Shown here in pieces: positions 1 through 41,543 of a stretch of DNA of 41,543 bases. The notes beneath the pieces are model-generated. The model was not told the origin of the DNA. It saw only the letters and a list, made by a program, of their open reading frames with translations, and searched no databases. The position numbers and the translations under genes were made by a program. How positions within the stretch are numbered: the first letter of the stretch is position 1; each line of letters opens with the position of its first letter. The stretch spans positions 1 to 41,543 of the forward strand of contig CAKZHE010000140.1 in assembly GCA_936920195.1 (NCBI GenBank), read 5' to 3'. This stretch comes from an uncultured cyanobacterium. GTDB taxonomy: Bacteria; Cyanobacteriota; Cyanobacteriia; Cyanobacteriales; FACHB-T130.

Positions 1-80
1 CCCCTATTCCCTATTCCCTCTCTTCCCTATTCACTCTCTTCACTATTGCCTATTCCCTCTCCTATTCCCTGTTCCCTCTT
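1..80. repeat. heptamer-type tandem repeat (CCCTATT / CCCTCT)
   Basis: Short degenerate tandem units of the form CCCTATT, CCCTCTC and CCCTGTT run from the window edge to four bases before the ATG of the first gene. The complementary form (GGGAATA) fills the last 100 bases of the window, and a short tract lies inside the ogt gene. Such heptamer arrays are common between genes in filamentous cyanobacteria. The array is cut by the window edge, so its full length is unknown. Confidence 0.9.
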
Positions 81-83
81 GAA

Positions 84-509
84 ATGCTTATCCATCATGC
101 TTCGATTCGGACGGCAAATATTCATCGCGCGATCGCCTTTTACGAATTGCTGGGGTTTACCGTCCAAGAACGCTTCACCACTGGTTATACCCTCGCCTGT
201 TGGATGACAGGAGAAGCAGGGCGCATTGAACTAATCCAAATTCCCGAACCCCATCCCCCCGCCGATGCCTTTGGAGACGAGCATTATGTGGGCTACTACC
301 ACCTATCCTTTGACTTGACTGCCACAGCTACCGACCTACCTAGCTGGTTAGCTGCCCGGAAAGAAGAATTTGCCACCATCCCAGAATTAGCCCCCTTGCA
401 GATCCTCCTAGAGCCACATCAGCAACAAATAGGCGATCGCGTTTATGAAGTTGCCTTCATTGCCGATGCCGATGGCTTACCCCTAGAACTTTTACGGATA
501 CTCAAGTAG
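84..509 (+). CDS. VOC (glyoxalase/bleomycin-resistance fold) family protein
   Basis: The 141-aa product has the shape of a single-domain vicinal-oxygen-chelate protein. It opens with IHHASIRTANIHRAIAFYELLGF, as two segments (IHHASIRT, then the AIAFYELLGF helix), typical of the first beta-alpha-beta unit. It ends with a strand reading VAFIADADGLPLELLRIL, where the second metal-ligand Glu normally lies. Glyoxalase I, dioxygenases and antibiotic-binding proteins share this fold, so the substrate cannot be named. The ATG is preceded directly by the pyrimidine-rich heptamer repeat, so no Shine-Dalgarno sequence is present and the repeat forms the whole visible leader. The family call is strong; the exact reaction is unknown. 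Confidence 0.8.
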   Translation: MLIHHASIRTANIHRAIAFYELLGFTVQERFTTGYTLACWMTGEAGRIELIQIPEPHPPADAFGDEHYVGYYHLSFDLTATATDLPSWLAARKEEFATIPELAPLQILLEPHQQQIGDRVYEVAFIADADGLPLELLRILK

Positions 510-594
510 ATCGGGGATAATTATTCACCAATGTACTTGACAACTGGGGTAGAATAATACTTTTTGTGTACATTAATTTTAATTTCAAAACTTC

Positions 595-1671
595 GTGTCA
601 TCTAATCTAAGCCAGATCGACAGCCTTGAGGCCAAACCATTGCTCGTTGAGGGAGAACTCCCCTTTACCCTTCAGCAACTGAAAGCGGCAATTCCCTCCT
701 ATTGCTTTGAACCCTCGCTTTGGAAATCTTTTAGCTACCTTTTTCTAGATGTATCTGTGATTGGCATCCTCTATGCAGCTGCCTATTTCATCAACTCTTG
801 GTGGTTTTGGCCTGTATTTTGGGTGATGCAGGGAACCATGTTCTGGGCGCTGTTTGTGGTTGGACACGATTGCGGACACGGTTCCTTTTCCAAAAAGAAA
901 TGGCTCAATGACCTAATTGGGCATTTAACCCACACGCCCATCTTAGTCCCCTTCCACGGTTGGCGGATTAGCCACCGCACCCACCATCTCAACACTGGCA
1001 ATATCGACACTGATGAAAGTTGGTATCCAGTCACCGAAAGCAAATATCGGGAAATGGGATGGCCAGAAAAGTTTGCCCGTTTCGATTTTGTCTTGCTGGG
1101 CTATCCTATCTATTTGTTTAAACGGACTCCCGGAAAACCAGGCTCCCACTTTCTTCCTAGCAGCCCCCTGTTTAAGCCATCAGAAAAATGGGATGTGATT
1201 ACCAGCAGTGTTTGCTGTCTGCTGATGGTGTGCTTTTTAGGTTGGGCAGCCTATCAATACGGCTGGATGAATTTGCTGAAATACTATTTCGGCCCCTATG
1301 TAGTTTTTGTGATGTGGTTGGATTTGGTGACATTTCTCCATCACACCGAACCCAGTATTCCCTGGTATCGCGGCAAAAACTGGTATTTTCTCAAAGGTGC
1401 GCTATCCACCATCGATCATGATTATGGATTTGTGAACAACATTCACCACAATATCGGTACTCATGTTGCTCATCACATCTTTTTGAATATGCCTCACTAC
1501 CACCTAAAAGCAGCCACTGAAGCAATTAAACCAATTTTGGGTGACTATTATCGAGTATCCAAAGAGTCAGTTTTTAGTTCTTTTTGGCGCTCTTACCGCA
1601 GCTGTCATTTTGTTGCAGATACGGGGGCAGTAGTTTACTACCAACCCAAAACCGAATTAACTAAGGATTAA
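595..1671 (+). CDS. desB: acyl-lipid omega-3 (delta-15) fatty acid desaturase, DesB type
   Basis: The 358-aa membrane desaturase introduces the omega-3 double bond into glycerolipid-bound fatty acids in thylakoid and plasma membranes, using ferredoxin as electron donor. The three di-iron histidine boxes are visible: HDCGH at residues 91-95, HRTHH at 127-131 and HVAHH at 290-294. Hydrophobic segments lie near residues 48-88 and 202-243. The spacing and the run HDYGFVNNIHHNIGTH before the third box match DesB rather than DesA or DesC. The start is a GTG with no clear Shine-Dalgarno; it gives the usual family length. A perfect palindrome just after the stop may terminate transcription. In other cyanobacteria desB is cold-induced, but no regulatory site is evident here. 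Confidence 0.92.
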   Translation: MSSNLSQIDSLEAKPLLVEGELPFTLQQLKAAIPSYCFEPSLWKSFSYLFLDVSVIGILYAAAYFINSWWFWPVFWVMQGTMFWALFVVGHDCGHGSFSKKKWLNDLIGHLTHTPILVPFHGWRISHRTHHLNTGNIDTDESWYPVTESKYREMGWPEKFARFDFVLLGYPIYLFKRTPGKPGSHFLPSSPLFKPSEKWDVITSSVCCLLMVCFLGWAAYQYGWMNLLKYYFGPYVVFVMWLDLVTFLHHTEPSIPWYRGKNWYFLKGALSTIDHDYGFVNNIHHNIGTHVAHHIFLNMPHYHLKAATEAIKPILGDYYRVSKESVFSSFWRSYRSCHFVADTGAVVYYQPKTELTKD

Positions 1672-1676
1672 GTCAA

Positions 1677-1704
1677 GTAGGGGCAATTCATGAATTGCCC
1701 CTAC
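1677..1704. terminator. 28-bp perfect palindrome after desB
   Basis: Each 14-bp arm reads GTAGGGGCAATTCA and its exact complement follows without a loop spacer; the next bases are TTTCTT. The position six bases after the desB stop and the trailing T-rich bases suit a transcription terminator. The same GGGGCAA/TTGCCCC core occurs in other dispersed repeats of this window (16.7 and 20.5 kb), so it may also be a mobile palindrome recruited as a terminator. Confidence 0.6.
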
Positions 1705-1723
1705 TTTCTTAGCTTTTTCACTC

Positions 1724-1829
1724 GTTCCCAGGCTCTGCCTGGGAATGCCCATGGAGAGGCTCTGCCTCGAATGATAATTAAGCGAGGCAGAGCCTCTCGA
1801 TATCGGTTCCCAGGCAGAGTCTGGGAACC
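1724..1829. repeat. GTTCCCAGG palindromic repeat element, complete copy
   Basis: This 106-bp element is built of nested inverted repeats. GTTCCCAGGCTCTGCCTGGG opens it, GAGGCTCTGCCTCG pairs with CGAGGCAGAGCCTC around the centre, and GGTTCCCAGGCAGAGTCTGG closes it. Further copies lie at 7878-8156 (interrupted) and 20200-20247 (left half). It encodes nothing and would fold into a cruciform or long RNA hairpin. No transposase relative is present in the window. Confidence 0.8.
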
Positions 1830-1874
1830 AGTCTAGTCAATAAAATGATCATCAAATTATTGATTTTTTATTCC

Positions 1875-2063
1875 TTAGCTTGGCTGACATTTGCCAGCCC
1901 GAATTAAACCAACCCGATGAGCGATCGCATCGGCTCTAGAAGCAAAGGGTCCCCATTTTTTCATATCCCCATCTGCTTGCGCTGCAAGTTGTTCTCTCGG
2001 CAGAATGGTGCATTGTCCTGACGGGAGTTTGATAATAAACCAAGTTTCTAATTCTGCTGTCAT
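1875..2063 (-). CDS. small conserved cyanobacterial protein of unknown function
   Basis: The likely product is 62 aa, starting at MTAELETWF. It reads as a compact alpha/beta protein with the segments WFIIKLPSGQC, ILPREQ and KKWGPFASRADAIAHRVGLI. I recognise it as a common type of small cyanobacterial protein but know no function. The ATG at 2063 has an AGGAAA ribosome site and lies four bases after the stop of the giant kinase, so the two genes are probably co-transcribed. A longer reading frame to 2099 would overlap the kinase gene and lacks such a site, so it was not chosen. Confidence 0.65.
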   Translation of the reverse strand: MTAELETWFIIKLPSGQCTILPREQLAAQADGDMKKWGPFASRADAIAHRVGLIRAGKCQPS

Positions 2064-2067
2064 TTTC

Positions 2068-5000
2068 CTATAATTTAGATTGTTTGACTGGAATTTCAAT
2101 GATAAACTCTGTTCCTTCTCCGGCAGTAGAAATACACTTCAAAGTCCCTTTATGCCTGTCAGCAATGATTTGATAGCTAGTAGCTAGTCCTAAGCCTGTA
2201 CCTTTACCAACTGGTTTAGTAGTAAAGAAAGGTTCAAAGATGTGCTGCTGTACTTCTGGTGACATTCCCGAACCATTATCACCGATTTGAATCACTGCCC
2301 AACCATTATTTAGCAGCTTGGTGGTAATTTTAATTGTGGGTTTGCGGATTGAATCAACGTCCGATCTTAAAACGTCTAAAGCGTCAATAGCATTCAGCAA
2401 AATATTTAGTAAAGCTTGATTCAACACCCCAGGATAGCACTGAATGGAGGACAAGCGATCGCCTTCCTTGACCACCATGATTTCAGATTTATCTGCTTTG
2501 GGATTCAAGTAATATTGTAAAATTAACAGCGTACTATCGATACATTCATCCAAATCGACATATTTATATTCCGCTTCATCCAACCGCGAGAAAATTCGTA
2601 AAGACTCGACAATACTGCGGATGCGTTTAGTCCCCATTTTCATTGATGAAACCATCCGTTCAAAATCTTCAACTATATATTCTAACTCCATATCTTCTAG
2701 TTCTTTTTGAATTTCTTCGGCAGGTTGTGGATAATATTGTTGATATTTTTTGACTAAATTTAGCACTTGTCGAGTATATTTTTCGGTATGTTCAATATTG
2801 CCATGAATAAAGCTAACTGGATTATTAATTTCATGGGCAATTCCCGCCACTAATTGTCCCAAGCTAGTCATTTTTTCGGTTTGAATTAGTTGAGTTTGAC
2901 TGCGTTGCAAATTGTCCAAGGTTGTAGATAGTTCGTGATTTTTTCGTTGTAATTCTTCAGTTCTTGCTGCTACTCTTTCCTCTAGGGTGGCATAAACGCG
3001 AGCATTTTCAATGGAAATAGACATTTGGGAAACTAAAACCTTGATAATTTCTAATCGCTCTTGTGTAAAAACTCCTTGAGCGATGCGATTGCCCAAATAA
3101 AGAATGCCAATAAATTTCCCTTGGTAAAGAATTGGCAAGCTTAAAACTGATTTGGGCTGGTATTTTTGAATATAGGAGTCGTTGGTAAACTTTCCTTCTT
3201 TGGTGGCATTATTCAAAACCAAGGTTTCTTGGGTTCTATGCACATAGTTAATAATAGAAAGTGGTACATCTAAATCTTGATTTACTGGAATAAAAGGAAG
3301 ATTGACACCTCGCTCTGATTCGACAGTTCCTTCTGCTGCCAGCACCATTTTATTGTCTTCTAGCAAGAACAGTAGTACTTTTTGCGCCCCAGCACTTTCC
3401 ATAATAATTTGCGTTAATTTAGAAAGTAAGTTTTCTAAAATTAGTTCTCCAGATATGGCTTGAGCGGCTTTGGTGACAGTCAGAATATCTAGGATTGCTG
3501 AGTGATTGCTGCTAGTTGTAGATCTAGTTATATGTGTCTGATTGGCAGGCATTAAATCGAGACTGGCAACTTCTGATTCCGAGCCTTTTGATCTGGCAGA
3601 AAATATTTCTGAATATCTTTGTTCCAAATCTTTCACCTTAGTACCTGCTCCCCAAGCTTGATAAGCATTGTAGGCTTGATGGAGATAAGCTTGGGCAATA
3701 ATTTCTTGATGGCGGGAGAAATGAAACTCGGCGGTGAGTTCGCAAGCGAGCGCTTCTTCGTGGATAAATCCTTCTTTTTTGGCGACCGCGATCGCGCTTT
3801 CATAGTAGGCTATGGCTTGGTACTCTTGTCCTAAAACCCGTGCCTTTTCTGCTTCCACTAAATCGTAGCCGTGTTGAAAGTTCATTGGACAATGAATCGC
3901 CCAGTTTTTTCTGATTTTTTGATTCGCTGCTACTTTCTTTAAAAACTCTTTTTGTTCTTTGGCTGAAGCTTGGGGATACACTGCCAGTAGCGATAGCGAA
4001 TAGTAAAAGTTGTTAGCCGCAAATGTGATCACACCAAAGGCACTATCACTATATTTGTCCGCCAATTTAGATTGTTCAAATGCCTCTCCATAATTTCTCA
4101 TAAAGTACGCAAAAATAGATTGAGTTAAATTAATTTGAAATGCCATAGTCCGATTATTATTTTCTATTGAAGATGCCAGTTTTTGTTCGGAGTCTTTAAT
4201 GGAATTTTGACCAATCAGTTTTAAATATAATTGCATCCATAGGTAATTTAGCTCAAGTGAAAACTTTTGCTTTAATTTTGTTAATTTCTGAATATTATGT
4301 CCATTATTTCCGGCTAAAGTTCGCAAATTCATGCCACTTAAAAATCCATTAATTACATAACCAATTACCGCATAACTACTATATTCTAAGTCGCTAATTT
4401 CCAAAGAAATCTTCATTATTTCTAAACAAGGATTTATTAAATTTTTCAGAGGTTCTTTCCAGTGTCTAATAGTGATGATAGACAACATATAAACGCTGGG
4501 CTTGAGCTTTTTAAAGCTAAAATTATCGATTAATTTTACTGCCAGTTGACCAAATTTATATCCCCCATTAATATCTCCCATTCCCGCACATAAAATCAAC
4601 CCGTAAAGACTATAGCCAATTGCAGTTTGAGGACAATTACCATGTTTAATACTGAGATTAATCATTTTCATGGCGACGATAGGCAAGATCTCTGGATTGG
4701 TAATTCCCGCCGCAATAAACACGGAATTTAAAAGTCTCATGGTGGCGAGTTTATAGGGATCTGTCATAATTGGTAGTGCTACTAATTCCGCAACTTGCTT
4801 ATTGCCTAAATTTAGTTTTGTTTGCAATAATTCTATTAAAAAACCCAATTTATTAACTTTTTTGGGCAATGGAAATCCCAATTCTGCTAACAAAGGTATC
4901 GCAGTATCAATTACTGCTGTCATCTGGTTTTGAGCGGTATAAAACTGGATCTTTTTCTCGTATACAGGAATTTTTTCGATCAGAGTTTTGGTTCGCTGCA

Positions 5001-7491
5001 AAACTAAGTCTGATAATTGGTTAGCGCGTTCTAGGTTAGTATTAAGATATTCCGCCGCGATCGCTTCTATATAAACATCCAAAGTTAATTGGTATTGATT
5101 TTGCCAGCTATGCCCATCAAGGAGTTCTAAACTAATATTTAGACATTCTCTGGCAACGTTATAGGCATTAGAAGCTATGGCTTTTTTACCAGCCTTCAAA
5201 TTCAGTTTTACTAGCTGTTCTTTTTCGGCTAGGGATTGAATCAATTCTCGACCAATATTTAATTGGTTCACTATATCAAAAATGTTTTCTTCAATTTCAG
5301 GCTCTGGATTATTTTGGAGTAGCAGTTGCCCAATCTTTAAATGGGTGGCTTTTTTCTCCAATTCTGGAATTAACGAGTAAGCGGCTTGCTGAACTCGGTC
5401 ATGCAAAAACCTGTAAAATACTGATGAGGAATAATTATTCTGTTCCCAATCTCCAGCCCCAAGCAACGGAATTTTATAAGCTTCTGATAATGGTAAGATC
5501 AATCCTGCTTGCAGTGCTGACCAGAGAATTGTAGCAGTTTCAGAAGCCGATTTTTCGCAGGCGATCGCCAACACAAATAAATTAAAGCGATTGCCAATAC
5601 AAGCGGCGATTTTCAAAAGTTGCTGCGTTTCCTCTGGCAATTTCTGAATATTCCTTGCCAGCAATTCTACAATGCTGTAATCAACGATTTCCTTTGCCAA
5701 AATCTTTTGGATATCCCACTGCCAGCCTCTCGCCTGAAAATCAAAAGTTAATAGTTCTTCGCTATGGAGACTTTGCAGTAACTGGGTTAAGAAAAATGGA
5801 TTTCCTTGGGTTTTATTGTAAATCAACTCTGCCAGAGGCTGAGTCACAGTTTTTTCTTTGCTGTTGCTTGCGCCTGTCCCCAGAGCATCAGCAATTAAGT
5901 CCCAAACACTAGAAAAACTCAGTTGATGCAAAACGATTTGATTTATTTTGCCCTGAGCTTGTTGAATCTTGTCGATGGTACTGGTTAAAGGATGGACTGC
6001 ATCCACTTCATTGTCTCGATATGCACCAATGAGTAAGAAATATTTACTGTCTGCATCAGTAATAAGAAGTTCAATTAAATTTAATGAAGTCAGATCTGCC
6101 CATTGCAAATCATCTAAAAATAAAACTAAGGGATGTTCTTTTTGGGCAAACACCTGAATCAACTGTTGAAATAGTTGATTAAAGCGATTTTGGGCTTCTG
6201 CTGCTCCTAGTTCTGGGGCTGGGGGATGACTGCCAATAATTTTTTCTAAATCAGGAATTACATCAATGATGACGGCAGCATTTTCGCCTAACACAGCCAG
6301 GATATTTTCTTGCCAATAGGTGATTTTTTCTTGACTTTCGGAAAGGAGTTGCTGAATTAAATCTTCACAAGCTTCAATTAAGGCTGCATAGGGAATGTTG
6401 CGCTTAAATTGATCGAACTTGCCATCAATGAAATAACCTCGTTGCTGCACAATGGGTTTGTGAATCTCGTTAATTAGGGAAGATTTACCGATACCAGAAT
6501 ATCCAGAAACTAAAACAATTTCACTTTGTCCATGACTAACTCTTTGAAAGGCGGTTAGTAGCTGATTAACTTCGGTATCTCTCCCATAGAGTTTTTGGGC
6601 AATAACTAATTGAGCGGATCTGTCCAATTGTCCAGGAAAAAAATAGGCGATCGCGCCCTTTTCTTCTAATTGATTTAGGCAAGTTTCTAGATCTGCTTTT
6701 AGCCCGCTAGCACTCTGATAGCGGTCTTCGGCATTCTTCTCCAACAACTTCATCACTACTTCTGAAATAGTCGCTGGAATTTGGGGATTAAGTAGCTGGG
6801 GAGGTAGGGGTTGTTTAGCAATATGGCTGTGAACTATTTCCATAGGATCGTTACCTTTAAAGGGAATGTCTCCCGTCAACATTTCATAAAAAGTTACCCC
6901 CAAGGAATAAAAATCTGTATGATAATCAATCGACCGATTCATTCTGCCAGTTTGCTCTGGAGACATATAGGCTAGCGTCCCTTCAAAATTAGCAGGATTG
7001 GTAATTTGAGCATCTTCCTTGCTTAACCGAGACGCAATGCTAAAATCAGTAATCTTGATTTTCTCGGCATAGGGATTGATAATGATATTTCCGGGTTTAA
7101 TATCTTTATGGATAATTTGATTCTGATGTAAAAAACTCAACGCCTCAGCTAATTTAATCGCGATTTTTAAAAAGCTTTTTAATTCCAGCGGCGATGCTGA
7201 AGAATTAAGGATTTCTCTGAGGGATTTACCCCCGAAGTCTTCCAAGATCAGGGCTAATCGATTTTGATAGCTTTCCAGGCTGTAAACCTTCACAATTCCT
7301 TCGGCATCTAAATTTGCCGCAATCTGATATTCGTGCTTCAGCCGTGCCAGTTGCTCAATGGTGGGAGATTCAGCTTTCAGAGTTTTAATAATCGTCGGCT
7401 GTCGATCTCGTTCTCTAATTCCTCGATATATCAGGGTGTTAATTCCGGAATTGATTGCCTTGCCGAGTTGATAGCCAGGAATACTTAGCAT
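2068..7491 (-). CDS. hybrid Ser/Thr protein kinase - AAA ATPase - GAF - sensor histidine kinase
   Basis: A single 1807-aa protein combines eukaryote-type and two-component signalling. Domains in order: a Ser/Thr kinase (about 1-270; candidate VAIK lysine K36, catalytic loop HKDIKPGN at 128-135); an AAA ATPase (about 300-560; Walker A GYSGIGKSS at 330-338); a long helical TPR-like region (about 700-1280) resembling the MalT/STAND class; a GAF domain (about 1320-1490); a short coiled coil; and a histidine kinase with phosphoacceptor H1553 (GIAHEINNP), N box NILLNAIDAL, DNGSG at 1738-1742 and GTGLGL at 1764-1769. The kinase DFG motif reads DFS (149-151). The architecture matches the cyanobacterial HstK-like family. 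No response regulator is adjacent, so the partner and stimulus are unknown. Confidence 0.92.
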   Translation of the reverse strand: MLSIPGYQLGKAINSGINTLIYRGIRERDRQPTIIKTLKAESPTIEQLARLKHEYQIAANLDAEGIVKVYSLESYQNRLALILEDFGGKSLREILNSSASPLELKSFLKIAIKLAEALSFLHQNQIIHKDIKPGNIIINPYAEKIKITDFSIASRLSKEDAQITNPANFEGTLAYMSPEQTGRMNRSIDYHTDFYSLGVTFYEMLTGDIPFKGNDPMEIVHSHIAKQPLPPQLLNPQIPATISEVVMKLLEKNAEDRYQSASGLKADLETCLNQLEEKGAIAYFFPGQLDRSAQLVIAQKLYGRDTEVNQLLTAFQRVSHGQSEIVLVSGYSGIGKSSLINEIHKPIVQQRGYFIDGKFDQFKRNIPYAALIEACEDLIQQLLSESQEKITYWQENILAVLGENAAVIIDVIPDLEKIIGSHPPAPELGAAEAQNRFNQLFQQLIQVFAQKEHPLVLFLDDLQWADLTSLNLIELLITDADSKYFLLIGAYRDNEVDAVHPLTSTIDKIQQAQGKINQIVLHQLSFSSVWDLIADALGTGASNSKEKTVTQPLAELIYNKTQGNPFFLTQLLQSLHSEELLTFDFQARGWQWDIQKILAKEIVDYSIVELLARNIQKLPEETQQLLKIAACIGNRFNLFVLAIACEKSASETATILWSALQAGLILPLSEAYKIPLLGAGDWEQNNYSSSVFYRFLHDRVQQAAYSLIPELEKKATHLKIGQLLLQNNPEPEIEENIFDIVNQLNIGRELIQSLAEKEQLVKLNLKAGKKAIASNAYNVARECLNISLELLDGHSWQNQYQLTLDVYIEAIAAEYLNTNLERANQLSDLVLQRTKTLIEKIPVYEKKIQFYTAQNQMTAVIDTAIPLLAELGFPLPKKVNKLGFLIELLQTKLNLGNKQVAELVALPIMTDPYKLATMRLLNSVFIAAGITNPEILPIVAMKMINLSIKHGNCPQTAIGYSLYGLILCAGMGDINGGYKFGQLAVKLIDNFSFKKLKPSVYMLSIITIRHWKEPLKNLINPCLEIMKISLEISDLEYSSYAVIGYVINGFLSGMNLRTLAGNNGHNIQKLTKLKQKFSLELNYLWMQLYLKLIGQNSIKDSEQKLASSIENNNRTMAFQINLTQSIFAYFMRNYGEAFEQSKLADKYSDSAFGVITFAANNFYYSLSLLAVYPQASAKEQKEFLKKVAANQKIRKNWAIHCPMNFQHGYDLVEAEKARVLGQEYQAIAYYESAIAVAKKEGFIHEEALACELTAEFHFSRHQEIIAQAYLHQAYNAYQAWGAGTKVKDLEQRYSEIFSARSKGSESEVASLDLMPANQTHITRSTTSSNHSAILDILTVTKAAQAISGELILENLLSKLTQIIMESAGAQKVLLFLLEDNKMVLAAEGTVESERGVNLPFIPVNQDLDVPLSIINYVHRTQETLVLNNATKEGKFTNDSYIQKYQPKSVLSLPILYQGKFIGILYLGNRIAQGVFTQERLEIIKVLVSQMSISIENARVYATLEERVAARTEELQRKNHELSTTLDNLQRSQTQLIQTEKMTSLGQLVAGIAHEINNPVSFIHGNIEHTEKYTRQVLNLVKKYQQYYPQPAEEIQKELEDMELEYIVEDFERMVSSMKMGTKRIRSIVESLRIFSRLDEAEYKYVDLDECIDSTLLILQYYLNPKADKSEIMVVKEGDRLSSIQCYPGVLNQALLNILLNAIDALDVLRSDVDSIRKPTIKITTKLLNNGWAVIQIGDNGSGMSPEVQQHIFEPFFTTKPVGKGTGLGLATSYQIIADRHKGTLKCISTAGEGTEFIIEIPVKQSKL

Positions 7492-7815
7492 ATCTATACG
7501 CTGCTGAAAGAAAAGTTATTTAAGTTCAATTATAACGGGGGAAAAAAATCTTTCAGCAAAGATTGTTAAAATTTCAATAAACTTTATCAATGATTCAAAA
7601 GCTGCAATTGGTTGCTAATATTTTCCAAAACATAAAATAGGTAGTTTGGATAATTATTTATTTTTAATCGGTGTTTAGGACTGATTTGCTTAAGGAAAAG
7701 GCACTTTGACTATTCAGGGTTAAGTTTTGAGGTTTAATAGTCTATATAGGGTGTCTGAATGATATCATTTCTGGTCGAACGACCATGATTAATAACTCGT
7801 TTCTAGGCAGAGCCT
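7492..7815. other. AT-rich upstream region of the hybrid kinase
   Basis: About 320 bases with no convincing reading frame. It is A/T-rich and probably holds the promoter of the leftward kinase gene, but I cannot pick a -35/-10 pair with confidence. The repeat nest begins at its right edge. Confidence 0.5.
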
Positions 7816-7877
7816 AGGCTGTTGACTTTGAGCCTTTTTAGGGGCTTTTCTTAATACAGTTTCTTGTCTGTTTACTC

Positions 7878-8156
7878 GTTCCCAGGCTCTGCCTGGGAAT
7901 GCCCATTGAGAGGCTCTGCCTAGGCTGTTGACTTTGTGCCTTTTTATGGAGTTTTTGCTCATGCAGTTTATGATTCACCTGCTTTTTGCTAGTTTCCATG
8001 CAGAGCATGGAAACTAGCAAAATAATAAGAGCATAATTATCGCATGAATAAAATCGGTCAAAAACTCGCAGAGTCAACAGCCTAGGCTCTGCCTCGTATG
8101 AGCGCCAAGCGAGGCAGAGCCTCTGGATATCTGTTCCCAGGCCGAGCCTGGGAACC
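7878..8156. repeat. GTTCCCAGG palindromic element, interrupted copy
   Basis: Left part 7878-7921 and right part 8084-8156 together match the complete copy at 1724-1829. A 162-bp element with AGGCTGTTGAC ends sits between them, flanked by AGGCTCTGCCT on both sides. The order of insertion can be read: this element entered the outer MITE, and a second MITE then entered this one. Confidence 0.7.
7922..8083. mobile_element. inner MITE-like element, 162 bp
   Basis: Inverted ends AGGCTGTTGACTTTG and GAGTCAACAGCCT bound the element. Both flanks carry AGGCTCTGCCT, consistent with an 11-bp target duplication, although the target is itself repetitive, so the exact length is uncertain. The interior contains a second hairpin, TGCTAGTTTCCATGCAGAGC with its complement. 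It is non-autonomous. Confidence 0.65.
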
Positions 8157-8292
8157 AGTTAGGGTATGTCAGACACAGTTGTTGCATGAAAAAATTGCTG
8201 AAAAACTGATAAAGTCAACAGCCTAGGCTCTGCCTAGGAACCAGTTTAAACAGGGAACGGGGGACGGGGAACAGGAAATAATATTAGATGCA

Positions 8293-8778
8293 CTATAGCT
8301 CGCTAGGCCAATCTAGGGCAGAAATACAAGTTTCCATCGCCCTGCTAGGAGTTAATCCCTTAACTTGAACGCTTAAACCAACCACACATTCAGAATAGCG
8401 AATGGGGAGCAAACTACGACGGCAATAATCTAGGACATCTAACTGTACAGGATCTATAGTGTATTGGACAATCTGAGTCACGCATTGAGATAATTCTAAG
8501 GGGCGGCGGACTCGGAAACAGTTAGTTACAGCAGTGTCACCTGAAATTTTGGTGCCGTCTTTAATTTGCAGAACGCATTTAGACAATTCTTTGGGATGCA
8601 ATGCTTGAGCGCAGGCAGTGGGGATTGTGTCGGAATCAATTTTGGCATCCTGAAGAATGGCAGCGCAAACTTGAAATTCATTGGGAGTAAAAGCTACCGC
8701 AGGCAGGCTGAGGGCAGAGGTGGTGAAAACAAACAGCGCAGCGAGGGGGCGAGAAGATAAGTGAGGTGGACGCTTCAT
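8293..8778 (-). CDS. secreted protein with cysteine-containing internal repeats
   Basis: The likely product is 161 aa, starting at MKRPPHLSS. A signal peptide is clear: basic start, hydrophobic LAALFVFTTSALSLPAVA, then a probable cleavage near residue 29. The mature part has roughly four repeats of about 35-40 residues, each carrying paired cysteines in patterns such as FQVCAAIL, ACAQALHPKELSKCV, CFRVRRPLELSQCV and YCRRSLLPIRYSECV. This suggests a periplasmic, disulfide-stabilised helical-repeat protein. The in-frame TTG at 8805 is less likely than this ATG because the signal peptide is canonical from here. Function is unknown. Confidence 0.75.
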   Translation of the reverse strand: MKRPPHLSSRPLAALFVFTTSALSLPAVAFTPNEFQVCAAILQDAKIDSDTIPTACAQALHPKELSKCVLQIKDGTKISGDTAVTNCFRVRRPLELSQCVTQIVQYTIDPVQLDVLDYCRRSLLPIRYSECVVGLSVQVKGLTPSRAMETCISALDWPSEL

Positions 8779-8818
8779 AGGGTTCTGTACTTGATTCAGG
8801 GGCAAACTATTCTAAAAT

Positions 8819-10030
8819 TTATCCTACTGGCTGATTAGCGGGATTGGAAAACTTAGTGGTGATGGCAACGCACAATCCGGCTACCATGAGGGCGATCGCT
8901 GCCAGCATACTTGCCGTACTGGGGGGGACGGGGGCGGGTAAAATAAAGCTGTATAAGCTCATGGCAGCGGAAAATCCCCCAAAATAGATGCCAATGCCCA
9001 ATCCGCCTTTTTGGGGCATGATGGTAAAAACTAAGGGGATGGCTCCATTCCAAAGTAAACTAAAACAGGCAATCAGGGCGATCGCGACTCCTACGGCTAG
9101 GAAACCGGAACTGATATTCAAAATTCCCAGCATCAGAATAGTCAACCCCACTCCGGCTAGCATCACTGGGCGATTGCCCCAACGAGTGGCAATTATTCCG
9201 GCAATTACTGAGCCAACTCCTAACAAAATGGAAGTGCTGCCACCGATAATACTACCATCAATGATTGGGACGGCGGCTGTGACCAATTTGGGCAGGATAT
9301 CAAACAGGGATAAGCGGAAAGCCCAACCCACAAACATTCCCATCACAAATAAAACTACCATTTCTCGCACAGGCCAAGGTTGGCGAGTTGGTTCTGGGGC
9401 GACGGAGACTATACTACTGTCAGGAGTGAGCGATCGCAACAGTCCCGCTGAAGCTAATAAAACTAAAGAACCAATCCCAAAGGTGGCTGCTGGTCCTAAA
9501 CCAAGAATAAATCCTCCGGCTAAAGGTCGGAGGGAACCAATTAAACTACCAACTAAAATTAAAATACTAGCGGCTTGCGGTAACTGCGTGGCAAAGGCAT
9601 ACTGACCTAAGAGAGCGATCGCCGGACTGCGAAATGCTGCCATTGCCACCGCCCATAATACCAATACCCAGGGCAGCAACCAACGAAAAACCGACTCTGG
9701 ATTGCCAAAAATTACTACTGTGGGAATGGCAATAAATAGCGCCGAAGCGACAATTATCCCCACGGCAATAAAGGGAAAGCGACTGCCCAACCACTTCCGG
9801 GCTTGATCTGAAAGTCCCCCCATCAAAGGTTCTACCACGACGGCGATCGCATCTTCCAGAATTATGATGCCCTTGTCTAAACCCACAAACCCAAATTGTG
9901 CCAGCAACTGGGGCAAATACAAGCGATAGATTAACCAAGAGAGACTAATCGCTCCTTGCACCGAAGCCAATCCCCAAACTTGCAGCCACAGCACTCCCGG
10001 CGGTAACATCGTTGCCGTTTTTTTCTCCAT
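8819..10030 (-). CDS. MFS transporter, possibly SLC45-like
   Basis: The 403-aa integral membrane protein has about twelve hydrophobic segments and the two-half layout of the major facilitator superfamily. After the second or third helix it reads MGGLSDQARKWLGSRFPFI, which resembles the conserved loop of SLC45/GPH-type sugar transporters, so a sugar or polar solute is a possible but unproven substrate. The start MEKKTATML at 10030 has an AAGGAA-type site; the longer frame begins with a TTG and a polar stretch unlike the family. It lies 47 bases after the GST-family gene on the same strand, so the two are probably one operon. Confidence 0.8.
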   Translation of the reverse strand: MEKKTATMLPPGVLWLQVWGLASVQGAISLSWLIYRLYLPQLLAQFGFVGLDKGIIILEDAIAVVVEPLMGGLSDQARKWLGSRFPFIAVGIIVASALFIAIPTVVIFGNPESVFRWLLPWVLVLWAVAMAAFRSPAIALLGQYAFATQLPQAASILILVGSLIGSLRPLAGGFILGLGPAATFGIGSLVLLASAGLLRSLTPDSSIVSVAPEPTRQPWPVREMVVLFVMGMFVGWAFRLSLFDILPKLVTAAVPIIDGSIIGGSTSILLGVGSVIAGIIATRWGNRPVMLAGVGLTILMLGILNISSGFLAVGVAIALIACFSLLWNGAIPLVFTIMPQKGGLGIGIYFGGFSAAMSLYSFILPAPVPPSTASMLAAIALMVAGLCVAITTKFSNPANQPVG

Positions 10031-10077
10031 TCCGCTGCTCTTTCCTTGGTGTCTTAGTGGTAAAATATCCCTCAATT

Positions 10078-11283
10078 CTAAGCGATCGCAAAGTTAGCTG
10101 GATCTTGGTCGCGGCGATGTTTCTGGGAAATCGGTATCCCTTGTCCATCTCCCACTAAAGCCGCCGTGGATTCCAAAGACTCCCGCAGGCGTTTCGCCGC
10201 ATAAATGGACATATCTCGCGGTACACTGATGCGATCGCGCAAATATCTCAATGCTACATCACTGCCCGCTGGTGGCTGACAAACCTCCCCAGTCATCATC
10301 CGAGTTAAGGCACAACGTAAAGCTTCATCAAACAGGCGATCGCCTGCCGGGTTAACTCGAATAATATTATGACGATGCTTAATTACCCTTTGAAGAGCTT
10401 CAGCGCCAGAAGTTTCTGGTTCCGGATAAGTCACATCCGGCAAACCCAACCAAGGCCCATTATCCACCCGTGCCTGATTAATTAACATTTGTGGCTCGCC
10501 ATTTTCCCAACATCCCCCCATCTGCGGCGGCAAATCATGGGCATGGGTATGAAAATCGCTTTGAGTGCCGCGATAAGTAAGTCGGCTTTCCATCGCCTCA
10601 AACCAAGCCGACAAATGGGGATTTGCTTCCCGTAAAGAGTAACCCTTGTAGTAAAACAGACTAGCATTCATCCGTTCCACATAGGGCGTAAAGATGACAT
10701 CAGCCGTACTAAACTCTTCCAGAAAGTAAGCACCGGGGGTACTCGCCAGAGCCTGTTCAACCAGAGCCACCATTTCCACAAACTGCTCTCGATTGTACTG
10801 CTCTTCTTGGGGCGAGCTTGCCGGACGGCACAGCCACGAACACCAAGCGCGAAATAACCGCCGCTCCAACCGTCGCAACGGCATCACCAGCGCATCTTCC
10901 ATTCCCCAACCCAAAGGTTTAAATACCCTTTCCAGGGCAATCAAAATATCATCGCTTTCTGTAATCAGTTTGCCATCCAACTCCAGAGCAGGCAACATTC
11001 CCGATGGCACTTTCCGTTTATACCAGCTTTCCTTTTCCCCATAGCAAAACATCGTTACCTTAGCAATGCGGTAGGGAATCTGTTTTTCCTCCAACCACAG
11101 CCAAACCTTTTGACAATAGGGACACCAAGCATGATGATCGCGGTACAGCGTCACCCGCACCGCCGATTCTGGGCAACCAAACAGACGCAATCTCGCTTGA
11201 GCATTAGTTTGTCCATTCACAGTATCGATTTGAAAATCCGTCAGCGCTTCTAATTCAGTCCAGCTTAGGGCAGCAGTAGTCAT
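10078..11283 (-). CDS. glutathione S-transferase family protein
   Basis: The 401-aa protein has a thioredoxin-like N-terminal domain with the redox motif CPYC at residues 54-57 (in [12 protein letters not shown]), then the cis-Pro segment [10 protein letters not shown] and the glutathione-contact strand [11 protein letters not shown] helical GST C-terminal domain follows to about residue 260. About 140 further residues form an extra C-terminal part that I do not recognise, longer than a standard 200-250 aa GST. It probably acts in the cytoplasm on glutathione-dependent thiol or dehalogenation-type chemistry; the substrate is unknown. It is the first gene of a likely two-gene unit with the MFS transporter downstream, which could export or import a conjugate. 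Confidence 0.85.
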
Positions 11284-11453
11284 AGGGTTGGTTATAGTTA
11301 CAATCTTAACTTTATCGGGTTTTCAGCTTGACTGATCGGGAAAGCTACAGTCAAGGGGAAATTGTCTCAAAATGCTTTAAATTACTTTATACCAACCTAA
11401 GCAGTAACATTATAATTAACAGAGTAACCAAAATATTACCATTGATACAGTTT

Positions 11454-12587
11454 ATGACTGGCAATTCTTTCTTCGATGAGCAAAAAGAACAGTCCTTGGT
11501 TAAAGCTAGGATTGTAGAAAAATACTTTTGGGTTTGGGCAAAAATTATTATTTCAACCGTAAAAAATTCAAGTTCAGAGCCAAGACTTGCTTATATTGAC
11601 CTTTTTGCAGGCGCAGGGCGATACAAAGATGGTTCAAAATCAACCCCAGTAAAAGTTCTAGAAACTGCCGTTGCAGATCCAGATCTGAGAAAAATGCTGG
11701 TATCTATGTTTAACGATGCCGATGCTGACAATGTTAATTCTCTTCAACAAGCAATAGATTCCATTCCAGGCATAGAAAATCTGAAATATCCCCCTCAAAT
11801 ACTCAACCATGAAGTGGGAGACAATATAGTTAAGACATTTCAAGAACGGAAATTAATACCTACTTTATTTTTTGTCGATCCTTGGGGCTATAAAGGATTA
11901 TCTCTGCAACTCATTAATTCAGTTGTCAAAGACTGGGGCTGTGATTGCATCTTTTTCTTCAATTACAATCGCATCAACATGGGTTTGAGTAACGATGCTG
12001 TTCAAGAACACATGAATGCCTTGTTCGGGCAGGAAAGGGCAGATAAAGTTCGCAAAAAACTAATACCTCTTAATCCACAAGAGCGCGAACTTACTGTTGT
12101 AGAAGCAATTTGTGAAGCATTGAAAGAAATGGGCGGTAAGTACGTTCTCCCATTTCGATTTAGGCATGAAAGTGGCAATCGTACTAGCCATCATCTGATC
12201 TTTGTAAGCAAACACGTTAAAGGCTATGAAATCATGAAAGAGATCATGGCTAAAGAGAGTTCTGCTCAAACGCAAGGTGTACCATCTTTTGAATATAATC
12301 CTGCAACTCTTTTGCAACCATTGCTTTTTGAATTAACTCGTCCTCTGGATCAGTTAGAAGCTATGCTAATAGATATATTTGCAGGAAAAACTATGACAAT
12401 GAAGGAAGTTTATGGCCAGCATCATGTTGGAAAACCATACATTTCCAAAAATTACAAAGCTGCTCTTGCTAACCTTGAATCTCAGGGTAAAATTCTGGTA
12501 GATCCCCCTGTTAACAAGCGCCGAAAAGTAAAGGGAGAAATTACATTTGGAGATTCAGTCAAAGTAATTTTTCCAGTTAAACAGTGA
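11454..12587 (+). CDS. tcmP: three-Cys-motif partner protein (TcmP family)
   Basis: The chosen product is 377 aa, beginning MTGNSFFDEQKEQS, which fits the usual TcmP start; the frame stays open to a TTG at 11328. The hallmark KARIVEKYFWVWAKII (residues 17-32) is followed by YIDLFAGAGRY (47-57), which resembles motif I of Rossmann methyltransferases, and by FVDPWGYKG (140-148), which resembles a catalytic DPPY-type motif. TcmP proteins are known as neighbours of three-Cys-motif (Gp37/Gp68-like) proteins, and that partner lies immediately downstream but on the opposite strand, with stop ends overlapping by 11 bases. A methyltransferase-like role on nucleic acid is inference. Confidence 0.85.
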   Translation: MTGNSFFDEQKEQSLVKARIVEKYFWVWAKIIISTVKNSSSEPRLAYIDLFAGAGRYKDGSKSTPVKVLETAVADPDLRKMLVSMFNDADADNVNSLQQAIDSIPGIENLKYPPQILNHEVGDNIVKTFQERKLIPTLFFVDPWGYKGLSLQLINSVVKDWGCDCIFFFNYNRINMGLSNDAVQEHMNALFGQERADKVRKKLIPLNPQERELTVVEAICEALKEMGGKYVLPFRFRHESGNRTSHHLIFVSKHVKGYEIMKEIMAKESSAQTQGVPSFEYNPATLLQPLLFELTRPLDQLEAMLIDIFAGKTMTMKEVYGQHHVGKPYISKNYKAALANLESQGKILVDPPVNKRRKVKGEITFGDSVKVIFPVKQ

Positions 12588-13359
12588 GTTCTAGTTGTCC
12601 CGAAAATTTGGTGGCTTTGAGTGGAAGAGTTCCCCATTTTGCCACGTGCTGATACCAGACACTAGGCATTTCATCCCAGATTTGATTATCGAGTAATCTA
12701 CCTCCCGCCTTCGGGGTTCTGCCTCCAACTTGTTTGAAGAAAAACGCTACCTTTTCCGCTTGACATTGATCTCGAATATCTTCTACCCAACTAATTTGCA
12801 TAGGGCGATGTTTTTGTCCAGATTCTCCTCCCACAATTACCCAATGAATGTCAGTTAAATCAAGTTTCAGCGCTCCTAAAAGTGGTTCGCATGAAATGAA
12901 GCGCACTGAAACAGGAATCTCCCGCAGATAATCAAGACGATTCACATAATTTTGATTTTCAACTGAAACTCCTAACCAAACATTTTCTGGAAACTCTAAG
13001 TTAAAATTAACAACTAAATCATGTAACCGTTCAGGGCGCTTAGTTAATATTTGGTATATGTGCCGAGGTGTTTGCTTAATAGTAGAAATAACTTCATTGA
13101 TGAATTCTAACGGCACATCCTCATGAAAAAGATCGCTCATTGAATTGACAAAAACTCGGCTAGGAGTGCGCCAACCTAAAGGCTCTTGCAATCTACCCGG
13201 GTGTAAAGTTAATTTGAACCCGTTAGGAAAGTTTTGGGGAAACCGCTGTGTCAGCACTTCGGCATAGCAATGCAAACAACCGGGGCTGACTTTATCGCAG
13301 CCAGTAGTGGGATTCCAGGTTTTATCAGTCCATTCAATACCAGTGTTGATGCTAGACAT
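12577..13359 (-). CDS. phage Gp37/Gp68 family (DUF5131) three-Cys-motif protein
   Basis: The product is 260 aa from the ATG at 13359, which has a GGAA site and gives the canonical start MSSINTGIEWTDKTWNPTTG. The three cysteines C21, C28 and C31 (CDKVSPGCLHCYAE) form CX6CX2C, similar to but distinct from the radical-SAM CX3CX2C signature. Later blocks VFVNSMSDLFHEDVP, ILTKRPERL, WLGVSVENQ and WVIVGGESG are typical of this family. The chemistry of the family is not established; an iron-sulfur or zinc site at the Cys triad is inferred. It is convergent with tcmP, its usual partner, and divergent from the AAA ATPase. An upstream extension to 13455 is not family-like. Confidence 0.9.
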   Translation of the reverse strand: MSSINTGIEWTDKTWNPTTGCDKVSPGCLHCYAEVLTQRFPQNFPNGFKLTLHPGRLQEPLGWRTPSRVFVNSMSDLFHEDVPLEFINEVISTIKQTPRHIYQILTKRPERLHDLVVNFNLEFPENVWLGVSVENQNYVNRLDYLREIPVSVRFISCEPLLGALKLDLTDIHWVIVGGESGQKHRPMQISWVEDIRDQCQAEKVAFFFKQVGGRTPKAGGRLLDNQIWDEMPSVWYQHVAKWGTLPLKATKFSGQLELTV

Positions 13360-13623
13360 ATTTTTTCCGTAAGCTAGATTGACGGCAGACGCTACCTGCC
13401 CGGAATTATAATAGTTTACTTGTACTATATCATTTTTTTTGACAAATAAAACCATTGCTTCAAATTATTTTCCACTTTAGGCATTAATAAATGATGTGGA
13501 GCCAAGACAAAATATCATCTTGGGATTGTTAGTATAGAATAATGGTTTTGCAGGCTTAAGGAATAACAGAAGCAAAAAAGGATACTCTGTTTACTGCCGT
13601 TGAAAATTTGTCATCTGAGCGCT

Positions 13624-14886
13624 ATGCTAACAAAATTTACCCTTGCTAACTTTAAAAGTTATAGTACCAGCCAATTACCGCTAGGATCGCTGACAGTGCT
13701 AATCGGTGCTAATGCCGCCGGAAAAAGCAATGCTCTGGAAGGTTTGCGCTTTCTTTCATGGTTAGCACAAGGACAAAAACTATCTAGCATTCAATATGCG
13801 GTAAATCACGTAAGTCCGCATCTTGTCAGAGGTCGATTTAAGGACTTGTGCTATTGGGGAGAGTCCAGTTTTACTATTGGTTGCCATTTGGACTCAACAG
13901 AATGGAATCAACTTGAAATAACTCTTCATGTGCGGGATGGCGAAATGCACATCAGTAGCGAACGAATTACTAACTCGACAAATCCAGTCCCACTATACGA
14001 TTTAGATCAACCTTCTCAAGGCATAGGTACTGATGTGGGCGTGACATATAATAATTTTACCAAGGGGAGTAAAAAACCACGAGTAACTTGCAGCGATCAA
14101 ATGGCTATATTCGTGCAATTAGATAGTCCGGCGGCTTTTAATGCCAAACACGAGAAATCCCAAAAAAATATTCCTGAAACTGTTCGGGAATATCAACGAG
14201 TTTTACAAAATATTTTATTTTTAGATCCTGTACCTGCCAGAATGCGAGAATACAGTTTCATCTCTGATAGGCGATTGCAAGAAGATGGGACAAACCTTTC
14301 CAGCGTTCTATGTGACTTGTGGCAAAATAACCCTGAAAATCAACAAATAATTTTGAGCTTCATTCAGAGTTTACCAGAACAAAAAATCGCCGGACTAGAT
14401 TTTATTTTGGGTCCGCGAGATGAAGTGATGGTGCGATTAAAGGAAACCTTTGGGAATAAGCATCGTGATTGTGAGGCAGAATTATTATCTGATGGTACGC
14501 TACGAGTGTTGGCGATCGCAGCTGCTATGCTATCAGCTACTGAAGGCAGTCTGGTAGTGATTGAAGAAATCGACAACGGGGTTCATCCCAACCGCGCCAA
14601 GCATCTCCTTGCCAATATCCGGGATATTGCCGAGCGGCGTAAATTGCGAGTGCTGCTCTCTACCCATAACCCAGCGCTAATGGATGCCTTACCCGATGAA
14701 GCGCTTGGGGATGTCGTATTTTGTTACCGCCATCCTCTGATAGGGGATAGTCGCCTAATTAGGTTGGGCGATATGGACGATTTTCCTGGTTTAATATTGC
14801 AAGGAACTTTGGGACAATTAGTAACGGCTGGAGTAGTAGATCGTTTCGTCAAATCACCCCATACGATTGGCAAGCGGGAGCTTGAT
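13624..14886 (+). pseudogene. AAA-family (RecF/SMC-like) ATPase gene split near its 3' end by a tnpB element
   Basis: The first 421 codons of an ABC/SMC-like ATPase are intact: Walker A GANAAGKSN at residues 28-36, signature-like LLSDGTLR at 287-294, Walker B VVIEEIDNGVHP at 311-322, and the H-loop STHNP at 346-350. At 14886 the sequence enters the left end of an IS200/IS605-type element after TTGAT. Translation continues 22 residues into the element (to the stop ending at 14955), replacing the native tail. The native last 16 codons lie at 16256-16306. The N- and C-terminal ATPase motifs are all present, so the altered protein may still work. The start ATG has a GAG-type site; an in-frame TTG lies 24 bases upstream. 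Confidence 0.85.
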
Positions 14887-14968
14887 AGCCCCGTCGCTTC
14901 AGCGCGGGGTGTCCAAGCGACACGAGCGGCTTTAGCCGCCGTCTATAATTCTTAGCTTTTCCGTGTTC

Positions 14969-15009
14969 ATTGTAATTATACGCCGACTGTGTTAGCGTAT
15001 AATTATCGC
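14969..15009. promoter_or_regulatory. inverted repeat upstream of tnpB
   Basis: AATTATACGC and GCGTATAATT face each other across about 11 bases, just before the tnpB start. The arms include TATAAT-like hexamers on the + strand (GTATAATTAT). It may supply a promoter and hairpin for tnpB, possibly limiting read-in from the interrupted gene. This is inference from position. Confidence 0.4.
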
Positions 15010-15023
15010 CATAAGGTCGAATC

Positions 15024-16202
15024 ATGCTTGTTTTAGAGTTTAGAGCTTACGGAAAATCTCAGCAATTCAGAGCCATAGATGAGGCTATCAAGACTGTGCA
15101 GTTTATTCGGAATAAGTGTATTCGTTTGTGGATAGACAATCCAAAGACGAATAAGTATGACCTGAGTAAATATAGTGCTGTATTAGCTAAAGAATTCCCG
15201 TTTGCAAATAAACTCAACGCGATGTCTAGACAGGCATCAGCAGAACGAGCATGGGCAGCTATATCGCGATTTCTTGATAACTGTAAAAAGGAAGTAGCTG
15301 GTAAAAAGGGTTATCCTAAATTCCAGAAAGACAACCGTTCGGTTGAGTATAAAACTCAATCTTGGAAACTAGCTAACGACCGTAAATCTATAACCTTTAC
15401 CGATAAACTTGGTATTGGTAAATTGAAAATGAAAGGTACTCGTGACCTAAATTTTTATCAGCCAGACCAAATTAAACGGGTAAGATTAGTTAAAAGGGTG
15501 GATAGATATTATGTTCAATTTTGCATCCAATTTGAGCGAAAAGAGAAGATAAAACCAACGCATAGAACCATCGGTTTAGACGTTGGACTGGAATCTTTTT
15601 ACACTGATTCACTGGGTAACAAAGTTGAAAATCCTCGGTTCTACCGGACTGGGGAAAAGAAGATGAAACGGTTACAACGCTTAGTTTCTCGCAAAGTAAA
15701 AGGCTCTAGCAATAGACGTAAAGCTAGAGTTAAATTAGCTAGAGTTCACCTCAAAATAAGTAGACAACGTAAAGACCACGCTGTAAAGTTGGCGCGGTGC
15801 GTAGTTGCATCTAACGATGTCATCGTCTATGAAGATTTGCGGATTAAGAATCTGGTTAAAAATCATTGTCTGGCTAAGTCAATCAACGACGCTGGATGGT
15901 ATCAATTTCGAGTTTGGTTAGAGTATTTTGGTAAGGTTTTTGGGCGGATAACTATTGCTGTCAACCCTGCCTACACGTCTGCTGAATGCTCTAGCTGTGG
16001 TGTTGTGGTTAAGAAATCTTTGTCTACTCGCACCCATGTTTGTCAGTGCGGCTGTAGATTGGATCGCGATCATAATGCTGGTATCAATATCCTTAACTCA
16101 GGATTGGGTAAGGCTGGGCAAGCCTTAACCTCAGTGCTAGACACTGGCAACGCTTCTGGAGAATCAACCTCTATCTTAGTTGGTGCAAACCTGCTAGGGT
16201 AA
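15024..16202 (+). CDS. tnpB: RNA-guided endonuclease TnpB (IS200/IS605 family)
   Basis: The 392-aa protein is full-length and looks intact. RuvC-like catalytic positions are D186 (TIGLDVGLE), E270 (VIVYEDLRIKNL) and the Asp of DRDHNAGINI (347-356). A zinc ribbon is formed by CSSC (322-325) and CQCGC (340-344). TnpB enzymes use an omegaRNA made from the element's right end to cut DNA next to the target motif, which helps keep the element in place. The left flank TTGAT would be the predicted target-adjacent motif. Lack of frameshifts suggests recent arrival or selection for activity. Confidence 0.93.
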   Translation: MLVLEFRAYGKSQQFRAIDEAIKTVQFIRNKCIRLWIDNPKTNKYDLSKYSAVLAKEFPFANKLNAMSRQASAERAWAAISRFLDNCKKEVAGKKGYPKFQKDNRSVEYKTQSWKLANDRKSITFTDKLGIGKLKMKGTRDLNFYQPDQIKRVRLVKRVDRYYVQFCIQFERKEKIKPTHRTIGLDVGLESFYTDSLGNKVENPRFYRTGEKKMKRLQRLVSRKVKGSSNRRKARVKLARVHLKISRQRKDHAVKLARCVVASNDVIVYEDLRIKNLVKNHCLAKSINDAGWYQFRVWLEYFGKVFGRITIAVNPAYTSAECSSCGVVVKKSLSTRTHVCQCGCRLDRDHNAGINILNSGLGKAGQALTSVLDTGNASGESTSILVGANLLG

Positions 16203-16255
16203 GTTGGCTCACTGAAAGAAGAATCTGCGCGGCTTCAGCCCGCAGAGTGTCAAAT
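16100..16255 (+). ncRNA. predicted omegaRNA scaffold of the tnpB element
   Basis: By analogy with ISDra2, the guide RNA of TnpB comes from the 3' part of tnpB and the element's right end, and its guide starts immediately outside the element. Here the right-end hairpin at about 16228-16248 and AGTGTCAAA would end the scaffold, and the guide would begin at 16256 with the severed ATPase tail. The 5' limit is a guess; only the right limit is supported by the junction. Confidence 0.4.
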
Positions 16256-16306
16256 CTGAAGCAAGAAAACAGCAAGCAATGGCATGGTTATCTCGTTTGC
16301 ATTAAC
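16256..16306 (+). pseudogene. displaced 3' end of the AAA ATPase gene
   Basis: Reading from 16256 in the frame restored by removing the element gives SEARKQQAMAWLSRLH and a TAA stop. The joint KRELD/SEARKQQAMAWLS matches the kind of helical tail (…QRxQKALxWLxxL) that I recall at the end of this ATPase family. The reconstructed uninterrupted protein would be 437 aa. Confidence 0.8.
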
Positions 16307-16326
16307 AAGGCAAATAAAATATTACC

Positions 16327-16575
16327 TTAAGCAGCAAAGGAATTTAAGGTGTTCATCACCACATCAATAAATTTTTGTCCCCAAATGCTTGATAAAACCC
16401 CACAGGATAGCACCAACAATAATGCGATGCTAATTTGAATCAAGTTCAAATCTGTGGAGGAGCCATAGGAAATTGGGATAATTGCGATGAAAGCACCGAG
16501 GGCTGCACCTCCAAGAAAGCGGTAAATGTGCTTTAGGCCGAAACGCTGTTTAAAATTGGGATTTTCAGAGTTCAT
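16327..16575 (-). CDS. small two-helix membrane protein of unknown function
   Basis: The 82-aa product has a polar, basic N-terminus (MNSENPNFKQRFGLKHIYR) and two hydrophobic helices at about residues 18-38 and 45-64, with a short loop between. The ATG has an AGGAAC ribosome site eight bases upstream. It ends 20 bases after the displaced ATPase tail, convergent with it. I recognise no family and see no functional residues. Confidence 0.65.
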   Translation of the reverse strand: MNSENPNFKQRFGLKHIYRFLGGAALGAFIAIIPISYGSSTDLNLIQISIALLLVLSCGVLSSIWGQKFIDVVMNTLNSFAA

Positions 16576-16653
16576 AAAAATGTTCCTGCAAAATACTGCC
16601 TAATAGAATATCTCGATACCATCATTATATAGCGCATCAAGATCATTTGTAGA

Positions 16654-16725
16654 AATAGGGGTAGCGCCCCCGTGCCTACCCCGTTAAATTGGGGCAACCA
16701 CGGGGGGATTGCCCCTACAAAAATT
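16654..16725. repeat. GGGGCAACCACGG dispersed repeat
   Basis: GTAGCGCCCCCGTGCCTACC is followed by an inverted repeat with arms GGGGCAA and TTGCCCC around ACCACGGGGGGA. The 32 bases at 16691-16722 recur exactly at 20525-20556, where they lie inside a MITE. It is non-coding and sits between the small membrane protein and recG. Confidence 0.75.
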
Positions 16726-16761
16726 ATCCAAGGCATTGAGACGTGCTATAACATTCAAAAA

Positions 16762-19236
16762 TCAAGTTAAAATTGTTCCGCCCATCAATCGCTCGTAACG
16801 ATATTGTAATTCTCCTTTAATTAAAGGCCAACGTTCCAAGGTTTCATCTCGCTCAATCACTTTTTCGGCTCCGGCTCTGGCTAATTCCAAAACTTCTTGA
16901 TCTTCCACTAAACTAGCTAAAGCAAAATCCGCAATTCCCGATTGGCGAGTGCCTAAAACTGCTCCTGGTCCCCGCAATCGCAAATCCATTTCGGCAATGA
17001 AGAAGCCATCTTGAGATTGTTCCAAAACATTGAGGCGATGGCGAGCATCGGGGGTTTTGGAACTGCTCATCAACAAACAATAGGATTTCTCTGCTCCTCG
17101 CCCTACCCTTCCCCGCAATTGGTGCAATTGGGATAAACCAAACCGTTCGGCATTTTCAATTAACATAACGGTGGCATTGGGTACATCTACCCCTACTTCT
17201 ACCACTGTGGTAGATACCAGAATTTGGGTTTCGTTATCTCGAAAACGTTTAATAGCTTCATCTTTTTCGGATGAAGTCATTCGTCCATGTAAAAGTCCAA
17301 TTTGAAAGTCGGGAAAAACCACTTCTTGTAATTGCCGATGTTGCTCGACGGCGGAACGCAAATCTAGTTTTTCTGATTCTTCTACTAGGGGGAAAATAAT
17401 ATAAACTTGTCTGCCTTGGGCAACTTCTCGGCGGATTAAGTCGTAGGCTTGACTGCGATCTTTACTGGCAAGAGAAGTAGTTTGGATACTTTGTCTTCCT
17501 GGCGGCAATTCATCAATTTGACTCACATCTAAATCGCCGTGTAAAGTTAAGGCTAGGGTGCGGGGAATGGGGGTAGCTGTCATGGTTAAAACGTGGGGAG
17601 CTTCACCTTTTTGTTGTAATAAGGCTCGCTGCTGAACCCCAAACCGATGCTGTTCGTCAATTACGACTAATCCTAATCGATGGAAGTTGACAGTATCTTG
17701 AATTAGGGCGTGAGTTCCCACTAATAAGGGTAATTCTCCGGTGGATAATTGTTGGTGAATTTGCTTGCGTTTGGCAGTTTTGGTGGAACCTGTGAGTAGT
17801 TCTACGGGTAAATGGAGGAGATTAAACCAGTGAACTAATTTACGATAATGTTGTTCGGCTAAGACTTCGGTGGGAGCCATTAAAGCGGTTTGATAACCGG
17901 ATTGAATGGCGGCAAGAATGGCAATGACGGCAACTACGGTTTTACCCGAACCAACATCGCCTTGGACAAGCCGATTCATTGGTTTGGGCGATCGCACGTC
18001 ATTTAAGATATCATTAATTACCCGTTGTTGCGCTCCGGTTAACCTAAAAGGCAGTTGGCGATAGAAGTTTTCAATTAACTCCCCCGTGGGGGCTAAAATC
18101 GCACTATTCTGTAATTGTAACTGCTGGCGGCGGCGCTGGAGAAAGCCCAATTGTAAATAGAAAAACTCGTCAAAAACTAATCGCCGTCGGGCTGCGGGTA
18201 AGGCATCCTGGTTAACCGGAAAATGGATATTGGCAACAGCTTCCCCTAAGCCAATTAAACCATAGCGATCGCGCAAAGTTTCCGGCAGTGGATCTGGTAA
18301 CTGGTGAACAATAGGTAATATCGCTACCACTGCCTTGCGAACTACATCCGCTGGTACTCCCTCCGTCAAAGGATAAATTGGCACAATGCGTCCAATGGTA
18401 ATCGATTCAATTTCATCTCCTGGATGTCCCAAAACTTCTATTTCTGGATTATCCAACGTAGTGCCATAATCATTTCTTTTCACCAACCCCGAAGCTGCCA
18501 CAATTGTCCCAGGTTCATAGCGTTTTTTTTGGCCTTCCTGCCACCCCCGACTGCTATAGCGGGGACCTGCAAAAAAACGACCTAGGCGAATTTGTCCGGT
18601 ACGATCTTTAATAATAATCTCTAAAATAGTTAATTTGGGATTTTTGGGACTGGTGAAACAATTGCAGCGCTTGACTGTTCCCACTAAGGTGACAGTTTCT
18701 CCTGATTCCAAATCGCTAATATTCACCAACCGAGCATAATTAATGTGATCGCGGGGATAATAAAACAACAAATCGCGGACAGTTTTTAAACCCAATTTTT
18801 CCAGAATTGTCCCTTTATACCGTCCAATTTCTGCCAAATTAGTTAGGAGTTGGTCGAGAGAAATTGGGACTTTCGCCGTTGCTAAAGGTTTGGCACGGGG
18901 TTCGGAATTTGGTGGTTGATAATGGCGGGGGGGTTCTTGACTTTTTAACTCAACTGTTCCCCCTTGTTGAGCTTCTTGTAACAATCTAGTAGCTGTCAGA
19001 ATTAATTGTTGCCTTTCTTCCAAGGTTAAATCGTGGTAGCAGGAAAATTGCCGAGCAGTTTCCTGCCATTGCCGCCGCGCTTTGAAAGGCATAGCCGCAG
19101 CAATTTGACCAAAATTTAGACACAGAAACTCACTGAAGCGATATTGATTGCCCTGCAAGTCAATATAGCCCCTTTCTGCTTCTATGGCGATCGCCTTTTG
19201 CAATCGTCCCCAATCCGGTTGTTCTTGACTATTCAT
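16762..19236 (-). CDS. recG: ATP-dependent DNA helicase RecG
   Basis: The 824-aa protein remodels stalled replication forks and branch-migrates recombination intermediates. The wedge/OB domain lies at about residues 130-275 (FYYPRDHINY at 158-167). The helicase core has Walker A GDVGSGKT at 426-433, DEQH at 527-530, MTATPIPRT at 552-560, and motif VI in QLRGRVGRG. The N-terminal 120 residues are an extension seen in cyanobacterial RecG. The start codon overlaps the end of the upstream 282-aa gene by eight bases, which points to translational coupling. No frameshift or missing motif was seen. Confidence 0.96.
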   Translation of the reverse strand: MNSQEQPDWGRLQKAIAIEAERGYIDLQGNQYRFSEFLCLNFGQIAAAMPFKARRQWQETARQFSCYHDLTLEERQQLILTATRLLQEAQQGGTVELKSQEPPRHYQPPNSEPRAKPLATAKVPISLDQLLTNLAEIGRYKGTILEKLGLKTVRDLLFYYPRDHINYARLVNISDLESGETVTLVGTVKRCNCFTSPKNPKLTILEIIIKDRTGQIRLGRFFAGPRYSSRGWQEGQKKRYEPGTIVAASGLVKRNDYGTTLDNPEIEVLGHPGDEIESITIGRIVPIYPLTEGVPADVVRKAVVAILPIVHQLPDPLPETLRDRYGLIGLGEAVANIHFPVNQDALPAARRRLVFDEFFYLQLGFLQRRRQQLQLQNSAILAPTGELIENFYRQLPFRLTGAQQRVINDILNDVRSPKPMNRLVQGDVGSGKTVVAVIAILAAIQSGYQTALMAPTEVLAEQHYRKLVHWFNLLHLPVELLTGSTKTAKRKQIHQQLSTGELPLLVGTHALIQDTVNFHRLGLVVIDEQHRFGVQQRALLQQKGEAPHVLTMTATPIPRTLALTLHGDLDVSQIDELPPGRQSIQTTSLASKDRSQAYDLIRREVAQGRQVYIIFPLVEESEKLDLRSAVEQHRQLQEVVFPDFQIGLLHGRMTSSEKDEAIKRFRDNETQILVSTTVVEVGVDVPNATVMLIENAERFGLSQLHQLRGRVGRGAEKSYCLLMSSSKTPDARHRLNVLEQSQDGFFIAEMDLRLRGPGAVLGTRQSGIADFALASLVEDQEVLELARAGAEKVIERDETLERWPLIKGELQYRYERLMGGTILT

Positions 19237-20077
19237 CGACCCAAATCGCTCGCCATGCGGATTCGGCTTCAGCGATCGCCTTTTCCCGCTGCTTTTTCTG
19301 GTATTCTCGTCTCATCCTACTTAATTGGGAGACTAAATGGCGAATTTGATGCCGTCCAGTCATCACCGCCGCATCTGCCAATTCAATTTCTGCCAACCGC
19401 AGTTGAATGGCGATTAGCTGGATAAAAGTAGGATTTTCCGGTTCGCGATCGCCTTTGGCGCTGGGCTCTGCCCAATCGCTGTGAGCCTCCACCATCAAGT
19501 TTAATAAATTTGGCGGTCCCGGTACTTCATGCCCACTATCAGCCTTTAATGCCGCTTCTAGCAAAGCTTCTGGCATTTGCTGGGGTAAAATCCCCGCCTG
19601 CTGCAACAGCCGATTGGCATCGCGGGAACAATTTTTGAGCGTCTGTCCAATTTTCTTTTCCAATTCCTCTTGCCATTGTGCCAGATCTTCCGGGTTTTGG
19701 GGGTTCACCTCCCTCGGAAATTCGGCTTTTTCCTCAGTGCGGAAAAGTTCTTCTCCATCGCTGTTTTCCACTTCTGCTGGCGAATCGGAATTATTTTCTG
19801 GCAGTAACTGAGCCAAAAGCTGGTCTTGAATTTGTCCGCCTAACTGTCGGATATCCTGTTGTAATTTTTGCTTTTCCCCCAAGGACAAATTTAAAAATCC
19901 CGTGGGATTGCCTTGGGTACAGAGATGATAGCTAGCTAAAATTAACTGTTGGCGGACTGCTTTGCCCAAGCTAGTTAGGTAATTAGAATAACTGTGGTGG
20001 AATTCTGTAGATAAGTGAGCGATCGCCCCTTCCAATACCGCTAAAGATTCTTCAATTTGCTCTATTGCTTTTGCCAT
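19229..20077 (-). CDS. cyanobacterial protein of unknown function linked to recG
   Basis: The chosen 282-aa product starts MAKAIEQIEESLAVLEGAIA; an ATG at 20134 would add 19 residues. It is mostly helical and acidic in the middle (residues about 95-145, rich in E, D and Q), with a basic, coiled-coil-like C-terminus ending in MRREYQKKQREKAIAEAESA. It overlaps recG, so it is probably made with it. The segment YSNYLTSLGKAVRQQLILASYHLCTQ resembles the RecG N-terminal segment that begins FKARRQWQETARQFSCYHDL (both with a later SLGEKQKLQQ or TLEERQQLIL), so the two may share an ancient domain. No function is known to me. Confidence 0.7.
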   Translation of the reverse strand: MAKAIEQIEESLAVLEGAIAHLSTEFHHSYSNYLTSLGKAVRQQLILASYHLCTQGNPTGFLNLSLGEKQKLQQDIRQLGGQIQDQLLAQLLPENNSDSPAEVENSDGEELFRTEEKAEFPREVNPQNPEDLAQWQEELEKKIGQTLKNCSRDANRLLQQAGILPQQMPEALLEAALKADSGHEVPGPPNLLNLMVEAHSDWAEPSAKGDREPENPTFIQLIAIQLRLAEIELADAAVMTGRHQIRHLVSQLSRMRREYQKKQREKAIAEAESAWRAIWVDE

Positions 20078-20199
20078 AATTTTATCTAAAATTGCCAGTT
20101 CAAACCAGATTTTATCCCTTTTAAATTTTATCATTTGTAGCGACTGTGTTCAATGTGAAGGGAAACACAAGAGAAGTTTTGACACTCCCACGTCTCCTC

Positions 20200-20247
20200 G
20201 TTCCTCGGCTCTGCCTAGGAATGCCATCGAGAGGCTCTGCCTCGCCT
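20200..20247. repeat. GTTCCCAGG palindromic element, left half
   Basis: GTTCCTCGGCTCTGCCTAGG followed by AATGCCATCGAGAGGCTCTG matches the left part of the element at 1724-1829 and stops where a MITE-like end (CCTGTTGACTTTG) begins. The right half is not found after the MITE, so it was lost or the copy is truncated. Confidence 0.65.
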
Positions 20248-20448
20248 GTTGACTTTGGGTGTTTTTCAGCGATATTGTTCATGTAATAACGCGCCCCCTA
20301 AATCCCCCAATGCTGGGGGACTTTGAACCTTTGGTATTATCCTGTTCCCCCCAAAGTTGGGGGGTTAGGGGGGCGATTATCAGCCCGAAAATCAGTTCAG
20401 AAACTGCATGAGCAGAAAACTCCTAAAAAGGCACAAAGTCAACAGTCT
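20244..20448. mobile_element. MITE-like element with long inverted ends, itself interrupted
   Basis: The ends CCTGTTGACTTTG and GGCACAAAGTCAACAGTC pair with each other. The right terminal 50 bases, reversed, closely match the left end of the 7922 element (TTTGTGCCTTTTTAGGAGTT…CTCATGCAGTTT). Inside, at 20291-20375, lies a further inverted-repeat unit (CGCCCCCTAAATCCCCCA … TGGGGGGTTAGGGGGGCG). No protein is encoded. Confidence 0.6.
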
Positions 20449-20494
20449 AGGCTTAAGCTCCTATTAGGAAAGCCCAAGCCCAACTACAAACTTA

Positions 20495-20589
20495 AACAGG
20501 ACTTACGCAACTATTCTAGGAATAGGGGCAACCACGGGGGGATTGCCCCTACAAAACACTATATGTAGATGCTCTGCGTAAGTCCTGTT
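20495..20589. mobile_element. 95-bp MITE with perfect 15-bp terminal inverted repeats
   Basis: The left end AACAGGACTTACGCA and the right end TGCGTAAGTCCTGTT are exact complements. The interior carries the 32-bp GGGGCAACCACGG repeat also seen at 16.7 kb. A solitary right end (CACTATATGCAGAGCAACTG, then CGTAAGTCCT) occurs at 27427-27456. These ends resemble those of cyanobacterial DNA transposons, but no transposase lies in the window. Confidence 0.8.
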
Positions 20590-20592
20590 AAA

Positions 20593-22068
20593 TTAATAGC
20601 CTAGTACCCATTGCACCAGAGTCCGCACTCCATAACCAGTGGCTCCCACATTGTTATAACCATGCTCCTTATCTGCCCAAACTGGACCAGCAATATCTAA
20701 ATGCGCCCAAGCAGTCTCCTTAATAAATTGTTTCAAAAATAATGCTGCCGTAATTGAACCACCGGGACGAGGACCAGTATTTTTCATATCCGCTAAAGGA
20801 GATTTTAGCCCTTCAAAATACCGCTCCTCCAAAGGCATCCGCCAGACCTTTTCCCCCGCCTTTTCTGCCGCTTGCAACAAATCCGCCGCCAAAGCATCGT
20901 CGGGACTCCACAAACCAGCAATATCGTCCCCCAAGGCAATCACGCAGGCTCCCGTCAAAGTCGCCAGATCCACGATCGCATCCACACCTAACTTTTCGGT
21001 AAAAACCAAGGCATCTGCCAAGGTTAAACGGCCTTCAGCATCAGTATTGTTAATTTCGATAGTTTTGCCATTAGAAGCCTTGAGGATATCTCCAGGGCGC
21101 ATAGCATGACCGCTAATCATATTTTCAGTCACCGCACTAATAAAATGCACCTCAACATCCGGCTTCAGCGCCCCAATCGCTTTCGCTGCGCCCAGGGTGG
21201 CGGCGGCTCCCCCCATATCTATCTTCATCATTTCGATACCGCTACCCGCCACCTTGATGTTTAATCCCCCAGAGTCAAAAGTTAACCCCTTACCCACAAT
21301 CGCCAACTTGCGTCGGGGAGTTCCCGACGGGGTATAAGTAAGGTGGATAAATTTGGGCGGCAAATCTGAAGCTTGGGCAACTCCCAAAAAGGCTCCCATC
21401 CCCAACTGTTCGCATTCGGCCTTTTCCAAAATTTCTAGTTGCAAGCCAAACTCCGCCGCGATCGCTTGGGCAGTTTCAGCCATCTCAATTGGTGTTAGGG
21501 CATTCGCCGGAGCCGCTACCAACTCCCGCGCTAGAATAGTCCCAGCGATAATTTTCTGACTCAGAGCGATCGCTGCCGACTGCTCTCCCAACCCTAATAA
21601 ATCAATTTGTGTTAATTGCACCCCTTTGTCTTCAGATTCGGACTTAAATCTATTATCCTGGTGTAAAGCCAGTTCAATACCTTCAGCGATCGCGCCAGCC
21701 GTAGCAGCTGGGTCAGCATTCCAGATCGGAAGGTAAATTCCCAGGGTTGTGCATCTTTGTTTTTTGGCTAATCGGGCGCTACTAGCAGCAGCTCGCCGGA
21801 GAGTTTCTAATTTTAGAGATTCTAGCTTTCCCAAACCCATCAGGATAATTTTGCGAATGGGACTGCTACCACCGACGCGAGTGACAGCGCTGCTACCATC
21901 CTTACCCTTAAATTCAGCATCAGCAATTAGCTCCTGGAGAGTGCCGCTGAGTTTTTCATCTAGCGATGCTAAATCGCCAGTTAACTCAACCGCATCTTCA
22001 AAAAAACCCAGAGCTAAAGCATCTCCAGTCCATTCCAGCAGCGGTGTATCTGTCGTGCGAAAGTCCAT
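20593..22068 (-). CDS. pepA: leucyl aminopeptidase (M17, PepA)
   Basis: The 491-aa cytoplasmic di-metal exopeptidase removes N-terminal residues from peptides. The metal and catalytic residues are visible: K260 and D265 in [12 protein letters not shown]272, D284 in MKIDMGG, and D343, E345 and R347 in the signature NTDAEGRL. The N-terminal domain (about 1-170) is the variable macro-like part. The start [10 protein letters not shown] at 22068 has a strong GAGAGGAA ribosome site; an upstream ATG at 22107 lacks one. The gene is divergent from the lytic transglycosylase. Confidence 0.95.
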
Positions 22069-22532
22069 CTGTTTTCCTCTCTTTGTACCTTTACCAGTAT
22101 TAATCATGAAGCCCCAGACCTGCTCTCTAAAAATAAAGATCGCGGATATTTTTTAGCGACTTTTTTCGGGAGCGCTCGTTGGCTTCATGCCAGAACCCGC
22201 AGGCAAAAATCATGGCGAATCAACCAGCAATAGGACATTTCAGAATCTGGACAGTCTGCAAAATGACAGATGTTCGCAAAATAATTAAGATGTTGTTAGT
22301 TTGTTTAATTGGGAGCCAGGGGACAAACCCAATTCCGCAGAATTTCTCTCCACGTGGACTAGAAACCAGGGTAGAAAAAAGCCGCGAGTTTTGAAAGAGC
22401 ATCCCGCGCCTGCTATTTGATGTCAGACAATTTTGCAACAAAGGCATCAAGACATTTCAAGCCAGTGTTTCAGGATCAAGACATCACCTATTCCCTCTGC
22501 CATTGAGATCAGTTTCTGCCCAAAGGAGTTTT
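22069..22532. other. divergent intergenic region between pepA and the transglycosylase gene
   Basis: About 460 bases with short overlapping frames on both strands, none with a ribosome site or family-like sequence. It must hold the promoters of both divergent genes. I see no repeat, strong hairpin or clear operator in it. Confidence 0.5.
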
Positions 22533-24728
22533 ATGAAAAAATCGCGTTTGATGTTTGCTGCTTCTCCTCAATCCAGATTAAAACCACCGAAAAACCCAGG
22601 GGTCTTTGCAGCTGGAATTGGGGTTTGCGCCCTGTTGTTGGCAGGAGCAGTTGTAGTTTCCCAAAATACTAATACGATTTTTGGGCCAATCGCCAGACTT
22701 TTTTCAGGAGAATTAAAAAAAGATAATCCCTCAGTTATATTATCTCTGACAGAACAACCCGCTACCCAGAGAGCCGCTAAGTTAGCCGAGATCGCCTCTG
22801 GAGCAAAGTCCCTAAATCGCAGTCGAGCGCGGTATCTGCTCGCCGCCGATCTGATTGAGCAGAAGCAGGGCGAACAGGCGCTCAAGTGGTTAGAAGGGTT
22901 GGATTGGGACTATAGCGTGCTGGCTCCCTACATTGTGTTGAAACGCGCCCAAGCTTACGAAGCAATGGGGGACAAAACTAAGGCGGAAAAAGCTTGGCAG
23001 GAATTATGGCAACGCTATCCCGATCAACCCACAGTACCAGAGGCGCTGACTGCCCTAGGACGCACAAAACCAAAGGATTGGGAAAAGGCGATCGCCAAAT
23101 TCCCTAGCCACCCCAGCAGTTTAGCCATGGTTCGCCAATGGTTGGAGCAAGATCCCCAACAACCGCAATTGATTTTTATTCTGGCTAAATATGCGAGCGA
23201 ACAACCCCAAATTGTTGAAGATCTTGACCGTTTAACCGCACAACCAAAACTTAAGCTGAAACCAGAAGAATGGGAAGCAGTAGCTTTGGCCTATTGGGAA
23301 AATAAACAATACGGCAAAGCTAGTAAAGCCTACATCCGCAGCCCCAAAACCCCCGCCAACGCTTACCGAATTGCCAGGGGGTTGCAGTTAGGGGACAAAA
23401 AGGCTGAAGCCAGAACTGCCTATCGAGCCTTATTAAAAGAATTTCCCACTGCCAAAGAAGCCGCGCTCAGTTTGATGCGGCTGTCTAATATGTATGACCC
23501 TTCCGAGGGGATATCCTATTTAGAAGAAGCGATCGCTCGCTTTCCAGACAAAGCCAGCGATGCTTTGATGGAAAAAGCCAAAATGTTCGATCGGATGAAG
23601 CTAACCGATGCGGCAAAAGCAGCGCGACAACTATTGCTCAAGCAATATAGTTCTTCCGATGCGGCTGCCGAGTATCGCTGGAATTTAGCCCGGGAACGGG
23701 CAGCGGCGGGAGACTTTCAAGGCGCGTGGCAGTGGGCAGAGGAAATTTCCAGTGAAAATCCCAAAAGCGAGATTGCTCGCAAAGCTGCTTTTTGGGAAGG
23801 GAAATGGGCAAACCGCCTGGGCAGAAAATCAGAGGCCAAAGCTGCTTTTGAGAAAGTCATCACAAATTATCCCCATTCATACTATGCTTGGCGTTCAGCA
23901 GTGATGTTGGGCTGGCAGGTGGGAGACTTCAGCACCGTTCGCCAGATGAACCCACAAGTTGTCCCACCCCAAGAGCAGTCAAATTTACTTGTCGGTTCGG
24001 AAATGTTAAAGGAACTGCATTTTCTGGGACAAGATCGGGATGCGCTGACAGTCTGGCAGGCTGAATTTCAAAACCGCTGGCAACCAACTGTCCCCGAACA
24101 ATTTACTGATGGGGTATTGCGGGTATCGGCTGGCGATCGCTTGCGGGGTATTTCTAAATTAGAAACCTTGGAAAACCGGGAACCTCCAGAAGAACAAACC
24201 CAATTTCAAGCCCTCCGGCAGCAGGCCGAATTCTGGCAAACCCTTTATCCCTTCCCATTCATCGCAGAAGTGGAAAAATGGTCAGCCCAACGACATCTCA
24301 ATCCCCTATTAGTGATTGCGTTAATTCGTCAAGAATCCCGATTTGAGCCAAGTATTCGCTCTGGAGTGGGAGCAACCGGGTTAATGCAATTGATGCCTAG
24401 TACAAGTGCATGGATTGCGCCCAAAATCAAGTTGTCGAAATACCAACTTAAGAATCCTAGCGATAACATTCAGTTAGGGACTTGGTTCCTCGACCATACC
24501 CACCAAACCTATAAAGACAATTCCATGCTGGCAGTGGCAAGTTACAATGCTGGACCGGGGAATGTCTCCAAATGGCTGCAAGAAAAGGGAATTAGTGACC
24601 TCGATGAATTTGTGGAAGCCATTCCCTTTGATGAAACTAGGGGCTACGTCAAAAATGTTTTTGGCAATTATTGGAACTATCTCCGATTGTACAATCCCGA
24701 AGTTTCTCAGTTGGCGGTCAAAAAATAA
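22533..24728 (+). CDS. slt: soluble-type lytic murein transglycosylase with TPR-like superhelix
   Basis: The 731-aa protein cleaves peptidoglycan glycan strands to anhydro-muropeptides in the periplasm. A signal anchor lies near residues 24-45 (VFAAGIGVCALLLAGAVVV). A long helical repeat region (about 80-560; motifs such as AYEAMGDKTKAEKAWQELW) precedes the SLT domain. Catalytic Glu601 sits in ALIRQESRFEP, followed by GATGLMQLMP and ASYNAGPGN. The layout matches E. coli Slt70. The ATG has a perfect AAGGAG site, which decides against the in-frame GTG or ATG 30 bases earlier. The DUF192 lipoprotein follows 25 bases later and is likely in the same operon. Confidence 0.92.
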   Translation: MKKSRLMFAASPQSRLKPPKNPGVFAAGIGVCALLLAGAVVVSQNTNTIFGPIARLFSGELKKDNPSVILSLTEQPATQRAAKLAEIASGAKSLNRSRARYLLAADLIEQKQGEQALKWLEGLDWDYSVLAPYIVLKRAQAYEAMGDKTKAEKAWQELWQRYPDQPTVPEALTALGRTKPKDWEKAIAKFPSHPSSLAMVRQWLEQDPQQPQLIFILAKYASEQPQIVEDLDRLTAQPKLKLKPEEWEAVALAYWENKQYGKASKAYIRSPKTPANAYRIARGLQLGDKKAEARTAYRALLKEFPTAKEAALSLMRLSNMYDPSEGISYLEEAIARFPDKASDALMEKAKMFDRMKLTDAAKAARQLLLKQYSSSDAAAEYRWNLARERAAAGDFQGAWQWAEEISSENPKSEIARKAAFWEGKWANRLGRKSEAKAAFEKVITNYPHSYYAWRSAVMLGWQVGDFSTVRQMNPQVVPPQEQSNLLVGSEMLKELHFLGQDRDALTVWQAEFQNRWQPTVPEQFTDGVLRVSAGDRLRGISKLETLENREPPEEQTQFQALRQQAEFWQTLYPFPFIAEVEKWSAQRHLNPLLVIALIRQESRFEPSIRSGVGATGLMQLMPSTSAWIAPKIKLSKYQLKNPSDNIQLGTWFLDHTHQTYKDNSMLAVASYNAGPGNVSKWLQEKGISDLDEFVEAIPFDETRGYVKNVFGNYWNYLRLYNPEVSQLAVKK

Positions 24729-24753
24729 ACTTCAGTTTTGAGAGGGCAGTTAA

Positions 24754-25323
24754 TTGAATCTTCCGCATAGATTTTTAGCTATTATCTTCAGCGTCCTGCT
24801 GCTAGGTTGTTCCGCCCCTGGAACTACGGAGGCACAGCCAATTAATCGCGAACCATTGCGCTTGCCTCCGGCTCCAGTTCAAACCAATTTAGGTCAAAAT
24901 TTGCCTATTTCTGCTCAAATTACTATTGCCGGGGAAGTTATTCAACTAGAAGTGGCGGAAACTCCCGATCAACAGCAGATGGGATTGATGTACCGAAAAT
25001 CCTTAGCTGCCAATCGGGGAATGCTTTTTCCCTTCAACCCGCCCCGTCCAGTCCGTTTTTGGATGAAAAATACCTTGATTCATTTGGATATGGTGTTTTT
25101 GCGGGATGGCATCGTCCAAGGGATCGTCGCCAATGTCCCCCCCTGTAAACACGATCCCTGCCCCAGCTATGGGCCAGCCAGTTCAATTGAGATCGATCAA
25201 GTGATTGAACTCCGGACTGGGAGGGCGGCAGGACTGGGCTTAAAGGCAGGCGATCGCCTCACCGTTGAATCCTTAGCCCCCAGCGCCGAAGATTCACCAG
25301 GCGATCGCTTGCCAAGAAAATAA
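24754..25323 (+). CDS. DUF192 lipoprotein
   Basis: The 189-aa product starts with TTG, supported by a GAGAGGG site. It has a lipoprotein signal with lipobox LLLGC (Cys19), so it is probably anchored in a membrane facing the periplasm. The DUF192 domain spans about 52-170, with the family blocks ETPDQQQMGLMYRKSL, GMLFPF, RFWMKNTLIHLDMVF and the C-terminal VIELRTGRAAGLGLKAGD. The biochemical role of DUF192 is not settled. The gene follows the transglycosylase closely, which suggests an envelope role. The C-terminal tail is partly encoded by a HIP1-rich segment. Confidence 0.85.
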   Translation: MNLPHRFLAIIFSVLLLGCSAPGTTEAQPINREPLRLPPAPVQTNLGQNLPISAQITIAGEVIQLEVAETPDQQQMGLMYRKSLAANRGMLFPFNPPRPVRFWMKNTLIHLDMVFLRDGIVQGIVANVPPCKHDPCPSYGPASSIEIDQVIELRTGRAAGLGLKAGDRLTVESLAPSAEDSPGDRLPRK

Positions 25324-25391
25324 ATTTGTGTTACAATTAGTTCCCATTTAGCCAGAAAATCTATAATTACTATAGGAAATTCTAAAATATC

Positions 25392-25498
25392 GCTGTGGGA
25401 CGCACAGGGATTAAAGCTCAGGATATGCCCGATGCGATAGCAGGGTTCACTGAGAAGCCCGCACTGTATGCCTAAGCATCAGTGCCGGGAGTCGTCAC
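25392..25498 (+). pseudogene. probable remnant of an IS200/IS605 element: TnpB C-terminus and right-end hairpin
   Basis: An unstarted frame reads AVGRTGIKAQDMPDAIAG, then FTEKPALYA and a stop. This looks like a TnpB C-terminal tail. The stop falls inside a long hairpin (arms CCCGCACTG and CAGTGCCGGG, inner ATGC/GCAT) followed by AGTCGTCAC, the layout of IS200/IS605 right ends. The rest of the element is gone. This is inference from layout; the sequence differs from the tnpB at 15.0 kb. Confidence 0.5.
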
Positions 25499-26020
25499 AG
25501 ATCTAACTGAGTGGCGGTAATCTACCAAAAGATAGATCCTTAGCCTTAATAGTTCATTTATTCTTGAGACTCAAGTCAAATCAACTGGAAACGAGGCTGT
25601 AGCTAGCAAGCAGAGAGGCGATCGCGGGGCGAGGGAGAGCGGATTTAGCAACTTCCCCAACACAGATCAAAACAAATTCTCTCGTCGGCGAGGAAATTCC
25701 CGACCAAGTAACCGCAGGACTGAAAAAAATCGAGTCAGTCGGAACTCAGACATTGAGTATCAGTTTTCAGGAATTATTAGGTAAAGTCTGGTAGTTTCAC
25801 CGATAATACCTCAAGTAGTAGTAGCAGCCTGGAGTTGAAGACTTCAAGCCGATCTACATCCCCAAACCTAAGTGATTTACAGCACTTGCGTTCGGATTTC
25901 TCACCTCCACAATGGAGGGAAAGAAAGTGAGAATGATAGACAGTTCAAATACTGGCTTATGACACCCCAAATCAAAACGTAACCGCACAATAGAATTTAC
26001 CTCTAGGAGGTGAAGCAATC
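25499..26020 (+). other. long leader region of the DUF2949 gene with local hairpins
   Basis: About 520 bases without a started gene. A coding-like but unstarted frame (25603-25794) ends with SLVGEEIPDQVTAGLKKI, then ESVGTQTLSISFQELLGKVW and a TAG; it may be a gene fragment. Farther on, CCTCCA-CAA-TGGAGG lies within CTCAC…GTGAG at about 25898-25932. The region could be a long 5' untranslated leader, but no known riboswitch class is evident. Confidence 0.4.
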
Positions 26021-26212
26021 ATGGCACCTACAACCAACCCTCGTTTTCTCCGTTTTCTCCAAGAAGATTTAGCGATTTCCAATTCGTCGTTGGCGATCGC
26101 TCTCCGACACCGCGAACATGATCCCGGCCCATTGCCCATGATTCTCTGGCAATATGGTTTAGTCACGCTGGAACAGCTAGACCAAATTTATGACTGGCTA
26201 GAAACAGCTTAG
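26021..26212 (+). CDS. DUF2949 family small protein
   Basis: The 63-aa protein is characteristic of cyanobacteria. It reads RFLQEDLAISNSSLAIALRH, then a short acidic linker, then LPMILWQYGLVTLEQLDQIYDWLE. It is predicted to be two or three short helices with no catalytic motif; the function of DUF2949 is unknown. The ATG has a strong ribosome site (CTAGGAGGTGAAGC), unusual in this window, so good expression is likely. It sits between a long non-coding stretch and a strong terminator. Confidence 0.85.
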   Translation: MAPTTNPRFLRFLQEDLAISNSSLAIALRHREHDPGPLPMILWQYGLVTLEQLDQIYDWLETA

Positions 26213-26240
26213 GAAAGCGATCGTTAAGGAACAGGAAAAT

Positions 26241-26411
26241 ATGTCGGAGCGATTGACCATTTTAGCGTTGAAATCTCAAGTCACCTGTCTAATTGCCATT
26301 TTCTCGAAAGTCACCGATGCAGTTCCCCCAGGTTTGGGAACTGTAAGGTCAGACTTTACCAACCAGAAGCCAGCAAAAACAAATTTGCTGGCTTCTTTAT
26401 TATTGATATAA
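26241..26411 (+). CDS. possible 56-aa small protein downstream of DUF2949
   Basis: An ATG with AAGGAACAGGAAAAT before it opens a 56-codon frame: MSERLTILALKSQVTCLIAI, then FSKVTDAVPPGLGTVRSD, and a hydrophobic end. The first half would be an amphipathic or membrane-associated helix. It begins 28 bases after the DUF2949 stop and would be co-transcribed. Against it, the last third of the frame is the terminator hairpin. I know no relative, so it is tentative. Confidence 0.35.
   Translation: MSERLTILALKSQVTCLIAIFSKVTDAVPPGLGTVRSDFTNQKPAKTNLLASLLLI
26366..26400 (+). terminator. rho-independent terminator after the DUF2949 unit
   Basis: A perfect 12-bp stem, GAAGCCAGCAAA with TTTGCTGGCTTC, spans a six-base loop AACAAA and is followed by TTTATTATT. 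It is the best intrinsic terminator in the window and closes the DUF2949 transcript. Confidence 0.85.
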
Positions 26412-26460
26412 TCCCTATTAGGGATCGGAAAAATTAGCTGTCATTCCTTTTTTAATTTCT

Positions 26461-27312
26461 ATGGCGAAAAAAGCTGATATTGGGAGCAAACGTTTAATTA
26501 GCATTGCCCCCGATCTTTGGGTACAATGGGTAACGCAAATTCCTGGTGTCGTTGCGGGAGAAATTCTCGCCTCAGAATTCCAATGGTTAAGCCGCGAGAG
26601 CGACGTAATTCTGCAAGCTTATAGCCCCGAAGATGGGGACTTTCTGGTGCTGAATGAGTTACAATTGCGCTACACCTCCCAAATGCCCAAGCGGGTGAGA
26701 GCATACGTTGCTCTAGCCGAGGAAAAATACAACTTACCCGTTTATCCGGTATTGGTGAATATTCTGCCACCACCTGCCACAGTAGCGATCTCTAGCCAGT
26801 ACAAATCGAATTTCCGAGGCTTGCGGGCAAGGCAGGATTATAAGGTAATTAACCTTTGGGAAGTAGAGGCAGAAATCGTCTTTCAACAACCTTTACCCGT
26901 GCTTGCGCCATTTGTACCCATCCTCAAAGGCGGTGGGAAAGAAGCAACAATCAGACAAGCATTGTCAGTTTTAAGAGCAGACAATCAATTAACTGAATTA
27001 GAGCCATTACTAGCATTTTTTGCCAGTTTTGTATTATCCAGTTCCTTAGTACAGCAAATAATGAGGTGGGATATGACAGTTTTACGGGAATCTCCTTGGT
27101 ATCAAGAGATTTTGGACAAGGGATTGCAACAGGGAAGACTCCAAGAACTATTATCTGGTATTGCCCGGAGTTTAGAGTTAAAATTTGGTGCAGAAGGTTT
27201 GCAGTTGATGTCAGAAATTCGGGCAATTGACGATCTGGAAAAATTAAGCGCCATTCGGGATGGGGCAATAATGGCAAATACTTTAGCAGAGTTGCGACAA
27301 TTTTATAACTGA
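26461..27312 (+). CDS. Rpn/PD-(D/E)XK-like protein with DUF4351-type C-terminus
   Basis: The 283-aa protein belongs to a large cyanobacterial group related to Rpn (recombination-promoting nuclease) proteins. The N-terminal half has the order expected of a PD-(D/E)XK fold, with SDVILQAYSPEDGDFLVLNE and ELQLRYTSQMPKRVRAYVAL carrying the candidate acidic and Gln/Lys residues. The C-terminal part (LDKGLQQGRLQELLSGIARS, then LELKFGAEG) matches the DUF4351-type helical tail. It may act as a DNA nuclease or a decayed relative. Multi-copy families of this kind are common in filamentous cyanobacteria. It has no operon partner here. Confidence 0.65.
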   Translation: MAKKADIGSKRLISIAPDLWVQWVTQIPGVVAGEILASEFQWLSRESDVILQAYSPEDGDFLVLNELQLRYTSQMPKRVRAYVALAEEKYNLPVYPVLVNILPPPATVAISSQYKSNFRGLRARQDYKVINLWEVEAEIVFQQPLPVLAPFVPILKGGGKEATIRQALSVLRADNQLTELEPLLAFFASFVLSSSLVQQIMRWDMTVLRESPWYQEILDKGLQQGRLQELLSGIARSLELKFGAEGLQLMSEIRAIDDLEKLSAIRDGAIMANTLAELRQFYN

Positions 27313-27390
27313 GCGATCGCATCCCATCACCCCATCTCCCAAATTTTTTAGCTCAGAATGAAACCGCCCTGCTCTATTACTCCTCTATTA

Positions 27391-27456
27391 GTAGGGTGCG
27401 TTAGCGCAGCGTAACGCACCATCAACACTATATGCAGAGCAACTGCGTAAGTCCTC
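27391..27456. repeat. GTAGGGTGCGTTA palindrome and solitary MITE end
   Basis: GGTGCGTTA and TAACGCACC flank GCGCAGCG, forming a hairpin. It is followed by a solitary right end of the 20.5-kb MITE (CACTATATGCAGAGCAACTG, then CGTAAGTCCT). The first half of the palindrome recurs at 30901-30912, touching the xisI start codon. The rest of this intergenic region is unremarkable. Confidence 0.65.
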
Positions 27457-27524
27457 TTGATATGTCAGTTGAGAAAAGTTACCAAAACTGCTAAGTTGCT
27501 AGGAAATAACCTCCAATTCGGTTT

Positions 27525-29330
27525 ATGGCTTTCTTCTCTTTTTCCAAACAGCTAGCGGTTTTATTGATTTCTAACGGTGTAGCTGTTGCCCTGGTTTATT
27601 GCCAAAGTGTTTCTGCTGCCTTTGTTAAACCAACTCGCAGTCAGCAAGCAATGGTGGTGTCGGCACATCCCTTAGCAACTGAAGTGGGAATTGAGATTTT
27701 GCGCCGGGGTGGTAATGCGGTGGATGCGGCAGTTGCCACTGCTTTTGCTATTTCTGTGGTGGAACCGTTTTCGGCGGGGATTGGTGGGGGCGGTTTTTTA
27801 TTACTTTATGGAAGATTGGCAGGAAACCCATCACCCCAAATGAAGGCGCTGGATTTTCGAGAACGCGCTCCCCAACTGGCAACGCGGGATATGTATTTGG
27901 ATGAGGTGGGGAAACCGCGCTCAGAGGCTAGTGTGAATGGACATTTGGCAGTGGCAGTTCCGGGAACTGTGGCGGGGTTGTATGAGGTACAACGTCAGTA
28001 TGGTAAGCTTTCTTGGCAAGAAACAGTTGCGCCGTCAATTCAATTGGCACGTCAGGGGTTTATCGTTAGCGATCGCCTTTTCTTGGCCTTGAAGTTCCGC
28101 CAGCAAGCTATACTAAAAAATCCGGCAGCGCGGGCGGTATTTACCAAAAATGGGGTGTTGTATAACCCTGGAGAGCGGTTAATTCAAACCGATTTAGGGG
28201 AAACTTTAAGCGCGATCGCCCAAGACCCCCAAAGCTTTTATACTGGGAAAATAGCCGCAGCGATCGCTAAAGATATGGCAGCTAACGGCGGCTTAATTTC
28301 TTTGGCAGATTTAAAAGCTTATAAACCAATTTGGCGCAAACCTGTATGCGGACAGTTTCGCCAAGCCCAAATTTGTTCCATGCCACCACCTTCTTCCGGC
28401 GGCGTTCATCTTTTAGAAATTTTAAATATTATTGGGGCAACCGATATCAAGGCTTTGGGATGGCATCACCCAGATGCTTTACATTTAATTGTAGAAGCGA
28501 TGAAAATTGCCTATAATGACCGGGCAGAATATTTAGGCGATCCTGATTTTGTAGATGTTCCTACCACTGCCCTGATTAATCCAGATTATGCTGCCAAAAG
28601 AAGAACCGAAATCTCCTTCCAACAAGCTCGTTCCGCCGCTGAAATTAAACCTTTAGACCGAGAAACTCTCCAACAATTTAATTCCGAAACTCCCCGCAGC
28701 GCCATCCCTTCAGTTATTAGCACTGCTTCCGGAGAAACCAGAACCGAATCCCCCGATACCACCCATTTAACCGTAGTTGATGCCCAACGCAACGCCGTCA
28801 GCATGACCTTTACCATTAACGGTGGCTTTGGTTCCGCCGCCGTGGTTCCCGGTACAGGGATTTTATTAAACAACGAAATGGACGACTTTGCGATCGCCCC
28901 CAATCAACCCAATATTTATGGTTTAGTAGGAAATAGTGCCAATGCGATCGCTCCTGGTAAAACTCCCCTGTCCAGTATGACCCCCGTCATTGTCACCGAA
29001 AAAGACCAACTGCGGCTCATTGCTGGCGCTCCCGGCGGCAGCACCATCATTACCACCGTCCTACAAATCCTGTTAAACGTCTTGGAATACGACATGGATG
29101 CAGGCAGCGCCGTTGCTGCGCCTCGTCTGCACCACCAATGGTTGCCAGACAAACTCAGAGTTGAGCGTTGGGGTTTTGATGTTGCCACCCTCGAAGAACT
29201 GCGCCGTCGCGGACATCAAATCGAAGAACAATCTGGTTGGGGTAATGCCAACCTAATTCTGTTAACCCCTGATGGTAAACTGGAAGGAGCCGCCGACCCA
29301 CGCGGCGAAGGCACTGCCCTAGGGTTTTAA
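27525..29330 (+). CDS. ggt: gamma-glutamyltransferase (glutathione hydrolase)
   Basis: The 601-aa protein is a periplasmic Ntn-hydrolase that cleaves gamma-glutamyl bonds of glutathione. A signal peptide spans about residues 1-31. The precursor is expected to cut itself before nucleophile Thr412 (ESPDTTHLTVVD), giving large and small subunits. PLSSMTPVIV carries the oxyanion-hole serines, and the C-terminus has GAPGGSTIITTVLQ and a final GAADPRGEG, both typical. Its length fits the family (550-600 aa). It stands alone between repeats, with ispG downstream on the same strand after about 210 bases, so no tight operon is implied. Confidence 0.94.
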   Translation: MAFFSFSKQLAVLLISNGVAVALVYCQSVSAAFVKPTRSQQAMVVSAHPLATEVGIEILRRGGNAVDAAVATAFAISVVEPFSAGIGGGGFLLLYGRLAGNPSPQMKALDFRERAPQLATRDMYLDEVGKPRSEASVNGHLAVAVPGTVAGLYEVQRQYGKLSWQETVAPSIQLARQGFIVSDRLFLALKFRQQAILKNPAARAVFTKNGVLYNPGERLIQTDLGETLSAIAQDPQSFYTGKIAAAIAKDMAANGGLISLADLKAYKPIWRKPVCGQFRQAQICSMPPPSSGGVHLLEILNIIGATDIKALGWHHPDALHLIVEAMKIAYNDRAEYLGDPDFVDVPTTALINPDYAAKRRTEISFQQARSAAEIKPLDRETLQQFNSETPRSAIPSVISTASGETRTESPDTTHLTVVDAQRNAVSMTFTINGGFGSAAVVPGTGILLNNEMDDFAIAPNQPNIYGLVGNSANAIAPGKTPLSSMTPVIVTEKDQLRLIAGAPGGSTIITTVLQILLNVLEYDMDAGSAVAAPRLHHQWLPDKLRVERWGFDVATLEELRRRGHQIEEQSGWGNANLILLTPDGKLEGAADPRGEGTALGF

Positions 29331-29418
29331 AAACATCCCCTATCCTACCTGGTTGATTGTTTACGAATAGTAGAATCGTAGTAACCCATCTAGTCTAAAA
29401 TATTAGGTTATCTCAGTA

Positions 29419-29441
29419 GAGACGTTCCGGTGGAACGTCTC
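29419..29441. repeat. GAGACGTTCC palindrome
   Basis: A perfect 10-bp stem (GAGACGTTCC / GGAACGTCTC) with a three-base loop lies between ggt and ispG. Similar 'GAGACGTT' palindromes are common dispersed hairpins in filamentous cyanobacteria. It could end the ggt transcript, but it lacks a T-run. Confidence 0.65.
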
Positions 29442-29540
29442 CGAATAGTCATGTACCAATTGCCTAATCCCTGGGCATCTAAACTTTAAATCCTAGCCAG
29501 GTAGGTAGCGCCTCACTAACATTAATTGCTTAACAATTTT

Positions 29541-30767
29541 ATGCAGACTCTGCCAAATCCATCTACCCTCAAAACCCCTGAAGCGAAACCTTCCATAGAC
29601 ACCACCATCCATCGCCGCAAAACTCGCCCAGTCAAAGTTGGCAGCGTCACCATTGGCGGCGGCTATCCAGTGGTAGTCCAGTCCATGATTAACGAAGATA
29701 CCCTCGATATCGACGGCTCCGTGGCTGGAATTCGTCGCCTGCACGAAATTGGTTGCGAGATTGTGCGGGTGACAGTACCAAGTCTAGGTCATGCAAAGGC
29801 TTTGGCAGAGATCAAGCAAAAATTGATTGCCACCTACCAACAAGTTCCCCTCGTTGCTGATGTCCATCACAACGGTATGAAAATTGCCTTGGAAGTAGCA
29901 AAGCACGTTGATAAAGTCCGAATTAATCCTGGTTTATACGTCTTTGACAAACCCCAACCCAACCGCACAGAATTTACTGCCCAAGAATTTGAAGAAGCTG
30001 GCAATAAAATTCGGGAAACCCTAGAACCCCTAGTAGTTTCCCTACGAGATCAAGGGAAAGCGATGCGAATTGGTGTAAATCATGGTTCCCTTGCCGAAAG
30101 AATGTTGTTTACCTATGGCGATACTCCTGAAGGGATGGTGGAATCTGCCATTGAATTTATCAGGATTTGCGAATCTTTGGATTTTCGCAATTTAGTCATT
30201 TCCATGAAGGCTTCCCGCGTGCCTGTGATGCTCGCTGCCTATCGCTTAATGGCGAAGCGAATGGATGAATTGGGCATGGATTATCCCCTCCATTTAGGAG
30301 TAACTGAAGCTGGAGATGGTGAATACGGCAGAATTAAATCTACAGCTGGGATTGCCACGCTACTAGCTGATGGGATTGGCGATACCATTCGCGTTTCCTT
30401 AACCGAAGCTCCCGAAAAAGAAATTCCGGTTTGTTACAGCATTCTGCAAGCTTTAGGGTTGCGGAAAACGATGGTGGAATATGTGGCTTGTCCTTCCTGC
30501 GGAAGAACTTTATTTAATTTGGAACAAGTATTGCATCAAGTTCGAGAAGCCACCAAACACCTCACAGGTTTAGACATTGCCGTGATGGGTTGCATCGTCA
30601 ATGGACCAGGAGAAATGGCAGATGCTGACTATGGCTATGTCGGCAGACAACCGGGTTATATTTCCCTTTATCGGGGGCGAGAAGAAATCAAAAAAGTCCC
30701 CGAATCCCAAGGAGTTGAAGAGTTAATTAATTTGATTAAATCTGACAATCGTTGGGTAGAGCCATAG
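29541..30767 (+). CDS. ispG: 4-hydroxy-3-methylbut-2-enyl diphosphate synthase (ferredoxin), IspG/GcpE
   Basis: The 408-aa enzyme makes HMBPP from MEcPP in the MEP isoprenoid pathway, using a [4Fe-4S] cluster fed by ferredoxin in cyanobacteria. The cluster cysteines are C317 and C320 (ACPSCGR) and C351 ([10 protein letters not shown]). The N-terminal TIM-barrel part includes [15 protein letters not shown] and [16 protein letters not shown] at 29541 is preferred over the TTG at 29526. Most of the short N-terminal extension before [11 protein letters not shown] is variable in cyanobacteria. A hairpin follows the stop and may terminate transcription. Confidence 0.96.
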
Positions 30768-30780
30768 TTTCATTTTCTAA

Positions 30781-30810
30781 TGAAGAGGCGTTGCTCACAA
30801 CGTCTCTTCA
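30781..30810. terminator. hairpin after ispG
   Basis: TGAAGAGGCGTTG pairs with CAACGTCTCTTCA around CTCA with one G-T wobble. It lies 13 bases after the ispG stop but lacks a clean T-run. It resembles the GAGACGTT palindrome family, so it may be a dispersed repeat acting as a terminator. Confidence 0.55.
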
Positions 30811-30822
30811 GGTAATTTAAAT

Positions 30823-30890
30823 TGTAGGGGCGGGTTTGGGCAGGAATTTTCATCATTACCAATAACCTTAATAAACCCGCCCCGACGCAA
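30823..30890. repeat. GTAGGGGCGGGTTT inverted repeat
   Basis: TAGGGGCGGGTTT on the left pairs with AAACCCGCCCCGACG on the right across about 38 bases. It fills most of the ispG-xisI gap and leaves no room for an xisH gene. Confidence 0.65.
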
Positions 30891-30912
30891 GTTTAAAGTA
30901 GTAGGGTGCGTT

Positions 30913-31248
30913 ATGGACAGAATAGAAGAATACCGCGACCTAATCAATAAAGTTTTGTCGGCGCACGCCAATATTCCCTACAGTCATGGTGAGATCAAAA
31001 GCATTGTAATTGTCAGCCAAGACCGCAATCATTTTTTAATTATGAATGAAGGATGGGACGGTAAAAAACGCATTCATGGTTGTCTAGTTCATGTCGAAAT
31101 TATTGATGGAAAAATTTGGATACATTACGATGGCATCGAAGACGGTATCACCGATGAATTAGTCGCGGGGGGTATTTCCAAAGACCAAATAGTTTTAGCT
31201 TTTCATCCCCCCTACGTGAGACAGCATACTGGATATGCAGTGGCGTAG
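30913..31248 (+). CDS. xisI: XisI family protein (fdxN element excision controlling factor), without xisH
   Basis: The 111-aa protein matches XisI: MDRIEEYRDLINKVLSAHA, then VSQDRNHFLIMNEGWDGKKR, GCLVHVEIIDGKIWIHYDGI, ending GISKDQIVLAFHPPYVRQHT. In Anabaena, XisI and XisH are controlling factors for excision of the fdxN element. XisH normally sits immediately upstream; here that space holds only a repeat, and the ATG directly follows GTAGGGTGCGTT, itself half of a dispersed palindrome. No Shine-Dalgarno is visible. The frame is intact and of family length, so it may be an expressed orphan or a stranded remnant. Confidence 0.88.
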   Translation: MDRIEEYRDLINKVLSAHANIPYSHGEIKSIVIVSQDRNHFLIMNEGWDGKKRIHGCLVHVEIIDGKIWIHYDGIEDGITDELVAGGISKDQIVLAFHPPYVRQHTGYAVA

Positions 31249-31571
31249 CTCTAGAGTGCGTTAGGTTGAATGCAAGGTTGAAGCCTGTTCAGCTAAAGGT
31301 CTTGGTCAATCTAGTCTCTCCAAAATAAAAATCCTATTTTTAGAGTCATATCATATCCGGGCGATTGCCCACTATAAAACAATACGGTTCAGTTACAACG
31401 TATCCCACTGTTGTGAGGTAAAGCAATCAATGTTATGGTTAGGGGCGAAGCATTCGGACGACAATTGATTGCTAAAACCATAGATATTCTGTCCGTTCGC
31501 GCAGCGTAGCGTTAGCCATATGCTTCGCCCAGATACCCCAAAATATCCCTAAATGAACCGTAAAGACTTGG
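31249..31571. repeat. intergenic region with GGGGCGAAGCATTCGG inverted repeat
   Basis: The 320-base gap holds GGGGCGAAGCATTCGGAC at about 31442 and the opposing GTCCGTTCGCGCAGCGTAGC with ATGCTTCGCCC near 31530. ACGGTTCA upstream pairs with TGAACCGT near 31553, so the whole block from 31384 to 31561 is bounded by inverted ends. No coding frame is convincing. Confidence 0.6.
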
Positions 31572-32264
31572 CTAAACTTGAGATGGTAAAGAAGGTACAG
31601 AAGGTGTGGTTTTTAGAATTTTAGGCAATACATCAACAAATGGTATTAAACTAGCGTTTGGCTTTGCATTACTATAAAGTCCATTAGTGAAAATAATATT
31701 CCCAATTCCAAGAACCATAATAAACAACATCGCCAGAGAAAAATATCTTAGTGCTGCCCTATATAAATCAATCATAAAGTTTGTTGCACGATGATTGTAG
31801 TCTTGTGCCTCAAGTAAATCATTGCACAACATCTTTTTGGTTGAGTCAGATTTTGAGTCTAAAAAAATATAGCTATAGTCAGTAGTCTGGGTGTTATCAA
31901 TCCCAAAATATATTGTTAATAGAAAAATAGTGAGAAATAGCAGAGTGAGCGGGAAGATAGAACAAAAACCTATAGATTTTATAGATACAATACTAGTGGT
32001 ACTAGAAATCAAGCCTAGCAATAGAGAAGTCAAAGTTAATAAAGTACGTGCCTTTGTGTCAACTTTATCTCGACGATCTTTTACTTCTTTGTTTTTTTCC
32101 TTAAGAAAGTCAATCTTTTGATCGCAAATATTAGTTTCATCAAAAAGACAAATTAATTTCAGTTTTCTTTCTGATTTATACGCTCTTTGTTGAACCTCAG
32201 AAAGAGTACATTCAATTAGGGATATTCGCATTAGTATCCATGTGAAAAAAACTGATAAACTCAT
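31572..32264 (-). CDS. membrane protein of a putative graspetide operon
   Basis: The 230-aa product has a possible hydrophobic start, a basic coiled segment (KNKEVKDRRDKVDTKARTLL), two close transmembrane helices at about residues 73-95 and 98-120, a soluble stretch, and a third helix at about 173-195. The block DKVDTKARTLLTLTSLLLGL resembles the start of PycTM-type membrane domains, but this is a weak visual match. It starts three bases after the ATP-grasp gene, so it belongs to the same transcript. Export, processing or self-protection for the peptide are the natural guesses. Base composition is clearly more A/T-rich than in housekeeping genes nearby. Confidence 0.6.
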   Translation of the reverse strand: MSLSVFFTWILMRISLIECTLSEVQQRAYKSERKLKLICLFDETNICDQKIDFLKEKNKEVKDRRDKVDTKARTLLTLTSLLLGLISSTTSIVSIKSIGFCSIFPLTLLFLTIFLLTIYFGIDNTQTTDYSYIFLDSKSDSTKKMLCNDLLEAQDYNHRATNFMIDLYRAALRYFSLAMLFIMVLGIGNIIFTNGLYSNAKPNASLIPFVDVLPKILKTTPSVPSLPSQV

Positions 32265-32267
32265 ATT

Positions 32268-33239
32268 TTATGAACGCATAAGTTGCATAGATTTTAATAA
32301 TGAACTTGCTATATCTGTTACTCCTTCTAAGTCTAACCAAGCCCATTGACCATTTGGATTAATTTCAAAAAACACCCAATTGTAATCTTTTGTAAACGCC
32401 ATATCAACAGTAGCAAATCTCAATTTATAAGACTGGCATAACTCTAAAACTTTATTTTCTATATAGGATGGCAGTACAATCAGTTGATATCGAACATTTT
32501 CCATATTGTTCCTTCGTATATCTATAGCTTGCAACTTGTCTTGTTCAGAAGCATAAAGCGCGACAGCAATAACTTTCTCATCTATGATATTGATCCTGAC
32601 ATCATAAATTTTCTTTACTTTCTCCTGGAATAAAGTTGGGCATAAAGACAATAAATCTTGATTTTCACTAAGTTGTGCCAGAGTAACTTCATTAGTAAAG
32701 ATCAAAGTGTCTTCATTAGAATTATCTCTTTCTATGTATCCATGAGAAATTGGTTTCACAACTAAGCTACCTTTACACTCTTTCCAAAACTCCATAGTTT
32801 CTTCAAAAGACTGGGTAACTAGAGTTTTAGGAATTGTAAGTCCCAGTCTGTTCGCACGACTTAACTGTTCTAGTTTAGACATAGCTAAGGCGTTATTGCT
32901 TGGATGATTAATCCATAACTTGATAGGAATATGAGCTAGAAATCCTTCAATTGCTGCACTCCATTCACTGATACTATGTGTTTTATCACCTTTTTCAAAA
33001 GTTGTGTTTTCTTTAAAACCTAAAGATTGTGGTCTTCTACACCACATAGAACGAATGTCATCTAGTCTTAATATTCGATTATTGATAACAAGTGAAAAAC
33101 TGTTTAGCTTGTAAAGTAATTGCGTATTCTTAACTAGTTGATCGGTATTCAGTCTGATATAATCAAGTTGGTTTTGCTCCAATCGAGAGCAAACATAATC
33201 TGCTGTTACATCAAATGAATTTGATAAGATTCCTATCAT
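32268..33239 (-). CDS. ATP-grasp peptide ligase (graspetide / MvdC-MvdD-like macrocyclase)
   Basis: The 323-aa enzyme belongs to the ATP-grasp ligases that form ester or amide cross-links between Thr/Ser/Lys and Asp/Glu side chains of a precursor peptide. Family marks seen are: N-terminal MWCRRPQ (65-71, variant of the usual WYRRP), INHPSNNALAMSKLEQL (110-126), a phosphate-binding Lys in SLVVKPIS (158-165), YDVRINI (212-218), and the metal-binding end FFEINPNGQW (290-299). Only one such ligase is present, unlike the MvdC+MvdD pair of microviridin clusters. The precursor stop lies 10 bases upstream. A general ATP-grasp role such as tripeptide synthesis is less likely, given the WCRRP and NPNGQW motifs. 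Confidence 0.85.
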   Translation of the reverse strand: MIGILSNSFDVTADYVCSRLEQNQLDYIRLNTDQLVKNTQLLYKLNSFSLVINNRILRLDDIRSMWCRRPQSLGFKENTTFEKGDKTHSISEWSAAIEGFLAHIPIKLWINHPSNNALAMSKLEQLSRANRLGLTIPKTLVTQSFEETMEFWKECKGSLVVKPISHGYIERDNSNEDTLIFTNEVTLAQLSENQDLLSLCPTLFQEKVKKIYDVRINIIDEKVIAVALYASEQDKLQAIDIRRNNMENVRYQLIVLPSYIENKVLELCQSYKLRFATVDMAFTKDYNWVFFEINPNGQWAWLDLEGVTDIASSLLKSMQLMRS

Positions 33240-33249
33240 ACATAAAATG

Positions 33250-33468
33250 TCACGGGATTATAGCAAACTGGTTGTAGCAAGAGGTATCAGAGTCAAAATT
33301 CTCTCGTGTATCAGTTCTTGTTTGTGTACCAAGACTTCGAGGATCTTGATCTGTCTCCTCTTTTGAATCAGTTCTTGTTTGTGTACCAAGCAATACGTTG
33401 GCTACGTTAATGTTTTTTGGCTGGCGTACTGGTTCTTGATATAAAGAAATAAAACTGCATTTCATCAT
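33250..33468 (-). CDS. putative graspetide precursor peptide with two core repeats
   Basis: The 72-aa product has a leader of about 27 residues (MMKCSFISLYQEPVRQPKNI, then NVANVL) and two tandem cores. The first is LGTQTRTDSKEETDQDPRS and the second LGTQTRTDTRENFDSDTS. Each places three Thr hydroxyls before a run of Asp/Glu, the arrangement needed for side-chain ester rings. The shared LGTQTRT is identical over 23 bases (33311-33333 and 33368-33390), a sign of recent duplication or homogenisation. A short tail CYNQFAIIP follows. It lies immediately before the ATP-grasp gene. The core differs from microviridin (TxKYPSD), plesiocin (TTxxEE) and marinostatin types. Two consecutive ATGs can start it. 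Confidence 0.75.
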   Translation of the reverse strand: MMKCSFISLYQEPVRQPKNINVANVLLGTQTRTDSKEETDQDPRSLGTQTRTDTRENFDSDTSCYNQFAIIP

Positions 33469-33798
33469 AAATTTGTCTTCTTAAAAGGACTTATTTCACA
33501 AAGAAGGGATATCAGTAAAGCAATTATAGCTAATTTTCTTCAAAATGGCTTAATTATAGGCGCAAACAAGTGTTAAATTATGTTTAGTAGCATAAATACT
33601 GCCACATCCCAGTGTATTGTAGCGTAAACGTCTCACTTTTGCAAAAATACCGTCACCCCAATCCTTCTTCCCTAGTGGGAGAAGACCGTATTGAGTTAAC
33701 CTGAGTTCGGGATAAGGAACTGCTAAAAGTCTTAATTCTGTGTTGTTTAGTCTTGTAAGCTCTCCAAAGGGGATTGCACAACCACTTACTGGATTGAA
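33469..33798. other. upstream region of the graspetide operon
   Basis: About 330 A/T-rich bases without a gene. It must contain the promoter of the leftward operon. A near-palindrome CCTTCTTCCCTAGTGGGAGA lies at about 33662-33681. I see no clear -10/-35 pair that I would defend. Confidence 0.4.
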
Positions 33799-34080
33799 TT
33801 ATAAAGTGCCAGCTTCTAGCTGATCTAAGTAGATAAAATCAGGAGATTGGACACCCGCTTCTGCTCTGATTTTGACTAGCTGCGGTGACTCGAAAAAACG
33901 CTTGGCATCTTCAAGGGAAGTCCATGCGGAGAAATGGACAATTTTGTTGGGTTCATGTTCATATTTGAGAACTTGATAAGATCGTTCTCCAGCTTCTTTT
34001 CTAATCTTAGCAGCTTTATCAAAAACTTGTTTCCAAGCGGGGTAGTCGGCAACTTCGTGGATAATTAAAACGTATTGCAT
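33799..34080 (-). CDS. small ABM/Dabb-fold (dimeric ferredoxin-like) protein
   Basis: The 93-aa product reads YVLIIHEVADYPAWKQVFDK, then VLKYEHEPNKIVHFSAWTSL and EDAKRFFESPQLVKIRAEAG. This is the beta-alpha-beta layout of dimeric alpha/beta-barrel proteins such as antibiotic-biosynthesis-monooxygenase-like or cyclase-like small enzymes. No cofactor residues can be assigned. It lies 12 bases after the 235-aa gene on the same strand and is likely co-transcribed with it. Confidence 0.7.
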   Translation of the reverse strand: MQYVLIIHEVADYPAWKQVFDKAAKIRKEAGERSYQVLKYEHEPNKIVHFSAWTSLEDAKRFFESPQLVKIRAEAGVQSPDFIYLDQLEAGTL

Positions 34081-34092
34081 GGCTTTTTAAAC

Positions 34093-34800
34093 TTAGTTAA
34101 TTTCAAATCTTCTGTGTTCAACATTGCGAAAGCTAATTGCTTGCAATATTTTCATTTGATCCGATCTAATATTATCTCTGTTTGGTAAACTCTCTAGTGC
34201 ATAGATAGAGCTTGGAGGAAGTAAATTCCAGGTGGCGGGAACTACATCTAATAACCACCAGTTGAATAGTTCGCTTCTACCATAGGAACCAGGAAAAACT
34301 GCATATCCTTCTAAACAGTTATCTAAAATATCTATTAAGGCTTCTAGTGACTGTTTTGGATTGAGTGTTTTAATTGCATCAGTATAAACGTTTAAAGCTT
34401 CATGCAGTGTTTGAAATTCTTCTATTTGTTTTGCAGAAACACTACAAATATTCAACACATCAGCAGCCGGATCAAAATCAAATGGTATTTCAGAATTAAT
34501 TTCTGCTTTGATATTTTTTAATGACCAGGCTGACATTTTTTCAATTGTTTGATCTGGAATAGTGTTTTCAGGCTGATAATATTTGATTGTCGGTTCTACC
34601 ACTAGGGCTAGAATTAATGCCATCCAAACATGGCGAAGATGACCGAGAGTTTTATCTTGATCCTGAAACAGTTCTAGAACTTCTTCTACAGTATCTTGAA
34701 GTGAAGTTGATTCATTGGTTCTGGGTTCATAGAGTTCAGCATAGGATTTCTGCCAAACCTCGGTGAGCTTAACTTTCATAGATGCAGGGATATTATGCAA
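34093..34800 (-). CDS. protein of unknown function
   Basis: The 235-aa product starts with TTG, which has an AAGGAAATT site; the internal ATG at 34779 (MKVKLTEVW) has none at a useful distance. It is mainly helical and acidic. One hydrophobic stretch (HVWMALILALVVEP, about 57-70) is too short and isolated to prove a membrane segment. A Trp- and Tyr-rich block, GSYGRSELFNWWLLDVVPAT, lies near residue 175. I recognise no family. It is divergent from ogt across a 66-base gap and is followed closely by the ABM-like gene. Confidence 0.6.
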   Translation of the reverse strand: MHNIPASMKVKLTEVWQKSYAELYEPRTNESTSLQDTVEEVLELFQDQDKTLGHLRHVWMALILALVVEPTIKYYQPENTIPDQTIEKMSAWSLKNIKAEINSEIPFDFDPAADVLNICSVSAKQIEEFQTLHEALNVYTDAIKTLNPKQSLEALIDILDNCLEGYAVFPGSYGRSELFNWWLLDVVPATWNLLPPSSIYALESLPNRDNIRSDQMKILQAISFRNVEHRRFEIN

Positions 34801-34866
34801 AATTTCCTTCAGATCCTGACAATAACTTGGTAGAATTCAATTATAAACCTTAAGCTGGGGAGGACA

Positions 34867-35382
34867 ATGGAAATTCAGTTTGCGGTTAAACCTTCGTGGT
34901 TGGGTTGGGTGCTGGTTGCTGCCACAAGTCAGGGAATTTGTGCAATCAAAATTGGTGACACGGCTGAGGAATTAACTACAGAACTCCAGCAGCAGTTTCC
35001 CAAGGCTAGTTTTTTGGAAAAAGATCGCCTCTTTGAGCATACAATTGAGCAGGTTATGGCTTTGATTGCCACACCCCAGAGTGGGATAAATATTCCCCTG
35101 GATATTCAGGGAACTGCTTTTCAGCGGCAGGTTTGGCAAGCATTACAAGATATTCCTCCCGGTAATACTACCAGTTATAAGGCGATCGCTCAACAAATTG
35201 GCAATCCTCAAGCTGTACGCGCCGTTGCTAGTGCCTGTGCTGCTAATCAACTTGCCGTGGCGATTCCCTGTCATCGCGTTGTTGGCAGTGATGGAGCTTT
35301 GCGGGGTTATCGGTGGGGAAGCGATCGCAAACGTGCTTTACTAGAAAGGGAACAGGGAATAGGGAATAGGGGATTATCATAA
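34867..35382 (+). CDS. ogt: methylated-DNA--protein-cysteine S-methyltransferase
   Basis: The 171-aa suicide repair protein takes the alkyl group from O6-alkylguanine or O4-alkylthymine onto Cys135 in the signature AIPCHRVVG. The DNA-binding helix-turn-helix includes GTAFQRQVWQAL and the Arg finger R118 in QAVRAVA. The ATG has a strong GGGGAGG site. The last seven residues (QGIGNRG-like) are encoded by the GGGAATA heptamer repeat, so a dispersed repeat forms the end of the coding region. The domain itself ends before it, so activity should be unaffected. Confidence 0.93.
   Translation: MEIQFAVKPSWLGWVLVAATSQGICAIKIGDTAEELTTELQQQFPKASFLEKDRLFEHTIEQVMALIATPQSGINIPLDIQGTAFQRQVWQALQDIPPGNTTSYKAIAQQIGNPQAVRAVASACAANQLAVAIPCHRVVGSDGALRGYRWGSDRKRALLEREQGIGNRGLS
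35349..35373. repeat. GGGAATA heptamer tract inside the 3' end of ogt
   Basis: GGGAACAGGGAATAGGGAAT is followed by AGGGG. These are the same units as at the window's two edges, here read in frame. Confidence 0.8.
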
Positions 35383-35386
35383 ATTA

Positions 35387-36763
35387 TCATTGATAATCGG
35401 CAATATCAAATTCTTCAGGAGCAATAGCTTTAGCATCATCTTCGCTCCGATGGGATTTGAGTTGGGAAAAAACTCGGTAAGTGGATAAAGTATCCTCAGA
35501 CTCCCCATTCCCGTCTTTATTCGCAACTTTAATTAAATTATACTGCACATTTTCGGCATGAATCGCAAAGGTAATATTAAAAATCTCAAAGAAATTCACT
35601 ACCCACTTACAATCATCTTCTGGATACTGCATATAATGTTGAATTAAGGCGGCAATACAGGCTTCTAGATGAGTGCGAGAGTTTTTAGAAATTAAGATAA
35701 TCTTCAGTAGCACGGTGACTAGAGTTAGGGGATTACCTTGGGACATCAATAGAATAAATAGTGGTGAAGGCTCCTCTTTATTTTCGGTGGTTAAATTTTC
35801 AATTAGCCGATTGCACGTTCTTAAAAAAAGAGAGTCATCTAGGATTTCTTCGTGTTTATCTTGATATAAATTTTCTAATTTCTCAGTCAGTTTCTTTTGG
35901 AAAATCTCCACAAAATCCTGACTGGCAAGGCCAAACGTTAAATATTTCTGAATACTTTCCTTAAAATCTTTATAGGAAATTTCTCTGGTTTGATCCAAGA
36001 AAATATTTGCTAGGCTTTTATAGCTAAAAGATCCACGTTTCGCCACAATTAGTTTAATCAGCCGTAAAATTTCATCTCCCAATCCAGTTGGATTTGTTGG
36101 GGCTTTTTCTTGGGCTACAGCTAATTGAGTATGGGCGGTGTACATTGCCAAATCAAACTTAAATTTATCTTTTAGCTGCTGAGAAAGAACTCGCGCCGCC
36201 TCTCTTTGTTCTGGGGAATTATTGAGATCAACGTATTGTGGTACTAGCAGATAAGATGTATAACGGTGACTCCAATGGGATTTTTCGCCACTTTCATATC
36301 TGGCTGTAAATAGCTTGAGTTCTTGATAATCTTGACTGTGAAGAAAATTATTTAGCCAGTAGCGCACGCGACCCAAGCTACGAGAAAAAGTTTTTCTATT
36401 AATTTTTAATTCAGCGAAAACTTCAATTAATTCCTTAATTACTTTATATTGTCTCTTGGCTTCCCAGTTGTTGATTAAAATGTAACAAGAACGTTTCAGA
36501 ACATCTCGAAAATCGTTCTCGCTATTGGCAAAAATAATGTCAGACAGTCCGGCGATCGCTGCCCTATTTACCGCATCATTCTCATAGGTAATAAATATTT
36601 TTTTAAACTCCACTAAAACATTCTCTGGCGACCATTGGTTGACAATTTCCAGCAAAAAACTATAGACACTTTCTTGAGAATCCTGAATATTTCTACTGGC
36701 TTGAATGGACGCAGCAGGTAGAGATACTGGCTGGTAACTGTTTGATAAAGCATCCCTAGTCAT
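35387..36763 (-). CDS. helical protein of unknown function
   Basis: The 458-aa product is hydrophilic and predicted to be mostly helices in a HEAT/TPR-like arrangement (for example DFRDVLKRSCYILINNWEAK and ALIQHYMQYPEDDCKWVVNF). No signal peptide or membrane segment was seen. The C-terminus is acidic (SHRSEDDAKAIAPEEFDIAD). I recognise it as a conserved-looking cyanobacterial hypothetical but know no function. It is convergent with ogt, with stop codons four bases apart. Confidence 0.65.
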   Translation of the reverse strand: MTRDALSNSYQPVSLPAASIQASRNIQDSQESVYSFLLEIVNQWSPENVLVEFKKIFITYENDAVNRAAIAGLSDIIFANSENDFRDVLKRSCYILINNWEAKRQYKVIKELIEVFAELKINRKTFSRSLGRVRYWLNNFLHSQDYQELKLFTARYESGEKSHWSHRYTSYLLVPQYVDLNNSPEQREAARVLSQQLKDKFKFDLAMYTAHTQLAVAQEKAPTNPTGLGDEILRLIKLIVAKRGSFSYKSLANIFLDQTREISYKDFKESIQKYLTFGLASQDFVEIFQKKLTEKLENLYQDKHEEILDDSLFLRTCNRLIENLTTENKEEPSPLFILLMSQGNPLTLVTVLLKIILISKNSRTHLEACIAALIQHYMQYPEDDCKWVVNFFEIFNITFAIHAENVQYNLIKVANKDGNGESEDTLSTYRVFSQLKSHRSEDDAKAIAPEEFDIADYQ

Positions 36764-36935
36764 TCACGCATTTAAGGACGATTGAGTCCTGACTGAAAGT
36801 GCAATTAGAGGCTGTTTTGAACTTTATGCCCAGAGTGGAAACTGGAAACCCCATAAATAAATTTGGGTGCTTGTTCATCTTAGCTACAGTGCAGATAGGC
36901 AATATTTCTTACCAAAAGATAAATCTTTTTCCTCT

Positions 36936-37907
36936 CTAGTCCTCCCTAGACTGCGATTTGATCCTCTCAATTTCGCGCTGCAATTCCTCCAACTCCCGGC
37001 GCAACGCTTCGGCTTCGGGATTGGGGGACTCAACTGCCACGTTCACCGAACCCTCTGCACCTGCGCGACGATAATTTCCCTGGCGAATCTGGCGATATTC
37101 CTCAGAAGCTGCCCATTCTTGGAGATAGCGCACTCGTTCCACGGCAAAGGGATGGGTAATGGGGGAATTGAGGTCGCCGTTATAAAGGAGGAATTTATAG
37201 ACTTGATTTAAAGCATCAGTATCTAATTCCTGATATTGGTCAGATTGCTGAATAAATTCGTCTAAGTTGCATTCGCGGATATATTTACTGCTACCTCCAG
37301 CTAGTTTCATCATGGTTTGCAATACCAATTTCAAGTCATCTGTCACTAATAGGGCAGCCCGGTCTGCTGATAATTCGGCTCGCCGCCGCCATTCATAAAA
37401 GGCTAAAATGACTCCTCGGCTAAATAATACGCCCAATCCCAAGGTTAATTCGCCAATGAAAGTTACTGCGGAAATTGCCCACAATCCCATTTGAATTAAA
37501 GTGGTATGACCGCATTTAATATGGCCTAGTTCATGGGCGATAACGGTGCGAATTTCGGCTTCAGTTAATAAGTCTAGGATGCCCGCACTTAAAATTACTT
37601 GCGGGCGGTCTTGTCCAAGGGAATAGGCATTTGCCCAAGGGGTTTGGGAGATAAATAAAGCTGGTTCGGGATAAATGTCTAAATCTCGGAGGCATTCTCG
37701 AAAGATGCCATAAATAGTGGCATATTGGCGGGGTCCAACTTGGATGCTGTTGCCCAGTAAATAAATTTGTTGGGGACGTTCGTAGATAAATTCGACAAAT
37801 TTGCGAGCAATGAGATCGAATCCAGGGACGCTGCGTAAGGTTTGCTCTGCTTGGAGATCTAATGGATGTCGAAAAGCTTCGCTGGAAATTCCAGGGTAGT
37901 TAGGCAT
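36936..37907 (-). CDS. M48-family membrane metallopeptidase
   Basis: The 323-aa protein is an HtpX/Ste24-like zinc protease. The zinc motif HELGH is at 125-129 and the third ligand Glu is probably E178 in RRRAELSADRAA. One or two hydrophobic segments follow the active site (about 137-170). The N-terminal segment HPLDLQAEQTLRSVPGFD is common in cyanobacterial members. The C-terminus (about 290-323) is a charged coiled coil, EALRRELEELQREIERIKSQ. It probably acts in membrane protein quality control. No operon partner was found. Confidence 0.88.
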   Translation of the reverse strand: MPNYPGISSEAFRHPLDLQAEQTLRSVPGFDLIARKFVEFIYERPQQIYLLGNSIQVGPRQYATIYGIFRECLRDLDIYPEPALFISQTPWANAYSLGQDRPQVILSAGILDLLTEAEIRTVIAHELGHIKCGHTTLIQMGLWAISAVTFIGELTLGLGVLFSRGVILAFYEWRRRAELSADRAALLVTDDLKLVLQTMMKLAGGSSKYIRECNLDEFIQQSDQYQELDTDALNQVYKFLLYNGDLNSPITHPFAVERVRYLQEWAASEEYRQIRQGNYRRAGAEGSVNVAVESPNPEAEALRRELEELQREIERIKSQSRED

Positions 37908-38375
37908 AATGATTCCCGAATGTGGAATTTTGTGGGTTTATTTAGCCTGACATATTCGTATGGAGTTAGCTGCTACGGACAGCAAATAAGTAATATTACT
38001 TAATTTGGGGCGCAGGGCGGATTGGCAGTTGAGGCTGGGAAGGAATTTGCTACTGTCTAGGGCAATTTCAGAAACTGAGAGCGTCAGGGCTTGCTCTTAG
38101 TTAATTATACTGAGAATTACCATTTTTCTGTCTATTCAATTGATGAGAGAATTTAATTGGTTTTTTCGCACTTGCTCGGAGGGCAGCCTGGGGGAAAGTG
38201 CCAATGGCAGGTTTATCTAGCCATTTTTAGGTAGTATTTTAATAATTTAACTTTAGTAGTTTTTCTAATTGATGTTTGCGAGGGGATGAAAGCGATCGCC
38301 ACTCTATCTCAAATCGACCAAATTTAGTAAGCTGATTTAAAGACAATTAGCCAAAAATAAGTTAAATTCAAATCA
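37908..38375. other. intergenic region upstream of the M48 gene and the coupled pair
   Basis: About 470 bases between divergent genes. Apart from one HIP1-like GCGATCGC site near 38291 I see no repeat, hairpin or gene. It presumably holds both promoters. Confidence 0.5.
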
Positions 38376-38642
38376 ATGGAAGAACAGCATGAGATTCCGC
38401 TGACACCAGGTGGCTTAAGAAAACTTGGTAATCTTATGGAGCTTAAAGATAAAAATATTGCTGAAGCAATTCGAGAACGTGGTGGAGGTCAAGGTCAAGT
38501 TAACCAACTACGAACTGACTATCAAAAGCTACAAGTTGGCGAACTAGCAAATCTTGCTGCGGACGGGGACGAAGATGCAGAAACTGCAATTAAAATTCTT
38601 AAACAGGCAAGGAGCAAACGTGAAAAATATGGCAATAGATGA
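38376..38642 (+). CDS. small charged protein of unknown function, first of a coupled pair
   Basis: The 88-aa product is soluble and highly charged. It reads EIPLTPGGLRKLGNLMELKD, a Gly-rich RGGGQGQ turn, and a helical tail LAADGDEDAETAIKILKQAR followed by SKREKYGNR. No family is recognised. Its stop codon overlaps the start of the next gene by about 23 bases, which implies translational coupling. A toxin-antitoxin or polymorphic-toxin/immunity relation is one possible reading of such a pair, but nothing in the sequence proves it. Confidence 0.6.
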   Translation: MEEQHEIPLTPGGLRKLGNLMELKDKNIAEAIRERGGGQGQVNQLRTDYQKLQVGELANLAADGDEDAETAIKILKQARSKREKYGNR

Positions 38643-39117
38643 TTTTCCGATTGGACAACCTCTAACAGCATTATCAACTATCGAATATCAAGGTTTTAAG
38701 GGTAATGAACTTGGTTTGGAAAAAGTACAGCTATTTTTTCCAGATAAAACAGTTACTCTATTACCAATTGTAGATACTGATGAAATAGATATCTTAGATG
38801 AAATTACAACTGATTTGGTAGAACCAACCACTCCATTCTGGGGTGAAATTTTTCTGGGTAAAAAGCTGATGACTGTTTGGGTATGTGAAAATGACCAAGG
38901 GTATCGAGATCAAGTAATTTTTGCCTTTGAGCGTTTGCATCCAAGTTTGGCTTTTGTGGCGGAAGGATCGGTTTTGAAAACATTTTCGTTCCAACAAATT
39001 TATCGAGAGCCAACATTACCCAGCTATGAATACCAAAAGGCGGCAATTATAGGGGAAATGATGCTCTCGGCACAGATACCAGAATCGGACAGCCTTCATA
39101 AATCCTCCCGAAGTTAG
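38620..39117 (+). CDS. protein of unknown function, second of a coupled pair
   Basis: The 165-aa product is chosen from a GTG with an AAGGAG site six bases upstream; an ATG nine bases later (MAIDDFPIGQPL) is the alternative. It is an acidic alpha/beta-type protein with segments LEKVQLFFPDKTVTLLPIVD, DEIDILDEITT and LMTVWVCENDQGYRDQVIFA. No catalytic motif stands out. Its composition and small size suit an immunity- or chaperone-like protein, but that is speculative. The overlap with the preceding gene ties their expression. Confidence 0.6.
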   Translation: MKNMAIDDFPIGQPLTALSTIEYQGFKGNELGLEKVQLFFPDKTVTLLPIVDTDEIDILDEITTDLVEPTTPFWGEIFLGKKLMTVWVCENDQGYRDQVIFAFERLHPSLAFVAEGSVLKTFSFQQIYREPTLPSYEYQKAAIIGEMMLSAQIPESDSLHKSSRS

Positions 39118-39137
39118 TATTCTGAGGAGAGATAGTT

Positions 39138-40067
39138 TTATCCCCCACCATTTTTTAAGCACTGAGTTTTAAATTCTTCATTTTGAGTAACTTCCACGTA
39201 GATATGTTCTAATTTGACAGGTTGCCGCGCAATTGAATCGAGAGGAATGCCATCAAAGAGGGCGATAATTTCTTTTAATTCTAAATGTTCTGTTAGCCAA
39301 AAAGCCAGATCGCTACCGTAGCGACGATAGGCAAAACCATGCTGACTGGCGCGAGCGATCGCTTGTTCTTCTGCTTGAGTATGAACTACAACAATTTCTC
39401 GTGCGGGAATCAATTGGCGCAACTCTTCAATACAGCCTTCTGCCAAAATTCGCCCTTGTTTTAAAATGCCGATTTGCTGACAAAGGCGTTCGGCTTCTTC
39501 CAAAAAGTGGGTGGTTAATAAAACAGTAATTCCCTGACTTTTTAACTGTTTAATTAATTCCCAAATTTCGTACCGTGCCTCAATATCTAAACCTGTCGTT
39601 GGTTCATCTAAAATGACTAATTTGGGATGATGTACCAAAGCGGCGGCAATATTAAGTCGGCGCTGCATCCCGCCGCTGAGGGTTTCCAGGGGAGATTTTG
39701 CCCTATCAGCCAAATTCACTGCTTCTAAACAAGCTTGGACTTGATTGCGCCGATCTTTCCCGGTTAAACCATAAATCCGAGCCAAGAAATTGAGATTTTC
39801 TTCGCAGGTGAGGGATTTATAAAGTAAATTTTCTTGGGGAACTACACCAATTAACTTTTTAGTAGTTTTAGAAATTGGTTCGCCGTTGATGGCGATCGCG
39901 CCACTATCCGCCCGCAACAAATTACACAGAATATTAATCGTCGTTGTCTTACCCGCGCCATTTGGTCCCAATAAACCATAAATTTCCCCATAGGGAATAT
40001 GCAGCGTCAAATCTTGTAAAACTACCCGCTTGCCATAGGACTTATTCAGACCTTCAATTAATAGCAC
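39138..40067 (-). CDS. ABC-2 type transporter, ATP-binding subunit
   Basis: The 309-aa ATPase has Walker A GPNGAGKTT (34-42), the Q-loop in VVPQENLL, signature LSGGMQRR (130-137), Walker B LVILDEPTTGLD (150-161) and the H-loop TTHFLEEAE. The C-terminal 90 residues are the accessory domain common in exporters of drug, polysaccharide or haem type (CcmA/DrrA-like). It starts five bases after the permease gene, so they form one operon. Substrate unknown. Confidence 0.92.
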   Translation of the reverse strand: MLLIEGLNKSYGKRVVLQDLTLHIPYGEIYGLLGPNGAGKTTTINILCNLLRADSGAIAINGEPISKTTKKLIGVVPQENLLYKSLTCEENLNFLARIYGLTGKDRRNQVQACLEAVNLADRAKSPLETLSGGMQRRLNIAAALVHHPKLVILDEPTTGLDIEARYEIWELIKQLKSQGITVLLTTHFLEEAERLCQQIGILKQGRILAEGCIEELRQLIPAREIVVVHTQAEEQAIARASQHGFAYRRYGSDLAFWLTEHLELKEIIALFDGIPLDSIARQPVKLEHIYVEVTQNEEFKTQCLKNGGG

Positions 40068-40072
40068 TATTT

Positions 40073-40852
40073 CTAAAGCCTCCTTTCAACCCGCAACATC
40101 CTTTGGTAAGATAACCAACCACTAACTACTACTACCACAGTAAAGATACATAAAAACCAAAAATGGGAACCAATTTTGTCTAATCCTTGAGCATTGGCTG
40201 AAACTCCCACCAGCGCTTGATTCATGTGGTAAACTGGATTAAACTTCGCAATTTTGAGCAGGGCAGCCGGAAGAAAAGTAGCCGGAAAAAATGCTCCTCC
40301 CAAAATCAATAAAGGTACGCCAAAAGCTGCTACCAAAGAGTTGACATCTTCCGTTCGCCGTGCCAGTTGCGTTCCCAGGACAAAGCCCACACCGACATAG
40401 GCGAAGATACTCATCAAAATAATTAATCCACCCAACAGCAGCGAACCCTGAAACTTGGCATTCCAAAAGGCGGCAATGGTATAAATTAACAGGGCTTGTC
40501 CAATCCCGATGGAACTATAGGCGAGAAAAATCCCTAAAAAGTAAGATAAGCCGCTGAGGGGAGAAATAAACAAGCGCTTCAGAGTTTGCTGCTCCCGTTC
40601 GGCGACAACTGTGGAGACAGTTCCCCCCAAACAACTAAAAAACAGGGCAGCACCGACTAATGTAGCTGGGGCAGCACTTTCAAAGGCTTGGGCGACAGTC
40701 AGTTGCAAGCGACTTTGTTCTGCCAGTACCAACCCGTTAATTACCAGTACGGAAACTGGAAAAAGACACCAAAAAATCAGGCTGTTGCGCCGCCGCAGTA
40801 GTTCTATCGAGATGCGCTGGGAGACTGCCAGCGTTTCGTGCCAATATTTCAT
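40073..40852 (-). CDS. ABC-2 type transporter permease
   Basis: The 259-aa membrane protein has six predicted hydrophobic helices, with the ABC-2 features RRRNSLIFWCLFPVSVLVIN at the first helix and VVAEREQQTLKRLFISPLSG before the third. It pairs with the ATPase encoded immediately downstream. As a half-transporter it probably works as a dimer to export a lipid, drug or glycan. The ATG gives a full-length family member. Confidence 0.9.
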   Translation of the reverse strand: MKYWHETLAVSQRISIELLRRRNSLIFWCLFPVSVLVINGLVLAEQSRLQLTVAQAFESAAPATLVGAALFFSCLGGTVSTVVAEREQQTLKRLFISPLSGLSYFLGIFLAYSSIGIGQALLIYTIAAFWNAKFQGSLLLGGLIILMSIFAYVGVGFVLGTQLARRTEDVNSLVAAFGVPLLILGGAFFPATFLPAALLKIAKFNPVYHMNQALVGVSANAQGLDKIGSHFWFLCIFTVVVVVSGWLSYQRMLRVERRL

Positions 40853-41069
40853 TAAATTGCTAAACCGACCTCAACGGGCTAAGAGCATTACCTTTATTTT
40901 AGGGGTGGTTTGCAATTTAGTGCAGCGATACTAAGATCTATCGATAGCAAATCAAGCTAAGATGTGGCTGGTAGTTGTCGGAGACTGGAACCAAGCACCG
41001 AGGAATTTAAATAATATAGTAGGCTATAAAGATGGAGATGGGCGATCGCCCTCCGATTTGCCCAAAAAA

Positions 41070-41100
41070 AACTCCCCTGCTCCAGATGTTGTCAGGGGAG
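41070..41100. terminator. hairpin with CTCCCCTG stem
   Basis: CTCCCCTG and CAGGGGAG form an eight-base-pair stem with a loop of about 13 bases, preceded by AAAAAAAA on the + strand. Read leftward, that A-run becomes the T-run of an intrinsic terminator, so it would stop transcription coming from the right. No leftward gene is visible between here and the window end. Confidence 0.5.
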
Positions 41101-41150
41101 ATACCCAAAGTATCAATTAAATCCTCCCCCGTTCACAACTTTCTGGCAAC

Positions 41151-41197
41151 ATTGCTTTCACCCCCTTGGGGTCAATCCCCCTAGGGGTGAGAGCAAT
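41151..41197 (+). promoter_or_regulatory. large hairpin in the leader of the 52-aa membrane protein gene
   Basis: ATTGCT pairs with AGCAAT, TTCACCCC with GGGGTGAG (one wobble), and TTGGGG with CCCC around TCAAT. The 47-base structure ends 38 bases before the GTG start. It could be a leader element or the terminator of an upstream unit; no T-run follows immediately. Confidence 0.45.
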
Positions 41198-41235
41198 GGA
41201 GTCAAAAACCGTCTTTTTAATCGCGAGGTAATTCA

Positions 41236-41394
41236 GTGAAAAGAATAATTTGGTGTTTAACCAAACCGCTACGAGTAGCTGCTGGCTTGCTCTTTGTCCT
41301 GCTGGGCAGCATTCCCGCTCTGTTGATTCCTGGGTTAGGATTGTTCCTTGGCTTGCCCTTTCTCTTAGTTGGTTGCCTGCTTCTTTCCTGTTAA
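41236..41394 (+). CDS. 52-aa two-helix membrane protein
   Basis: A GTG with a GAGG site seven bases upstream opens MKRIIWCLTKPLRVAAGLLF, then VLLGSIPALLIPGLGLFLGL and PFLLVGCLLLSC. A basic N-terminus is followed by two long hydrophobic helices around a Pro-Gly turn, the layout of small PGPGW-like cyanobacterial membrane proteins. The gene is too short for usual cut-offs but has a clean start, ribosome site and composition. Function unknown. Confidence 0.6.
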   Translation: MKRIIWCLTKPLRVAAGLLFVLLGSIPALLIPGLGLFLGLPFLLVGCLLLSC

Positions 41395-41444
41395 TTTAGG
41401 CTAAAAAAACCCCGTCACCGAGCATTTTGTTGATATTTCTTAAC

Positions 41445-41543
41445 AGGGAATAGGGAATAGGGAATAGGGAATGGGGAATAGGGAATGGGGAATGGGGAAT
41501 AGGGAATGGGGAATAGGGAATAGGGAAGAGAGAGAATAGGGGA
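41445..41543. repeat. GGGAATA / GGGAATG tandem heptamer array
   Basis: About fourteen units of GGGAATA, GGGAATG and close variants run to the window edge. They are the reverse complement of the array at 1-80. Replication slippage is the usual source of such arrays. Confidence 0.9.

Follow-up and report, generated by a model that had tools for sequence, protein, structure and literature searches.

A probable horizontally acquired graspetide operon with a membrane partner remotely related to PycTM in an uncultured cyanobacterium

What does a compact three-gene operon in an uncultured cyanobacterium of the FACHB-T130 lineage make, and how did it get there? The question is raised by a contig of 41,543 nt (CAKZHE010000140.1; hereafter the window, meaning this whole stretch), for which an earlier note, made from the sequence alone, had proposed a graspetide operon of a new type, acquired by transfer. 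The three genes run leftward on the reverse strand and encode a putative 72-aa graspetide precursor (33250..33468, from the ORF list), a 323-aa ATP-grasp enzyme assigned to the graspetide synthetases of the MvdC/MvdD superfamily (32268..33239; ORF list and profile matches) and a 230-aa membrane protein with three predicted transmembrane (TM) helices, a candidate remote PycTM homologue (31572..32264; ORF list and profiles). Their coordinates leave intergenic gaps of 10 and 3 bases, exactly as the note had described, and the A/T-richness that it reported is also seen: the GC content is 33.1% in the operon vs 43.0% in the window, where only 4 of 793 stretches of operon length have a GC as low, and the AT-rich region also spans the flank of the operon, up to about 37 kb. 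Within the three-gene operon there is neither a protease gene nor a transporter gene, and a scan for terminators found none. Directly downstream, positions 31493-31516 read GCTAACGCTACGCTGCGCGAACGG, an apparent interspersed repeat of cyanobacteria that is present in a single copy in the window. Just past the 3' end of the operon, the opposite strand carries a gene for a XisI family protein (30913-31248, forward strand).

The 72-aa peptide (MMKCSFISLYQEPVRQPKNINVANVLLGTQTRTDSKEETDQDPRSLGTQTRTDTRENFDSDTSCYNQFAIIP) is composed of the leader SFISLYQEPV, the cores GTQTRTDSKEETDQD and GTQTRTDTRENFDSD, and the C-terminal QFAIIP. The note had described Thr-rich followed by Asp/Glu-rich repeats; two GTQTRTD repeats are found, at residues 28 and 47, in which TxTxT precedes E(E)xDxD, the second core having one Glu fewer. 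At the DNA level, the start of both core repeats is encoded by a 33-nt direct repeat (33301..33390, reverse strand, from the repeat search), the two copies of which are 91% identical at a spacing of 57 nt. The leader segment FISLYQE, as well as FLLRFQE and FWRHFEE in relatives, resembles Phhx(1,2)h / PFFARFL, with the Pro being absent in the window and in most relatives; this leader motif is present in only about half of precursors (Makarova, PMC8939145).

The adjoining ligase contains both WCRRP and EINPNGQW, the marks by which the note had recognized it. Its best profile matches are to ATP-grasp ribosomal peptide maturase models, i.e., TIGR04187 (216 bits, 6e-64, under the cutoff of 350), MvdD and MvdC, all of which remain below their own cutoffs; TIGR04184 matches at 8e-49, and the cutoff of PF21068 (the Pfam MvdD pre-ATP-grasp family) is passed. 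The solved relatives of the enzyme include the graspetide synthetases 5ig9, 5ig8, CdnC (7mgv) and AMdnB (7m4s), and the residues that are invariant among the ligases are intact in the alignment. The ligase is also distantly similar to RimK, so that it could act on another substrate by RimK-like amino acid addition, with the small ORF being incidental; yet the MvdC/MvdD models score far better and the precursor recurs beside the ligase across phyla, and this reading is very improbable. The note had considered it unusual that there is one ligase instead of two, a trait that we reject as distinctive because a single ligase suffices for plesiocin and for thuringinin (PMC8939145).

Whether the three genes belong together can be judged from their relatives. 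A single-protein ligase scan of genome contigs and viral contigs found nothing, and an alignment-based profile scan of public genomes retrieved 439 ligase relatives, the best 80 of which were studied as loci along with 16 viral contigs. A precursor with TxT...E..D adjoins the ligase in 75 of 94 related loci and has two or more repeats in 66 of the 94, as opposed to a background of 7 and 1, respectively, among the 5,933 remaining ORFs of these loci; ligase homologues do not, therefore, consistently lack such a peptide, a possibility that the earlier note had raised against its own proposal. Likewise, 73 of 96 loci have a homologous TM protein after the ligase, a count in which one locus (L105) was scored as having no TM protein, yet carries one; the loci without it belong mainly to the actinobacterial ligase branch, to related viral contigs and to truncated contigs. 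Three-gene units are also found on plasmids and phages. A complete one occurs in Leptospira phage LE1 and in several viral contigs (L078, L162, L163, L160 and L161), the TM protein of L162 being an existing PHROG of unknown function (phrog_21292).

Within the window's own clade, the precursor is present in 18 of 19 loci and the downstream TM protein in all 19. The clade precursors have in common a leader F..xFQE, a core TxTxTxx(R/K)ExxDxD and a trailing (A/S)IP: their leaders include FLLRFQE, FILQFQE and FWRHFEE, their cores include GTKTITKTREETDQH, GTQTHTLIRAEQPDGD and TQTMTRTREEPDQD, and their spacers end in AIPR or similar. SFISLYQE, GTQTRTDSKEETDQD and FAIIP in the window constitute the same three elements of leader, core and spacer, and an Ignavibacteriae precursor (QEPVRG...LGTQTITETRESLDTDKSLSSYSLIPRQ) aligns with the window precursor along most of its length. 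These loci (L080-L098) are thus like the window in leader, core, spacer and three-gene order, with ligases that are 39-47% identical; unlike the window, they usually have more repeats, often two precursors and mostly a collagen-like tail on the membrane protein. The operon joins the two parts of a graspetide cluster, namely a ligase of the MvdC/MvdD superfamily and an adjacent precursor with Thr/Ser donors and Glu/Asp acceptors that is conserved among relatives. As the co-occurrence of the three genes is conserved, the biosynthetic reading of the operon, judged from sequence, is a strong one in which we place high confidence; the graspetide operon proposed in the note is supported by the ligase family, by the adjacent repeat precursor and by the same gene order in dozens of genomes.

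How new such an operon is depends on what it is compared with. Thuringinin loci have a single ligase, multi-repeat precursors (cluster 13; Lee groups 3, 5 and 6) and an uncharacterised membrane protein (cluster 18), for which Makarova et al. guessed a role in transport (PMC8939145). Likened by published description, the window has all of these traits: one ligase, several Thr-then-Glu/Asp cores, an uncharacterised membrane protein in the locus and no known transporter. It differs in its leader and in its core spacing, TxTxTxxxEExDxD, from what we take to be the thuringinin motif. Microviridin identity was also considered and rejected: the window shares the ligase superfamily of MvdC/MvdD, and its leader F-x-x-x-F/Y-x-E resembles PFFARFLE, but it has one ligase, tandem cores, no TxKYPSD-like core and another position in the tree. 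Calling the operon a new type was thus too strong, because thuringinin loci (PMC8939145) already combine one ligase, a multi-repeat precursor and a membrane protein that is yet to be characterised. The part of the claim that stands is narrower: the operon is a new graspetide member, possibly of an uncatalogued group, although its clade may be one of the groups catalogued by 2026 (24 earlier and 19 new; PMC13097080).

The ligase tree bears on how the operon arrived. In the maximum-likelihood tree, the window ligase falls within a 21-member clade (support 100/100) that spans Planctomycetota, Verrucomicrobiota, Myxococcota, Acidobacteriota, Bacteroidota, Elusimicrobiota, Ignavibacteriota and Krumholzibacteriota, and it is sister to the Acaryochloris plasmid ligase (100/99). 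Cyanobacterial microviridin ligases lie far from this clade, and ligases from the same order, whether microviridin-type or other, are only about 23-34% identical to that of the window. A precursor homologue was found in only 1 of 391 genomes of the order besides its own (55% identical), and the search of the precursor against plasmids gave no match. In five family relatives, the upstream flank gene stands without a neighbouring operon; the flanks are rearranged and show no clean empty site. Horizontal acquisition of the operon is supported by how rarely relatives carry it, by its unusual base composition and by the placement of its ligase among those of other phyla, and the transfer that the note had suggested from base composition gains the support of the ligase phylogeny.

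Two related copies elsewhere show signs of decay. The nearest plasmid copy, on Acaryochloris pMB09, is about 50% identical and split into five frameshifted pieces, with IS1 upstream, a membrane-protein homologue downstream and no detectable precursor; coding for GPPGPPGPP is seen just after this broken copy (L027, about 6690-6745). The one other genome of the order with a precursor homologue (G488) has it as an orphan downstream of an RND-type efflux gene (L054:1297-1518; G488:C4), and the second core of this precursor has lost acidic residues, with no match to the ligase or the membrane protein beside it or elsewhere in that genome. Such decay, together with the single ligase copy in the window's own genome, would also fit a loss of activity in this strain, with the operon persisting as a remnant. 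This is improbable, given that the three ORFs are full length, that the invariant ligase residues are intact and that the 10- and 3-base spacings are compatible with a working operon.

The membrane protein is the least familiar component. Its AlphaFold model is confidently helical (pLDDT 86, pTM 0.80) and contains the three helices that the note had counted, i.e., TM1, into which a long helix runs (46-90), TM2 (95-120) and TM3, which is also part of a long helix (140-199). The protein matched no Pfam family; Foldseek against PDB and viral models, along with VIA-align, gave helical-bundle noise and no convincing or solved relative; and, taken alone against 386 genomes of the phylum, it gave weak, unconvincing matches only. 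It scores 6e-17 against a family profile built without the window and its clade. PycTM models are the commonest match of this family in the PADLOC defence library (10 of 36 members for the best model, lowest E-value 1.8e-7), the window protein alone matching PycTM at an E-value of 1.5e-4. With a PycTM profile made from proteins of the same order that strongly match the PycTM model, HHalign gave a probability of 96% for the broad TM family profile over the full PycTM length and 62% for the profile of the window's own clade, vs 0.1% for a reversed-sequence control. A random TM control was small because several of its proteins were family members (L105) or PycTM (L186-L191), and the reversed-sequence control is the cleaner of the two. 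On account of the PADLOC matches and of the HHalign contrast between 96% and 0.1%, the membrane protein is read as a remote PycTM homologue. The likeness to PycTM, the anti-phage effector of Pycsar systems, is a remote homology that covers the membrane domain in full; unlike in Pycsar, the N- and C-terminal parts differ, a graspetide ligase and a precursor stand alongside, and neither the operon nor the nearest neighbours that were examined include a pyrimidine cyclase. A second PycTM-like ORF is found elsewhere in the same genome (G000:C56:6473-6715, L178; E-value 8e-4).

The N-terminal part of the membrane protein is rich in Lys/Arg and the TM1-TM2 loop has few of these residues, a distribution that suggests an N-in, C-out topology and would hence place collagen-like tails outside the cytoplasm. 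Gly-X-Y repeats occur at the C-terminus of the TM proteins of 14 clade loci, usually after a conserved D..L..LLRGP, and Pfam Collagen matches 9 of the 36 TM proteins scanned; the window protein reads ...DVLPKILKTTPSVPS at the LLRGP point and has no collagen-like tail. Tailed proteins are found within L080-L095 (e.g., L086:4963-5817, L087:4960-5892 and L093:4876-5904). The membrane proteins of sphingomonads and of a Chlamydiae bin (L121:4768-6105, L129:4873-6153 and L106:4952-6637) carry C-terminal extras of 150-300 residues that are unlike the collagen-tailed form. Among the papers available, none was found to describe a link to PycTM or collagen-like tails in the membrane proteins of graspetide loci, and a search on the LGTQT core and on graspetides with a collagen-like membrane tail or PycTM found nothing relevant beyond corallotide, which was dismissed as a precedent since there the collagen likeness concerns the peptide itself.

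Remote homology to a Pycsar effector opens another reading, in which the operon is a conflict or defence module whose cross-linked peptide controls, by blocking or opening it, an adjoining PycTM-like, membrane-disrupting effector. The operon lacks an exporter or protease, related systems are found on plasmids and phages, an AbiEii gene lies beside the L080 unit and the BREX genes BrxA/BrxB lie about 0.5 to 0.9 kb from the L081 unit of Candidatus Laterigemmans (L081:1996-3158), all of which would suit such a module. We nevertheless consider it unlikely, if worth keeping in view: a common family shows no function, the operon has no cyclase or other sensor gene, defence neighbours occur in only a few loci and are counted without a baseline, and an effector that acts inside the cell would not be expected to have collagen-like tails. 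More speculative, and slightly less likely still, is its extension to a graspetide super-group of many phyla, built of peptide, ligase and PycTM-like protein, in which the cross-linked peptide, rather than a nucleotide, would gate or restrain a membrane-disrupting effector that sometimes bears an extracytoplasmic collagen-like stalk; this would be a peptide-controlled conflict system and not a secreted protease inhibitor, protease inhibition being the usual activity of the graspetides characterised so far.

The explanation that we favor as a whole, and consider likely, is a graspetide operon that came in by horizontal transfer and is probably functional, with the membrane protein as a dedicated partner. 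By inference from the family, the ligase would bind the N-terminal helix of the precursor (SFISLYQE) and, by analogy with known graspetides, would use ATP to join the Thr side chains of each TxTxT to the Glu/Asp of E(E)xDxD by ester rings, so that one peptide would bear two ester-ringed units in tandem. The membrane protein would then serve as a dedicated N-in, C-out three-TM partner of the PycTM superfamily that may hold the peptide, export it or give immunity to it, which is the least certain step; as for its role, we place a dedicated partner in export, anchoring or immunity ahead of a membrane effector under the control of the peptide.

With this operon, a broad and mostly untested graspetide family has a compact representative from a cyanobacterium, and the core motif TxTxTxx(R/K)ExxDxD provides a clear handle on ring topology. 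Additionally, the relation to PycTM supplies a definite hypothesis to test about a type of protein that has so far only been guessed to be a transporter, and it could join RiPP chemistry and bacterial immunity.
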